Position numbers and translations under genes: made by a program. A stretch of 64,000 bases of DNA from Prevotella sp. (GTDB lineage: Bacteria > Bacteroidota > Bacteroidia > Bacteroidales > Bacteroidaceae): NCBI GenBank assembly GCA_016285055.1, contig JAEEPZ010000007.1:1-64000 (forward strand), in the 5' to 3' direction. The notes under the pieces are model-generated. The model saw only the letters and a program-made list of their open reading frames with translations. It ran no database searches and was not told the origin of the DNA. This document shows positions 1 to 64,000 of this stretch, piece after piece (the stretch's first letter is position 1; each line of letters begins with the position of its first letter).

Positions 1-483
1 GTCGATGAAAGAGGGTGTAATGTCCTTTACTAGAATATCGTCTTTCTTCAATTCTGTCTTAATGTACCGTGTTACATAGTCTTTTGTCACTTCATACTTT
101 GACAATGTAGTTGGAGTGATTAATTTCTGCTTAACTCTTTTGCCAACATTACAGTTATGAATCTCAAACAATTGAAGGAATGTCATTGTACGTTCTTGCT
201 CACCATTACGAAAGACATCAAGCACTGTATCAATAGAAACATTCACATCTTTGCCCATCAGTGTTGTCTCGATAGAGTACATCCTTAATTTCAACGCCTT
301 TAAAAACTCATTCAACTCTTTATCTCCTTTTACGGTCTGCGACTTTGAATTGAAATCACATGGTCTGACTTCGCGTCCAGTTGAGACGTATCGCCTTTTA
401 CCTTTCACACAGATGGTCATTTCGATAGGAACACAACCATCACTTTTCTTTTTCGTCTGTCGAATAACAAAATTAACTTTCAT
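1..483 (-). CDS. Tyrosine recombinase/integrase, N-terminal part (runs off the window edge)
   Basis: Reverse strand reads MKVNFVIRQTKKKSDGCVPIEMTICVKGKRRYVSTGREVRPCDFNSK..., like the arm-binding/SAM-like N-terminus of Bacteroidetes tyrosine integrases; open to the window edge and absent from the ORF track. Confidence 0.7.
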   Translation of the reverse strand, partial: MKVNFVIRQTKKKSDGCVPIEMTICVKGKRRYVSTGREVRPCDFNSKSQTVKGDKELNEFLKALKLRMYSIETTLMGKDVNVSIDTVLDVFRNGEQERTMTFLQLFEIHNCNVGKRVKQKLITPTTLSKYEVTKDYVTRYIKTELKKDDILVKDITPSFID

Positions 484-733
484 CTTTCTTATCGTGTTAA
501 TTATTAATAAATTACGTTGAAGAAAGAAGGTAGCAATTTGATATTAGACATTGGTAGCAATCTTTGATGCAAAGTCTGTATATTCAGCCTATTACATACT
601 TTGGCGAAGACTACAGGCGACTATCTCCATCTGACGAATGGCTGTTTATGAATATAACTGCTGAATATCAGGCGATTACGATTCTATTTACAGTCCAAAC
701 CATTAAAGAAGATCGCTTGATCAGAATACAAAA

Positions 734-767
734 AAAGAGTCCAACGATGTTACTCATTGAACTCTTT
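734..767 (-). terminator. Rho-independent terminator-like hairpin abutting the left att-like repeat
   Basis: AAAGAGT (734-740) / ACTCTTT (761-767), with a poly-T run on the minus strand. Confidence 0.5.
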
Positions 768-780
768 GCGGAGAGAGAGG
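768..780. repeat. Putative left attachment core (tRNA-Ser 3'-end fragment)
   Basis: GCGGAGAGAGAGG, identical to the tRNA-Ser 3' end at 27523-27535 in the same orientation; flanking A.TCTT partly matches too. Confidence 0.6.
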
Positions 781-1012
781 AAAGTTTGGGCTGATTGTTC
801 CTGATAACAGGAAACAATGTAATACCTTTATTTTCAGCTACTCTCATCCTTATTATTATTTTTTATATTCACACATTTTCAAATGATGTCAGCAATGGGG
901 GGAGCAGGAGGTAATTCCAATTTTTATATGTACCTTCGCACCGTGAATCCCAGTTTAGCTGATAGAATCACTTTTCTGGGGTGCAAATTTACTATAAAAA
1001 TTCCAGAAAAGG

Positions 1013-2404
1013 ATGATAAAAATACAATTTAACATTAGGACGCTCATAGACAAACGAGACAACCGTGTTATTGTGCGTGTGCGATGGAACCAAAAAACAA
1101 ATGAAGTTGGTTTCACTACAGGATTGTATGCACAAGAAGACAAGTGGGATTTTCTGAACCAAAAGGCAATTAAGGGAACAGTTCACGTCGTAAACGGAAA
1201 CAAGTTTACAGCTTATGACATCAACGACCGCATTTGTGAGTTCCAAGAGGAAATAAGAAAAGTGTTTTCAATATACGAAATGAACAACACTGTTCCTACC
1301 CCATCAGAATTGAAGATGATGGTGAACCGTGAACTTGGAAGAATCGAAGAAAGCCCTCAGACTGAGAAGCAGAAAAAGACCTCGCTTAAAATCTTACTTA
1401 ACCGATTCCTAAAAGAGCGCGGAAATGAAAAAAACTGGGATGATGATTGTAAGGAGAAATACACCCAGGCATATCAGCATATTACAGCTGCTGTGCCTTC
1501 TGTTACACCATACAATATTACTATCGACACCATGTATAAACTCAGAGACTGGTATGTAAAGAATGAATATAAGAACAGAACTATCAACAAGCAGGTAGTA
1601 ATGTTAAAAAGCTTTCTTCGATGGATCAACCAACAAGAAGGTTTTTCTATACCAGATACAGTGCTCAACTTTTCCACTAATTTGAAAGTAATGCGAAAAA
1701 CCGTCACGTTCCTTCATTATGAAGAGTTGCTGCATTTTGCCAGTTTCCAATTTGAAAACAACGACGAGCGATTAGGCCGCGCTCGTGACTTGTGGTGTTT
1801 CATGGCGTTTACTTCACTTCGTTTTTCTGACCTGAGTAATCTCAAAACAGGTCATATCTCGAATAACCGTATTGACATGATGACACAAAAGACCAGCGAC
1901 CATATTTCCATTCCTCTAACAGACGGTGCTGTTGCCATATTAAATAAGTATAAGGGAAAAGAAACTGCCGATGGTTATGTGTTCGATGTGCCAAGCAACC
2001 AAAAGCTCAACGATGCCATCAAAGACGCTGCAAAAGCAGCAGGACTGAACCGTATCATTGTTGAGACCTATTATGTTGGTACAAAACGTATGGAGGAGCA
2101 ACATGCGTTCTGTGACATTATCTCTTGTCACGATGCACGACGCACATTTGTATCATGTAGCCTTGCAATGAGTATTCCGGCACAAGTGGTAATGAAGTGT
2201 ACTGGTCACAAAGGCTACAACACCATGAAACCATACATTGAGACTGCAACTGAGACACAGGCTCTCGAAATGGAAAAGTGGAATCGAAGCCAGTACCGTT
2301 CACAGATTATTTCATTACTTGACAAGGCTGACGAGAATCGCCTCAAAGAGATACTTGATTTTTGCAAAATCGAGAAGCCCAGTTTGCTTCCGCCAGCAAG
2401 TTAA
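1013..2404 (+). CDS. Tyrosine-type site-specific integrase
   Basis: 463 aa; catalytic pattern FTSLRFSDLSNL ... HDARRTFVS ... TGHKGYNTMKPYIE. Confidence 0.93.
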   Translation: MIKIQFNIRTLIDKRDNRVIVRVRWNQKTNEVGFTTGLYAQEDKWDFLNQKAIKGTVHVVNGNKFTAYDINDRICEFQEEIRKVFSIYEMNNTVPTPSELKMMVNRELGRIEESPQTEKQKKTSLKILLNRFLKERGNEKNWDDDCKEKYTQAYQHITAAVPSVTPYNITIDTMYKLRDWYVKNEYKNRTINKQVVMLKSFLRWINQQEGFSIPDTVLNFSTNLKVMRKTVTFLHYEELLHFASFQFENNDERLGRARDLWCFMAFTSLRFSDLSNLKTGHISNNRIDMMTQKTSDHISIPLTDGAVAILNKYKGKETADGYVFDVPSNQKLNDAIKDAAKAAGLNRIIVETYYVGTKRMEEQHAFCDIISCHDARRTFVSCSLAMSIPAQVVMKCTGHKGYNTMKPYIETATETQALEMEKWNRSQYRSQIISLLDKADENRLKEILDFCKIEKPSLLPPAS

Positions 2405-2415
2405 ACGTCTTTCTC

Positions 2416-3237
2416 TTATTTGAGCGATTTCTCTATTTGAGCTTTAAAGCCTCGTAGAAAATCGCTCATATTTCTTGGTTTCATCGTTCCTCCATTTAGA
2501 AAGACCTTTTCTATTATCATCCTATTTGAAGGGTTCTTCAAATCAACACCCAGTGTATCAAACAAAAGATACAACGCTGCAATATTTTGCATTGATTCAT
2601 TTTTGTTACCTGATGTTTTAGACAGACATTTCCAACAAACTCGCATTCTTTGTTGAGCGAGGGCACTGCCAGTAAACAGAGAGAGAAAAGCGTTTGCTGT
2701 ATCTTTGTCATTGTCTATGTAACCCAATTCCTGAAGCAAGATTACAACTTTCCTTAATTGTTCAATTGTAACCTTTGCTCGAATCTTTACTTCTGCGGTA
2801 AAATCTTCTTTTAAGAATATCCCGAATGTGTTAAGTCTTTGTGAAATAGAAATACGCAAATTCTCCAAATAGTCCGAATAAACACGGTGTCTCTCACTTC
2901 TCATGTGTAATTTGTGAAAAGCTATAGTTTGCACATAAACAGGATGCTCCAAATCTTTGTAATCATCGAGTTTCTCCACACTAAATATATCCGCTTGTTT
3001 AGAGTCAAATAGCAAATTTGGATTATTCAATGTGTAAAGTTCGCCAAGCAAATCCAAGCAATATAGCAAAGAACCCGAATCGTGACTACTCTCATAGTCA
3101 TCGATTACAATATCAAAATAACGTTGGAACATTTGCAAGGTTGGGTATGGCAGATGATCCATACTCATGCTTTGCTTGAATGCAATACAGAGATTTTCAA
3201 TTCTGCCTAAAGTGTAATCGATGTCTTTGAGTTTCAT
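2416..3237 (-). CDS. Hypothetical protein of mobile element
   Basis: ORF convergent with the integrase; likely start at MKLKDIDYTLGRIENL, internal to the track ORF. Confidence 0.55.
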   Translation of the reverse strand: MKLKDIDYTLGRIENLCIAFKQSMSMDHLPYPTLQMFQRYFDIVIDDYESSHDSGSLLYCLDLLGELYTLNNPNLLFDSKQADIFSVEKLDDYKDLEHPVYVQTIAFHKLHMRSERHRVYSDYLENLRISISQRLNTFGIFLKEDFTAEVKIRAKVTIEQLRKVVILLQELGYIDNDKDTANAFLSLFTGSALAQQRMRVCWKCLSKTSGNKNESMQNIAALYLLFDTLGVDLKNPSNRMIIEKVFLNGGTMKPRNMSDFLRGFKAQIEKSLK

Positions 3238-3469
3238 ATAACATTCACAATTTGCTTGCAAAATTAGTAAAAAAATCACAAAACACTTGAGTTTCACAGT
3301 AATTAACCTGAAATTTCCAAAATCCTCATTTCCCCCTGTTCAATTTTACTTTAACGTAATCTACTGAATTTCAGCATAATAGGGAAATAATAAAATTTTT
3401 TAAATTCTCCCCTTGCACCCCCGTTCATTACTTTTTACCTTTGCCGAAAAATTCAAAATAAGATAAGCA

Positions 3470-3796
3470 ATGGTAGAAAACAAACTTTTACTTAACACAA
3501 CTATCGAAGAGTTCGTAGAAGCTCTTCGTCAGGGTCTCGGTTTGGCTTTAAACTCAGAAGATGCTAACACTCTGGGCGAACAGCCCCAAAAGCATTATGT
3601 TTATGGTCTTAAAGGACTTTGCGCACTTCTTGGCTGTTCGCTTTCTACTGCTGCACGAATTAAAAAAAGTGGAACTTTGGATGCAGCGATTAGCCAACAG
3701 GGGAAGATTATTGTCGTGGATGCAGACCTCGCTCTTGAAATTTTGAAAGTTCAAAAGAAACATTACAAACCAGTTAGAGGTGGCTACAGACAATAA
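3470..3796 (+). CDS. DUF3853-like DNA-binding/excisionase-like protein
   Basis: KHYVYGLKGLCALLGCSLSTAARIKKSGTLDAAISQQGKIIVVDADLALEIL; TACCTTTG -7-like box upstream (3436-3443). Confidence 0.7.
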   Translation: MVENKLLLNTTIEEFVEALRQGLGLALNSEDANTLGEQPQKHYVYGLKGLCALLGCSLSTAARIKKSGTLDAAISQQGKIIVVDADLALEILKVQKKHYKPVRGGYRQ

Positions 3797-3809
3797 AAGA
3801 ATAACACAT

Positions 3810-3902
3810 GTAAATTGCTGTCGGCCAACAGCAAGTGCATTACTCTCGAAACGACACCTATAGGGGTGCTCTCTTAATGTCGCGGGCAAGGAACCAACTC
3901 GC
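3810..3902 (+). ncRNA. Candidate structured RNA / leader (three consecutive stem-loops)
   Basis: GTAA-TTGCTGT(cggcca)ACAGCAA-TTAC; CGAC-CACC..GGTG-GTCG; GCGGG..CTCGC, between two genes in otherwise AT-rich DNA. Confidence 0.3.
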
Positions 3903-3928
3903 AAAACAATTATTAAAATGAAAATGAA

Positions 3929-5167
3929 ATGGGAAATAGTAAACAACCATTAAAGATTAGATTTGGCCTCTTTACAATTGAGGCAAAATCTATTGGCCAA
4001 TGCTTTGCCTTGTCTGGCATCGGTCTTGCGATGTATGGTTCATGCTCATACATCAATTATTTATTTTGGAAAAAGAAACATGTTCCTCCAAAGGTCACTA
4101 AGTCAAGTGATAAACCAGTGCATCCTTACTTAGCTAATAAACGTCATAAACCTGAAGTTATGTCGCTAAATCAACTAGGAAAAGAAAAATGCACAGATCT
4201 CACCCCTATTATGGGATGTCTCTTTTATGCAGGCGATATTGTGTTTCTATTTAGCGTTGCAAACAAAGGTAAGACAATTGCAGGTGTTCAGATGGCTATG
4301 GATCTTGCCAATGGAGCAAAGTCAACTATGACACCTTCCAATGACACGTCATCCATGCAACGTACTATTTATTTTAACTTTGAAATGCGCAAAGATCAAC
4401 TTAAAAAAAGATATTTCAACTCGGAGGAGAAAACGGTATATCCTGACAATCTGGAGCTGGTCTTCTGTAGTGGCGTGTTTAATTCACCAAACGACATGTT
4501 GAATGACCTTGCGCGTCGTGTAGAACAGGCAAATGAAGATACAACTATCTTCATCGATACTATTACTGACATCTGCCCGTCTTTTTTTGCTAATGAATCT
4601 GCCAAAGTCATTGGTTCTTTGCGTACCATTCAGGAAAATGCAAAGCGTAACAACGGTATTCGTATTACTTTTGTACTCTTAGGACACGCCATCAAAAAGA
4701 ATCCATGGGAACCTATTGAAATGCGCGACCTCTCTGGTAGTTCAAATCAAGCTAATCTTGCTGATAGCGTTCTTGCCATTGGCGTAACCAAATTTGGCAA
4801 GGAAGTTAGATATTTAAAAGTATTAAAAGCAAGAAACGACGAATTAAACGAAAAGGTATTTGTCGAAAAAACAGTGGCTACTCCATATCTTCATTTTGAA
4901 TTTAAAGGAGAAATGGAAGAATCGGAAGTGCTGCCTCAGAAACCATCAAACAAGAAGTCTGTAGTAGTGTTAGGGCATTTGCCAGAAACTACAAAAGCAG
5001 TTGAAACCAGCCCAATAATCACACCTGAATTACTTTCCCAAATGAAAGAAATGTATCAGCCTGGAGTTCCTGGTCATGGATATAAAGCCGTCTTAAAAAA
5101 GTATGGCACAAGTATTGGACTGAAATATCCTCAACAAGTGAAACGATTACTGGAAACAACTTCTTAG
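3929..5167 (+). CDS. RecA-fold AAA ATPase (RepA/AAA_25-like helicase), replication module
   Basis: Walker A-like FLFSVANKGKT, Walker B-like TTIFIDTITD, and DLSGSSNQANLADSVLAI. Confidence 0.7.
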   Translation: MGNSKQPLKIRFGLFTIEAKSIGQCFALSGIGLAMYGSCSYINYLFWKKKHVPPKVTKSSDKPVHPYLANKRHKPEVMSLNQLGKEKCTDLTPIMGCLFYAGDIVFLFSVANKGKTIAGVQMAMDLANGAKSTMTPSNDTSSMQRTIYFNFEMRKDQLKKRYFNSEEKTVYPDNLELVFCSGVFNSPNDMLNDLARRVEQANEDTTIFIDTITDICPSFFANESAKVIGSLRTIQENAKRNNGIRITFVLLGHAIKKNPWEPIEMRDLSGSSNQANLADSVLAIGVTKFGKEVRYLKVLKARNDELNEKVFVEKTVATPYLHFEFKGEMEESEVLPQKPSNKKSVVVLGHLPETTKAVETSPIITPELLSQMKEMYQPGVPGHGYKAVLKKYGTSIGLKYPQQVKRLLETTS

Positions 5168-5191
5168 CATAACTATATAAGATTTTGAAAG

Positions 5192-5224
5192 GGGCACTAT
5201 CATTTATAGTGTCTCTTTTTTTGT
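5192..5224 (+). terminator. Rho-independent terminator
   Basis: GGCACTAT..ATAGTGTC stem followed by TCTTTTTTT. Confidence 0.65.
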
Positions 5225-5420
5225 GTATAACAAAAGGGGAACTAAGAGGGTAACTGTTATTCCAATCCATTTAACAACCATAAAACTTGTTACACGTCTT
5301 GTTATAGCCAATAGCCATTGAAAATCAACGTGTTAAGTAAAAACGAGTAACTATAACCAAGCAATCCCAACATGTTAGTTTTGCGGATTTCTCGACATTA
5401 AAACCTTACTACTGAGAACA

Positions 5421-5735
5421 ATGTTAATACAAAACTTAAACTCTCTATTCGGTCAGGAACCACGACCAATAGAGCGGCAGGAACTCACATTGCCTGTCGA
5501 AACCGAATATAGATGTGAGCCGCAAACGTCAGGCAAGTTCGATGCAGACATAGAAGCCCTTACTGAAAAGTATGGGTCTTTAACTGGACTCTGCAATATC
5601 GAGGCCACGTTGCAGGAACTATTGACGATATGCCCTCGAAAGAGACCGAGGATAGATGCGTATCAAGGACTAAAAGGCCATCTTCAAACAGAATATGGCG
5701 TAACACTAACCATCAAATCAAGAAAGACCAAATGA
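5421..5735 (+). CDS. Hypothetical protein
   Basis: 104-aa ORF overlapping the next start by ATGA. Confidence 0.5.
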   Translation: MLIQNLNSLFGQEPRPIERQELTLPVETEYRCEPQTSGKFDADIEALTEKYGSLTGLCNIEATLQELLTICPRKRPRIDAYQGLKGHLQTEYGVTLTIKSRKTK

Positions 5736-6154
5736 AAAAGAAGATCTTTGTATTTGGCAAGGTGTACGATTTGGGCATCATGCCAACTACCGACATTGTG
5801 AAAAACATTGAAGAACGTCTGAAAGATTATACAGGTGTTGAGATTAGGGTTCTCATAGAAGTCTTAGAAAAGGAGATTGTGATAAGACTGCTAAGAGGAC
5901 TAAATGCAGAATTTAAGAAGAATGCAATTATCGAGCAAGACTGTTGGTTGCTGACAGGCGAAGGCTATCAAGATTTCAGACCCATACACAGCTCAGGATC
6001 TTTCTCCCATTTTCAAAGCTGCCTCTACTACTTTGACGTAGATGATGTATGCGACAACTACAAGAAAGATGCAGTTTTCTATGGGGCAAGCAAGGTTCGT
6101 GATGTAGAGATAGACGAGAATGCCTGGCACTTAAATCTTACACTGAAATACTAA
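5732..6154 (+). CDS. Hypothetical protein
   Basis: MKKKIFVFGKVYDLG..., ATGA-coupled start inside the longer track ORF 5630-6154. Confidence 0.55.
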   Translation: MKKKIFVFGKVYDLGIMPTTDIVKNIEERLKDYTGVEIRVLIEVLEKEIVIRLLRGLNAEFKKNAIIEQDCWLLTGEGYQDFRPIHSSGSFSHFQSCLYYFDVDDVCDNYKKDAVFYGASKVRDVEIDENAWHLNLTLKY

Positions 6155-6155
6155 G

Positions 6156-6875
6156 ATGAAATACTTAGGCTCAAAGAAGCGTATAGTGAAAGGTATTATG
6201 CCTATCATGTTGGGGCAAATGCAACCTGACATGGCTTTCGTCGATGCCTTCTGTGGCGGTTGTACTGTCATTCAAAATGTGCCAAACAATTACAGGCGAA
6301 TGGCGAATGACAACAACCGCTATCTGGTGGCAATGTGGGAGCGACTGACTACAACCGACTGGAAACCGCCGACATTGATTCCCAAGTCCTACTATGACCA
6401 AGTGAGAGCATCCTATCATGCAGACGATGGTAAGTTTGATGATGCTACTATTGGCTGGATTGGATTTATGGCCTCGCGCAATGGTCGTTTCTTTGATGGT
6501 GGCTACAGCGGACATGATGCCGACGGACGGGATTATATAGCCGAGAACATCAGAAATACGATGAAGCAGATACCAGAGTTGAAAGGTATCGAGTGGCATA
6601 CTGGCAGCTATGATTCACTGATACTGCCAGGATCTTCTCTGATTTACTGTGACCCTCCCTACAGGAACACAACCTCATACAGCACCTCCAGACATTTCGA
6701 CTATACCAAGTTCTATGATTGGTGCAGGCAGATGAAGCGCGACGGCCACACTGTTTATGTCAGTGAATACGATATACCATGCGGCGATTTCGTGTGTGTA
6801 TGGAAACAAGCAGTAACAGTTAGCGTTGGCCTTACTGTTACCTATAAACCAACCGAAAAACTCTACACATTATGA
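6156..6875 (+). CDS. D12-class DNA N6-adenine methyltransferase
   Basis: MKYLGSKKRIVKGI ... DAFCGGCTV ... LIYCDPPYRNT (DPPY motif). Confidence 0.9.
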   Translation: MKYLGSKKRIVKGIMPIMLGQMQPDMAFVDAFCGGCTVIQNVPNNYRRMANDNNRYLVAMWERLTTTDWKPPTLIPKSYYDQVRASYHADDGKFDDATIGWIGFMASRNGRFFDGGYSGHDADGRDYIAENIRNTMKQIPELKGIEWHTGSYDSLILPGSSLIYCDPPYRNTTSYSTSRHFDYTKFYDWCRQMKRDGHTVYVSEYDIPCGDFVCVWKQAVTVSVGLTVTYKPTEKLYTL

Positions 6876-7027
6876 CAACAGTAATTAAGCATATACCTTC
6901 AGGATTGGTTTTCAACAACCGAAAAGACGCGAAGATTAAGATGGGGCATAGCAATTACAACCATGCCCTGAAAAATGGGGAAATAGCATTTATTACACTC
7001 TATGCTCCAGATGACATTATTATTTAA
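6872..7027 (+). CDS. Small protein, NUMOD1-like (51 aa)
   Basis: MTTVIKHIPSGLVFNNRKDAKIKMGHSNYNHALKNGEIAFITLYAPDDIII; starts within the MTase 3' end. Confidence 0.45.
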   Translation: MTTVIKHIPSGLVFNNRKDAKIKMGHSNYNHALKNGEIAFITLYAPDDIII

Positions 7028-7050
7028 CCGAAGAATCACATTTGCTTACT

Positions 7051-8778
7051 ATGATTCAAGATGTAAATTTCAGATTCCTGACAAATGTAAGCCAGGACTA
7101 TTACGAGCGAAAAGCAGATGCAACAGCCTGCCTTAGTCGAGAGGGGGCAAAAGCTATCGGAAAACAAAAGATGGCCTTTAAAGAGCAGAATGTTAGCGTA
7201 ACAGAGTTCTTGGGCTATGCGACAACAGGACATTCTTTCTGCAATCTCTTTGAGTTTGATCCTAACACTAAGTATTGGATAAAAAAAGGTGATAAGTGGC
7301 AGAATAGTTATCCTGTCTATCATAACGGCACGAACAAAGGCTGCATGAAGCTTTCTTTCAAGTCCGACGAGTATTTCAAAGGTTCGCAGACTATTTTTGT
7401 AGATGTGGACTATACCCGATTCAAGAGCATTGAAGAATATGTTGCGCCCCTATCCATGAAACCTACTTGCGGTTACTATTCCTACTCCGACGGAAAGGAC
7501 AAGGGCGGTATCATATCACGCCGTTTCAGACTTGTGTATATATTCAAGGAGGTGTTGGGAAAAGATGATATGCAGCGGATTTCCTGTGCTATTCATAATC
7601 ATATCGTATTGTGTACCTCTGAGCCGATGGAAGATAATTGCGGCACGCGGATTTCACAATATATGAATGGTGTGTACGGTAATCCTGAGACATACCAATC
7701 GGATATAATCTATTCGATAAACGACTTCGAGGATTATGAGGCTGTTTCCTATGGAGCGGCAGAAGATGAAGCAAATGAAAGCAAGACAGTAGAGTTCGAT
7801 TCACAGTTTCTTTACGACATGGGAACTATGAGCTATCAGGATTTTACCCACCGCTATTCTTGGAAATACCGCTATTATTACAGGACAGAGCGCGATGAGT
7901 GGACGGATGATCTTTACCAACGGACTGACGAGAATTATTTGCAGCTATGGTATTATCGAGAGAGACAAACGGACGGCCAACATCGTAGGAGAAAGCTGTT
8001 TAAGAATGCTTGCTTACGGAGGCTGATATATCCCGAAATCGATCCAGACACCTTACTCTATAACCTCTATATTGACCTGTGGCGTTTCTTCGACAACTCA
8101 GATCATGTGATAACACTTGACGTGGTGAAACGAAAAGTTATCAATGCTTTCAAGATGAATCGAGAAGAATTGTTGGCCTATTGCAGCTATGAAGTGGATT
8201 ACTGGCAAAAAAACAGGCCAAAGTTCATTATCAGCCATAAAGCAAAAGTTGATATGGCTGTTATCAATAGGGTTAGGAAGAAAGTGCGCTACAATGATAT
8301 ACTGCAAGCATACGACCCGACATTATCCGTGAAAGAAAACATAGCAAATGGTATTGACGTACCAGAACGGACACTATATCGGTTTTGTAGTGAATACGGT
8401 ATTGATCCAAGTCCAGGTTGGGGAGCGGTTGCGGAGAATAGGAGAAACAATAGGCTAAAGCGTCAGCAAAAGATAGATTTGTTTCTTCAACTATACGACG
8501 AGACCCTATCACTGAGGGAGAATCAAAAGGAATTGACGAATCACGGTCTTAAACTATCGCTCGACACTATCCACTCATGGAAGAAACGATATTATGAGCA
8601 GAAACCAGAACCTGTATTAGTATGGGATTACTCATATTTACAGCAGCCACAAGTAACCACTACGGAGTATTCATGGTTTCCAGATGTTAGCGAATGGGAT
8701 GCGGCAGAACTTGAAAAACCGACTACGAATCCATTTGCCCCAGAGAATATGAATATATCATCGTTTTTTGTTGCTTGA
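7051..8778 (+). CDS. Possible AEP/primase-like replication protein
   Basis: FVDVDYTRFKS and SRRFRLVYIF motifs, C-terminal HTH-like repeats; ATG at 7051 preferred over TTG at 7042. Confidence 0.45.
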   Translation: MIQDVNFRFLTNVSQDYYERKADATACLSREGAKAIGKQKMAFKEQNVSVTEFLGYATTGHSFCNLFEFDPNTKYWIKKGDKWQNSYPVYHNGTNKGCMKLSFKSDEYFKGSQTIFVDVDYTRFKSIEEYVAPLSMKPTCGYYSYSDGKDKGGIISRRFRLVYIFKEVLGKDDMQRISCAIHNHIVLCTSEPMEDNCGTRISQYMNGVYGNPETYQSDIIYSINDFEDYEAVSYGAAEDEANESKTVEFDSQFLYDMGTMSYQDFTHRYSWKYRYYYRTERDEWTDDLYQRTDENYLQLWYYRERQTDGQHRRRKLFKNACLRRLIYPEIDPDTLLYNLYIDLWRFFDNSDHVITLDVVKRKVINAFKMNREELLAYCSYEVDYWQKNRPKFIISHKAKVDMAVINRVRKKVRYNDILQAYDPTLSVKENIANGIDVPERTLYRFCSEYGIDPSPGWGAVAENRRNNRLKRQQKIDLFLQLYDETLSLRENQKELTNHGLKLSLDTIHSWKKRYYEQKPEPVLVWDYSYLQQPQVTTTEYSWFPDVSEWDAAELEKPTTNPFAPENMNISSFFVA

Positions 8779-8783
8779 AAATT

Positions 8784-8817
8784 TTTGAAAGTTCTCCAAC
8801 AAAGGGGAACTTTCAAA
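8784..8817. other. Strong hairpin between primase-like and homing endonuclease genes
   Basis: TTTGAAAGTTCTCC (aacaaa) GGGGAACTTTCAAA, paired apart from one G-U. Confidence 0.6.
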
Positions 8818-8845
8818 AAAATGGATGAAGAAAAAATGATTAGTG

Positions 8846-8869
8846 TAGTAGTAGTAAGGACTACTACTA
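8846..8869 (+). promoter_or_regulatory. Perfect 10-bp hairpin just upstream of the homing endonuclease start
   Basis: TAGTAGTAGT-AAGG-ACTACTACTA, ending 10 nt before the ATG at 8880. Confidence 0.5.
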
Positions 8870-8879
8870 TTATAGTATA

Positions 8880-9764
8880 ATGGCAAAAACAGTTAAAAAA
8901 CGGACACTTAATATGGATAACATTACTTTATTCGAGGGTGAAATCTATAAAAGAACCCTCATTGCTCCATTGTCGAAAGAGACAGGAGATTACCTCAAAC
9001 CCTATATCGGGAAAACTGAAGATTTGAAAAAACGAGATTCTAACTGGAATAAAAAGAATTGCAAGACCTATGGCGGCAAGAAGATAACCGAAGCTCGCCT
9101 TAGATATGGTGTGGGAATAGATGCTTGGAAAACGGAAACGCTGGAAAAAGTGTTTGCTGATACAGAAGCCAGACTAAAGGAGAAACTGAAAGAAAAGGAA
9201 ACTGAGTACATCATCAAATTCAACAGCGTGGAGAATGGCTTTAATACCTCCTATGGCGATGGCATGAAAGGAGTGGACTTTACGCCAGAGCATCGAGCAA
9301 ACATTGGTAAAGCCAGTAGAGGGCGGCATCATACGGAAGAGACCAAGAAACGGATCTCAGAGAAGCTTAAAGGCCGTACCCAAACCGATGAAGCGAAAGC
9401 CAAGATTTCTGCGGCCAACAAAGGTAAGAAAAGGACGGAAGCCCAAAAACTAGCACAGTCTGCAAGGATGAAAGGCAAAGAGCCTGTGCAAGCCAGCATA
9501 GCAGCCAGGGAATATCGTATGACCCACAAACCCTACTGGCAGGAGCACCCGATAACCGATGAAATGCGGGCTAAAATGAAAGCCGCTCAACAGTTGCGCG
9601 GAATAAGTGTTAGGGCGTTATATCCTGATGGAAACGTCAGAGAGTTCAACACCATGCTTGATGCTGCAAAGGCTTGTGGAATGAATGTCGGCAGCGTCGC
9701 CAGCGTTATCAAAACTAATGGCACTTGTCGAAACGGCATGAGGTTTGAAAGAATCGCTTGCTGA
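8880..9764 (+). CDS. GIY-YIG-type homing endonuclease with NUMOD3 repeats and a NUMOD1-like tail
   Basis: YIGKTEDLKKR; repeated EHRANIGKASRGRHHTEETKKRISEKLKGRTQTDEAKAKISAANKGKKRTEAQK; C-terminal DAAKACGMNVGSVASVIKTNGTCRNGMRF. Confidence 0.8.
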   Translation: MAKTVKKRTLNMDNITLFEGEIYKRTLIAPLSKETGDYLKPYIGKTEDLKKRDSNWNKKNCKTYGGKKITEARLRYGVGIDAWKTETLEKVFADTEARLKEKLKEKETEYIIKFNSVENGFNTSYGDGMKGVDFTPEHRANIGKASRGRHHTEETKKRISEKLKGRTQTDEAKAKISAANKGKKRTEAQKLAQSARMKGKEPVQASIAAREYRMTHKPYWQEHPITDEMRAKMKAAQQLRGISVRALYPDGNVREFNTMLDAAKACGMNVGSVASVIKTNGTCRNGMRFERIAC

Positions 9765-9771
9765 CATAAAT

Positions 9772-9814
9772 ACAAACGACCCAGATCGAAGAGGATCTGA
9801 GCCGTTTGTTTTTC
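9772..9814 (+). terminator. Terminator
   Basis: ACAAACG...CAGATC(gaagag)GATCTG...CGTTTGT followed by TTTTT. Confidence 0.65.
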
Positions 9815-9830
9815 CTCTGCTTTTATATGT

Positions 9831-11210
9831 CTAAAATCTATTAAACGTCACATTTCTTTTGGTGTTGATAAGATTTCCAGTAGCAGGATCGATTTTGTAT
9901 TCTTCACTGTTCATAGTAAGAACGCCATCCTTGTACTCATATTTGTATTTGGTGTGTTCTACGGTATATTGAGCTGCCAACTTTTCCATTTTGGCGGTAG
10001 TCTTAGTAGGCATATCTACTCTGAGACTGAATGCACCATCATAACCAGCATAGAACCCAACGACAATAAATGCCGTCATTTTATCTGCTCCCTTCTCTGA
10101 TGCAAGTTCTGGATAATACTGTGTCAATGGTATCTCAACCTTGAAGTTTCCATTTTTGAGGTGCTTATTAAAGAAATTAGCGTAATCTTCACCTGCCTTT
10201 ACGTCAGGTACAGTAACATTCAGGCCACTTAACTTCTGCTTTATTTCATCGGGAGAACTACAATATGTGATTTGGCGTTTTTCAATATACTTAGGTTTGC
10301 CAGGCTCGTATGCGACGGTTCGATAAATCCAGTTTCCGTGGTCATCGTATTTGTAATTATCGTATTCTTCTTCAAGATTCTGATATTTCTCTCCTTTTCC
10401 TGCCTGTCCGCAAGTCACCTTTGTCAAATCGCCTTTGTCATTATAAGAATAAAGGTATTCCATTGGCATGTTTTTACTCTGCTGCACATACTTTGTTACT
10501 AAACCTGTGGTATTGTATTCGTATGTACCAGCATGGCGAGGTCTTAGCTTGATGTCACCAGATGAAATGTGCATAAACTCACTTGGGTTATCAAGGATGG
10601 TTAAGACTCCATCCTTATATGTTTCTTTGAAGTCGAACTCCGTCTCGCCGCGTACATTATATATTTTACAGGCGTACAGGCCATTTCCAGATGGTTTCGC
10701 AATTCTACGGCATATCAGAGCCTCGTTGACAATCTGTGCCTTTTTCTCGAATATATCATATTTTACAATGACACCGCTAGCATCACTTGTAATTTCACCT
10801 CTTATCTGCGGCCAGTTATTCTGATTATAAGCACCTTCCAAAGCACCGCTTGGATCAGAAGCGAGCTGTGCAAATGAATCTTCATCCATTCTCTCACCAG
10901 ATAGTTCAGTTACATTGATTTTTGTGTTAGCTCCATCTTGTGAATAGCTCAAAACAAAGGATGTTGGCAGATAACCCTTCTTCTTTCTTATCAACACGGA
11001 ACGGCCTTGCTCGTCAAAAATGATTGCAGACTGTTCCTGAATCTTTCCTTCAGTGGGCTCGCCGAAGTTCTCTTTATAATCATACTTGGTATATGCCACT
11101 GAAAGCACATTACCCTTTAGGTGCTCATTCTTTACTGTTGTCGGTTCTACCTGACCTAATGCAGCATAAGAAACGATTGTTGCTGCGATTGTTAATAATA
11201 TCTTTTTCAT
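9831..11210 (-). CDS. Secreted hypothetical protein
   Basis: Signal peptide MKKILLTIAATIVSYAALGQ; Tyr/Gly-rich repeat-like body. Confidence 0.6.
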   Translation of the reverse strand: MKKILLTIAATIVSYAALGQVEPTTVKNEHLKGNVLSVAYTKYDYKENFGEPTEGKIQEQSAIIFDEQGRSVLIRKKKGYLPTSFVLSYSQDGANTKINVTELSGERMDEDSFAQLASDPSGALEGAYNQNNWPQIRGEITSDASGVIVKYDIFEKKAQIVNEALICRRIAKPSGNGLYACKIYNVRGETEFDFKETYKDGVLTILDNPSEFMHISSGDIKLRPRHAGTYEYNTTGLVTKYVQQSKNMPMEYLYSYNDKGDLTKVTCGQAGKGEKYQNLEEEYDNYKYDDHGNWIYRTVAYEPGKPKYIEKRQITYCSSPDEIKQKLSGLNVTVPDVKAGEDYANFFNKHLKNGNFKVEIPLTQYYPELASEKGADKMTAFIVVGFYAGYDGAFSLRVDMPTKTTAKMEKLAAQYTVEHTKYKYEYKDGVLTMNSEEYKIDPATGNLINTKRNVTFNRF

Positions 11211-11221
11211 TTGAATTGTTT

Positions 11222-12478
11222 TTAGTATTTATATGTAAGGGGTTCGGTACATAAGAAAGAATAGTTAAATAGATATGTGTGGTATTCATCTTCTTGCCAT
11301 CGTCTTTGTAGGATTCCTTTAAAGCAGATTGTAACAGGAAAATTCAAATTCGCCAGTTCTTCACTATTCGTATAGACTCTCATGTTGCCCATGTGATCAC
11401 TTCTGTTTCCATGATTGTCATCTGAAATCATTACGTATTTGGTGCTACCATTGGCTCGCTTGATACGGTCAAACTCACATGAATACACAATAACATTACC
11501 AATGTATTTTTTAGAAGCCTGGCCGTTAACATTGTTATTGAAGTCATCAATTAGCGTTCCCATAGAAACTGCTTGCGCTTCAATATTCTGCATCATTTCT
11601 TGATTTTCCTGTTCTTCTCGTTCCAAATCACCATCAATTTCTTCAAAAGACGAACTTGTCACGTATGAATATTTTGTCTCTTCTAGGTTCGGCATAAATA
11701 TTGAGCCACCTAGTATGTCACCCTTAGTAAACGTCCAAAAAATCTTATCATCAACTTTTACCTCTTTGGTTGTATAACCAAGAGACTCAAGTTCTTCTTG
11801 CCATTTATCCTTGACCCTAACATCTGAGCATTCCATGTAGATTTCAATAACGGAGGGAGGCAGCTCTCTCCATAACCAGAAAACCTTTATATTTGTCTTT
11901 GCTGTATCATTGCCTATCGTTTTTACCCAATTAGAAGAAGAGTAATTATCCGCATCGTCGTTAGGCTTACATATAAATCCATTATCTATTAGCAGCCTTT
12001 TAAGACGATCGCTATTATTGTCATCCTTGACCTTCAAAATATCCTTTATGGGCAATCTGTCTTTGAAGATGTCTATTTCTTCTTCCAGTTCTTTTTCGGC
12101 TAGATTTTCCAAAACCAAGGTGTCAGTGGCTTCAATCGGATGGCCATCAGGATAAAGTGGCTTGTCTTCTTTCCCACCTGAAAAAACGACATAGAGTAAG
12201 ACAACCGCCAAAACTGCTAATACGCCAAATATATAGAACTTGTATTTTGCAAAGAATGATTCTTCATTGTCAACGGAATCTGTGTCATTTTCTGAAACCT
12301 GTTGTGATTGCACCGATTCAGAATGACCATCTTCTTTACTCAGATCTTTGCTTTCTGGTTCTTTGGGAGCATTTCCAAGAATCTTTGCTTTCTCGGCTTC
12401 CAATTCTTCTTTAGTTAATACGCCAGTCTCATAGAGCTGCTTTAGCTCCATCAGTTTTTCTATGTTTGTCTTTGCCAT
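11222..12478 (-). CDS. SHOCT-domain membrane protein with OB-fold-like C-terminus
   Basis: N-terminal IEKLMELKQLYETGVLTKEELEAEKAKIL (SHOCT), TM FYIFGVLAVLAVVLLYVVF, C-terminal KKYIGNVIVYSCEF...VTICFKGIL. Confidence 0.65.
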   Translation of the reverse strand: MAKTNIEKLMELKQLYETGVLTKEELEAEKAKILGNAPKEPESKDLSKEDGHSESVQSQQVSENDTDSVDNEESFFAKYKFYIFGVLAVLAVVLLYVVFSGGKEDKPLYPDGHPIEATDTLVLENLAEKELEEEIDIFKDRLPIKDILKVKDDNNSDRLKRLLIDNGFICKPNDDADNYSSSNWVKTIGNDTAKTNIKVFWLWRELPPSVIEIYMECSDVRVKDKWQEELESLGYTTKEVKVDDKIFWTFTKGDILGGSIFMPNLEETKYSYVTSSSFEEIDGDLEREEQENQEMMQNIEAQAVSMGTLIDDFNNNVNGQASKKYIGNVIVYSCEFDRIKRANGSTKYVMISDDNHGNRSDHMGNMRVYTNSEELANLNFPVTICFKGILQRRWQEDEYHTYLFNYSFLCTEPLTYKY

Positions 12479-12482
12479 AACC

Positions 12483-13295
12483 CTATGAATTTAGGATTTG
12501 TTTCTTCTGTGTGTCAAATTCTTCTTGTGTAAGTATTCCAGAATCCAATAGTTCTTTTAGTTTTCTGAGATTATCGAACTTATCTTCATCTGAATTATCT
12601 TCGTTCTTCATCACATTCTCTTTGGTTTCCTCAATATCCAACTCCGACGGTTCGAGGTAATATTGATTGATCCAGCGATTGTGAAAATAATGAAGGAAAA
12701 ACAAAATAAGCAAATATATGGTCATCGAGCCAATTGTTGACTGCATGGCATAACCTGAACTAGCACCAAGCAAGCCAAATGTTTCTGTTGACATCATAAC
12801 CTCCGTTCCCATATCGCAAGCATAAAGAACCTTAAAGGCCATGAATAGAAGTATTACACTGACAAACGTGCAGATGCCTATAATCGCCTCTTTTGAGCAA
12901 ACCTTATTTTTCAGAGAATAAACTTGGAATGCGAAAGAAGCGATAAGTCCATAAAACAGATACAGCGTCCAATTATGGTACTTGTTAATCTCGGCTATAT
13001 AGGGAGATAGTTTGTCTGACCTGTAATCATTAAACATATCTGAGGCGACTCCACTAAACACGCCCAAGTTCTGCCTAATGGTATCTTCCATAAACGGACT
13101 TTTGGATAACAGAACATCCTCGCCCATATAAGCAACAAAAAGGATAATACCACAAACTGCAAGTTGTCCTAATGGAAGTAGCAAGAGACGTAAATACTGC
13201 GAAGTCTCTGATAAGGTAGAAGGTACTATAGACTTATTTCTTTTCCAAAAAAGGAAACCGCCTATTATCGCCAGAACTATAATAATATTGGTCAT
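12483..13295 (-). CDS. Multi-TM protein with C-terminal SHOCT domain
   Basis: Several hydrophobic segments; C-terminal DNLRKLKELLDSGILTQEEFDTQKKQIL. Confidence 0.65.
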   Translation of the reverse strand: MTNIIIVLAIIGGFLFWKRNKSIVPSTLSETSQYLRLLLLPLGQLAVCGIILFVAYMGEDVLLSKSPFMEDTIRQNLGVFSGVASDMFNDYRSDKLSPYIAEINKYHNWTLYLFYGLIASFAFQVYSLKNKVCSKEAIIGICTFVSVILLFMAFKVLYACDMGTEVMMSTETFGLLGASSGYAMQSTIGSMTIYLLILFFLHYFHNRWINQYYLEPSELDIEETKENVMKNEDNSDEDKFDNLRKLKELLDSGILTQEEFDTQKKQILNS

Positions 13296-13374
13296 GCCGT
13301 TTGTCTTAACCTGCCTGTCAAGCCCAAACGAGGCACTTGTTATTGTTTCAGGTATATATAAAGAAAAGCGTGGG

Positions 13375-13497
13375 CTACATACATTTCACTCGCTCACGGT
13401 CTTTCTGGGCGGCTCGCAATTCTGCCCATTCTTCTCCTGTATGAACGAGCTTCTGTGTACGACCCACGCCGAATATGATTTGAACAGTCGCAACCAT
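13375..13497 (-). CDS. Small protein (40 aa)
   Basis: MVATVQIIFGVGRTQKLVHTGEEWAELRAAQKDRERVKCM read on the reverse strand. Confidence 0.35.
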   Translation of the reverse strand: MVATVQIIFGVGRTQKLVHTGEEWAELRAAQKDRERVKCM

Positions 13498-13802
13498 TAT
13501 AATTAAATATAATGATGCAACTACCAAATTGCATATCCAGAGTGGCGTTACACGAAGCTTGCTTAACAGGAGCTTATCTTTTTGGGTTGCGAGCCTTCGA
13601 AAGACCTATTTCACAAGCGTCAAGTAAACGCCATTTCAATATATATGCTGCCGCCTATCCATACAACAGTAGAGCGGTTAGCGGCTACAAAATTAGTGAA
13701 TTATTATCAGAATCTTACCTCTTTTCACATTATTTCTTCAATTTGAAAGCCTTTTTTAACTCCATAGGTTATTATTGTGCCCAATTTTGCAGTTATGGGC
13801 AA

Positions 13803-13834
13803 ATAAAAAAGAAAAGCGTACCATTGCAGTACGC
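13803..13834 (-). terminator. Terminator for the minus-strand accessory genes
   Basis: GCGTAC..GTACGC stem with minus-strand tail TTTTCTTTTTTATTT. Confidence 0.6.
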
Positions 13835-13851
13835 CTCCCTTGATGTGTCAG

Positions 13852-14415
13852 TCAATCCCATGTAGTCCAATAGCTATCACCGTTTCCATCGTCGTATAGC
13901 TTCAAAAATTCTTCTTTGGTCATTTCTTTGCTCATACATTCGTCGGAACAATAATACGCAAAGCCACTTTCAATGCAATAGCCTTCAGTCATAGCCCTGC
14001 CACACACGCTGCAACATCTGACATGATCTAATTCGAGTTCATCCACAAGTTCGCCTACGCTGCATTGTCTGATAACGAAATCGGCCATCATTTCTTTCTT
14101 GTCATCTTCTGTTGCTTTGTCGAGTTGCTGTTGGTAGTAGTCCTCCAGTCCATCGGATTTAATGACATCGTTTCTCAGGACTTCTTGGGCATATTCTTCT
14201 TCGGTTGTTTCATACCCAATCTTCCTTACATTATCGGAACAGATATAGTGACAATTCGATAGTTTGAACTGGTATATATCTTCCAATGTACTGAGGAACA
14301 CAGAAAAATCGTCATATTGCTTCATTTCCTGTCGCTCCGATTCTGTGAACTTAATCATTACGACCTCTCCTTTCGCAACGTCAAGGAGTGTCACGGCTTT
14401 AATGTATTGCTCCAT
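13852..14415 (-). CDS. Hypothetical protein with Cys4 zinc-ribbon-like segment
   Basis: CCSVCGRAMTEGYCIESGFAYYCSDEC. Confidence 0.55.
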   Translation of the reverse strand: MEQYIKAVTLLDVAKGEVVMIKFTESERQEMKQYDDFSVFLSTLEDIYQFKLSNCHYICSDNVRKIGYETTEEEYAQEVLRNDVIKSDGLEDYYQQQLDKATEDDKKEMMADFVIRQCSVGELVDELELDHVRCCSVCGRAMTEGYCIESGFAYYCSDECMSKEMTKEEFLKLYDDGNGDSYWTTWD

Positions 14416-14503
14416 TGCTCTTCTTTATGGTTATTGGGAATGGGTCACAGGTTAGGTATCTTCCTAACCACTTACATAAAAATCTCTTCATTGTGTGTAA
14501 GTT

Positions 14504-15082
14504 TTAAGATTCTACAATTTGAAATTCGTGAAAAGAGTAGAATACATCTTCATCCTCATGCTTACATTCATAGTCATCCAAGGCTTCTGTAATAGCATCT
14601 ACTGTAGGGCTCACATCGTAGCCAACAATTCCAGATACGCTTTCGGCAGCTTCTTCGATTGTCTCATAGTAAAGCGGTTCGTCGTAATTGTCGAGGAAAT
14701 AGCGGTCTGGGAAATAGTCGCCGTTAGTGTCGTTGGTAAAGAAAACGTCATTGCCAGGTTCTTCTTCACGGTAATAAACCTTGATGGAAGGGTATTTCTT
14801 TTCTATACACTCCCTAAAGCCCTCTTGTTCACACCAAGCCGTATTTTGGTAGATGGTTAGAACATTGCCGTCCAGTTGGTAGTCGATAATTGACCCTCTG
14901 CATCTTAGTTTCTCCCAATCTTCACCGAGAGCATTTATTATGTTGCCGAGCCAAAGAGTACCAAAGCCATTCTTTATTCGCGGTGTTTTACGCTTGTCAT
15001 TGGCCTTGATTATTTTGTGGAGCGATCTTACTTCCTTCAAATCGCCCACACATTTGTAAGTTGTATCACACCAGTTTGGCAT
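14504..15082 (-). CDS. YubB/DUF1281-like ferredoxin-fold protein
   Basis: Characteristic MPNWCDTTYKCVG start. Confidence 0.5.
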   Translation of the reverse strand: MPNWCDTTYKCVGDLKEVRSLHKIIKANDKRKTPRIKNGFGTLWLGNIINALGEDWEKLRCRGSIIDYQLDGNVLTIYQNTAWCEQEGFRECIEKKYPSIKVYYREEEPGNDVFFTNDTNGDYFPDRYFLDNYDEPLYYETIEEAAESVSGIVGYDVSPTVDAITEALDDYECKHEDEDVFYSFHEFQIVES

Positions 15083-15100
15083 AACAAAAAGATTTGAAAG

Positions 15101-15259
15101 TTAATAATCTGAGATTTTCTCGCTTCTCACAAGGTGTATCTTTTCTGCCATCGGGTATTGCCGTTTGACTTTCCCAAAGGCAGATTGAGGATTTCTTGCG
15201 TTCACGTTTGCTTTGACACGAACACCTTGCACAGTAATTGTAAAATGGTATCGTATCAT
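15101..15259 (-). CDS. Small basic hypothetical protein (52 aa)
   Basis: MIRYHFTITVQGVRVKANVNARNPQSAFGKVKRQYPMAEKIHLVRSEKISDY; overlaps the next ORF end. Confidence 0.45.
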   Translation of the reverse strand: MIRYHFTITVQGVRVKANVNARNPQSAFGKVKRQYPMAEKIHLVRSEKISDY

Positions 15260-15549
15260 GCTATTGTGAAATATGTGAGGTGATTGAAATTTGTTGAGAA
15301 GGGCGAGGTGGTTATCATTTTAAAACCACGTCCGAATTTACCCCTATACTTTTCCACTCGCCAATGATCCTTACCAGTCTTACCCACGCCCACCGAAGTA
15401 TGATGGGGCAGGAAACCATGATTGATAAGCTGCACTATCTTGGCGCGTTGTTCTTTGCAGTAGATGAATGCTTGTGCCACAGGATTAGGGTTGAGCGTTC
15501 TGATAGTGGCTCCTCCCTGGTTCTTGATGTTTTCAGTTGTCTTGTTCAT
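15256..15549 (-). CDS. Hypothetical protein
   Basis: 97-aa ORF overlapping neighbours by a few nt on each side. Confidence 0.5.
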   Translation of the reverse strand: MNKTTENIKNQGGATIRTLNPNPVAQAFIYCKEQRAKIVQLINHGFLPHHTSVGVGKTGKDHWRVEKYRGKFGRGFKMITTSPFSTNFNHLTYFTIA

Positions 15550-16186
15550 TGTCTATAAATTTTTTCTTGATTCGTTGTACTGTACTGATACCGCACCCAC
15601 AGTTGACTGCTATCATCCTAATCGGATAGCCTTTCTTTAGCTGCTTGATGACGGCTGCGTATTGTTCTTGAAACTTCTCGTCAGGCTTTTTGTAGCCCGC
15701 CTTGCGACCTACTTTGCCGCCTTTTGCCATGAACTGTGCTTTTCCTGAGTTGAGCCTGAATTTGATGTTTTCACGCTCCATTTCTGCACACGTTCCCAGC
15801 ACGGCAATGAAGATGGTCAAGAATGGGTGTTCTTTGCCGTCCGCGTTGAAGATTGATAGTTGCTCTTTCTGGAAATACACATTGAGGTGGTTTTCCTTGC
15901 AGAGCTTCACGTTAGAGAGTACATCATCAACATTCCTTCCCAGACGGCTAAGTTCTGAGAGAAGAAGAACGCTGACATGATTGGAGATACAGTATTGCAG
16001 GCACTCAGAGAGAACGGGTCTTTCCTGAGTTTTCTTTGCGCCTGAAATATGCTCTTCGTAGGTGTTCACGACTTTCAGTGATTTTTCTTTCGCTAAGATT
16101 TCCAAATCTCTTATTTGCCGGCTTGTGTCCTGCCTGTCGCTGACTGAGGACACTCTTGCATAAATGACTGCTGTCTTTTCATTCAT
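15533..16186 (-). CDS. Serine recombinase (resolvase family)
   Basis: AVIYARVSSVSDRQDTSRQI ... LSELSRLGRNVDDVL ... TIFIAVLGTCAEMERENIKFRLNSG; C-terminal HTH. Confidence 0.9.
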   Translation of the reverse strand: MNEKTAVIYARVSSVSDRQDTSRQIRDLEILAKEKSLKVVNTYEEHISGAKKTQERPVLSECLQYCISNHVSVLLLSELSRLGRNVDDVLSNVKLCKENHLNVYFQKEQLSIFNADGKEHPFLTIFIAVLGTCAEMERENIKFRLNSGKAQFMAKGGKVGRKAGYKKPDEKFQEQYAAVIKQLKKGYPIRMIAVNCGCGISTVQRIKKKFIDNEQDN

Positions 16187-16294
16187 TTAATTCAAAGTGT
16201 TAGGTGAATACAAAAAAGTGTGTTCCATCGGCTGTGTCGCTAATTAAATGAACACAAAAAGGATTGAACACATTTCTGTCTGTTGAGGATAAGA

Positions 16295-16357
16295 AAACGA
16301 AGGATATGTGAGGTTTCAAATTCTGTCGTTATTGATAATCTCACACATCCTCCGTTT
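16295..16357 (-). terminator. Long hairpin/terminator
   Basis: AAACGAAGGATATGTGAG / CTCACACATCCTCCGTTT (16/18 plus G-U), minus-strand tail TTTTCTT. Confidence 0.6.
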
Positions 16358-16374
16358 CTGTCATAAGAGGGATT

Positions 16375-16731
16375 CTACACGGCTATTCTCTCCGACACAA
16401 GTCCGTATTCGTGACATACGGGGTTGTCTGATAGTGTGCCATGCTTTACAGTGTCATCTATTGTAGGAACGAGTTTAGCCAGTAAAAGCCCCTCGCGTAC
16501 AATTCGACTTCTCTGCTTATCGTCGGGAATGATGGTCAACTTGAAGCTATCCACCTCCTTCTTGTACTGGATATGTACCCACGCTGCTTTGACGTGAAAG
16601 GCTGTGCCATTCTCAATCGTCTTAACGCTGCTAAAGTCCAAACCCCATGAAAACGGCTGGAAGGAACGCTGTAGTGCATCGTTCCAGATATGCTTTGCCG
16701 CTCTCTCGTTGTTGTTGTCTGTCTCTGCCAT
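16375..16731 (-). CDS. Hypothetical protein
   Basis: 118-aa ORF in a compact minus-strand array. Confidence 0.5.
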   Translation of the reverse strand: MAETDNNNERAAKHIWNDALQRSFQPFSWGLDFSSVKTIENGTAFHVKAAWVHIQYKKEVDSFKLTIIPDDKQRSRIVREGLLLAKLVPTIDDTVKHGTLSDNPVCHEYGLVSERIAV

Positions 16732-16735
16732 AGTC

Positions 16736-17077
16736 TTAAAAGAAACTTAGGTGAAGGTAGTCAATATCAGGATCGCCATGTTCAAGATAGTATTCCATCA
16801 TACTAACCACCTCGTCTGTTGTACTTACCAAATCATCTATAGCCCCTTTGATTTCTTCTCTTTTTTCATCTTCGAGGTCGTTTAGATGCTTTAGTTTGTC
16901 AATGGCTTTGCGCCATTCGTCTTTTTGTACTTCAAAATCAGAATCGTATTCGTCGCCTGTATATTCCAAGCCACAAGCCGAAAGCAGATTATGAAATTCC
17001 TCGCTCTTGTAATTAAAAGCGTCACCCAGAGCATATTCTACTTTATACACTCTGGCTACATGAAGCCTACAACCCAT
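16736..17077 (-). CDS. Hypothetical protein
   Basis: 113-aa ORF in a compact array. Confidence 0.5.
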   Translation of the reverse strand: MGCRLHVARVYKVEYALGDAFNYKSEEFHNLLSACGLEYTGDEYDSDFEVQKDEWRKAIDKLKHLNDLEDEKREEIKGAIDDLVSTTDEVVSMMEYYLEHGDPDIDYLHLSFF

Positions 17078-17087
17078 TCTTAACTGC

Positions 17088-17237
17088 TTATGTTAATATT
17101 TGGTTCTCGCAATAGAGGATATACTGATCCAGTTGTTTCTCTGTTAAAAGTTCAACAAGGTAGTGAATTTGTTCCTCCAGTTTCTTGATACGTCTCTCAC
17201 ATGGATCAACGTTCTTGTGGGAATGCTTATTTGCCAT
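17088..17237 (-). CDS. Small coiled-coil-like protein (49 aa)
   Basis: MANKHSHKNVDPCERRIKKLEEQIHYLVELLTEKQLDQYILYCENQILT; overlaps upstream ORF. Confidence 0.45.
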   Translation of the reverse strand: MANKHSHKNVDPCERRIKKLEEQIHYLVELLTEKQLDQYILYCENQILT

Positions 17238-17460
17238 AGTATTCCTTCATGTAGCATGATTCACAGAGCGATCCATAATCATTTACATCGCTCCTGGTCA
17301 TAGGTTTGCCACAATAATCACAATGCCGTACAGTCTCATGGTGAACATGATGAACGGTTTGGTACATTGGATTCTTAGCATTCTCTTTGCCGTAAAGAAA
17401 CTCCAACTGCTTGCGTCGGTTCCTCTCGGCGGTTGTTTCTTTTCTTTTTCTTGTTGCCAT
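17227..17460 (-). CDS. Small zinc-ribbon protein
   Basis: HCDYCGKPMTRSDVNDYGSLCESCYMKEYYGK. Confidence 0.55.
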   Translation of the reverse strand: MATRKRKETTAERNRRKQLEFLYGKENAKNPMYQTVHHVHHETVRHCDYCGKPMTRSDVNDYGSLCESCYMKEYYGK

Positions 17461-17464
17461 TTTA

Positions 17465-17683
17465 TTATTGGTTTATTACTCGTTTAACTTGATTGAAGTA
17501 GCACCAATGGCCATCACTTAACGTAATAGTGCCGTCCTGATGCTGGTCTAGGTCACAGGATTCTACATTGTGGCCGTTCTTCTCTCCGCGCCTGCAAATC
17601 TCAATCACCTTAACAGTTGCAGTCCTGTCAGGCTTAGACCAAGGCACATATAGTACCTGATCGCCAATCTTCACCTTCTTCAT
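17465..17683 (-). CDS. Small hypothetical protein
   Basis: 72-aa ORF, 4-nt overlap with next. Confidence 0.45.
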   Translation of the reverse strand: MKKVKIGDQVLYVPWSKPDRTATVKVIEICRRGEKNGHNVESCDLDQHQDGTITLSDGHWCYFNQVKRVINQ

Positions 17684-18159
17684 GCTGCCTGTGCTTTGAG
17701 CTTATCAGCATACTTACGGTAAACATATTCAAGTAGGATAGACTTCATAACGCTTGCCTTGTCGGAAGTGTCATACAGATAATAGTAGGTTCTACCATTC
17801 CCATGTCTGTCTAAACGTCGTACCTCACCGCGAAACTTTCCCTGACGGAAGAAATCGTCATATTCCTCGCTTGTAGAGGTATCTGTGTTTTCGTATTGCA
17901 GATATACCTCTAAAAACAACTTTCCTTTGATAAGTTGAACTTCATCAATGGAGGAGTTCCAAGCGTTCCCTGCACGTCGTTCCTGACTGATACGGAGTCG
18001 CTTGTCTCTGGTTTTCCAAATCTTACTGCCTGCGTCCTTAACGATACGCTTAACAGTTTCTTCATGGATGGATAAAAGCTCGTCCTGTGTAAGAGCATTG
18101 ATAGTATCAATTTTCTTTTGAGGCTGAGTTCTGCTGAAAATAAAATCGTTGATGTTCAT
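17680..18159 (-). CDS. Hypothetical protein
   Basis: 159-aa ORF in operon-like array. Confidence 0.5.
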   Translation of the reverse strand: MNINDFIFSRTQPQKKIDTINALTQDELLSIHEETVKRIVKDAGSKIWKTRDKRLRISQERRAGNAWNSSIDEVQLIKGKLFLEVYLQYENTDTSTSEEYDDFFRQGKFRGEVRRLDRHGNGRTYYYLYDTSDKASVMKSILLEYVYRKYADKLKAQAA

Positions 18160-18178
18160 TTGTCTGTTACTTTAATTG

Positions 18179-18556
18179 TTAATATTCGATTTCTACTAAT
18201 TCTTCTACCTTACGGAGTTCTCCATTCAGTAGGCGTGAGTACCATACCTTGTTTACGAGATAACTACCACAATCCAGGCCGTCACCCATGATGAAGGTGC
18301 AATAGTCGGTGTAGTTCTCGTATTCGCATAGATCCTGGCTGTCAGGCCAAGATACCACAACAAAACTGTCCTGATCATCGTCGTTGTTGACTAATCGGAC
18401 ATCGCTGATTTTGTGGAGGTCATTCTCGTCTTTGATTAAGCAGTCGGGGATAATATTGTTTGTTGCCCAACGCTCTGTATCATCTTGCAGTTCCCAACAT
18501 GGAGCTGAAACTACAATGTCGATAGTTTTTCTGATGTGATAATTTCTTCTTTCCAT
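18179..18556 (-). CDS. Hypothetical protein
   Basis: 125-aa ORF in operon-like array. Confidence 0.5.
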   Translation of the reverse strand: MERRNYHIRKTIDIVVSAPCWELQDDTERWATNNIIPDCLIKDENDLHKISDVRLVNNDDDQDSFVVVSWPDSQDLCEYENYTDYCTFIMGDGLDCGSYLVNKVWYSRLLNGELRKVEELVEIEY

Positions 18557-18562
18557 AAGTGT

Positions 18563-18796
18563 TTATTTTCTGATAAAGTATTCTATGCCGGAATGAACAA
18601 GTATGTAGTATTCCTTATTCCTACTGCATTGTTCTTCCCAAGGATTGTAGAAGTTCAAGCAAAGTGCCTCGTACAACTGAGGCAGATGCTTTTTGATTTT
18701 GTTCACCAACCATTTGTAATTGATTGGCTTCGTATTCTTCATCTTCTGCTCCCATTCTTCAAGCGTGATCTGGCAGCAAGTACACTCCAGTTCCAT
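18563..18796 (-). CDS. Small hypothetical protein
   Basis: 77-aa ORF in operon-like array. Confidence 0.45.
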   Translation of the reverse strand: MELECTCCQITLEEWEQKMKNTKPINYKWLVNKIKKHLPQLYEALCLNFYNPWEEQCSRNKEYYILVHSGIEYFIRK

Positions 18797-18799
18797 ACG

Positions 18800-19090
18800 C
18801 TAAATGAAAGGTAGGTAGATGTCATCGAGTATTCCAGATTCCACCATCTTCTTGGCGGCTTCGTGGCTTCCCTCATTTCTGAGGTCATAACCGTAATCGT
18901 CACTTCCCATCACACGGATAGTAGCAACCATCGTTCTTGCAAGTTCCTGTTGCAGCGTCCTATGCTGTAAGGCTACGGACATTGCGAACTTCTTAGGCGA
19001 CCAACCCATCGTATTCAATGCGTCGGTTAATGCCTCTGCCGCTTTATATTCACGGCTTTGTTTCAGTTGTTCTAATTCTTGAAAATCCAT
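18800..19090 (-). CDS. Hypothetical protein
   Basis: 96-aa ORF in operon-like array. Confidence 0.45.
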   Translation of the reverse strand: MDFQELEQLKQSREYKAAEALTDALNTMGWSPKKFAMSVALQHRTLQQELARTMVATIRVMGSDDYGYDLRNEGSHEAAKKMVESGILDDIYLPFI

Positions 19091-19128
19091 ATTGTTTACT
19101 GTTTAAATTGATAGAGATTAAAAGAAAA

Positions 19129-19163
19129 AGAGGGGAAACCGCTTTTACACGATTCCCCCTCTT
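19129..19163 (-). terminator. Terminator
   Basis: AGAGGGG...CCCCTCT with minus-strand TTTTTCTTTT tail. Confidence 0.55.
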
Positions 19164-19196
19164 CGGTAGGATAGTGTTTGACAGATTTGTTTCTGC

Positions 19197-20129
19197 CTAC
19201 ACTGTTATCACCAGACTTCCTGCCACCTGTGAAACTCGCTCATAGGGGCTAAAGTCCATGTCAGGATGATCTGCCTTGAACAAAGAGCTGTTGAATGATG
19301 CTCTTGTCGTAGGTAATTTTCGGGTCAGGCGCATTGTGTTTGTCGCCCAAGTCCGAATGTCGAGAGATTCCATTTTGGTAAGGATATTGGCCTTGATGGT
19401 AGCCAGTCTTTCCTCAACGGATGATTTTGTTTCCATCAGTTCACGGATTTCTGCCTCCTGTGCGCTGATGTCATCTGGAATTGCATAGGGGTTCTTGAAT
19501 TGTTCCCCTCTGAGGTCTGTATCGAGCAGTTCCTTGCAAATCTCGCTCGGAATACGCTCAACAAAAATAATGTCGTTGATATGGTCGAAAGTTCCGTCCT
19601 TCTTCGGTTTGTTGCGAAGATGGATGATGAACAAACGGCCAACTTTTGCCTTCTTGTTCTGTAGTTCAAACAGATAGGCATAGATGGATAACTGCCAGCG
19701 GGCCTTTGCTTGCTTTTCCGCAGTCATAGATCCATAGCTCTTTAGGTCGCAGATGTCGAATGTATCGTCAGAGGTTCTATACACCTTATCAATCTTTGAA
19801 GCCCAATCCTTGCCGTCTGTCACACAATATTCACTCTCAGCGTGACTTAGCCCATTCTCTTTGCAGATTTGGATGTAATCGGCACACTCAACTGAACCTG
19901 AATTGATCCACTGAGCATCGAAGTCCTCCAGTTCCTTGTGTAAAGCCGTTCCGTAGATTCTGGCTTCTTCAAGAACATTCTCAGGCACATTCTCATAGGA
20001 ATAGCCGAATTGTCTGTCAAGCATCCCTGTTATACCAGAGAGATACTTGTCACCAAGTAGATAGGTGTGAGCCACTTCATCGAAGAGGATTCCACTATCT
20101 TTCAGTTCGATTCTTTTTGTTGCTGCCAT
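19197..20129 (-). CDS. PD-(D/E)XK nuclease (RecB/phage-exonuclease-like)
   Basis: YGTALHKELEDF ... DICDLKSYGSM ... ARWQLSIYAYLFEL. Confidence 0.75.
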   Translation of the reverse strand: MAATKRIELKDSGILFDEVAHTYLLGDKYLSGITGMLDRQFGYSYENVPENVLEEARIYGTALHKELEDFDAQWINSGSVECADYIQICKENGLSHAESEYCVTDGKDWASKIDKVYRTSDDTFDICDLKSYGSMTAEKQAKARWQLSIYAYLFELQNKKAKVGRLFIIHLRNKPKKDGTFDHINDIIFVERIPSEICKELLDTDLRGEQFKNPYAIPDDISAQEAEIRELMETKSSVEERLATIKANILTKMESLDIRTWATNTMRLTRKLPTTRASFNSSLFKADHPDMDFSPYERVSQVAGSLVITV

Positions 20130-20134
20130 ATTGA

Positions 20135-20896
20135 TTAAGCTGCTTGTTTAAGTTGGTGTTTACGCTCTGTGAAAAGAGCCTTTATCTCAGGATTCCCTTC
20201 TACCTCATTCTGGTGCTGAAGGTAGAGGTCAAGAAGTGCATCGGTATCTGGAGTCGCATTGATGGCGTTCTTGATACCTGCAAAGCGATCTACGGGCGGT
20301 GCAGGCTGCTGTGGTGCAGGTGCAGTGATAGTCTTTGCCCGTCGGGTGGTGTTTTTCTTCGGATCTGCAACATTATTGGTTGCAATATCATCGGAAGAAT
20401 CGCTGGGAATGTCCTCCCCCTGATAGATGTAGAGACCCAAGCCAAACATTGCCAGGTTCTTAACCAGGCAGCGCATGATGGCCTTGTTCACGTCAAACAT
20501 AGTTGCAGCCTCGCAAGTACGCTCAACATAACGATTGTTCTTCTTATCCCAAACCTGATAGTTGTAGGGTTGCAGCCTCATTGCTTTCATAGAGGTGTTC
20601 AACACAGGAAGGAACATGGATTGCGTCAGATCGTCGGCGGTCACTTCGGTAAATACCATGATGCCAACATTCGGATCGACGAAATAAGGGAGCTTCGTGT
20701 CGGGGTTGCTGATGACACGATACGTTGCAGATGGATAGACCTCCTTAAAGGCTTTCCATGCCTCAGACCATGACAGGTATGTAAGATTGTCTTTCTTTTC
20801 AACCTTGTCATTAAGATTCATTTTGTAGAGTGCATCAAAGCAAATGCTTCTACGCTCGTCGAGGGTTGCACCCTCTGGAATTTGAATTTTACACAT
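20135..20896 (-). CDS. DUF1071/Sak-like single-strand annealing protein
   Basis: YLSWSEAWKAFKEVYPSATYRV ... DVNKAIMRCLVKNLAMFGLGLYIYQGEDIP. Confidence 0.75.
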   Translation of the reverse strand: MCKIQIPEGATLDERRSICFDALYKMNLNDKVEKKDNLTYLSWSEAWKAFKEVYPSATYRVISNPDTKLPYFVDPNVGIMVFTEVTADDLTQSMFLPVLNTSMKAMRLQPYNYQVWDKKNNRYVERTCEAATMFDVNKAIMRCLVKNLAMFGLGLYIYQGEDIPSDSSDDIATNNVADPKKNTTRRAKTITAPAPQQPAPPVDRFAGIKNAINATPDTDALLDLYLQHQNEVEGNPEIKALFTERKHQLKQAA

Positions 20897-20945
20897 AATT
20901 CTTTTGGTGTTAAGTTAATGAAATTTGTTACAAACGAAAAAACAA

Positions 20946-20985
20946 GGGATAACACATTGATACTTTTTGGTATATATGTTATCCC
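20946..20985 (-). terminator. Terminator
   Basis: GGGATAACA...TGTTATCCC, minus-strand TTGTTTTTT tail. Confidence 0.6.
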
Positions 20986-21016
20986 CTGCTTAGGGTCACA
21001 GAAGGCATAAAGCCAA

Positions 21017-22075
21017 CTATGAAAGGAACCAGTTATAACCTTCGGTGTCCTCACCATTGAGGGCTTTCTGGATTCCGATAGAAAAATCCACACATGACTG
21101 ATTGCGGTCGATGAAGCGGTCTATGTATGCCGCCTTGGTTGCTTCGGTCGCAAGCTGTAGTAGATTCCAACAGGTAATGTCCTCTCCCTCTTTCTTACCG
21201 AAATTGGGATTGCTGACATATCCTTTTACCATAGCGTTCACGGCTTGGTCGCCAATGTTGAACGCCGGAAGTTGTCTCTGTTCTGAGAGTGGCAGGAACT
21301 GATAAAGTCTCAGTCTGCCGACAATCTTACAGAATTGTTCCTCTGTGAGAACGGTTGTATGCAAGTTCTCCAAGAGGCGTAGGGTGTTTTCTTTGTTCGG
21401 ATTGAAGTTCTCGAATAGCTCAAAGGCTTTTTGCATAATGTCAGCCTCGGTTAAGCACTCGATTGTTCCGCTGTTTCCGTCACAAGTCAACATGAGGTTA
21501 GAACAAACTCGTACCTGCCAGCCGACGAATACTTTGAATTTCATCGGCGAAATGCGGTTGTAAAGTTTATCTTCGTTGTACGCTCTAACGCCACCGACAC
21601 ACAAATGCACGGTTTGGCCATTGATGGAGCGCGTTAGGTCTTTGACGTGACAGACGAATGCCATGCGCTGGTAGAACACGGTCTTTTCGTCATCAGTCAG
21701 TTCACTTGCCTTTTTGTACTGAGCACTTGGTACACGCCCAATGATGGGGTGTGACACACGGCACTCAACAGGTGTGAGTTCTCCGAACACCTTCTCAGCC
21801 ATAGTCGTTACAGCACCGATAAAGTTCTGGTGCGAAATAGTCAGGCTGTTGTCGCTGAAGGTGGGGATGATGTTGTTTTCTGTCAACTCCGCAAGCGTGA
21901 TAGCCTGGGTGTTGGATTCGATGAAGTTAGGGTGATTGTCACCCTGTTCTTCGATCTCGATAACTTCGGCCTCAATGATTTCAGGATCGTTGATGCCTAA
22001 TGTTTCTTCGGACATAATTTCAGCCTCGATAGGCTTGATTTCTGTCTGCTGTTCTTTTTTGTTCTTTGCTGCCAT
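21017..22075 (-). CDS. DUF3871-like protein
   Basis: 352 aa from MAAKNKKEQQ; QRMAFVCHVKDLTRSINGQTVHLCVGGVRAYNEDKL ... FKVFVGWQVRVCSNLMLTCDG. Start moved in from the track start at 22105. Confidence 0.7.
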   Translation of the reverse strand: MAAKNKKEQQTEIKPIEAEIMSEETLGINDPEIIEAEVIEIEEQGDNHPNFIESNTQAITLAELTENNIIPTFSDNSLTISHQNFIGAVTTMAEKVFGELTPVECRVSHPIIGRVPSAQYKKASELTDDEKTVFYQRMAFVCHVKDLTRSINGQTVHLCVGGVRAYNEDKLYNRISPMKFKVFVGWQVRVCSNLMLTCDGNSGTIECLTEADIMQKAFELFENFNPNKENTLRLLENLHTTVLTEEQFCKIVGRLRLYQFLPLSEQRQLPAFNIGDQAVNAMVKGYVSNPNFGKKEGEDITCWNLLQLATEATKAAYIDRFIDRNQSCVDFSIGIQKALNGEDTEGYNWFLS

Positions 22076-22088
22076 TGTTGTTATTGTT

Positions 22089-22232
22089 TTAATTGTCGTA
22101 AACATAAGAATCTCCGCTGCCTTTTTTCTTGTTGCTGTTTGTCAGACTGCGTAGTTTCTTGATAGCTTTAAGAATCTGTAATGTAGCGTCAAGCACTACA
22201 ATTAGAATGTCAGTTGCCTTCTCATAGGTCAT
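22089..22232 (-). CDS. Small hypothetical protein (47 aa)
   Basis: MTYEKATDILIVVLDATLQILKAIKKLRSLTNSNKKKGSGDSYVYDN. Confidence 0.4.
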   Translation of the reverse strand: MTYEKATDILIVVLDATLQILKAIKKLRSLTNSNKKKGSGDSYVYDN

Positions 22233-22238
22233 TTCATT

Positions 22239-22373
22239 TTATTTGTGGCCATGAGGGGAATTGTCTTTCTTGGGCTTAAAAAACTTGTAAACCTCTAATC
22301 CAAGGTTCGCAATAATGAGTACCTGGCAGATAAGCCCTAATGCTGGAGGTAAACTCGTTAAAATCTTTTTCAT
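22239..22373 (-). CDS. Small single-TM protein (44 aa)
   Basis: MKKILTSLPPALGLICQVLIIANLGLEVYKFFKPKKDNSPHGHK. Confidence 0.4.
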   Translation of the reverse strand: MKKILTSLPPALGLICQVLIIANLGLEVYKFFKPKKDNSPHGHK

Positions 22374-22454
22374 TTGTTCATTGATTTGTCCTTTAAATTG
22401 TTATACATAATTGTTGTTTTTCTCTTATATATAAGGCTTTTAGCGGACAAAAAT

Positions 22455-22475
22455 AAAAAGGCTCTTCGCCTTTTT
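22455..22475. terminator. Bidirectional-type terminator
   Basis: AAAAAGGC-TCTTC-GCCTTTTT. Confidence 0.65.
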
Positions 22476-22670
22476 ACCCCTTCAAGTGAATCAGTCAATG
22501 CCATACAGACCTTAGCTGTATCACAAGCCCAATCCCTACTTTCAAATACCTATCTCCGTAGATCAAAATATTCTCCAGATAGTTTTAACTTGAATATAAA
22601 TCTATAATTCTAATCTTCTATTATATCATCTTTTTCTGATGATTTGTATTTTATTCTATATATAAGGATT

Positions 22671-23189
22671 TTAGCCTCGCTCATTTTCCCACACTAACAG
22701 ATTTCTGTCAAGTGAGATTCTTCTAATCTCACCTTTCTCTCCCTGTATCATGTATTCCCCTGCTACATCTATAGGAATGGTATGCCTGATGATACTGTTT
22801 ATTCTGCCACACTTTTCTATGATGGAATGACAGAGAGGGTCTGTTACGTCGATGATACTACGCTCAACCTTTTTCCTTGCCTGTGTGTTTCGTTTCATAG
22901 AATGATAGATAGCGGCCAGTTCTTCCCGATAGTCTGGCAGTTCTTTATAGCGGATTCCTTCAGGATGTCTAAGAAATAGCAGATATATCGCTCTATGCAA
23001 TGGCTCTAACTTTATCTCTGCCCGATAATCGACAAGCAATAGCTGTAAGTCGCTTGTCACTTTCAGCCTGCTAACTCTTTGCCGTTCACCTTTGATCAGT
23101 TCCGTGATGTCTTGATCTGTAACACCTTTTTCTTTCAGCCTCGATAATGTCACCCTCAATACCTCTTTTAATTCTTCAATTTCATTCAT
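22671..23189 (-). CDS. Hypothetical protein
   Basis: 172-aa ORF MNEIEELKEVLRVTLSRLKEKGVTDQ... Confidence 0.5.
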   Translation of the reverse strand: MNEIEELKEVLRVTLSRLKEKGVTDQDITELIKGERQRVSRLKVTSDLQLLLVDYRAEIKLEPLHRAIYLLFLRHPEGIRYKELPDYREELAAIYHSMKRNTQARKKVERSIIDVTDPLCHSIIEKCGRINSIIRHTIPIDVAGEYMIQGEKGEIRRISLDRNLLVWENERG

Positions 23190-23381
23190 CTGGCATAATA
23201 CTTTCGCCCCACAAGCACAGGGCTTTGAGGCTGGTTTATACTATGCTCCTGTATAGAAATTGCGAGCCATTGAAGATGTTTACTACACAGAGCCTTCCTT
23301 ATAAGACTGCAAAAGTACAACAGACTTCACTATGCTCATGTTCCACCACCGTTGTGGTTTTGTGGCATAAAATAACCATCG

Positions 23382-23389
23382 TAAATTTG
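23382..23389 (+). promoter_or_regulatory. Bacteroidetes -7-like box
   Basis: TAAATTTG matches TAnnTTTG, with TTTTG about 20 nt upstream. Confidence 0.5.
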
Positions 23390-23429
23390 CAGCGTCTTTC
23401 TATATTTATTCACTTAAAACAAACAGATT

Positions 23430-25226
23430 ATGAAAAGAACTAAACTCAAAATCGGGCTGCTAATGCTACTTTGTTTAGCAATTAGCAATGTGTATGGTCA
23501 AAGTAGTGAAACACTCTATTACTATTCTTTTGTAAACTCTGGTATAGATGACACTTGGGACAATCAAAGTGGGAGGTGGTATGCGAATGCTAATCAACCA
23601 GCGACCATAGATTACAGTATTCTCAACCTTAATGAAACTGCGGTTTTGCGAACTACTGTTGATTTCAATAATACCTTTTACAAAAGCTTTGTCTTTACAG
23701 TGGAATCTTATGATGACTGGACTATTGGCAATATAAAGTCATTCTACTACAATGTTGATGGCAACACGAGAGAAATGACACCTTTTAACTTGCTATCATA
23801 CGGAAATGGATTTTATGAGTTGAAGTATAGTGACACATACCCTAAGAACAAAGTGACTTTAATATTTAGGGCCAGAAAAACTGATGCAAGCCAGAATTAT
23901 AAGGTAAAAATCAGGAGTATAAAGATAACAGGTGTCAAATGCTATGACATAAATAGTGATTTCCCTGCCGAACAGTCTATTACAGATTTGACAGACTTCT
24001 ATAACCTCCCCGACAATCAACCTGTCAAAATGAATGTCGAATCAGGGATCGTCAGAGCAACTAATAGAGGTATGGCATTGTTACAAGATGGAAATGGGGG
24101 AGTCTATGTAAATCTGAAAAACCTTCTTGAACTTAATACATCCAAACTCCCAAATAAAGGCTATTTCTCTGGCGTAGTGTATGGAGTTAAGAAGACTGAA
24201 AATAAAATACCTACACTAACAGCAGTTACGACAGTTCTTAATAGTTCTGATGGGAATGTTGTATTGAAGGATGATGAGCCAATTTATATTACCGAGGAAG
24301 AATATCTGACTGGTAACTATTCTGGAAAATACATATCCATGCAGATAGAGAATTATACAATGATAACGGACATACTCGGTTACTACTGGACTAATTATAT
24401 TCTTGATGACTTAAATGTATGTGCCAACAATTATAGTTGGGATTACAGCGGGTTAAAAATATGCGGCATAGCCCTTCCTCCTACACCAGAATACCAATTG
24501 TTAGCTTATCTATACAACCCTCGTCATTTCTGGTACTTTCTGTTCTCTGATGAATCAGGAATTGATGAATCTATTGAAGATGCTATGTTGAATGCTGTTG
24601 TGAGAAGAAACCTTAAAGCTGGTCAATGGAACACTTTAGTTATGCCATTCGATATTGATAATAGCATTGGAGAATTGGCCGTTTTTGAATCTTCAGGGAA
24701 TGGAGTTCTTAATTTTACAAGTACAGATAAAGTCAGTGCTGGTCATCCTTTCCTTATAAAACCATACGAAGATGTTAAGGAAATCTGTAATTGTAGCATA
24801 CCTGATGAAATGTTTAGAGCCGACTATCAAGAAATGATGTTCGCCAACCCTGGGAGATATTACATAAATACGAAAAATCTCTATTCTACCAGAGGCGGTG
24901 ATTACGATTTCGTTCCAACATTCAATGCTGTTCAACCTGGGGAGGGATGCTATTACTTGGCTGGTAATAATACAATAAAATCCCTTTCAGCAGATGGCAC
25001 TATAAAAGGACTTCGTGCCTACTTCCAACCATCGACCCCTTCCGCTGCAAGAATTAGAGCAATCAATGTTGATGGTATAACAACAACAATAAGCGAAGTA
25101 TGTAGTGAAGAAGGATCTGAGAAATCAGAAGGAATATATTCTATCAATGGTTTGTACCTTGGTGACAATCTTGATAAATTGCCGAAAGGCGTATATGTGA
25201 TAAATGGTAAAAAGGTAATCAAATAA
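23430..25226 (+). CDS. Secreted protein with T9SS type A-like C-terminal tail
   Basis: Signal peptide MKRTKLKIGLLMLLCLAISNVYGQ; C-terminus GIYSINGLYLGDNLDKLPKGVYVINGKKVIK. Confidence 0.65.
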   Translation: MKRTKLKIGLLMLLCLAISNVYGQSSETLYYYSFVNSGIDDTWDNQSGRWYANANQPATIDYSILNLNETAVLRTTVDFNNTFYKSFVFTVESYDDWTIGNIKSFYYNVDGNTREMTPFNLLSYGNGFYELKYSDTYPKNKVTLIFRARKTDASQNYKVKIRSIKITGVKCYDINSDFPAEQSITDLTDFYNLPDNQPVKMNVESGIVRATNRGMALLQDGNGGVYVNLKNLLELNTSKLPNKGYFSGVVYGVKKTENKIPTLTAVTTVLNSSDGNVVLKDDEPIYITEEEYLTGNYSGKYISMQIENYTMITDILGYYWTNYILDDLNVCANNYSWDYSGLKICGIALPPTPEYQLLAYLYNPRHFWYFLFSDESGIDESIEDAMLNAVVRRNLKAGQWNTLVMPFDIDNSIGELAVFESSGNGVLNFTSTDKVSAGHPFLIKPYEDVKEICNCSIPDEMFRADYQEMMFANPGRYYINTKNLYSTRGGDYDFVPTFNAVQPGEGCYYLAGNNTIKSLSADGTIKGLRAYFQPSTPSAARIRAINVDGITTTISEVCSEEGSEKSEGIYSINGLYLGDNLDKLPKGVYVINGKKVIK

Positions 25227-25238
25227 GGAGGAACAATT

Positions 25239-25400
25239 ATGAAAAAGTCGTATCTAAAACCAGAAATGGAAGTAGTCTATGTTAGAGTTGCACACCAGTT
25301 GTTAGCTGCCAGTAATTATGATGAGCGTCGTATGAGAGTGTCAGGTCTTGATGATGAGTTTGACTACGACGGCGAAGATAACGGCTGGGATGCTTGGTAA
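25239..25400 (+). CDS. Small acidic protein (53 aa)
   Basis: MKKSYLKPEMEVVYVRVAHQLLAASNYDERRMRVSGLDDEFDYDGEDNGWDAW, 12 nt after the upstream stop; missed by the ORF length cutoff. Confidence 0.55.
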   Translation: MKKSYLKPEMEVVYVRVAHQLLAASNYDERRMRVSGLDDEFDYDGEDNGWDAW

Positions 25401-25565
25401 TACATGCAATAAGGGGGGCGGCTAAAATTTTCATAATTTTGTCCAATATGAAATTTGTTAATACAAAACGTCGCCCCCATTTTTCATACGCTTGAAAAAA
25501 TAAAAAGAAGAATTATGTAAGATGGTTAACTATCTTTGTTGGGCGGTTCGTGAGAATAGCCCTTT

Positions 25566-26885
25566 TTATTTGTTAGTCTTTCCTTTTTCTGAATTTAGCC
25601 GTATCACGTCCGACCACCTCGTTGTAGGATTAGGGCTTTTGTGGTCATGTTTGATGGCATTGGCGAAAACATCTGCTTTGCCCTTTCCGTCCTTTCGGGT
25701 GTACTGTTGCGCACCAAGCACTATCGTTTCACTACCCTGCATCCTGTTTATGCGGTCTATTACTTCATCGAGCCGCTTCATCTTCTGGAACTGTTCGGCA
25801 TTTATATCAAATAGATCTTGCTGGATTGGACTGTCAGCACCGATACCCATAACGATAACTCCTGCTTTCTTGTACTGATAGCCCTGCCTGTAAATCCTTT
25901 TCAGTATCTCGTTGGCCGTCTGAACAATGGTAATGGTAGAACTGGTAGGTGTGATAAGCCGTTGTTCCTGAAAATTCCAATACTGAGCAAGATCCTCCCT
26001 GAAAGCATTTGTATTCAGGAAAACGCCCACCGATGACGCAACTGTACTCTGCATTCTCAGTTTCTCAGCACATCGAGCAGCATAGTTTGCAACCTGAGTT
26101 CTTAGCCCCTCAATGTCAGAAATCATGCCATTAAAAGAGCGACTTGTGCAGATACTTTTCTTTTTGGTCAATTCTTCGTTTGGCACACAGTCTTCGCCAT
26201 TCAGTTCGCGCCAGGTTCTTTGAATGACAATGTTGTTAAATGTGAGCTTAACCCAATCGCCATTGTGTGCGGCAAAGTCATAGGCCGTCCTAACTCCCAA
26301 AGCATCAAGTTTGGCAGCATATCTTCTACCAATACCCCAGACTTCATCGATGGGGTACAGTTTAAGAGCCTTGATTCGTTTCTCGTCGGTATCTATCATG
26401 CAACAGTGACGGTAGCCCTGATATTTCTTGGCAAAGTGAGAGGCCATCTTAGCCAGTGTCTTATTGGGTGCAAGTCCTATACTCACTGGCATACCGACGT
26501 ACTGCTTTATCTTCTTATGTAGTTCCTCTCCCCACCGCTTCAAGTCCAGGTGCTCCATTCCATCGAGGTACACAAAGCATTCGTCGATACTGTAGCGGAA
26601 ATATGCTGGAACTTCTTTACTGATAATGCTTACTATACGTCCAGTCAGTTCACCATATAATTCATAATTTGACGAAAAGACTGCAATCTTCTGGTTAGGG
26701 AACTGTTGCGCCAGTTGGAAGTATGGTGTACCGGCCTTTATTCCCATCTTCTTTGCTTCATTACTGCGAGCCACTACGCAACCGTCGTTATTACTCAATA
26801 CGACTACAGGCACACCTTCCAGATCAGGCCGAAAGACACGCTCACATGATACGTAGCAGTTATCACAGTCAATGATGCCGTACAT
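25566..26885 (-). CDS. umuC: Y-family DNA polymerase V subunit UmuC
   Basis: [45 protein letters not shown] ... [11 protein letters not shown]. Confidence 0.93.
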
Positions 26886-26888
26886 ATA

Positions 26889-27326
26889 TTATATTTTCTC
26901 AAAAGTACGGATTAAATGGATAACCACCCCCCACACTTGGAACTGCTCTGGATCATCAACACAGAACACAGGGAAATCGTCATTGGCTGGGCGCAATTCG
27001 ATGTAGCCTTCATCTTTGTGGGTTAGATCCAGGAACTTCATTGTAAAACCGCCATCCCACCATGCAACTACTATCGAGCCATGATGCGGTTCTACAGCTC
27101 TGTCAATAATAACCCTATCGCCATCTAAAAGGCCAGCATCTTTCATACTATCACCTTCTACATCACCATAGAACGATGCTTCGGGGTGTCTGATATAATC
27201 GCGATTGAAGTCTAATGTCTCATGCCTGTAATCGTCAGCAGGAGAAGGGAAACCAGCCACGACGCTTGCATGTTCAAGCTCTAAATTTGTGTCGAATACA
27301 CCTTTTATTATCTTTATATTACACAT
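26889..27326 (-). CDS. umuD: UmuD / S24 LexA-like peptidase
   Basis: MCNIKIIKG...PSPADDY ... GDSMKDAGLLDGD ... SIVVAWWDGGFTMKFL; TATCTTTG -7-like box on the minus strand. Confidence 0.9.
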   Translation of the reverse strand: MCNIKIIKGVFDTNLELEHASVVAGFPSPADDYRHETLDFNRDYIRHPEASFYGDVEGDSMKDAGLLDGDRVIIDRAVEPHHGSIVVAWWDGGFTMKFLDLTHKDEGYIELRPANDDFPVFCVDDPEQFQVWGVVIHLIRTFEKI

Positions 27327-27442
27327 ATACGGAATTTTGGTACAAAGATAATGAGAAAACCTCAAAAACGCTCACAGATACCGTTAAAAGTGGCATTTTG
27401 AGGCATTTTTAGAAAGGAAACACTTAAATAATCTTAAAAATG

Positions 27443-27468
27443 TCAGGGGGAGCAGTCAGGGGGAGCAG
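27443..27468. repeat. Tandem direct repeat TCAGGGGGAGCAG x2 near the right element end
   Basis: Two 13-bp copies; GGGGGAGCAG also at 898-907 near the left end. Confidence 0.6.
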
Positions 27469-27484
27469 TTTTTGTAAAAAGAAA

Positions 27485-27511
27485 GAAACCCACTGAAAAT
27501 CAGCGGGTTTC
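27485..27511 (-). terminator. Terminator downstream of tRNA-Ser
   Basis: GAAACCCACTGA / TCAGCGGGTTTC with minus-strand TTTCTTTTT tail. Confidence 0.7.
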
Positions 27512-27520
27512 TCAAATTCT

Positions 27521-27608
27521 TGGCGGAGAGAGAGGGATTCGAACCCCCGGCACGTCTCCGTGCGACGGTTTTCAAGACCGTTGTAATCGACCACTCTACC
27601 ATCTCTCC
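27521..27608 (-). tRNA. tRNA-Ser(UGA)
   Basis: GGAGAGATGGTAGAGTGGTCGATTACAACGGTCTTGAAAACCG...GGTTCGAATCCCTCTCTCTCCGCCA; 7-bp acceptor stem, variable arm, TGA anticodon. Confidence 0.95.
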
Positions 27609-27762
27609 AGTGCCCGAGTTGCTTGAAAAGCGGGTGCAAAGGTACAAAATAGTTGGGAGTTAGGGGGCAGGACGGAGGCGTTATTTTTTGCCGTTTAACA
27701 TTATTTACGAATCAACGGTCCAAAAACTCCTCCGTCGTGCCCCCTAACTTCTAACTTTTTCG

Positions 27763-27770
27763 TACCTTTG
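27763..27770 (+). promoter_or_regulatory. -7-like box immediately before mutS2
   Basis: TACCTTTG ending 4 nt before the ATG at 27775. Confidence 0.5.
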
Positions 27771-27774
27771 CACC

Positions 27775-30363
27775 ATGATTTACCCAGAAAACTTTGAACG
27801 TAAGATTGGATTTGATGAGATACGGACGCTGCTGCGTGAGCGGTGCCTGAGCACACTCGGCAAGGAGAAGGTGGACAAGATAGCCTTTTCCACTGATGTC
27901 GCCGAGGTGAATGAATGGCTGGAGCAGACGCGTGAGTTCCGCCGTTTGCAGGAGAAAGCCACCGATTTCCCCATGCAGTATTTCTTCGACGTGCGCGAGA
28001 GCATCAAACGTATCCGACTTGAAGGCACACATCTGGAAGAGCAGGAGGTGTGGGACTTGCGGCGGTCGCTGGAGACGATTGCAAATATTGTGAAGTATCT
28101 CAATCAAGATAACGACTCTCTTCCTGTAGCTGAATACGCCTATCCTGCCCTGCAAAGATTGACACAGGATGTGGCGACTTTCCCGGCCATGATGCGCCGC
28201 ATAGACTCTATTCTGGATAAATTTGGCAAGATCAAGGACTCGGCGACGATGACGCTTGCGGGCATCCGCCACGACATGCTGAAGATGGAGGGTTCCATCT
28301 CGCGTACCTTATATACGATACTTCATGCGGCTCAAAAAGACGGCTTGGTGGACAAGGATGCTGCTCCGACGGTGCGCGACGGGCGCCTGATGATTCCCGT
28401 CTCGCCCAGCGTGAAGCGCAGAATCAACGGCATTGTGCATGATGAGTCGGCAACGGGCAAGACCGTGTTCATTGAGCCGACGGAGGTGGTGGAAGCCAAT
28501 AACAAGGTGCGTGAGCTGGAGGCTGCCGAACGACGCGAGATTATCCGCATCCTGACGGTGTTCAGCGATGAGGTGCGCCCTCAAGCCACCGAGATTCTGA
28601 ACTCGTATGAATTTCTGGCACAGATAGACCTGATTCACGCTAAAGCTGAGCTGGCCAAGCTGACGAAAGCCATTGAGCCGATGCCGCAGGTTCTGTCAAA
28701 GCCGCATATTGACTGGATTCAGGCTGTCCATCCGCTGCTGCAGCTCTCGTTGGAGAAACAGGGCAAGAAAGTGGTGCCATTAGACATCGAGCTGAAGGCT
28801 CCCGCCACCACCCTGCTTATTATCTCCGGCCCCAATGCGGGCGGCAAGTCGGTGTGCCTGAAGACGGTGGGACTGCTGCAGTATATGCTGCAATGCGGTG
28901 TGAGCATTCCTGTGGGCGAGCGCTCACTCTGCGGCATGTTCGACAGCATCATGATAGACATCGGCGATGAGCAGAGCATTGAGGATGACCTGTCGACGTA
29001 CTCCAGCCATCTGATGAACATGAAGCAGATGATTCGCAACTGCAACGAGCACACGCTACTGCTCATCGACGAGTTTGGCGGTGGTACTGAGCCGATGATT
29101 GGCGGTGCCATAGCCGAGGCGGTGCTGAAGCAGTTTTGGAAGAAGAAGGCCTTTGGTGTCATCACCACCCATTATCAGAACCTGAAGCACTTCGCCGACG
29201 GCCATGAGGGCGTGGTCAACGGCGCGATGCTCTACGACCGTAACGAGATGCGTGCCCTCTTCCAGCTCAGCATCGGCCAGCCGGGCAGCAGCTTTGCCAT
29301 CGAGATAGCCCGTAAGACAGGCCTGCCCGAGGAGGTGATCAACGATGCCAGCGACATTGTGGGCCGCGAATACATCCAGAGCGACAAGTACCTGCAGGAC
29401 ATCGTGCGCGACAAGCGCTATTGGGAGGGCAAGCGCCAGACCATCCACCAGCACGAGAAGAAGCTGGAGGCAAGAGGCGAGAAGCTGGAGGCCAGCATCG
29501 AGGAGATAGAGCAGGAGCGCAAGGCCATCCTCCGGCGTGCAAAGGAGCAGGCCGAGGAGCTGCTCTCTCAGGCCAACAAGAAGATTGAGAATGCCATCCG
29601 CGAGATTCGTGAACAGCAGGCCGAGAGAGAGGCCACACGCCGCATCCGTGAGGAGATGGAGCAGTTTAAGCAGGAGGTGGAGGGCATCGACACCCGCCAG
29701 AACGATGAGCTGATAGAGCGGAAGATGCGCCAGATAGAGGAGCGGAAGAAGAGAAAGGAGGAGCGGAAAAATGAAAAGTTAAAAGCTAAGAGTGAAGAAT
29801 CGGCTACCGCCAAACCTTCACCTACAGGAACCGCGGAAGGCAATTCTTCACTTTCCACTCATCAGTCTTCACTTCTGCCCGGTTCCACCGTCCGCATCAA
29901 AGGCCTCACCAGCATTGGCACGATAGAGAAGATTGACGGCAAGCAGGCGGTGATTGTCTTCGGCAGCATGCGCACGAAGATGCGCTTAGACCGTCTGGAG
30001 CCTGCCAAGGCCCCTGTGAAAGAGCAGACGAAGGCCGAGGAACGCAATGCACAGATTTCCGGCAGCTACGCCACATTAGGTGCAGGTACACGTGCCGCCA
30101 TCGACTCTCGCAAGATGAATTTCCACCAGGACCTTGACGTGCGCGGCATGCGTGGCGACGAGGCCATTCAGGCCGTCACCTATTTCATCGACGATGCCAT
30201 CCTTGTGGGCATGAGCCGCGTGCGCATCCTCCACGGCACTGGCACGGGCATCCTGCGCCAGCTCATCCGCCAGTATCTGGCCACCGTGCCCAATGTCGCC
30301 CACTTCCGCGACGAGCATGTGCAGTTTGGCGGCGCCGGCATCACCGTCGTCGACATTGAGTGA
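27775..30363 (+). CDS. mutS2: Endonuclease MutS2
   Basis: Walker A SGPNAGGKSVCLKTVG, LIDEFGGGTEP, C-terminal Smr LDVRGMRGDEAI ... ILHGTGTGILRQ. Confidence 0.96.
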   Translation: MIYPENFERKIGFDEIRTLLRERCLSTLGKEKVDKIAFSTDVAEVNEWLEQTREFRRLQEKATDFPMQYFFDVRESIKRIRLEGTHLEEQEVWDLRRSLETIANIVKYLNQDNDSLPVAEYAYPALQRLTQDVATFPAMMRRIDSILDKFGKIKDSATMTLAGIRHDMLKMEGSISRTLYTILHAAQKDGLVDKDAAPTVRDGRLMIPVSPSVKRRINGIVHDESATGKTVFIEPTEVVEANNKVRELEAAERREIIRILTVFSDEVRPQATEILNSYEFLAQIDLIHAKAELAKLTKAIEPMPQVLSKPHIDWIQAVHPLLQLSLEKQGKKVVPLDIELKAPATTLLIISGPNAGGKSVCLKTVGLLQYMLQCGVSIPVGERSLCGMFDSIMIDIGDEQSIEDDLSTYSSHLMNMKQMIRNCNEHTLLLIDEFGGGTEPMIGGAIAEAVLKQFWKKKAFGVITTHYQNLKHFADGHEGVVNGAMLYDRNEMRALFQLSIGQPGSSFAIEIARKTGLPEEVINDASDIVGREYIQSDKYLQDIVRDKRYWEGKRQTIHQHEKKLEARGEKLEASIEEIEQERKAILRRAKEQAEELLSQANKKIENAIREIREQQAEREATRRIREEMEQFKQEVEGIDTRQNDELIERKMRQIEERKKRKEERKNEKLKAKSEESATAKPSPTGTAEGNSSLSTHQSSLLPGSTVRIKGLTSIGTIEKIDGKQAVIVFGSMRTKMRLDRLEPAKAPVKEQTKAEERNAQISGSYATLGAGTRAAIDSRKMNFHQDLDVRGMRGDEAIQAVTYFIDDAILVGMSRVRILHGTGTGILRQLIRQYLATVPNVAHFRDEHVQFGGAGITVVDIE

Positions 30364-30381
30364 AGAAAGGAAGGAGGCTTG

Positions 30382-31671
30382 TTATTGCCTGTCGAACTCA
30401 GGTTCTTTAATCATCTTTCCCCGGCAGAAGCGGTGCACAATCTGGCGGTCGTCGCCCAGATAGATGTAACGCTCCAGCCGCTCTAATAGCGAATAGTTGT
30501 CGAAATTCAGGTTGCTGTCGTCAATGACGAGGGCGTCGAACTCATAGCCCGGCTCGAAACTTCCCACACGTCCGAAGGAGCTCCCGGCTGACTTTGTGGC
30601 AAGCCAGAACGCCTCTGACAGCGAGAGGAATGGCAGATGGAAATTCTTCTGATAGTGCATCTTGCTCACCTGTATGGCATAGACCATCATGCGGAAGATG
30701 TTCAGGTCGTGGCCGCCGCTGATGTCGCTGCCGAGTCCCACACTCAGTCCTTCGTCGAGGAACTGTCGGATGGGTGCCATGCCCGAGGCCACATTGAAAT
30801 TCGACGTGGGACAGTGGGCCACCACCACCTTGCGGCGCTTCATCAGTGCCAGCTCTTCGCCTTCAGTCCATACGCAGTGGGCCATCACGGTGGGTGTCTG
30901 TCCGAAGAGGCCGTAGCGGTCGTAGGCATCGCCATAGCAGGTGCTCTCCTTTTCCAGCGACTGCACCCAGTCTATCTCATCCTTGTTCTCTGAGAGATGC
31001 GACTGCACGGGCAACTGATATTTAGCCGCCAGCTGGCCACAGGCGCGGAGCATCTCGGACGTACACGACGGGATGAAACGGGGCGTGATGATGGGTCGCA
31101 CCAACGACTCTTCACTCCTATCCCCGCACTCTTCTATCAGCGTCTCATAGCCCTGCACCATCTCTTCCACCGACTCCCTGAGCCCTTGAGGGCAGTTGCG
31201 GTTCATGGCCACCTTGCCCACCAGCGCACCCATGCCGGTCTCTCGGAAGAGGCGCATCAGCAGGCGGGTGCTCTCGGTATGAACGGTGGCAAACACACAG
31301 GCGCGCATGGTGCCGAAGCGCCACAGGTCGTGCACAAAGCGGCGGTACATACGCTCAGCATAGGCCACGTCGGCAAATTTCACTTCCTCAGGAAAAGTGT
31401 AGCTTTGCAGCCACGGCAGCAGTTCCAAGTCCATGGCGATACCCTGATTGCGATACTGCGGGGCGTGCACATGCAGGTCGTTCATGGCAGGAATGAGCAG
31501 ACGGTCGCCAAAATCGGTGACTTCTGCGTCATCATCGGCCAGCGACGCCAAGTCTGTGGCCACGCCTGCCACGCGCCCATCGGCGTTCACGGCTACATAT
31601 CCGTTCTCCAACACCTCGAAGCGATGCTTCTCTTTTGTATAGAGGATGTGAGCTTTATAAATCTTCTTCAT
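30382..31671 (-). CDS. guaD: Guanine deaminase / amidohydrolase
   Basis: MNDLHVHAPQYRNQGIAMDLELLPWLQSYTFPEE, SHLSENKDEI, LGSDISGGHDLNIFRMM; start MKKIYKAHIL. Confidence 0.85.
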   Translation of the reverse strand: MKKIYKAHILYTKEKHRFEVLENGYVAVNADGRVAGVATDLASLADDDAEVTDFGDRLLIPAMNDLHVHAPQYRNQGIAMDLELLPWLQSYTFPEEVKFADVAYAERMYRRFVHDLWRFGTMRACVFATVHTESTRLLMRLFRETGMGALVGKVAMNRNCPQGLRESVEEMVQGYETLIEECGDRSEESLVRPIITPRFIPSCTSEMLRACGQLAAKYQLPVQSHLSENKDEIDWVQSLEKESTCYGDAYDRYGLFGQTPTVMAHCVWTEGEELALMKRRKVVVAHCPTSNFNVASGMAPIRQFLDEGLSVGLGSDISGGHDLNIFRMMVYAIQVSKMHYQKNFHLPFLSLSEAFWLATKSAGSSFGRVGSFEPGYEFDALVIDDSNLNFDNYSLLERLERYIYLGDDRQIVHRFCRGKMIKEPEFDRQ

Positions 31672-31735
31672 TTCAGCATGTTTTGTGACGGTGTGCACGA
31701 ATACGTGCACCATACGGCCAGTGGGCGTGCAAGCT

Positions 31736-32683
31736 TTACAGAGAGAGCTTTTCCGCCATTCTTTTTCCAAATTCGGGGCTGACGCTGTTGTTGAGGCTCC
31801 GGCACACTTCTGCGGAGAACAGTTGTGCACAGCCAATGAGCTGGTCCCACTGCTGCTCGGTGAGGCCCTGCTCTATCTGCTGACGCGTGATGCCATAGCG
31901 TATGAGGCCGAAGACGAAGCCGGCGTTGAAGTTGTCGCCCGCTCCGATGGTGCTGACCGTTTCTCCCCCGGTCTGCACTGCATAGCTTTTCTTCAGGCCG
32001 TTCTCAGCGCGCAGCTCCACGGGCTTGGCCCCCTGTGTGCAGATGAAGCGCTTGGTGTAGAAGGCTATCTGTGTGCGATAGATGACGTCGGGGTCGCTCT
32101 TGCGGAACATCACCTCGAAGTCTTCGGTGGAGCCGCGCACAATGTCGGCATACTCCAGGTTCTCCAGGATATTGGAGGTGAGTTTCAGCACCTCGTTCTT
32201 GTGTGAGGCTCGGAAGTTGACGTCGTAGTAGAGAATGGCACCATGCTGTCGGGCATAGTCGAGGAAGCCCACCACCTGGGGGCGTATGACAGGATTGACG
32301 GCGTAGTAGGAGCCGAAGAGCACGATGTCGTCGGGCTTGATGTCGGGGAAGGTGAACTCCAGCCGGTCGTTGGGGTGGTCTTTATAGAAGATGTACTCAG
32401 CATCGTTCTGCTCGTTGAGGAATGCGAGCGATAGTGGCGACTTCGAGTCGGGATAGACATAGACGCTTGTGGCGTCGACGCCGTTTTCCTTGAGGCAGTC
32501 GAGGATGGTTCGCCCCACGCGGTCGTTGCCTGTCTCGCTGATGAACGCGCATTTCACTCCTGAGCGTCCTAACGAGATGATGCTGTTGAACACTGAGCCT
32601 CCGGGCATGGCTCCCACTGGCTTGTTGTCCTTGAAGATGATGTCGAGGACGGTCTCGCCGATGCCTATTACCTTACGTGCCAT
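31736..32683 (-). CDS. PfkB-family carbohydrate kinase
   Basis: GGSVFNSIISLGRSGVKCAFISETGNDRVG ... TIGAGDNFNAGFVFGL. Confidence 0.9.
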   Translation of the reverse strand: MARKVIGIGETVLDIIFKDNKPVGAMPGGSVFNSIISLGRSGVKCAFISETGNDRVGRTILDCLKENGVDATSVYVYPDSKSPLSLAFLNEQNDAEYIFYKDHPNDRLEFTFPDIKPDDIVLFGSYYAVNPVIRPQVVGFLDYARQHGAILYYDVNFRASHKNEVLKLTSNILENLEYADIVRGSTEDFEVMFRKSDPDVIYRTQIAFYTKRFICTQGAKPVELRAENGLKKSYAVQTGGETVSTIGAGDNFNAGFVFGLIRYGITRQQIEQGLTEQQWDQLIGCAQLFSAEVCRSLNNSVSPEFGKRMAEKLSL

Positions 32684-32704
32684 AAGCGTGTGCAATGAGA
32701 ATTA

Positions 32705-33346
32705 TTATAGATTGAACGATATGGGTACGGTGTACTTCACGCGCACGGGCTGTCCGTCCTTCATGCCAGGTTTCCAGTTGGGCATGCTCTCAAGAACGCG
32801 CACGGCCTCCTTGTCTAATAAGGGGTCGACGCTTCGCAGCACGGTGACATTGCTGATGGTTCCGTCTTTCTCAACGATAAACTGGCAGAGCACTCTGCCG
32901 TGTATGCCATCGGCCATGGCCTCGGGCGGATACTGTATGTTTTGACTGAGCCATACGCTGATGTCTCCTTCTGAGAACTGCGGCTGTTGCTCCACCACGT
33001 CGTAGATGCTGTCGTCGGTGTCATCGGGCTCTTCCGGCGTGATCACCTCCTCGTCGGGAATGTCGCGGATGTCGTCGAGGTCGTCGAGCGAGTTCTTCGA
33101 CTTCCTTTCCTCCATGTCATCCTCGTCGTCCCATTCCTCGTCGTCCCATTCATCATCGTCCCAGGCATGATGCCGCTTTTCCACCACCTCTGTGTCGTCT
33201 TCATCATCCTCATCATCGTAGGCCTTGTGCGACTTTTTGTCCTTAAACACAAAGAGCACGAGAATGACCCCTACCACGGCAATGACAAACGACACCAATG
33301 CGCCGTACAGCCACCATTTCCTCACATTGTTGTTCTTCGTTTCCAT
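32705..33346 (-). CDS. TonB-family energy transducer
   Basis: N-terminal TM, acidic linker, C-terminal YPPEAMADGIHGRVLCQFIVEKDGTISNVTVLRSVDPLLDKEAVRVL. Confidence 0.88.
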   Translation of the reverse strand: METKNNNVRKWWLYGALVSFVIAVVGVILVLFVFKDKKSHKAYDDEDDEDDTEVVEKRHHAWDDDEWDDEEWDDEDDMEERKSKNSLDDLDDIRDIPDEEVITPEEPDDTDDSIYDVVEQQPQFSEGDISVWLSQNIQYPPEAMADGIHGRVLCQFIVEKDGTISNVTVLRSVDPLLDKEAVRVLESMPNWKPGMKDGQPVRVKYTVPISFNL

Positions 33347-33379
33347 CGTTCCTTCCGATTAGGTAATTGACCTGATGTA

Positions 33380-34462
33380 TTAGTGGCGCTCCCGTCGCAC
33401 TGAGACGCGTGCTGGCTGCGATCCGCTGCTGGGTGTCGAGCTGGCCCTCTCGCTGCGGCTGCTGCGCTCGCGTTTCTTCTTCGCGGTGGCCTTGGCAGCC
33501 TTCGGGTCGGCTGCTGCTATGCTGTCGAGGCTGTCGCGTCGTGCCGGGTCGCCGAAGATGTTCTTGCGGAAAGCCTCCAGCTCGGCTTCTATACGCTTCT
33601 GCTCGGCACTGTACTTCGTGCTGTCCTCGCCGGCTATCTGTGCTATCGTCTTGCCCAAGCGGTTGGCCGTCTTGTAGATCTTTCCCTTGTACTTGTTCAT
33701 CGTGAAGAAGTCGTCGAGGTTCATCTGGGCGGCATCGTTGACGTCGCTCACCTTGATGCTCTGCCGGCTGAGATATGGCTCCACGTCGGTGTACTTCACC
33801 CAGAACAGTGGATACTTGGCCGACTCTCCTCCGAAGTCGTCTTCACGCACCATGACGGGGCAGAAGGCGATGGGCTTGATGTGGAAGGTGGTGTTGGCCT
33901 GGTCGTAGTAGGCGCACTCCTTCAGGTAGTACATCTTCACCTCTGCCGAGGGTATGTCGCTGTTGTCCACCTTCACCTTGCCGCCCTCTTCGGTGTAGTA
34001 GATGTGATAGTTGTCGAGTATGCTCTTCATGTCCACCTTTGCCTGTTCCTCCAGCACCTCGTTGCCGTCGAGGTTGTACTCATAGACGGGTATGTAGCTG
34101 TTGAGTGCCAGCTTGAAGACGTATGTGAAGAGGTTCAGTCGCTTGCCCTGCGGCTCTACGGGGTCGTAGAGTCCGGCGTTCTCCTTCAGGCTCAGGTCTA
34201 TCTCGCGGTAGATGTCGCGCCGCCACACCACATCCTCGGGCATCTCTACGGCTGTGGGATACATGATCCTCATTCGTTGCGTCATGCCTCCCTGCTGCGT
34301 GCTCTGCTGCTGCGCCTGCTGGGTCTGCTGCGCCTGCTGGTTGCGTCGCTGGCGCGGCTGGGCCTGTGCTTCGCTCAGCGATAAGTGGCAAATGACAAAT
34401 GACAAAGCCACGACCATGATCCACTGGCGATTGGCTCTCAAGCTATTTCTTCTCATTCCCAT
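33380..34462 (-). CDS. gldN: Gliding motility / T9SS protein GldN (PorN)
   Basis: DVVWRRDIYREIDLSLKENAGLYDPVEPQGKRLNLFTYVFKL; downstream of gldM in the cluster. Confidence 0.85.
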   Translation of the reverse strand: MGMRRNSLRANRQWIMVVALSFVICHLSLSEAQAQPRQRRNQQAQQTQQAQQQSTQQGGMTQRMRIMYPTAVEMPEDVVWRRDIYREIDLSLKENAGLYDPVEPQGKRLNLFTYVFKLALNSYIPVYEYNLDGNEVLEEQAKVDMKSILDNYHIYYTEEGGKVKVDNSDIPSAEVKMYYLKECAYYDQANTTFHIKPIAFCPVMVREDDFGGESAKYPLFWVKYTDVEPYLSRQSIKVSDVNDAAQMNLDDFFTMNKYKGKIYKTANRLGKTIAQIAGEDSTKYSAEQKRIEAELEAFRKNIFGDPARRDSLDSIAAADPKAAKATAKKKRERSSRSERASSTPSSGSQPARVSVRRERH

Positions 34463-34498
34463 TGTTCTTGATGTATGTATGATCTTCTTTTATTGTTC

Positions 34499-35494
34499 TT
34501 AGAGATAGTAGCACAAACGGACGTGCGGGCTCAGATGGCGTATGCCGTAGAACTCGTTTTTCTTCAGTTCCACTCCCTCGGGCTTCTTCTGTGGCATACT
34601 GAGTGTGTGTATCTGCAGGCCGATGGCCAAGTGCTTTGCCACGCGATATTCCGCACCAGCGCGAAAGAAGATGGCCGCATTGTCCTCGCTTTCTGATTGG
34701 TTGCCCAGCGATTCTGTGTAGTGGGCATAGCCAACGCCCCACGCACCGTCGAAGCGCCATTTCCGCGTTGCCAGCGCCATGACTAAGCTGGGACCGAAGT
34801 AGTGGATGTGTGTGTTGTAATCGCCGTCAAACGACGTGGAGTTGTATAGGTAGTTGATGCCGAAGCCGAATCCCGATTTCCACAGATGGTCGTAGTCGAC
34901 GAGGAGGTCGAAGCCTGTGCGCGACTTGTAGGTGCGATAGTTAGTGACAAACTCCGACGTCATGACTGACGGCCCTGCACTGACCCGCAGAACGTTGAGC
35001 GGCTGCAGCTTGCGTCTCTCTTCCCTCAGCTGCTGCTGTCTCTCCATTTCCTGCTGATAGCCCCTGCCCGCTGCTGCCATGCGCTGTGCGAGCAGCTCCT
35101 GGACGGTCATGGTGGGCAGGCTGTCGGCCGCATCGTCGGGCATTCGCAGCATCGTGCCCCAGACGCGGTTGATGGTCGATCTCATGTCAGGCGTGCGGTG
35201 CTCGGTGATGACCAGTGCGTTGCCGCCGTTCTTGGCTGTCGCCTCAACGGCCATCTGCAGGACACGCTCCAGCGTTCCTTTCGTCGAGAAACCGTTGTCT
35301 ACCACCTTCACCTCGCCTATGGCCCGCGTGCTTGGCGGCATCTTCTCGCCTTTGACAAACAGCCGCACAGAGTCGGGCGACACGGCAGCAAACTCGTTGG
35401 TGTACATGTCGGTTACCACTTTGGGGTCACACCCCGCCGCTGCCAGCAGTATGCCTGCCGCCAGAGCTGTCTGCTTCAGTGACTTCATGTTCAT
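34499..35494 (-). CDS. Putative outer-membrane lipoprotein/beta-barrel protein in the gld cluster
   Basis: Lipobox LLAAAGC; C-terminal amphipathic strands ending in aromatic/hydrophobic LCYYL. Confidence 0.6.
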   Translation of the reverse strand: MNMKSLKQTALAAGILLAAAGCDPKVVTDMYTNEFAAVSPDSVRLFVKGEKMPPSTRAIGEVKVVDNGFSTKGTLERVLQMAVEATAKNGGNALVITEHRTPDMRSTINRVWGTMLRMPDDAADSLPTMTVQELLAQRMAAAGRGYQQEMERQQQLREERRKLQPLNVLRVSAGPSVMTSEFVTNYRTYKSRTGFDLLVDYDHLWKSGFGFGINYLYNSTSFDGDYNTHIHYFGPSLVMALATRKWRFDGAWGVGYAHYTESLGNQSESEDNAAIFFRAGAEYRVAKHLAIGLQIHTLSMPQKKPEGVELKKNEFYGIRHLSPHVRLCYYL

Positions 35495-35510
35495 AGTCTT
35501 CTGCGTTTTT

Positions 35511-37070
35511 TTAATTGACCTTGATTTCCATGGCTGTCGTCAGCGTGCGCTCAATGCCGTCAGGGCCTACAGCCACGACGCGCGAGATGTAGAAGCGCCG
35601 TCCGCGGTTGAGCTTTCGGAACTGGTCTTTCTGTGCTGCCGAGAATCGTGCTCCGTCGCTGGCCAGCGGCTTGGCGTTACCCATGTTGTCGAAGAACACC
35701 GTCTCGAATGACTGCACGCGGAATCCGATGTCGAGGATGCCGTCGTCGATGGCCGCTCCGATGGTCTCCACGGCCATGAGGCTACCCTTCGGCATGTTGC
35801 CACCTTTGAATCGGGCGGGGTTGCCGGCCTCGTCGGTGATGTCGATGTAAGGTGTGGGGTCGGGCAGCTTGCGCACTCGGAACGTGAATGTTCCCATGGT
35901 CTGCGGCCGTCCCGTGTTCGTCGAGGTAACGGTGATGACGGCGTCCTGTCCTATCTTCGTGGGATGGGCGATGTACTTGCCGGCGCCGTTTGGCGTCAGC
36001 GTGCCGTTGGTCATCGAGGCCGATATCTTGTTCAGGGGCACGCCCGGCACCGACACGCTGATGGGGTTGGCATAGCCGGCGTAGAGCATACGTGTGAGGT
36101 CGGCGCTGACGGTGGCGCTGGGCTCCACCACGGTGTACTTCTGCGAGAAGTCGCGGCGTATGCGGTCGCCGTTGCCATTGATGGTCTGTATATATCCGCT
36201 CAAGGTGAAGTCACCGGTGCGCGAGCATACGGTTTCATAGATGTTGTCGGGCAGCTCCACCTTGCGGTCGCCGATGTAAATCTCGGGCACCTGCGTCGTG
36301 TCGATGGCCGCCATGACGATGCGTGCCGAGAAGCGGTCGCCCTGCACGATGGTCTGCGAGTTGGGTATGACGAAGGCGTCGAGCAGGTTGACGCGTATGT
36401 CCTTCACGTCGATGTTCTGCACCAGTGTGTGCAGCACCTCTTTCTCGGCGTTGCGCACGTCGTTCTGCAGCTTTGTCAGCATGGTGATGGCGGCCACTGC
36501 CGGCATGGCCTCGAACATGTATTCCTGCCAGTTCTTTCCCAAGATGCCTGAAGGCACCTCTGTGGTGAGGTCGCTGGCTATGTGCTGTCGCTTCACCGAG
36601 TCGGTCACCATGGCAAGGATGCCCTCGCGATAGGTCTCTATGGCTTTCTTCAGCTCTTCGCCTCGTCCGCGTCCCGGAGCGAGCATAATCTGGTTGGCGG
36701 CCTCCAGGTCTTCCTTGTTCTGCAGGCTGTCGGGGTTTCCTTTCTGACCGTCAGCCTCCTTGGCGATGGCCATCTTCAGCTCGGAGGCGAGGCCGTAAAG
36801 CTTCTGGCTCATCTCTTTCACCAGCATGGCCTTGTCATACCATTCCTTCACCTTCTGCGGGTTGGCCGCCATCTGTTGTTCAAAGTCGTCGTAGATGACC
36901 TGGTTCTCCTGCGTGGCGTTCTCTGTGGTGCGGTTGAGGCTTTCCTGCACAATGGCAAAGCCGTTGAGCACCTCGTTGGAGACGTTCAATGCCAGCATAG
37001 CCATCAACACGACGTACATCAGGTTGATCATCTTCTGGCGCGGAGATACGGGTCTTTTCCTTATTGCCAT
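35511..37070 (-). CDS. gldM: Gliding motility / T9SS protein GldM (PorM)
   Basis: SPRQKMINLMYVVLMAMLALNVSNEVLNGF; Ig-like repeats. Confidence 0.93.
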   Translation of the reverse strand: MAIRKRPVSPRQKMINLMYVVLMAMLALNVSNEVLNGFAIVQESLNRTTENATQENQVIYDDFEQQMAANPQKVKEWYDKAMLVKEMSQKLYGLASELKMAIAKEADGQKGNPDSLQNKEDLEAANQIMLAPGRGRGEELKKAIETYREGILAMVTDSVKRQHIASDLTTEVPSGILGKNWQEYMFEAMPAVAAITMLTKLQNDVRNAEKEVLHTLVQNIDVKDIRVNLLDAFVIPNSQTIVQGDRFSARIVMAAIDTTQVPEIYIGDRKVELPDNIYETVCSRTGDFTLSGYIQTINGNGDRIRRDFSQKYTVVEPSATVSADLTRMLYAGYANPISVSVPGVPLNKISASMTNGTLTPNGAGKYIAHPTKIGQDAVITVTSTNTGRPQTMGTFTFRVRKLPDPTPYIDITDEAGNPARFKGGNMPKGSLMAVETIGAAIDDGILDIGFRVQSFETVFFDNMGNAKPLASDGARFSAAQKDQFRKLNRGRRFYISRVVAVGPDGIERTLTTAMEIKVN

Positions 37071-37107
37071 ATTCTTTTTTTAGTTTATAGTTTATAACTG
37101 ATAGTGA

Positions 37108-37151
37108 ATAGTTATGATTTCCTGGCAAGCTTTCTTTGTCATCATAACTAT
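37108..37151. repeat. Inverted repeat between gldL and gldM
   Basis: ATAGTTATGAT (37108-37118) / ATCATAACTAT (37141-37151). Confidence 0.6.
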
Positions 37152-37164
37152 AAACTATACACTA

Positions 37165-38121
37165 TCAACTATTCACTGCTTTCATGTTGACGGTCATGGC
37201 CTCTATCATGCGGGTGTAGATTTTGTTCAGCTCGGCTATCTGGTCGGCCATGCGGCGGCTCTGCTCGTTGATCTGGTCGATGGTGCCTATCTGCTGGCTG
37301 GCACCCTTGAGCTGCATCTCATAGACCTTGCAGATGCCGGTGAGCGTGCGGTTGAGGTTCTCCATCTCCTCGCTGTCGCGTGTGAGGCGCTCGCTCTGCT
37401 CGCTGACTTTCTTCAGCGTCTCTGTGAGGCTCTTCAGCTGCTCCACGTAGTTCTGCGTGGCCTCCTCCATCTCTGCAGGATCGATGTCGGGCAGTTCGGG
37501 CTGCTGCGGAGCTGCGATGCCGCCTATGATGCCGCCACTGATGATGCCGCCACTGACAGGAATGGCACTTCCGCCTTCGCCCACTGTGATGCCCTCGGCC
37601 GCAGCGTCGCCTTCGCCAGCCACAGCACCACCGCCGTAGCCGCCGCCGACATAGCCGCCGCCACCAATGAAGCCGCCACCGCTGATGACACCGCCGCCGC
37701 CGGCAATGCCGCTGCCAGCGCCTTCGCCTTCTACGCTGCTGCCTTCGCCGCCAGCACCTTCTGCCGAGCCGCCGCCACCAATGATGATGGTGCCGCCGCT
37801 GGCAACAGCGGGAGTTGCGGTGCCCTCTGTCGTGCCCTCCGGGTTCTCTACGTCTACGACATGTGTGGGCAGCTCCTTGCCCTCTTCGGTCTTGTCGAAG
37901 GGACGGTCGAAGCCTGCGATGAAGAACACCAGCACCTCAGTGCCCATGCCGAGGAAGAGCATGGTGTTAGCGCCTGGCAGGTGGGTGAGCTTAAACAAAG
38001 CACCGAGGATGACGATGGAGGCGCCCCAGCTGTAGGCGTAGTTCATGAACGTCTGCCCTGGCACGCTGTCGAGCCATTTCTGCAGGCGGTAGATGGGATT
38101 GAATTTGCTGTATTTGGTCAT
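37165..38121 (-). CDS. gldL: Gliding motility / T9SS protein GldL (PorL) with Gly-rich segment
   Basis: N-terminal MNYAYSWGASIVILGALFKLTHLPGANTMLFLGMGTEVLVFFIAGFD; C-terminal coiled coil. Confidence 0.92.
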   Translation of the reverse strand: MTKYSKFNPIYRLQKWLDSVPGQTFMNYAYSWGASIVILGALFKLTHLPGANTMLFLGMGTEVLVFFIAGFDRPFDKTEEGKELPTHVVDVENPEGTTEGTATPAVASGGTIIIGGGGSAEGAGGEGSSVEGEGAGSGIAGGGGVISGGGFIGGGGYVGGGYGGGAVAGEGDAAAEGITVGEGGSAIPVSGGIISGGIIGGIAAPQQPELPDIDPAEMEEATQNYVEQLKSLTETLKKVSEQSERLTRDSEEMENLNRTLTGICKVYEMQLKGASQQIGTIDQINEQSRRMADQIAELNKIYTRMIEAMTVNMKAVNS

Positions 38122-38163
38122 TTTTGCTGTCGTTTTTCGTTGTTTTCTTCTCTCGTTTTTGTC

Positions 38164-38267
38164 GTTATCACGTTATCACGTTATCACGTTATTTCGTTTT
38201 GTCGTTATCACGTTATAACGTTATTACGTTTTGTCGTTATAACGTGATCTCGTTATAACGTTATCAC
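38164..38267. repeat. Degenerate octanucleotide tandem array (13 units of 8 bp)
   Basis: GTTATCAC x3, GTTATTTC, GTTTTGTC, GTTATCAC, GTTATAAC, GTTATTAC, GTTTTGTC, GTTATAAC, GTGATCTC, GTTATAAC, GTTATCAC. Confidence 0.9.
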
Positions 38268-38276
38268 GATAAAGCC

Positions 38277-39803
38277 TTATTTCCTTTTCTTTTTAGCTGT
38301 TGCCTTGGCGGGCTTTGCTTTCTCGCTGGAGGTGTTGGCCAGGCTGCGGACGCAGCGGAAGCCGATGTAGGAGCGTGGCTGGTTCTGGTATTCGCTGCTG
38401 CGCCATGCCGAGCGGATGTAGCTCTCTGGATCTTTCCACGAGCCTCCGCGCACGCTCTTCTTCTTCAGCCGGTAGGGGTCTTCCTTGGCGGCGTTGTACT
38501 TCAGCTGCGGGTTGATGTCGTTCATGGCGTCGACGCCGGCCTCGGTGTAGATGGTCGATGTCCATTCGGCCACGTTGCCAGCCATGTCGAAGAGCCCGTT
38601 GCTGTTGGCGCTGTAGATGCCGGCCTTCGATGTGATGAGGTTGCCGTCCTTGGTGTAGTTGCCGTCGTCAGGCTTGAAGTTGGCGAAGAAGCATCCCTTG
38701 CCCGATGCCACGTCCTCGTTCTCCCACGGGAACTCGTTCTGGTTCTTGCCCCGTGCAGCATATTCCCACTCCGCCTCTGTCGGCAGACGGTAGCGCTGCA
38801 CAAAGCGTGCCGCCGGGCCGAGGCCCTTCAGCAGGAACTCGGTGCGCCAGGCGCAGAAGGCGTTGGCCTGCTCCCACGTGACACCCACCACGGGATAGTC
38901 GTTGTAGGCGGCGTTGGAGAAATAGTTGCGCATATACATCTCGTTGTCGGCGTTGGGGAAGTCGTTCACCCAGCACGTCGTGTCGGGATATATATTAATA
39001 ATGTATGTATTGAGGAAGTCCCAGGGCCCGGTGTATTCCCTGTTGAGCGTCTCGCTGTGTATCTTTCCCTCGTCATCGACGTAGGCTGTGTCTTTCGAGA
39101 TATATATTTTCTCGTTGTAGATGGGCTTCTGCTTCTGCGGGTCCCACTGGTCGGTGTCGAGATGTCGCTCTTCGGGGTCCTCCCTGTACTGTCGCTTGGC
39201 GGCCTCTACATAGTCGTAGATTTCGTAGCGGTAGTTCATCTGCTTGGCATCGAGCATTTTCTCGCCTGTCACCGGATGTATGACATAGACGCTCTCCAAG
39301 GCACGCTGCTCGTCCTCGTTGGGCTTGCGGGGCAGTGACTTCTTCCAGTTCAGGTAGGGCTTGATGGGCTCGCCGTCCTTGTCCTCCTCAATCTTGTAGG
39401 TCTCGTCGCCACCGTAGTTGGGGTCTGCCAGTCGCTCGCGGATGATGCTGTCGCGCACGTAGGCCACAAACTGGCGGTACTCGGAGTTGGTAATCTCTGT
39501 GTCGTCCATCCAGAATCCCTCCACGCTGATGTCTCTGGTAGGTGTCTGTCGTCCCCACAGCGAGTCCTCTTTCTCCATACCCATCTTCAGGTGTCCTCGC
39601 TTGATGAGCACCATGCCGTAAGGAGCAGGTTCTGCAAACGCACGTCCGGCAGCGCCTGTCAGTTCGCCGCCGTTGGCCATCGTCTCCTTGCCGCCGAAGC
39701 AGGCAGTCAAGAAAATGAGAAATGAAGAAAATGAGAAAATGAGGAATGCCTTTTGCACTACTCTTTTCCCAGCTTCCTTTCTCATTCTGCTACTTTTCAT
39801 CAT
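38277..39803 (-). CDS. gldK: Gliding motility / T9SS lipoprotein GldK (PorK), FGE-sulfatase-like
   Basis: Lipobox FLTAC; WMDDTEITNSEYRQF ... RLPTEAEWEYAARG ... NGLFDMAGNVAEWTS ... YIGFRCVRS. Start site uncertain. Confidence 0.9.
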   Translation of the reverse strand: MMKSSRMRKEAGKRVVQKAFLIFSFSSFLIFLTACFGGKETMANGGELTGAAGRAFAEPAPYGMVLIKRGHLKMGMEKEDSLWGRQTPTRDISVEGFWMDDTEITNSEYRQFVAYVRDSIIRERLADPNYGGDETYKIEEDKDGEPIKPYLNWKKSLPRKPNEDEQRALESVYVIHPVTGEKMLDAKQMNYRYEIYDYVEAAKRQYREDPEERHLDTDQWDPQKQKPIYNEKIYISKDTAYVDDEGKIHSETLNREYTGPWDFLNTYIINIYPDTTCWVNDFPNADNEMYMRNYFSNAAYNDYPVVGVTWEQANAFCAWRTEFLLKGLGPAARFVQRYRLPTEAEWEYAARGKNQNEFPWENEDVASGKGCFFANFKPDDGNYTKDGNLITSKAGIYSANSNGLFDMAGNVAEWTSTIYTEAGVDAMNDINPQLKYNAAKEDPYRLKKKSVRGGSWKDPESYIRSAWRSSEYQNQPRSYIGFRCVRSLANTSSEKAKPAKATAKKKRK

Positions 39804-39830
39804 ATTCTTATTTTTATATGTTTCCAAATG

Positions 39831-39918
39831 TCTCATTCTCTCATTCTCTCATTCTCTCATTCTCTCAATTTCTCATTCTCTCAATTTCTCATTCTCTCAT
39901 TTTCTCATTCTCTCAATC
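39831..39918. repeat. Octanucleotide tandem array (11 units of 8 bp)
   Basis: TCTCATTC x4, TCTCAATT, TCTCATTC, TCTCAATT, TCTCATTC, TCTCATTT, TCTCATTC, TCTCAATC. Confidence 0.9.
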
Positions 39919-40935
39919 TCAGAGAATTCTCACGCTCTGGTGCCTGTTTCTCCCCTTCTTAAAGAGGTTGACGTCGGTCTGATAGCCCAGGAAGAGCTCG
40001 TGGGAGCCGTAGCCAAGCCCCACACCGTTGGTGAAGGCCTCATAGCTATAGCCCAGTGTGATGCCGTGGAAGACGCCTCCCAGGAACACCGACACTGAGT
40101 TCGTAGGGCTGTAGCCCACGCCTGCATACATCATCTTCTCCTCGTGCTTGTAGGTCAGTCGGGTGGTGATGTCGGCACGGTGGCTGATGCCATCGCTCTG
40201 TCCGAAGACAGAGGGCTGTATCGATAATAACGGATTTCTTAGCTGAATATTGCATCCTGCGTTCAAATAAAATGACATGGGCACCTTTATCTGACTTGTC
40301 TCACCCATTTCCACAGTAGGCGCCGTGAGATGCTGCACTGCAGCGCCTACATACCAGCTCTTGCGCTGATAGTAGAGTCCGGCGCCCAGGTCGAGCGAGT
40401 TGCCCTCCACTTCTGCCGTGGGCAGTGCCAGGTCGTTGGTCTGCTCCATCTCTATTTTCGAGCCGTCGAATTTCTCGCTGAGCATGCCGCCCTGTATGCC
40501 CACTGCCAGCATACCGCCGAAAAGCTTATGGCGATAGGCATACTGCAGGCCGATGTTGTTGTGGGAGAAGAGGCCGATGCCATCGCTCATGAAGCGCACG
40601 CCCACGCCGTGATAGGCGCCGAGGAAAAAGAACGGCATGTCGGCCACAGAAAACATGGTCTTGGGGTTGTGCTCAAAGCCTGCCAGCGCCATGGAATAAA
40701 TGGCATTGACGTTGATTTTGTCCTGCTTGCCCACGGCGGCAGGGTTATATGCCGTCTGCATCGCCCAGTAATGACTGAGCGACGGGTCGTACTGTGCACG
40801 GGCCTCGAAGCAGGCCACAAATAGAACGGCCAAAATCAGCAGACTTCGCCTTAACACGCTATAATAACGTTTTTCTTGCCGTTTTATTATGTCACAATAA
40901 AATAAAGATGTAGGTTTTTTTTTGTTTTGGCGCAT
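39919..40935 (-). CDS. porP: PorP/SprF family type IX secretion outer-membrane protein
   Basis: AQYDPSLSHYWAMQTAYNPAAVG...; repeated beta-strands; only the C-terminal part of track ORF 39919-41832. Confidence 0.9.
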   Translation of the reverse strand: MRQNKKKPTSLFYCDIIKRQEKRYYSVLRRSLLILAVLFVACFEARAQYDPSLSHYWAMQTAYNPAAVGKQDKINVNAIYSMALAGFEHNPKTMFSVADMPFFFLGAYHGVGVRFMSDGIGLFSHNNIGLQYAYRHKLFGGMLAVGIQGGMLSEKFDGSKIEMEQTNDLALPTAEVEGNSLDLGAGLYYQRKSWYVGAAVQHLTAPTVEMGETSQIKVPMSFYLNAGCNIQLRNPLLSIQPSVFGQSDGISHRADITTRLTYKHEEKMMYAGVGYSPTNSVSVFLGGVFHGITLGYSYEAFTNGVGLGYGSHELFLGYQTDVNLFKKGRNRHQSVRIL

Positions 40936-41897
40936 CAGAATGGCAGCCCCGGCTCGAGCAGGGGAAGTGGGAAGAGGGCGGCGTACAGCTCTTCGCAGCG
41001 GTGGAGGAGCGTGTTGAAGGCCGTTATCGACTGTCCCTGGCGCATGTCGCGGCGATACATCTCGACGTTCCACAGCTTCGAGGATCTGGCGGTGTAGCCC
41101 ACGGCATAGTCGCCCATGCGGTCGGCGCTGCAGCGTATGGAGGCGTCGGGAAACCAGACGTTCATCTGCTGGGCAAAGCGCGTCAGCATCGGGTCGTCTA
41201 TCAGCCCCAGGTCCATCAGCACGCGGTAGGCGGCATACCACTCGTAGGCGTGGCGCATCTGCTTCAGTACGACGCGCTCCACGGCCTGTCGCACAGCGTT
41301 GTAGTCGACGGCCCGCCGCTGATGATACTTCCTGAATATCAGTATGGTAGGCTGCTCTGGCGGCAGTGTGGCCGCACCTTCGCTCCGTGTCTGTCGGCTG
41401 GCGTTGAGCACCGCCTTGGCGCAGTCGGCGTAGGAGGCCCTCGGTATGCCCTTGCGCAGGCCTATGACCTTGCCGATGACTCGCCACGGGCGGTTGTCGA
41501 GCAGGATGGGCGCAAAACTGGTGTTCTGCGGCACGAGCCACTGGCGGCCATCGCCATCGGTGAAGAACGCCTTCACCGTGAAGCCGCCGTCCACCTCGGC
41601 CACCACAATGTCGCCGTCGTTGACGGCAGTGTCCATCTGCACCTCCAAGCGGTCGCCGGGCATGATGTCGGCATCGTGCATCGACAAACCGTCGACGTCG
41701 ATGAGGAACACGGGATGCTGGCCCACCAGCTTGCGGGGCATCAGCACATACTCGTTGCTCGTCACATCGCCAGCGTCTGAGGGGGTGCCGGCCAGCACTG
41801 GCACGTCGACCAGCGGCACCTCGGTGTCGCACAGCATTGGATTCAGGCCGGCGGCGCGCAGCAGCTCCAATTCTTTGATGACTTCTTCGTAGGTCAT
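40935..41897 (-). CDS. S24 LexA-like peptidase-domain protein without an obvious HTH
   Basis: VDGLSMHDADIMPGDRLEVQ (Ser) and IVVAEVDGGFTVKAFF (Lys); start MTYEEVIKEL. Confidence 0.7.
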   Translation of the reverse strand: MTYEEVIKELELLRAAGLNPMLCDTEVPLVDVPVLAGTPSDAGDVTSNEYVLMPRKLVGQHPVFLIDVDGLSMHDADIMPGDRLEVQMDTAVNDGDIVVAEVDGGFTVKAFFTDGDGRQWLVPQNTSFAPILLDNRPWRVIGKVIGLRKGIPRASYADCAKAVLNASRQTRSEGAATLPPEQPTILIFRKYHQRRAVDYNAVRQAVERVVLKQMRHAYEWYAAYRVLMDLGLIDDPMLTRFAQQMNVWFPDASIRCSADRMGDYAVGYTARSSKLWNVEMYRRDMRQGQSITAFNTLLHRCEELYAALFPLPLLEPGLPF

Positions 41898-41929
41898 AGC
41901 TTTCCGACGGCGTTGTGTCTCCGTCCGTG

Positions 41930-41937
41930 CAAAGTTA
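41930..41937 (-). promoter_or_regulatory. -7-like box for the S24/porP/gld operon
   Basis: Minus-strand TAACTTTG. Confidence 0.5.
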
Positions 41938-42055
41938 CTACTTTTTTCCTTTCGTTCCGCATTTTTTGCCAACAAAATGATGGTTCTTCCGCTTTTTCAG
42001 CTGGATGGTGCGCACGAACACGTGCGCCACGCTATCGGGGGGCACCCTCAAAAAA

Positions 42056-42138
42056 GTCCGAAGGCTTCGGACACTCTGTCCGAAGGCTTCGGACTCGTTG
42101 TCCGAAGGCTTCGGACTCTTCGTCCGAAGCCTTCGGAC
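42056..42138. repeat. Array of four 17-bp palindromes, 22-bp period
   Basis: GTCCGAAGGCTTCGGAC at 42056, 42078, 42100; GTCCGAAGCCTTCGGAC at 42122. Confidence 0.95.
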
Positions 42139-42221
42139 GAAAATCTGCAGTGGTGGGACAAAAATGCGAAGCCTCGGCAAAAAAAAACAACAGTTTCTTT
42201 GTTTTGCGCCCGACTTTTTCG

Positions 42222-42229
42222 TAACTTTG
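42222..42229 (+). promoter_or_regulatory. -7-like box for argD
   Basis: TAACTTTG with upstream TTTG. Confidence 0.55.
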
Positions 42230-42261
42230 CACCCAATGAGCAGAAAAAGAAAGGAAACAAC

Positions 42262-43404
42262 ATGAAACTATTCGACGTTTACCCGCTCTTCGACGTGAAC
42301 ATCGTCAGGGGCAAAGGCTGCCGCGTCTGGGATGACAAGGGGCAGGAGTATCTTGATCTCTATGGCGGCCATGCTGTCATCAGCATCGGACATTCACATC
42401 CACACTACATAGAAAAAGTGACGGAGCAGCTCGGGAAGATAGCCTTCTACTCGAACTCGGTGGTGAACAAACTGCAGGTGGAGCTGGCCGAGAGACTCGG
42501 CAAAGCCAGCGGCTATGAGGACTATCAGCTGTTTCTCATCAACAGCGGTGCCGAGGCCAACGAGAACGCGCTGAAGCTGGCATCGTTTAAGACGGGCAAT
42601 GTGCGCGTGCTCTCCTGCGAGGGCGCTTTCCATGGTCGCACATCGCTGGCCGTAGAGGTGACACACAACCGCAAGATTGTGGCTCCCATCAACGACAACC
42701 ACCACGTGCGCTTCCTGCCGCTGAACGACCTCGAGCCGTGGGTGCGTGAGCTGAGCCGCGGTGGCATCGCCGCCGTCATCCTCGAATGTATTCAGGGTGT
42801 GGGCGGCATCCAGATGGCCACGCCGGAGTTTGCGCAGAAGCTGGCCTACGCCTGCAAGCGCTACCACGTGCCCCTCATCGCCGACGAGATACAGTGCGGC
42901 TACGGGCGCAGCGGCAAGTTCTTCGCTCATCAGCATCTGGGCATCAAGCCCGACATCATCACCATGGCGAAAGGCATTGCCAACGGGTTCCCCATGGGCG
43001 CCGTAATGATCAGTCCCGACTTCGAGCCTGTCTACGGACAGCTGGGCACCACCTTCGGCGGCAACCATTTGGCCTGCGCTGCCGCACTGGCCACACTCGA
43101 CGTGATGGAGGATGAAGGGCTGGTGGAGAACGCCCGCGTCATAGGCGACTACCTCATGGAGGGCATCCGCAACATAGGCAGCTCGCACATCAAGGAGGTG
43201 CGCGGCCGCGGTCTGATGATAGGCATCGAGCTCGACATGCCGCACAAGATGGTGCGCAAGCCGCTCATCCGCCACGAGCACTGCTTCACGGGCGCCGCAG
43301 GAGAGAACATCCTGCGCCTGCTGCCGCCGCTGTGCCTGACAAAGGCCGACGCCGACGACTTTATAGAAAGACTCATCAGAGTACAACCGGAGGACAGCGA
43401 TTAG
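42262..43404 (+). CDS. argD: Acetylornithine/succinylornithine aminotransferase
   Basis: GGHAVISIGHSHPHY ... NSGAEANENALKLA ... LIADEIQCGYGRSGKFFAHQHLGIKPDIITMAKGIANGFPMGAV. Confidence 0.93.
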   Translation: MKLFDVYPLFDVNIVRGKGCRVWDDKGQEYLDLYGGHAVISIGHSHPHYIEKVTEQLGKIAFYSNSVVNKLQVELAERLGKASGYEDYQLFLINSGAEANENALKLASFKTGNVRVLSCEGAFHGRTSLAVEVTHNRKIVAPINDNHHVRFLPLNDLEPWVRELSRGGIAAVILECIQGVGGIQMATPEFAQKLAYACKRYHVPLIADEIQCGYGRSGKFFAHQHLGIKPDIITMAKGIANGFPMGAVMISPDFEPVYGQLGTTFGGNHLACAAALATLDVMEDEGLVENARVIGDYLMEGIRNIGSSHIKEVRGRGLMIGIELDMPHKMVRKPLIRHEHCFTGAAGENILRLLPPLCLTKADADDFIERLIRVQPEDSD

Positions 43405-43425
43405 TGCACATTTAAACATACAGAC

Positions 43426-44340
43426 ATGGTAAGAGGAAAACGCACATTCATCAGCTTCGACTGGGCGCTGAAGCACCTGCTCCGCGAAAAGGCTAACCAC
43501 GACGTCCTTGAGGGCTTCGTGGCTGTAGTCCTCCGCAAGAAGAGTATCAAAATCCATCGCCTGCTTGAGAGCGAGAGCAACAAGGCCGACGCCGATGCGA
43601 AGAGCAACCGCGTAGACCTGCTGGCGGAGGATGAGAATGGCGACCTGCTGCTCATCGAGGTGCAGGGCGAGCCGGAGCAGGCCTACTTCCAGCGGATGCT
43701 CTTCGGCGCGTCGAAGCTCGTCACCGAGTATATTGAGAGTGGCGAGAACTATGAACACGTCAAGCGTGTGTACAGTATTAACATTGTGTATTTTGACTTG
43801 GGCCAGGGCGAGGACTGCGTCTACGTGGGCAAGACCGAGTTCCACGGCCTGACGAAAGGCGACCTACTGAAGCTGTCTCCCTTCCAGCAGCAGAAGTTCC
43901 AGGCCGACGAGGTGAGCGACCTCTACCCGCGCTATGTTATCCTGAAGGTGAACGACTTCAACCGCTGGAGCCGTGTGCCGCTCGACCAGTGGCTCTACTT
44001 CCTGTCCACCACCGACATTCCCGAGGATGCCGATGCCCCCGGTCTGCGGGAGGCTCGTGAGAAGCTTGACCTGATGCGCATGGGCCGCGACGAGCGCATC
44101 ATCTACGACCGTTACCTTATGGACCGCGCCATCCTGCGCAACACCGTGGACGGTGCCCGCGAGGAGGGAGCCTACGAGGGATTCAAGGAAGGAATGGAGA
44201 AAGGAATGGAGAGGGGAATGGAGAAAGGTCGCACTGACGAAAAGGAAAACACTGCACGTCGCATGAAAGCTGACGGAATGTCTGCTGAGTTGATAGCCAA
44301 GTACACCAGTCTGACCATTGATGTAATCAATAAACTATAG
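43426..44340 (+). CDS. Rpn-family (PD-(D/E)XK) recombination-promoting nuclease/putative transposase
   Basis: FISFDWALKHLLREKANHDVLEGF ... NRVDLLAEDENGDLLLIEVQGEPEQAYFQRMLFGASKLVTEYI. Confidence 0.88.
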   Translation: MVRGKRTFISFDWALKHLLREKANHDVLEGFVAVVLRKKSIKIHRLLESESNKADADAKSNRVDLLAEDENGDLLLIEVQGEPEQAYFQRMLFGASKLVTEYIESGENYEHVKRVYSINIVYFDLGQGEDCVYVGKTEFHGLTKGDLLKLSPFQQQKFQADEVSDLYPRYVILKVNDFNRWSRVPLDQWLYFLSTTDIPEDADAPGLREAREKLDLMRMGRDERIIYDRYLMDRAILRNTVDGAREEGAYEGFKEGMEKGMERGMEKGRTDEKENTARRMKADGMSAELIAKYTSLTIDVINKL

Positions 44341-44352
44341 AAATAAAATGAT

Positions 44353-45132
44353 ATGAAGATAACAATGATAGGGGCAGGCGCCATGGGCGGCGCCACCGCC
44401 GAGGGCCTGCTGAAGGCCGGACATGAAGGAAAGGACATCTGCGTGAGCGACCCGTCGCAGGCCGTGCTCAGCAAGTTTGCAGCATTGGGCGTCAGCACCA
44501 CCACCGACAACGCAAAGGCTGTGGCCGATGCCGACGTGGTGATGGTTGTCGTGAAGCCGTGGCTGGTGGAGCGGGTGCTGACAGGCATCAAGGACGCACT
44601 GCAGCCCAGCAAGCAGACGCTGGTGGTGATAGCCGCCGGCGTGCCGTCGAAGAACATCCAGGAGTGGCTGGGCGCACAGTGTCCGCCGCTGTTCCTCTGT
44701 ATTCCCAACATCGCCATCGCGCAGCTGCAGTCCATGACGTTCCTCGTGCCGTGTGCTGCTGTGACACAGCAACAGAGGGACCTGGTGACGGCGCTCTTCG
44801 AGGAGATGGGCCAGGTGATCATCACCGACGAAAAGCACCTCGCCGCCGGCACCACGCTGGCCTCCTGCGGCATCGCCTACGCCATGCGTTACATCCGCGC
44901 AGCCAGCGAGGGCGGCGTGGAGCTGGGCTTCAAGGCCGACGACGCCAAGCACATCGTCATGCAGACCATACGCGGCGCAGTGGAGCTGCTGCAAGCCAGC
45001 GGCATGCACCCCGAACAGGCCATCGACCTGGTGGCAACGCCCGGAGGAGTGACCATCAAGGGCCTCAACGAGATGGAGCACGCAGGCTTCACCTCGGCCG
45101 TCATCCGAGGACTCAAAGCCGGAATAGGCTAA
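44353..45132 (+). CDS. proC: Pyrroline-5-carboxylate reductase
   Basis: MKITMIGAGAMGGATAEGL ... ATPGGVTIKGLNEMEHAGFTSAV. Confidence 0.93.
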   Translation: MKITMIGAGAMGGATAEGLLKAGHEGKDICVSDPSQAVLSKFAALGVSTTTDNAKAVADADVVMVVVKPWLVERVLTGIKDALQPSKQTLVVIAAGVPSKNIQEWLGAQCPPLFLCIPNIAIAQLQSMTFLVPCAAVTQQQRDLVTALFEEMGQVIITDEKHLAAGTTLASCGIAYAMRYIRAASEGGVELGFKADDAKHIVMQTIRGAVELLQASGMHPEQAIDLVATPGGVTIKGLNEMEHAGFTSAVIRGLKAGIG

Positions 45133-45134
45133 TC

Positions 45135-45188
45135 TACCACACCTACCAAACATACCACACCTACCAAACATACCACACCTACCAAACA
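45135..45188. repeat. 18-bp tandem repeat, 3 full copies plus a partial one
   Basis: TACCACACCTACCAAACA x3. Confidence 0.9.
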
Positions 45189-45201
45189 TACCACAAAGAA
45201 A

Positions 45202-46722
45202 ATGACTTCCAAGCTTGTAATCTATAACACACTGACACGACAGAAAGAACGTTTCGAACCGCTGCACGCCCCTAACGTGGGCATGTATGTCTGCGGCCCC
45301 ACCGTCTACGGCGACCCACACCTGGGCCACGCCCGTCCCGCCATCACCTTCGACGTGCTGTTCCGCTACCTGAAGCACCTGGGCTACAAGGTGCGCTATG
45401 TGCGCAACATCACCGACGTGGGCCACTTGGAGCACGACGCCGACGAGGGCGAGGACAAGATAGCCAAGAAGGCCAGACTGGAACAGTTGGAACCGATGGA
45501 GATAGCGCAGTACTACACCCGCCGCTATCACCAGGCCATGGACTCGATGGGTGTCTTAAGGCCCAGCATTGAGCCCTGCGCCACCGGACACATCATCGAG
45601 CAGCAGCAGCTGGTGCAGCAGATTCTCGACAACGGCTTCGCCTACGAGAGCAATGGCAGCATCTACTTCGACATCGAGGCCTACAACAAGCAGTTCCAGT
45701 ACGGCATCCTCAGCGGACGTTCGCTGGAGAATGTGAAGGACGCCAGCCGTGAGCTCGACGGGGTGGGGGAGAAGCACCATCAGGCTGACTTCGCCCTGTG
45801 GAAGAAGGCACAGCCCGAGCACATCATGCGCTGGCCCTCACCGTGGAGCGACGGCTTCCCCGGCTGGCACTGCGAATGCACGGCCATGGGGCGCAAATAC
45901 CTCGGCGAGCAGTTCGACATCCACGGCGGAGGACTGGACCTCGTCTTCCCCCACCATGAGTGCGAGATAGCCCAGGCACAGGCCGCCATGGGGCACCAGG
46001 CCGTGAAGTACTGGATGCACAACAACATGATTACCATCAATGGGCAGAAGATGGGCAAGTCGCTCGGCAACTTCATCACCCTCGAGCAGTTCTTTACCGG
46101 AAAGCACGAGCTGCTGTCGAAGCCTTACTCGCCCATGACCATCCGCTTCTTCATCCTCTCCGCCCACTACCGCGGCACCGTCGACTTCAGCGACGAGGCC
46201 CTGCAGGCCGCCGAGAAAGGCCTGGAGAAGTTGCAGAACGCCATCGCCGACCTCGACCGTCTAGCCCCCCTCAATCCCCCCGACGGAGGGAAGAATTCAC
46301 AGTGTGACGGCGACACCGAGCGCACCGTCAAGACCCTCCGCGACCGCTGCTACGACGCCATGAACGACGACCTGGCCACGCCCCAGGTCATCAGCCTGCT
46401 CTTCGAGGCTGCCACCGTCGTCAACCGGCTCGTCGACCACAAGGCCACCATCTGCGCCGACTGCCTGAAGGAGCTGAGGGAGGTGATGCACCTCTTCGCC
46501 GAGGACATCCTCGGACTGCAAAGCCAAGCAACGCTTACCCAGCACTCAACCGAGCGCGAGGAAGCCTTCGGCAAGGTGGTGGACATGGTGCTCGACCTGC
46601 GCGCCAAGGCCAAGGCCGCCAAGGACTGGGCCACCAGCGACCAGATACGCGATGCCCTCGCACAGGCAGGCTTCGAGGTGAAGGACACCAAGGACGGCGT
46701 CACCTGGAAACTGAACAAGTAA
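45202..46722 (+). CDS. cysS: Cysteine--tRNA ligase
   Basis: [21 protein letters not shown] ... [37 protein letters not shown] ... KMGKSLGN. Confidence 0.97.
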
Positions 46723-47502
46723 ATGTTTGAGAAGGAGATAGCACGATATGAGGACTTGCGGCAGCGATACGATGAGAAGATTGTACGCCGCATGAACTCG
46801 CAGGACTGGAGAGAGTACAACGAGATACTCTTCTCGGCTCATTCGTGCGCCATCGAGGGCAACAGCTTCACCGTTGACGACACCCGCATCCTTCGCGAAC
46901 AAGGCATGGCGATGGTTCCCGTAGGCAGGAGCCTGTTGGAGTGCACCGAAATGGCCGACCATTTCCGCGCCTTTGACTATCTTGCCAGCCATCTGCAGAG
47001 TCCTTTCGACGAGACGTTGCTGAAGGAAACCAACCGTCTCGTGGTGGAACACACGCTGGCCTACCGCTGTCCGGGAGCAGTAGCCGGTGACTACACGACA
47101 GAAGACATGGCCGCTGGCGACACCATCTTTGGCGACCACAAGCAACTCATCGCCCGTGTGCCGTCGCTGATGGCGTCCACCGAGCGCGCACTCAGTGATG
47201 GGCAGCACCCGCTCGTCGTGGCGGCGCGATGGCATGGCTACTACGAATACCTGCATCCCTTCCGCGACGGCAATGGCCGCACGGGGCGGCTGCTGTCGAA
47301 CTTTATCCTGATGCGGGCCGGACATCCGTTGCTGATCATTGACGTAAACGACCGGCCGGCCTATATCAGTGCCTTGAGACTGATTCGCTCCGAAGGCACC
47401 GACGAGCACCTCGTCGCCTTCTTCTTCCAGACTGCCATCAGCCGCATGGAGAGCGAGCTAACACAAAAGCAACAGAACTCACGACCCGTTTTCTTCTTCT
47501 AA
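46723..47502 (+). CDS. Fic family protein
   Basis: HPFRDGNGRTGRLLSN core motif; SCAIEGN resembling the (S/T)xxxE(G/N) inhibitory motif. Confidence 0.93.
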   Translation: MFEKEIARYEDLRQRYDEKIVRRMNSQDWREYNEILFSAHSCAIEGNSFTVDDTRILREQGMAMVPVGRSLLECTEMADHFRAFDYLASHLQSPFDETLLKETNRLVVEHTLAYRCPGAVAGDYTTEDMAAGDTIFGDHKQLIARVPSLMASTERALSDGQHPLVVAARWHGYYEYLHPFRDGNGRTGRLLSNFILMRAGHPLLIIDVNDRPAYISALRLIRSEGTDEHLVAFFFQTAISRMESELTQKQQNSRPVFFF

Positions 47503-47520
47503 GGATTTATTGTATCTTAT

Positions 47521-47895
47521 ATGACATCAGGACGAGACACTTGCAACGCACTAAAGGCCATCCGCAAGCAGATAGCGGAGGCCAACGAGATTAAGTACGA
47601 GCCGCAGGAGTGTACCCACGAAGGCGAGTGCGCCGGCACCTGTCCTGCCTGTGAGGCTGAGGTGCGCTATTTAGAGGGCCAACTCCTCAAGCGAAAAGCC
47701 CTTGGTAAAAAGGTAGTTATGGCAGGACTCCTCAAGGGCAAGACTGGCCTAAGTAGCTGTGGCAGCGCCAGAATTGCGGAGCCGGAAAAAGAGGCCAGCA
47801 CACCCACCGACACCACCAAACCTGAAACTCCTAAGCGACGGTTCATTATGGGCAAGATACCCTACCCAAAAACGAAAAACCCCGACAGAACATGA
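47521..47895 (+). CDS. Short protein with Cys-rich N-terminal domain (paralog of next gene, no TonB domain)
   Basis: CTHEGECAGTCPACEAEVRYLE, near-identical N-terminus to 47892-48596. Confidence 0.75.
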   Translation: MTSGRDTCNALKAIRKQIAEANEIKYEPQECTHEGECAGTCPACEAEVRYLEGQLLKRKALGKKVVMAGLLKGKTGLSSCGSARIAEPEKEASTPTDTTKPETPKRRFIMGKIPYPKTKNPDRT

Positions 47896-48596
47896 CATCA
47901 GGACGTCACACTTGCAACACACTAAAGGACATCCGCAAACAGATAGCGGAGGCCAATGAGATTGAATACGAACCGCAGGAGTGTACCCACGAAGGCGAGT
48001 GCGCCGGCACCTGTCCTGCCTGCGAGGCTGAGGTGCGCTATTTGGAGGGCGAACTCCTCAAGCGAAAAAAGCTGGGCAAGAAGGTGGCCGTAGCCGGCAT
48101 TGCCATGGGCATGGCCGGGCTGAGCAGCTGCGGCATCGTCAAAGTCCTCCAGCCACCACTGGCCGGCATCCCCGTGATGCCGCCTGAGCCGCCGGTGGCA
48201 CTCCAAGACAGTTTGGAGAAGCCTCTGGCAGGCAAGATACCCATGCCAGCAACGAGCGACACCATCCAGCCTGTGCGAGCAAACGAGAAGGTGCTGGAAG
48301 GTGTCGTGGAAGAGGCACCCCACTTTCCTGGCGGTCAGGCAGCCTTGGAGGCTTATCTGAAAGAAAACGTCCGCATGCCTGATGAGGAGTGTGTCATCGG
48401 CCGTGTCATCGTGAACTTCAAGATTGAGAAGGACGGCACCATCAGCGATGCAAAGGTGGCCAAGTCGCTCAGTCCGGCTTGCGACAAGGAAGCCCTGCGC
48501 GTCGTCAACGCCATGCCCAAATGGCATCCCGGCAAGCAGCTGGGTGAGGCTTGCGTCACCAACTTTACCCTTCCTGTCATTTTCAGGGCTGAGTGA
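47892..48596 (+). CDS. TonB-family protein with Cys-rich N-terminal domain
   Basis: Same Cys motif, TM-like AVAGIAMGMAGLSSCG, C-terminal FPGGQAALEAYLKENVRMP...GRVIVNFKIEKDGTISDAKV. Confidence 0.82.
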   Translation: MTSGRHTCNTLKDIRKQIAEANEIEYEPQECTHEGECAGTCPACEAEVRYLEGELLKRKKLGKKVAVAGIAMGMAGLSSCGIVKVLQPPLAGIPVMPPEPPVALQDSLEKPLAGKIPMPATSDTIQPVRANEKVLEGVVEEAPHFPGGQAALEAYLKENVRMPDEECVIGRVIVNFKIEKDGTISDAKVAKSLSPACDKEALRVVNAMPKWHPGKQLGEACVTNFTLPVIFRAE

Positions 48597-49204
48597 AAGC
48601 GCCGCTCATAGCCATCGCCCGCCATCGGCTCAACGTCGATGGCGGCGGCGTCACCACGCTGGTGGCCTTTCACGGCTGCCCTTTGCGCTGTGCCTATTGC
48701 CTCAACCGTCAGTGCTGGGAGGAGGACAGCATCTGGCAGTGGATGACGCCCGATGAACTGGTGGATGAGCTGATGAAGGACAACCTGTACTTCTTGGCCA
48801 CAGGCGGCGGCGTCTGCTTCGGCGGCGGCGAGCCGCTGCTCTACAGCGATTTCATCGAGCGCTTCGCCCAGCTCTGCCCGAAGGAGTGGCACATCTACGT
48901 AGAGTCGTCGCTCAACGTGCCGACGAAGCGGCTGGAGACCGTCATCCCCTACATCACCGAGTATTATATAGATGTGAAGGACATGAATCCCGACATCTAC
49001 CACCGCTACACGGGAGGCTCACCGGCCCTCGTGCAGCAGAACCTGCGCATCCTGGCTGAGCGGCAGCAGCAGGAGCGCGTTGTCATCCGCCTGCCGCTCA
49101 TCGCAGCATATAATAATGATGGCGACCGCCAGAGCAGCCGCCATCAGTTAGAGACCATGGGATTCACCCATTTCGACCTGTTCGACTATGCCGTCGACCG
49201 GTAA
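48593..49204 (+). CDS. Radical SAM activating-enzyme-like protein
   Basis: FHGCPLRCAYCLN (CxxxCxxC), GGGVCFGGGEPLL. Confidence 0.88.
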   Translation: MKAPLIAIARHRLNVDGGGVTTLVAFHGCPLRCAYCLNRQCWEEDSIWQWMTPDELVDELMKDNLYFLATGGGVCFGGGEPLLYSDFIERFAQLCPKEWHIYVESSLNVPTKRLETVIPYITEYYIDVKDMNPDIYHRYTGGSPALVQQNLRILAERQQQERVVIRLPLIAAYNNDGDRQSSRHQLETMGFTHFDLFDYAVDR

Positions 49205-49207
49205 CAA

Positions 49208-50218
49208 CTATTGCGCTTTTCTTTTCGAGAGGATGACCGACAGGCCCATCGACAGCACCAGCACACCAAAGATGATGGCCAGCGACAGCGGCGTGGGCAC
49301 TTCGATGTGTGGCATGTTCAGCTCAAGGCCCAGCCACGAACCTATCTGGTTGATGTATTCGTTCATGGCCAGCAGCATCTTAATGCCAACAAAGATGAGG
49401 ATGATGCCTAAGCCATACTTCAGATAGGTGAAATACTTGGCCACGGCAGCCAGTGCGAAGTAGAGGGCTCGCAGGCCGAGGATGGCGAAGATGTTGCTGG
49501 TGAGCACGATGAACGGGTCGCGGCTCACGGAGAACACGGCGGGGATGCTGTCAACGGCGAAGGCCACGTCGGTGGTCTCGATGACAATGAGGGCGATGAA
49601 CAGCGGCGTGGCAAAAAGCCTACCCCGTCCCTCTCCCGAGACGCCGACTCTGACGAAGAACTTGTCTTCGTGCATCTTGTCGGTGACGGGGAAGAAGCGC
49701 TTAAACAGCTTGACGATGAAGTTGTTGCCCGGGTCGGTCTGCACACTCTCGTCGTGGGTGAACATCTTGCTGCCCGTGTAAAGCAGGAACAGACCGAACA
49801 GACCGAGCACCCACTCGAAGCGCTCTACCATGGCCGCACCCGCAAAGATGAACACGCTGCGCAGCACCAACGCACCGAAGATGCCCCAGAAGAGCACCTC
49901 GTGCTGGTACTTGCCCTTGATGCCAAAGTAGGAGAAGAGCATCAGGAAGACAAAGAGGTTATCCATCGACAGCGACTTCTCTATCAGATAACCCGCCAGA
50001 AACTCCATCGCCTTCTCGTGCGACTCGACGGGATAAAAGAAATAAATGCCGGCACAGAACACCAGCGACACGCCAATCCACACGGCGGTCATCTGCAGTG
50101 CCTCTTTCACGCCCACCTCATGCTGTCCTTTCTTGCCGAACATCTTCAGGTCGGCAATGAGCATGATGAACACCAGGACGTAGAACACAATCCACGCCCA
50201 AAGGGGAAGAATACTCAT
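49208..50218 (-). CDS. TerC/Alx-family membrane protein
   Basis: SLSMDNLFVFLMLFSYFGI ... FVRVGVSGEGRGRLFATPLFIALIVIETTDVAFAVDSIPAVFSVS. Confidence 0.92.
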   Translation of the reverse strand: MSILPLWAWIVFYVLVFIMLIADLKMFGKKGQHEVGVKEALQMTAVWIGVSLVFCAGIYFFYPVESHEKAMEFLAGYLIEKSLSMDNLFVFLMLFSYFGIKGKYQHEVLFWGIFGALVLRSVFIFAGAAMVERFEWVLGLFGLFLLYTGSKMFTHDESVQTDPGNNFIVKLFKRFFPVTDKMHEDKFFVRVGVSGEGRGRLFATPLFIALIVIETTDVAFAVDSIPAVFSVSRDPFIVLTSNIFAILGLRALYFALAAVAKYFTYLKYGLGIILIFVGIKMLLAMNEYINQIGSWLGLELNMPHIEVPTPLSLAIIFGVLVLSMGLSVILSKRKAQ

Positions 50219-51177
50219 AGTGCTTCCAACATTCTCTTTAATACTACCGAGCAACTGATTTCGCGGTTGGCGGCCTCTGGGATGACAAGCGAGTTGGGCG
50301 ACTCAATGACGTCGTCGGTGACGATGAGGTTGCGGCGCACGGGCAGGCAGTGCATGAACTTGCCGTTGTTTGTCCATGACATGTGCTCGGTGTCCACTGT
50401 CCATGAGCGGTCCTCGCAGGTTATCTTGCCGTAGTCAGCAGGATTCGTCACGCCGGGGTTTGACCAGTTCTTCGCGTAGATGAAGTCGGCGCCCTCGAAG
50501 GCTTTCTTCTGGTCGTATTCCACACGGGCACCGGCCACGAACTTCGGATCCAGCTCATAGCCCTCGGGATGGGTGATGACGAGGTCAACATTGGCGGCGT
50601 TCATCCACTGGGCAAAGCTGTTGGGCACGGCCTGTGGTAGAGCACGGCAGTGAGGGGCCCAGGTCAGCACAACCTTCGGGCGCTCAACGACCTTGTGCTC
50701 CTCAATCGTTATTAAATCGGCGAAAGCCTGCAATGGGTGAACGGTGGCTGTTTCCATGGCGAAGACGGGTCGGCCGCTGTACTTGATAAATTGCTGTAGC
50801 ACCGTCTCGGCATAGTCGTACTCGCGGTCGGTCAAGCCGGCAAAGCTGCGCACGCCGATGATGTCACAGTAGCAACCCATCACGGGAATGGCCTCTAAAA
50901 GATGCTCACTCTTATCGCCGTCCATGATGACGCCGCGCTCAGTCTCCAGTTTCCATGCGCCGGCGTTGACGTCGAGCACGATGACGTTCATGCCCAGGTT
51001 CATGGCGGCCTTCTGTGTCGACAAGCGGGTGCGTAAGCTGTTGTTGAAGAAAATCATCATCAGGGTCTTGTTCTTGCCCAGATGCTGGTACTTGTAACGG
51101 TCGTTCTTGATCTCAAAAGCCTCGGCCATCGCCTTGTCCAGCGGGCCGATGTCATTGACGTTGATAAAAGTTCTCAT
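50215..51177 (-). CDS. argF': N-succinyl/acetylornithine carbamoyltransferase (argF')
   Basis: MRTFINVNDIG ... NNSLRTRLSTQKAAMNLGM ... FMHCLPVRRNLIVTDDVIES. Confidence 0.9.
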   Translation of the reverse strand: MRTFINVNDIGPLDKAMAEAFEIKNDRYKYQHLGKNKTLMMIFFNNSLRTRLSTQKAAMNLGMNVIVLDVNAGAWKLETERGVIMDGDKSEHLLEAIPVMGCYCDIIGVRSFAGLTDREYDYAETVLQQFIKYSGRPVFAMETATVHPLQAFADLITIEEHKVVERPKVVLTWAPHCRALPQAVPNSFAQWMNAANVDLVITHPEGYELDPKFVAGARVEYDQKKAFEGADFIYAKNWSNPGVTNPADYGKITCEDRSWTVDTEHMSWTNNGKFMHCLPVRRNLIVTDDVIESPNSLVIPEAANREISCSVVLKRMLEAL

Positions 51178-51205
51178 GGTGTTTCTTATGTCTTTGTCCT
51201 TATTG

Positions 51206-53314
51206 TTATTTCTTAATTTTGATGCACAGCATGGTCAGGTCGTCGGATGGCAGGGCGTTGCCTACATGCTCTGCCACGGCTTCGCGCAGCATGTCGATGG
51301 TCTGCTGGGCATCGTAGCCGAGATGCTGCTGCATCAGCTCCAGCAAGTGGTCGTTGCCAAACTGGTTCTGGCTTTCGTCCTCGGCCTCGTTTAGTCCGTC
51401 GGTGTAGAGCAGCAGGCGTTGTCCGCGTATGTCGTGTATCTCCTCGCCCACGAAGTCCATCTCAGGCCACAGTGCCAGTGGGGCATTGCTTTCGACGTTG
51501 AGGAACTCTCCGTTGACGACGGGCGGGTTGTGGCCACAGTTGCAGAAGTCCATGTGTCCGGTGTGCAAGTCGGTCAGTCCGATGAACATGGTGACGAACA
51601 TGCCTTGATCATTGTGCTCCGACAGCTCGCGGTTCATCCTGTTGGCAATTTCTGCCGGCATCAGTCCCTGTGCAGCCATGGAGCGGAAGAGCCTGGTGGT
51701 CTGCGCCATGAAGAGCGATGCCGGTACACCCTTTCCGCTGACGTCGCCGATGCAGAAGTAGAGCAGTGCCTCGCTGTGGTCCTCGTCGTCGGGTCGGTCG
51801 ACGAGCAGGAAAGTGTAGAGGTCGCCGCCCACCTCCTTTGCCGGCTGAATGTAGGCATGCATGTCCAGGTCGGCACGGTCGGGGAAGACCTCGGGCACCA
51901 TCGTCATCTGTATGTCGCGTGCAATGCGCAGCTCGTTCTCAATGCGGTTCTTCACCGTGGTGGTCTGCTCCAGCTGCTCGTAAGCGGTGCGCAGCTCTTC
52001 GTTGATAGCCTTCAGTTTGCGCACCTGCTTCATTCTGCGGTAGGTGAAGAAGGAAAGCGCGGCCACGACAATGCCTATTATAATAAATATGTATGTTTGC
52101 GAGAGTCGCCGTGCCTCCTCGGCATTCTTCTGCGCCTCCATCTCAGCCAGTTGCTGACGGTACTGCAACTCCTTTACCTCGCTGTTGAGTGAGGCTTGCT
52201 CCAGTTGCATGGCGGCATTGGCCAGCTCAGCGTCGCGGTTCTTCAGTTCCAGCTCGGCGGCTTCCGCCTCCAGCTGACGCTGTCGCAGTTCCTGCTCCTG
52301 CTGTTGCAGCTGCAGCTCCTGATTGGCCAATCGCAAGTCCTTTGCTTCGCTCTCCGCACGTTGAACGTTCAGTTCCATGGTATGGTCGGTCGACTGTCGT
52401 CTGAACTCGGCAATATTGACTGAGTCGCGGTGGTCACGGTAACGCTTGTACCAATGCAGTGCCTCTTTATACATTCCTCGCTTTTCATAAATGCGCGCCA
52501 TCGCGCTCTTCTTCTCTAAGGGTGGCATCGCGTTGGCGAATTCCAATGCCTGGTCATAGTCTCCGTTCAGCAGGGAGTGCTCATATTCTAAAATGAGAGA
52601 AAAGAATCCTTCTTGCCCTATCTCGGCCTGCAAGCGTTTGCGCTCCTCATAGCTCTTGTTAAACGCCTCCTTCTGTGAACCATCAAGTTGTGTGAACGAG
52701 AAGCACTTATAACTCAGTGCATTCAGCTTGTGGAGTTTGCTGGTACGTGGGTCGGCAATTACAATATCGGCACATTCCCTCACTTTTTTAGGTTGGTTTT
52801 GGTTCTGGTAAATCTTTGCCAATGAAAGATAGACAGGAGCCTTGCTCTCATCCGGGAAGTTGCTGTTTAAGAACTCTATGCATTCCAGGTATTCTTTTTC
52901 AGCCATGTCATATTGCCTGAGGCTGGAAAGCATGCCTGCATTGGCATAGGAGGATGTGTAGAGTCCGTACTTGCTGTTGTGCTGCTGTGCATAGAGGCGC
53001 ATGTCACGGCACATGTCGAACCCTCTCTGTCGCTGCTTGGTGAAGTTGTAGTTGGCTTGGTTGGCCCACGCTTTGTAGAAGGCGTGCTCGTCGCCGACAC
53101 GTAGGGCTTCTGCCTTCAGCTGCTCTACTACGTCGTTAAACTCTTGTACTTCTTGTTTTGAGAAGAGACGGTACATCTCTTTCTGCAGCGAGTCCAGCCT
53201 GTTGGTGGCTGTCTGTGCCATGACAGTGACGAGCGACAGGTGCAGAGTGAAGAGCGCCAGCAGCACCCTCACCACACTGTTCATTGAACGTCTTCTGTTA
53301 CTCATCACTTGCAA
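51206..53314 (-). CDS. TPR/coiled-coil membrane protein with SpoIIE/PP2C phosphatase domain
   Basis: TPR-like N-terminus, TM YIFIIIGIVVAALSFF, GGDLYTFLL...YFCIGDVSGKGVPASLFMA...LLLYTDGLNEAED. Confidence 0.9.
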   Translation of the reverse strand: MQVMSNRRRSMNSVVRVLLALFTLHLSLVTVMAQTATNRLDSLQKEMYRLFSKQEVQEFNDVVEQLKAEALRVGDEHAFYKAWANQANYNFTKQRQRGFDMCRDMRLYAQQHNSKYGLYTSSYANAGMLSSLRQYDMAEKEYLECIEFLNSNFPDESKAPVYLSLAKIYQNQNQPKKVRECADIVIADPRTSKLHKLNALSYKCFSFTQLDGSQKEAFNKSYEERKRLQAEIGQEGFFSLILEYEHSLLNGDYDQALEFANAMPPLEKKSAMARIYEKRGMYKEALHWYKRYRDHRDSVNIAEFRRQSTDHTMELNVQRAESEAKDLRLANQELQLQQQEQELRQRQLEAEAAELELKNRDAELANAAMQLEQASLNSEVKELQYRQQLAEMEAQKNAEEARRLSQTYIFIIIGIVVAALSFFTYRRMKQVRKLKAINEELRTAYEQLEQTTTVKNRIENELRIARDIQMTMVPEVFPDRADLDMHAYIQPAKEVGGDLYTFLLVDRPDDEDHSEALLYFCIGDVSGKGVPASLFMAQTTRLFRSMAAQGLMPAEIANRMNRELSEHNDQGMFVTMFIGLTDLHTGHMDFCNCGHNPPVVNGEFLNVESNAPLALWPEMDFVGEEIHDIRGQRLLLYTDGLNEAEDESQNQFGNDHLLELMQQHLGYDAQQTIDMLREAVAEHVGNALPSDDLTMLCIKIKK

Positions 53315-53321
53315 AAACTTG

Positions 53322-54596
53322 TTACTTTCTTATCTGTCCTTCGCCCTCAATGAGCCATTTGTAGGTCGTTATCTCTTCCAAAGCCATGGGGCCTCGCGGG
53401 CCGAGCTTCTGCGTGCTGATGCCAATCTCTGCGCCGAGGCCGAACTGTGCCCCGTCGGTGAACGAGGTGGGAGCGTTCCAGTAGACGCAGGCGGCATCGA
53501 CGTGAGCCTGGAAACGGCGGGCAGCCTGCTCGTCGCGGGTGATGATGGCCTCGCTGTGACCAGAGCCGTTCATGTCGATATGAGCCAGCGCCTCGTCGAG
53601 CGAGCCGACGGTCTTGATGGCCATCTTATAGTCCATGAACTCCGTGCCGAAGCTGTCGTCCGTAGCATGCTTTATGAGTGTAGCGTGTAACGTGTAGAGT
53701 GTAGAGTTTGCTACCGCCGCGAAAGACTGCTCGTCGCAATAAAGCGTGACGGGCGGTGTGTGGGTCAGCAGCGGCTCTACCAGTGCGGGCAGGTCGTTGA
53801 GCCGGCTCTCGTGAATGATGAGGCAGTCGAGGGCATTGCAGACGCTGACGCGGCGGGTCTTGGCATTGTTGATGATCTTCTTGCCCATCTCCAGGTCGCC
53901 GTCCTTGTCGAAGTAGGTGTTCACTACGCCGGCACCGGTCTCTATGACAGGTATGCGTGCCGTGTCGCGCACAAAGTCGATGAGCTTGCGGCCTCCACGC
54001 GGTATGCAAAGGTCGACATATCCCACGGCATTGAGCATCTCGCCCGTAGCCTCGTGTGTGGCGGGCAGCAGGGCGACGACGTCTTTTAAGGGGTAAGAGG
54101 TTGCATAGTTCTCCAGCACCTCGTGAATCAGTGCCACGCTCTCGCGGTTGCTGGCGTCGGCATCTTTACCGCCTTTCAGCACACAGGCGTTGCCGCTTTT
54201 GAAGCAGAGCGAGAAGACGTCGAAGGTGACGTTGGGCCGGGCCTCGTAGATCATGCCTATGACGCCGAAGGGCACGCTGACACGGCACAGGCGCAGACCG
54301 TTGGGCAGCGTCTTCTGCTTGGTGATGTGTCCTAAGGGTGACGGCAGTGTGGCAACGTTGCGCATGTCGGAGGCAATGTCCTCCAACCGCTTCTCCGTCA
54401 GCTGCAAGCGGTCGTACAGCGGATTGTTCTTGTCCATCCGGGCCAGATCCTCAGCATTGGCTTTCAGGATTCTGTCTTTCTGACCGACAATGGCATCGGC
54501 CACAGCCAGCAGAATGTCATTCCGCTGTGTGTCGCTCAATAAAGCCAGGCTCTTGCTGGCCTTCTTTACTCTCTCAAAAGTCTCTTTCAGTTGCAT
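53322..54596 (-). CDS. proA: Gamma-glutamyl phosphate reductase
   Basis: [45 protein letters not shown]. Confidence 0.95.
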
Positions 54597-54629
54597 GATG
54601 ATTGGTATTTCTATATTCTGTTCCCTTTT

Positions 54630-54674
54630 GCGCAGCCATTCCCCTGCTATGGAAAAGGAGGGGAATGGCTGCGC
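54630..54674. repeat. Perfect 16-bp inverted repeat between proB and proA
   Basis: GCGCAGCCATTCCCCT / AGGGGAATGGCTGCGC with a 13-nt loop. Confidence 0.95.
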
Positions 54675-54675
54675 T

Positions 54676-55476
54676 TTAATTGCCTTTCAGAGATATAGAC
54701 TCTGCTTGAAGGGGCAGGAACTCTGTGTGGGGTGTAGTCGCTGGTTGCTGCAGCAGATTGACGAGAATGTCATCGCGCTCGCCGTTGGCGATGATGACGC
54801 GTATGCCGGCCTGCTGGACGCGAGTGGCGGTGGTGTACTTCGAGTGCATGCCACCGCGACCGAAGGCACTCTTCTCCTCCTTGATGTATTGAGAGAGGTC
54901 GGTGTCGGGAGCAACGGTGGGTATGATGCGTGAGGCGGGGTTGTCGGGATGACCGTCGTAGATGCCGTCGATATTCGAGAGGAGGACGAGCGTGTCGGCC
55001 TTCATCATTTGTGCGATGAGTCCGCTAAGCTCGTCATTGTCGGTGAACATCAGCTCGGTGACGCTGACGGTGTCGTTCTCGTTGACAATGGGCAGCACAT
55101 CGTTCTCGAGCATCACCGTCATGCAGGCGCGCTGGTTGCGGTACTGCTCGCCGGGCTCGAAGTTCTCCTTCATCGTCAGCACCTGACCCACGTGGATGCC
55201 GTATTCGCGGAACAGGTCGTAGTAGAGGCCCACCAGCTTCACCTGCCCGAGTGCGCTGAAGAGCTGTCGCTGCTCCACCGAGTCTAATTCGTGCTCCACC
55301 TGCAGCTCACGGCGCCCACAAGCCACGGCACCGCTCGACACGAGAATCACCTCGTAAGCGTTACGGCGCAGCCACGCTATCTGGTCGACGATGGCCGACA
55401 TGCGCGTCACATCCAGCTTGCCGTCCTTGCGAGTCAGCACGTTGCTGCCCACCTTGATGACTATTCTTTTTTTCAT
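54676..55476 (-). CDS. proB: Glutamate 5-kinase
   Basis: [15 protein letters not shown] ... [13 protein letters not shown] ... [20 protein letters not shown]. Confidence 0.95.
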
Positions 55477-55588
55477 TGCAGTCTTTTTAACTACCATTGA
55501 CCGTAAGAACGCTGCAAAGGTACACTATTTCCGCGAGACATGCAAATTTTGAGCGAGAAAACGCTACTGTTGATTTTCATCCTGCTCT

Positions 55589-58500
55589 TCAGCCTTCCAC
55601 GCTGCTGTCTACGGCATAGTCGCTGATGAGTTGGCGGAAGAGTGGCACATGGCTGAGGATGTCGGGCTGCCCCACAACAATCATCTGCTTGCGTGCTCGC
55701 GTGAGTGCGACATTCAGTTTGCGGTCGATGGGTGTGCCCTCTTCGTCGGTGAAGGTGGTGGCTGTGAGGAAGTCGAGCTGATAGCGGTGGCTGACGCCGA
55801 GGGCATAGATGATGACGTCGCGCTGACTGCCCTGGAAGCGCTCCACGGTGTCGATGGTGATGTCTGAGAGTTGGGGGGGGAGAGGTGAGAGGTGAGCGAC
55901 GGCCTGCCGTATGAGGTCTATCTGCCGTCGATAAGGCACGATGACGCCCACGGTCTTCGCCGGGTCGAAATGGTCGCTGGTGAAGCGGAAGATGCGGCGC
56001 AAAAGGTCAGCCACAAGGGAGGACTCATAGGACTCATAGGACTCATGGGACTTATAGGTCTTATGGGACTTACAGGACTCATAGGTCTTATAGGACTCAT
56101 AGGACTTATGAGGGAGGAAGAGCACGCGGCGGGTCTTTAGTAGTTCGTCGAGGGCATCCTCGGAGGGGAGGGCATAGCCGATGGAGGTGTCCTGCTGGTG
56201 AGGCAGAGGCACGGCGTGCAGCTGCTCCTCCTGATAGAAGTGCTGCAGAGGGAAGAGCGCCACGTCGGGATGCATGCGGCCATGAGCGTGCAGCACGCCG
56301 GTGAACTGCGTGCGGCCCTGGCGATGCTCCCAGCGCAGCAAGCGCTCGAAGAGACTCTGACGGCAGTCCTCCAGACCGATGCCGCGCAGCAGCGGCTCGG
56401 TGACGGCGCTCTGCTCGGGCGGCTGCTGCACCACGGCCGGTAGCTGCTTGTGGTCGCCGACAAGGACGAAGCGCTCCACCGATGCGCTGCTCAGCAATCC
56501 GATGAGCGACGGCTCGAGTATCTGCGACGCCTCGTCGATGATGGCCATCGAGAAATGCTTGATCTGCAAGATCCACGGCTGTGCCTGCAGCATCGATGTG
56601 GTGCTGACGATGATGGGCGTGCTGCTGATGAGCTGCCGGGCATCGTCAAGGCGACGGGTGTCGGCCAGTGCCGTGTCAAGCAGATGGTCGTGGAAACGAG
56701 GGTTGCACGAGGCGGCCTTGCCTATGCGCAGAAACGGCAGGCAGGCATCGGTAAGCATGGCACATATCTCGTCGACAGCACGGTTGGTATAAGCGGCTAA
56801 GAGAACCCCGCCTCCTGCCTCCTCCATGACCATGAAGCGCAATGCCATAGAGGTCTTGCCCGTTCCTGGCGGGCCTATCAGCAGGAAGTAGTCGCGGGCC
56901 TGTTTCACCTTCAGCAGCACGTCGTCGTAGTCGGGATGATAGCTTCGCGACAGCTGCAACGACGTGTTGGCCTCGGGTGCTCGCTGCCCCATGAGCAGGT
57001 CGCGGCGGCGCTGGTCGGCATTGGCAAAGGCATAGAGTGCACGGATGTCGGCGTTGGTGCCCGTGTCGCTGCCGCTGTGTTCGATGGCCCAGTAGCGGTT
57101 GGCGTCAGCATGGAAGAGGACGTCGGGCTGCTCGTCGTTGAGCACGATGACAGCCTCCTGTTGGTCCAACCGCTCCAGCGTTCCCTTGAAGAGGATGCTG
57201 TTCCGCGCGTCCGGCTCGTCGGTGAAGCTGTAGAGGTAGACCATGTCACCGGGGCGGAAGTTGGCCCCGGCACCGGCCCCCCCGCCCCCCCTAGGGGGGG
57301 GTGATAGGCTGAGGGTCGCTTCTAAGGAGGGGGAAAGGACGCTCAAGGTGACACGCTTTCTTTCTGCCTCCATCCTCCCCCCCTTGGGGGGGCCGGGGGG
57401 GGCTGCTATAATCATATTCCCTGACTCTATCTTCTCCTGATACGACATCTGCCACAGGTCGGCGGTGCAGCCGCCGGCATGGTGCAGACTCGTCTCGCTG
57501 CTGCCCACCTTCTGCGCACACTGCTCGCGGTAGACGAAGGTGAGCATACGCTCCACATAGGCGCGCTCTATCGGACTGAGACTAGCGAACTGATATCTGA
57601 GCTTTTCTATTTCTGGCAACACATAGTGATGGAAGAAGCCATCGCGCGCGATACCTTTATATATAATGTCAGCATTGAGCAAGGGCAGGATGCGCCCGAA
57701 ACCGTCGCGGGCGATGAGCAGCTCGGTGGCCACTATCTGGTTGCGCAGCATCAGAGCCTCGCGCAGCAGGGTGCGGTAGTAGTTGACGGTGAGCAGGCCC
57801 TGGGCGGCAGGATAGCGCGAGTAGAGCAGGCGGATGTCTACCTGACGGTCGCTGAGCCCGAAGTTATAGCGCAGCACGCCATAGTAGAGCAGCAGCTGCA
57901 CGTAGTGGTTCTCCAACTGCAGGCCGTGGCTGTCGTGGCTTTGGTACTCAATCTTCCTGTTGCGGCCTGACTTCTGCTCCACTAAGAGAGTGTTGAGAGT
58001 TGAGTGTTGAGAGTTGAGAGATGAGTGTTGAGAGTTAAGAGATGAGTGTTGAGAGTTGAGAGACGTTTGTTGGGGGGTGAAGGATGTGGTCATCAGGTCT
58101 ACGCGACCTTGTAGCCCTAAGCGCTCACAGACGAAGGAGGCTTCGAGCAGGGGCAAACAGGCGCAGCCATTCCCCTCCTTTTCCAAAGGAGGGGTTAGGG
58201 GTGGTTTGTCAATACTGTTACAACCTTTTTCCAAAGGAGGGGTTAGGGGTGGTTTGTCAATACTGTCATAACCTATTCCCAGCATCTTTACCGCCTCCCG
58301 GATATTCTTCATCTGCTCGGCAGCCTGCTGTCGGAACTGGTCGGCGTTGAAGTCTTCGCAGGCGCAGAAGCAGAGGGCCTGCTCGCGGAAGGAGCGCTGC
58401 AGCGATTCGGCCAGCGTGGCTTTGTCGCCTCGGCTGATGACATCGTCGAGGGCCGTGCCGGCAAAGTTACCCAGCAGCGTGGCCTGCGTGTTAGGCTTCG

Positions 58501-59218
58501 GCTTCAGCCGGTTGACGGTGTAGAGCAGCGTGTGATGGCCGTAATCGGTGAAACAGGCGGCCAGCGAGGAGATGTCAATCAAGAAATCGGGCTCTACAAC
58601 CACATTTCCCGGGATGATGACGCTGCCTCCTCCCTCCTCGTTGGTAGAGGTGTCGGCAGTGACGCTGTTGTCGAGCAGGTTCAGCTGCATCCCCGGCCGC
58701 AACACCTTCTGCAGATAGGCGAAGTCGCGTCCCTCGGCGGTGTTGCGATAGTCGATGACGATGGGCCCGTCGGCCGTGTCGGCATAGACAGCACTGGGCG
58801 TGACGCGGCTGACAATGCAGCGCACATAGTCCTTGTTGATGCGCAGGCCCCGCTTGTGCTGCCGCTCATCGGCAGGCAGCAGCGGCACCAACTGAGAGGA
58901 AATGTCGACGGCGAAGACGGCAGAGACGAGGCGCGCCACAGCCTTCACGTCGTAGGGCCAGAAGGCCGCGTCGACAGGTGCGCCGGTGTTGGTGTGGCGG
59001 CGAGCGTCCTGCAGGTCGCGCGTCTGGGCCGGCGAGAGGTGCAGATGCTTGCAGAGATAATCGACCTGGGCAAACAAATTGCCGAAGGCACCGCCCTGAC
59101 GGCGGCAGCCTTCGGCACAGCATAGTCGGAGCACCTCATGCAGGCGGCGTGTGGCATCGGCCGACGGCTCACCTGCAATCAGTTCGGCACAGATGTCGAA
59201 AAACTCAGAAGCATCCAT
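55589..59218 (-). CDS. Large SF1 Dna2/Upf1-like helicase (DEAD/AAA_12) with repeat insertions
   Basis: LIGPPGTGKTSMALRF, MAIIDEASQILEPSL, VGDHKQLPAVV, TIDTVERFQGSQRDVIIYALG, LNVALTRARKQMIVVG. Confidence 0.9.
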   Translation of the reverse strand: MDASEFFDICAELIAGEPSADATRRLHEVLRLCCAEGCRRQGGAFGNLFAQVDYLCKHLHLSPAQTRDLQDARRHTNTGAPVDAAFWPYDVKAVARLVSAVFAVDISSQLVPLLPADERQHKRGLRINKDYVRCIVSRVTPSAVYADTADGPIVIDYRNTAEGRDFAYLQKVLRPGMQLNLLDNSVTADTSTNEEGGGSVIIPGNVVVEPDFLIDISSLAACFTDYGHHTLLYTVNRLKPKPNTQATLLGNFAGTALDDVISRGDKATLAESLQRSFREQALCFCACEDFNADQFRQQAAEQMKNIREAVKMLGIGYDSIDKPPLTPPLEKGCNSIDKPPLTPPLEKEGNGCACLPLLEASFVCERLGLQGRVDLMTTSFTPQQTSLNSQHSSLNSQHSSLNSQHSTLNTLLVEQKSGRNRKIEYQSHDSHGLQLENHYVQLLLYYGVLRYNFGLSDRQVDIRLLYSRYPAAQGLLTVNYYRTLLREALMLRNQIVATELLIARDGFGRILPLLNADIIYKGIARDGFFHHYVLPEIEKLRYQFASLSPIERAYVERMLTFVYREQCAQKVGSSETSLHHAGGCTADLWQMSYQEKIESGNMIIAAPPGPPKGGRMEAERKRVTLSVLSPSLEATLSLSPPPRGGGGAGAGANFRPGDMVYLYSFTDEPDARNSILFKGTLERLDQQEAVIVLNDEQPDVLFHADANRYWAIEHSGSDTGTNADIRALYAFANADQRRRDLLMGQRAPEANTSLQLSRSYHPDYDDVLLKVKQARDYFLLIGPPGTGKTSMALRFMVMEEAGGGVLLAAYTNRAVDEICAMLTDACLPFLRIGKAASCNPRFHDHLLDTALADTRRLDDARQLISSTPIIVSTTSMLQAQPWILQIKHFSMAIIDEASQILEPSLIGLLSSASVERFVLVGDHKQLPAVVQQPPEQSAVTEPLLRGIGLEDCRQSLFERLLRWEHRQGRTQFTGVLHAHGRMHPDVALFPLQHFYQEEQLHAVPLPHQQDTSIGYALPSEDALDELLKTRRVLFLPHKSYESYKTYESCKSHKTYKSHESYESYESSLVADLLRRIFRFTSDHFDPAKTVGVIVPYRRQIDLIRQAVAHLSPLPPQLSDITIDTVERFQGSQRDVIIYALGVSHRYQLDFLTATTFTDEEGTPIDRKLNVALTRARKQMIVVGQPDILSHVPLFRQLISDYAVDSSVEG

Positions 59219-59239
59219 CCGTGATTCTATGTCGCACTG

Positions 59240-60901
<1,662 letters not shown>

Positions 60902-60910
60902 AAGTCTAGT

Positions 60911-61468
60911 TTATTCTACTGTAAATGCTAAGAATTTTACAGGTTTGTCGCCCACGGCCAACATGCCGTGCGGCTTTGTGGAGTCGAAGTAGATGCTGTC
61001 GCCCTCCTCCAACACAATGGTCTTGCCGCCGATGTACAGCTCCATCTTGCCCTCCAGGATGAGGTTGAACTCCTGGCCCTGGTGCGTGTTCTTATAGATG
61101 GTGCTGACGCCGGGCTTCGGCTCGACGGTGACGATAAACACGTCGGCCTTGTGACCGACGAAGCCAGAGACAAGGCTTTGATACTTGTAGGCCTTGGTAC
61201 GCTCAATGCTCACGCCCTGCCCTTTGCGCACCACGAAGTAAGACTTCATGTGGGGCGTCTCGGCAAAGATCAGTTCCTCCGTAGAGATGCCATATTTGTG
61301 GGCTATCTTCATCAGGTTGGAAATGGTGATGTCGGCCTCGCCCTTTTCTATTTTCTCATACTTCTCCGGGTCAATGCCGATGGTCTCGGCCATCTCGCTC
61401 ACCGGAATGTCGAGAACGTCGCGCAGTCCGCGCAAGCGCTCTCCAATCTGTTTCAGTTGGTCTTCCAT
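60911..61468 (-). CDS. XRE-family regulator with cupin domain
   Basis: N-terminal HTH (LRDVLDIPVSEMAETIGIDPEKYEKIEKG), C-terminal cupin GQEFNLILEGKMELYIGGKTIVLEEGDSIYFDSTKPHGM. Confidence 0.92.
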   Translation of the reverse strand: MEDQLKQIGERLRGLRDVLDIPVSEMAETIGIDPEKYEKIEKGEADITISNLMKIAHKYGISTEELIFAETPHMKSYFVVRKGQGVSIERTKAYKYQSLVSGFVGHKADVFIVTVEPKPGVSTIYKNTHQGQEFNLILEGKMELYIGGKTIVLEEGDSIYFDSTKPHGMLAVGDKPVKFLAFTVE

Positions 61469-61562
61469 ATTGCTTTGTTCAGTTGGTGCTATGCTATTTT
61501 ACTTGGTTTATTCATGCCTTTCCCATGTCCCTGTATTGGCAGCATCACGTGATGATAACAGG

Positions 61563-62252
61563 TTATAACACTTTCGCGCTAAGGATGCGTATGTCGTCGA
61601 CCGGGCGGTTGTAGTCGTCGGTAAACGCCTGCTGAATGCGGTCGACCACCTCCAGCCCCTCTGTCACTTCGCCAAACACGGTGTACTGGCCGTCCAGATG
61701 GGGCGTGCCGCCTGTCTTGCGGTAGAGGTCCATGATCTCGGGTGTCATCACGACGCGGTGATTGGTCATCGCATCAAGGCGCTCACCTACCGACTTCAGC
61801 TCGTTGGTGGAGAAGGTCGTTCCCCAGACGATGTAGAACTGGCAGCCGCTGGAGCGCCGCTCCGGGTTCACGTTGTCGCCCTTGCGTGCCATGGCCAAGA
61901 CGCCACGGCGATGGTGGTGCAGCAGACGTCCGTCGGCGGCATAACACTCGGGCGCAATGGTATAGCCGTTGTCGCCTCGGCCTAACGTGATGCCCGGCTC
62001 CGCATGACGGCTGACAGGGTCGCCGGTCTGAATCATAAAGTTCTTGATGACGCGGTGGAACAGCAGCGAGTCGTAGAAATGCTCGTTGACAAGGCGCAGG
62101 AAGTTGTCACGGTGCAAGGGTGTGTCGTCGTAGAGCGTCACGAGGATATTGCCTGCGGTGGTCTCGAGCAACACTTGCTTCGACTGTCCCGTCATAGGAA
62201 CAGCACCGAGAAATGTGAACAGGAACAACAGAACAGTCAGCTTTTTCTTCAT
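61563..62252 (-). CDS. Cyclophilin-type peptidyl-prolyl isomerase
   Basis: VLLETTAGNILVTLYDDTPLHRDNFLRLV ... FHRVIKNFMIQTGDP ... YTVFGEVTEGLEVVDRIQ. Confidence 0.93.
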   Translation of the reverse strand: MKKKLTVLLFLFTFLGAVPMTGQSKQVLLETTAGNILVTLYDDTPLHRDNFLRLVNEHFYDSLLFHRVIKNFMIQTGDPVSRHAEPGITLGRGDNGYTIAPECYAADGRLLHHHRRGVLAMARKGDNVNPERRSSGCQFYIVWGTTFSTNELKSVGERLDAMTNHRVVMTPEIMDLYRKTGGTPHLDGQYTVFGEVTEGLEVVDRIQQAFTDDYNRPVDDIRILSAKVL

Positions 62253-62305
62253 AAGAGAAATGACGTAAGAATTAGAAAGATACTATCGGAAAGCAGCGAT
62301 GCATG

Positions 62306-63367
62306 TCATTCCCAGATTACCTGCACGAGTGTCTGCCCTACGGCTTTCAGCGTGTTCTTGTCGATGTGCTGCATGTCGTCGCTGACGGTGTGCCAGGTGG
62401 GTCCGAAGGAATTGTCGCTGTAGGGGTAATAGGGAATGATGTCGATGCAGGGAATCTTTGCTATCTCATTCACAGGCAGATGGTCGTCGGTGATGGCGCC
62501 GTTTTCCTCTTGGAGGAAGTAGCCGCTGTATCCTGCTGTTGCTGCGGCCCGCCACACGCGGTCAACGACGGGGTTGGCATACTTCGTGGAGAAATACTCG
62601 CGATAGAAGCGTGCCTGCTGGCCGCCCACCATGTCGAGGAGGATGCCGAAGCGTGCCTTGTAGCCGGTCTTGTGCGGATTGGCGGCCCAGTATTGCGAGC
62701 CCAGGCACCAAGAGTCGCCGTCGCCGTGGTCGCCCCAGTCCTCGGCGTCGAAGCAGATGAAGTCTATGCCAAAAGCCCCGCCTGCGGCCCCCGTGGAGGC
62801 TTCATTTGGTTTGTCGGCGGGCTTCCCAGCATGAGTGTCCCCCTCGGGGGACGAAGGGGGGGCTTCGCGGGCCAACAATCTGGCCAGCTCGAGCATGACG
62901 GCCACGCCGCTGGCGCCGTCGTTGGCGGCCATGACGGGCTTCGAGTGGTTGGCTTCATCGGGGTCGTTGTCGGCCCAGGGGCGGCTGTCCCAGTGGGCGC
63001 AGATGAGGATGCGGTCGGCGAGCTCGGGCTTGTAGCTGGCAATGATGTTGTTGGCCAGGAGCGGTGTGCCGTCGAAGCCTTTCACGGTGGTGCGCTGTTC
63101 GGTCACCTGCAGGCCGTAGTCCTGAAACTTGCGGGCTATCCATTGTCCACACTGCTCGTGGGCCTCGCTGTTCATGGTGCGCGGGCCAAAGGCACACTGC
63201 GCCTGACAGAAGGCATAGGCAGAGTCGGCGTTGAAGCTGACGGACACGGGAGCAGGCTGCCGGGACTCTGTAGACGAAGCTTGGGTGTTCACCTTCGAGC
63301 CGCCGCAGGCATAGAACGTCAAGGCCAACGTCAGGGTTAACGCCATGTATATCATTCGTGTTTTCAT
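62306..63367 (-). CDS. M28-family (glutaminyl cyclase-like) metallopeptidase
   Basis: ILICAHWDSRPWADND, AANDGASGVAVMLELARLL, FICFDAEDWGDHGDGDSWCLGSQYW. Confidence 0.9.
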   Translation of the reverse strand: MKTRMIYMALTLTLALTFYACGGSKVNTQASSTESRQPAPVSVSFNADSAYAFCQAQCAFGPRTMNSEAHEQCGQWIARKFQDYGLQVTEQRTTVKGFDGTPLLANNIIASYKPELADRILICAHWDSRPWADNDPDEANHSKPVMAANDGASGVAVMLELARLLAREAPPSSPEGDTHAGKPADKPNEASTGAAGGAFGIDFICFDAEDWGDHGDGDSWCLGSQYWAANPHKTGYKARFGILLDMVGGQQARFYREYFSTKYANPVVDRVWRAAATAGYSGYFLQEENGAITDDHLPVNEIAKIPCIDIIPYYPYSDNSFGPTWHTVSDDMQHIDKNTLKAVGQTLVQVIWE

Positions 63368-63437
63368 CTGCTGATTAGTCTTTTTTTCAAGTTACGCTAT
63401 TGTCTTTAACTCCTTTAACTCCACGACTAGCGAAAGC

Positions 63438-64000
63438 TTAGTCATTGTTCCTTGTACTTTGCACTTGTTTCATCACTCTGAGGAAGTTGCCGCCCCATAT
63501 CTTCTGGATGTCGTCGTCGTTGTAGCGTCGCTGCAACAGCTGGCGGGTGAAGTTGAGAAGCTCGCTGGCATCGGCCAAGCCCGGCACGCCGCCGTCGCCG
63601 TCGAAGTCGGTGCCTAAGCCTACATGGTCGATGCCCATCACCTGGACGGCGTGGTCGAGATGGGCCATGACGTCGAGGATGGTGGCCTGACTGTCGGTGC
63701 GAAGGAAGCCGGGGTAGACAGTAATCTGGCAGACACCACCCTTCTTGGCCAAAGCGCGCATCTGGTCGTCGGTGAGGTTGCGGGGATGGTCGCAGAGGGC
63801 GCGACAGGAGGAGTGGCTGCACACAATGGGCGTCGCCGAGATGTCGAGGGCATCGTAGAAGCTCTTCTCATGGGCGTGGCTCAAGTCTACCATCAGGCCC
63901 AGGCGGTTCATCTCATGTATCACCTCCACGCCGAAGGGGCTGACGCCTTGGTGAAGATGGCCATTGCTCCCTTGAGCGGGGGAGGGTGCTGAAGGCTGAG
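63438..64000 (-). CDS. Membrane dipeptidase (M19), C-terminal part (runs off the window edge)
   Basis: GVSPFGVEVIHEMNRLGLMVDLSHAHEKSFYDAL ... VCSHSSCRALCDHPRNLTDDQ ... GTDFDGDGGVPGL; frame stays open to 64000. Confidence 0.85.
   Translation of the reverse strand, partial: QPSAPSPAQGSNGHLHQGVSPFGVEVIHEMNRLGLMVDLSHAHEKSFYDALDISATPIVCSHSSCRALCDHPRNLTDDQMRALAKKGGVCQITVYPGFLRTDSQATILDVMAHLDHAVQVMGIDHVGLGTDFDGDGGVPGLADASELLNFTRQLLQRRYNDDDIQKIWGGNFLRVMKQVQSTRNND

Follow-up and report, generated by a model that had tools for sequence, protein, structure and literature searches.

Small intergenic repeats able to form hairpins have been described in several bacterial groups. REP/BIME elements of the GTAG and CGTC superfamilies are small, abundant intergenic stem-loops, often clustered, that form head-to-head dimers (PMC3733652). 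CGTC REPs combine a CGTC tag, AT at the first two stem positions, a CCA tail, a stem of 8-9 bp and a loop of 4-5 nt, and have no dedicated transposase (PMC3733652). In Streptococcus pneumoniae, the interspersed SPRITE repeats have the look of an intrinsic terminator, with an 18-bp duplex followed by a U-rich tract, and the dispersed, modular BOX repeats carry outer modules around variable tandem inner modules and have a predicted RNA fold (PMC3049150). Within the Bacteroidales, the BrickBuilt MITE/minisatellite of Porphyromonas gingivalis is species-restricted, always intergenic and hairpin-forming, and consists of a leader, tandem repeats of about 22-23 nt and a tail; its 23-nt repeats follow each other without spacers, in 1 to 22.8 copies at 19 loci, and tolerate indels (PMC4596501).

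The array described here lies in a 64,000-nt stretch of a Prevotella sp. draft genome, hereafter called the window, and resembles each of these families in part. Like REP/BIME elements, its family consists of small, abundant and clustered intergenic stem-loops, but these form rigid 22-bp arrays without a GTAG or CGTC tag or an AT stem start. By layout it recalls SPRITE, with a predicted duplex of 16 bp before the U-rich tract; this duplex arises from tandem 17-bp palindromes with a 22-bp period, in another phylum. The dispersed, modular organization and predicted RNA fold are common to BOX, whereas the inner module is here a near-perfect palindrome of 22 bp in 3-4 copies at fixed spacing, and the outer modules are often absent. 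With BrickBuilt it shares the restriction to a species, the intergenic location, the hairpins and the order of leader, tandem repeats and tail; it differs by 5-nt spacers of fixed length and variable sequence, a 22-nt period, 3-4 units, no indels, about 100 loci and a leader in only part of the copies. On these features the repeat would be placed among the modular interspersed repeats, lacking both the REP tags and the spacer-free organization of BrickBuilt, with ends of the MITE type unproven. Neither this sequence nor comparable Prevotella arrays were found described in the open-access literature searched.

Results

The array occupies positions 42056-42138 of the window, between two neighbouring genes that lie outside the element: an argD-like class-III aminotransferase gene (42262..43404, plus strand, PF00202) and an S24 peptidase-like gene (40935..41897, minus strand, PF00717). 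As the original prediction had described, it comprises four 17-bp palindromes with an exact 22-bp period, separated on the plus strand by ACTCT, TCGTT and TCTTC, and the TAACTTTG promoter boxes that it had named are present at 42222-42229 for argD (plus strand) and at 41930-41937 for the S24 gene (minus strand). The unit consensus is GTCCGAAG[G/C]CTTCGGAC. Scanning the window for this 17-mer with up to three mismatches gave four matches against 0.09 expected, a number reached by none of 100 shuffles. Read on the plus strand, the units at 42056-42072, 42078-42094 and 42100-42116 are GTCCGAAGGCTTCGGAC and the unit at 42122-42138 has C at its centre.

Comparison with other copies assigns the array to the minus strand. 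In this orientation, unit 1 (42122..42138) reads GTCCGAAGGCTTCGGAC and is followed by units 2 (42100..42116), 3 (42078..42094) and 4 (42056..42072), separated by the spacers GAAGA (42117..42121), AACGA (42095..42099) and AGAGT (42073..42077). Unit 1 is preceded by TTTTC (42139..42143), which can pair with spacer 1 with one U-G pair; this pairing covaries across copies (see below). Directly after unit 4 comes a T6 tract (42050..42055, AAAAAA on the plus strand), giving the last hairpin an intrinsic-terminator layout directed towards the S24 gene, and then a G-rich tail, GAGGGTGCC (42041..42049), which resembles the tails of other copies (TTTTTTG.GG..GCC).

Other parts of the locus also have counterparts elsewhere. 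The sequence GGTGCGCACGAACACGTGCGCCAC at 42006-42031 is similar to a dispersed hairpin, GGTGTGCACGAATACGTGCACCAC, found beside other arrays. The argD promoter region (42173-42242) has about 20 matches of 80-87% in G420, the closest relative by argD, four of them at 84-bp steps in C46:3012-3322; judged by these matches, it is a dispersed promoter-like repeat. A GldL-like glycine-rich frame (37165-38121) and neighbouring gld/porP-type genes are collinear with contig C8 of G420 up to the S24 gene.

The 17-mer was searched in the genome and in related genomes, as the original prediction had suggested. The draft genome (4.61 Mb, 257 contigs, 94% complete, 5% contamination) contains 339 exact units in about 90-100 intergenic arrays, mostly of 3-4 units. 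A survey of 1.72 Mb, read both around and away from arrays, gave 90 places, 86 of them with at least two units: 58 arrays have four units, 23 have three, three have two, one has five and one has six, the last through a tandem duplication. The spacing between adjacent units was 22 bp in all 231 cases, and an unbiased scan for neighbouring palindromes in the identical 1.72 Mb gave one sharp peak, at 22. Because 26 of the 84 arrays listed lie less than 700 nt from a contig end, the repeat probably breaks the assembly and its copy number is a lower bound. The neighbours of five arrays are unrelated (class-III aminotransferase, S24 peptidase, S1/CvfB protein, GH3, CLC channel, QueF, isopropylmalate-synthase type, radical SAM and GNAT), and a sixth array lies next to a GDSL lipase gene. 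Other interspersed hairpin modules occur in intergenic regions with arrays (L016-L136), among them GTCCCGAAGGGAC, CAGGGGC..GCCCCTG, GTGCACGAATACGTGCAC and TGTGCGG[AT]TGGAATAAGACATAGTTACGTCGC; some have many copies in G059, G263, G291 and G420 as well.

The oriented copies have a common layout: an optional leader, three repetitions of the 17-mer plus a spacer of the form RR[A/C][G/C][A/T/C], a final 17-mer, TTTTTT and a G-rich stretch. The arms are almost invariant, against 44 different spacers among 227. Spacers nevertheless follow rules, with purines at positions 1 and 2 in 226 of 227 and never a G at position 5. In family orientation the centre base of the unit is mostly C (48-53 of 58 per position in four-unit arrays). 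Of 14 multi-unit arrays counted manually on contigs picked irrespective of the T-tract, 11 have TTTTT at one and the same end; the corresponding figure for the whole set, 78 of 86, is inflated because later contigs were selected by a pattern that included an A5 edge. The leader (..TTTTAAAA.TGTCCGTAATTTTTCTTTACATTTCGGACTTTTC) extends up to about 140 nt. A loosely defined pattern finds it in 34 copies; most copies, including the window array, are without it. Leader copies start near CTGTGCGGTTGAA and a few tails contain CAACCGCACAG, possibly as terminal inverted repeats, and most copies have neither.

The same arms allow two hairpin registers, the 17-mer folded on itself or CTTCGGAC-N5-GTCCGAAG, an 8-bp stem closed by the five nucleotides of the spacer. 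For the T-tail strand, the best predicted fold consists of two 16-bp hairpins, one formed by units 1-2 and the other, which U6 follows, by units 3-4, at -59.8 kcal/mol, against -36.7 kcal/mol when all 17-mers are forced and -37.4 kcal/mol when all 21-mers are forced. This predicted fold has the layout of an intrinsic terminator, a stable G+C-rich hairpin followed by a T-tract, as in SPRITE. Among four-unit arrays, the five nucleotides that precede unit 1 form a perfect complement of spacer 1 in 12 cases against 3.9 expected (0 of 2,000 shuffles), and counting each distinct combination once leaves 6 against 2.0 expected (p = 0.007). No comparable covariation was seen between other spacer pairs of four-unit arrays, and in three-unit arrays the flank/spacer-1 complementarity was not seen (one case). 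Since the complementarity exceeds chance and involves several different pairs (TCGTC/GACGA, TCTTC/GAAGA, TGTTC/GAACA, TGTTT/AAACA and TTTTC/GAAAA), the hairpin pairing of four-unit arrays seems to be maintained; the evidence is moderate, not strong, because the copies are related by descent. A search of Rfam 15 returned no family at its gathering score, the best match reaching 23 bits against a threshold of 94.

The position of arrays relative to genes was evaluated with our own ORF calls for the 59 arrays with both neighbours called, using random placement in the same intergenic regions as the reference. Arrays avoid start codons, with 4 within 150 nt against 16.3 expected (P < 0.0002), and are enriched near stop codons, with 22 within 100 nt against 13.5 expected (P = 0.001). 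Three arrays called inside genes probably reflect, on inspection, start-codon overcalls or a contig edge. Between tandem genes the T-tract points with the genes in 18 cases and against them in 11, which is not significant, and divergent regions, including that of the window, are not avoided. The arrays are therefore not simply gene terminators, and the direction of the T-tail was dropped as evidence for such a role.

The distribution of the family was then assessed in 99 relatives, 59 of them of the same genus. Exact units number 0-1 in each, and only two relatives carry one. Prevotella sp. Tb.RUG.318 is the sole named genome in the collection with a three-unit array, on a contig that has several repeat families in common with the window genome, many at about 89-96% identity; by this evidence the organism is most likely a Prevotella, probably from the rumen. 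Pairs of GTCCG-N7-CGGAC at about the same spacing and with other cores occur in at least 6 of the 99 relatives, all of the same genus. In G055 (L139), the units GTACGGAAGCTCCGTAC, GTCCGGACGTTGCGGAC, GTCCGAAGCCTCCGGAC and GTCCCAAGTATTCGGAC keep the 22-bp spacing with changed stems, as read by eye. About 198 kb of argD and other unselected loci of the relatives showed no peak at 22 bp, so the spacing does not characterize their DNA in general. In G291, near an IS200-type transposase frame, another palindromic repeat, ATATACCATCGGTATAT, likewise has a 22-bp spacing (L206:1759-1830).

Among the related genomes listed, no array was found upstream of argD, despite recognisable promoter boxes; in at least three of them an argC-like coding sequence (assigned by eye) lies directly upstream of argD. 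In G420, the argD side and the S24 side are on different contigs. At another array locus, L122:18997, gene order is kept and the stretch that contains the array, together with other repeats, measures 905 bp in this genome; its counterpart in G420 has 106 bp. By this comparison, the difference is a gain here or a loss in G420. The roughly 800 bp of difference at this single collinear locus are mixed repeats and define neither element ends nor a target-site duplication. Synteny was broken at 4 of 6 arrays and at 9 of 27 other junctions, which is not a significant difference (Fisher p = 0.15).

Carriage by known mobile or defense elements was also considered. No viral contig carries the triple unit. 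The looser GTCCG-N7-CGGAC pair matched six viral contigs, and in the one checked (L203) the match was set aside because the repeat sits within a coding frame. Plasmids gave weak partial matches only. A CRISPR array was ruled out, repeats of 17 and spacers of 5 nucleotides being far too short. No mobilising enzyme for the repeat was found in the draft genome, about 94% complete.

Discussion

As one reading of the window array, the original prediction had suggested a phased operator that could link arginine metabolism to secretion and gliding. In its most general form, a dimeric protein, such as a global regulator or nucleoid protein, would bind each 17-mer on one helix face, two turns apart, at about 100 sites. 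Near-invariant arms, dyads of operator size, and a spacing that is always 22 bp with spacers constant in length and variable in sequence would all suit such a protein. A symmetric site would not, however, be expected to have a conserved orientation and a T-tract, and arrays avoid the 150 nt ahead of start codons; their outer five nucleotides covary by complementarity, the sequence itself not being conserved. A genome-wide operator array is thus rather unlikely. The specific link is not supported either: the 339 units lie beside unrelated genes, no array was seen upstream of argD in the related genomes listed, and the closest relative has argD on another contig than the S24 gene. The evidence favours the alternative that the prediction had itself offered, a multi-hairpin or BIME-like element. 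It had also held that hundreds of random copies with no spacing rule would indicate a REP-like repeat; the copies are indeed intergenic and in the hundreds, but their 22-bp spacing is absolute.

A REP element of the RAYT (TnpA-REP) system, whose single-stranded DNA hairpins would be copied by a REP-associated tyrosine transposase, would account for small, abundant intergenic hairpins, and PF01797 matches were found in all five array-bearing genomes tested (G055, G050, G007, G037 and G000, the last by a 110-aa frame only). We consider it very unlikely. The draft has no full-length PF01797 match, and no family palindrome lies at its 110-aa frame; GTCCG palindromes are absent from the PF01797 loci among the matches listed, and G291 and G059 have strong PF01797 matches and none of these arrays. 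An association of the arrays with RAYT was accordingly not supported by the profile matches and their loci. Nor do the units carry the GTAG tag, as they start with GTCC and the base before them, which ends the spacer, is A, T or C. The 21-nt register fits CGTC REPs in stem and loop size; its stem starts with CT, and C precedes GTCC in only 36 of 227 spacers. The constrained loops (purines at positions 1-2, no G at 5), the self-contained terminator layout of the predicted fold and the leader conserved in 34 copies could instead belong to a multi-copy structured small RNA with a leader-borne promoter, a string of purine-rich-loop hairpins and its own terminator, for example one bound by an RNA-binding protein. 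Most arrays, including that of the window, lack the leader, no promoter motif was identified and no Rfam family reaches its gathering score, making this explanation decidedly unlikely.

We propose that the array probably belongs to a species-level family of interspersed repeats that are short, intergenic, non-autonomous, modular and terminator-like. In appearance it is closer to a terminator-like DNA element that spreads than to a regulator of arginine or gliding genes. Direct observation covers the family's copy number, intergenic location, fixed spacing, orientation and position bias, and its presence or absence between species. The core of the element, on the minus strand in the window, consists of three or four palindromic 17-mers with a fixed 22-bp period and a T6 end, with a leader on some copies, and would act as a nucleic-acid structure. 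As RNA it would form two long hairpins with U6 behind them and so act on transcription from one side: transcripts entering from the leader side would fold and then stop at U6, with a stable 3' end. Copies would survive where promoters are undisturbed, mostly close to the ends of genes. That the arms diverge little and the spacers much could also result from concerted correction of the palindromes rather than from function. It is also conceivable, if unlikely, that 22-bp-phased hairpin arrays are a structural class of Prevotella, in which period and pairing are kept while stems change between species, serving as a genome-wide scaffold for a dedicated DNA- or RNA-binding partner and not as passive repeats.

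What had been taken for a possible regulatory connection of arginine synthesis with secretion thus becomes a repeat family found throughout the genome. Its copies are numerous enough to shape intergenic DNA and, with 26 of 84 arrays near contig ends, may fragment the assemblies of this organism. With its fixed spacing, its loop grammar and its compensatory pairing, the family offers a clean natural test of why small palindromic repeats persist: for RNA structure, for termination, or solely through the way in which they are copied.
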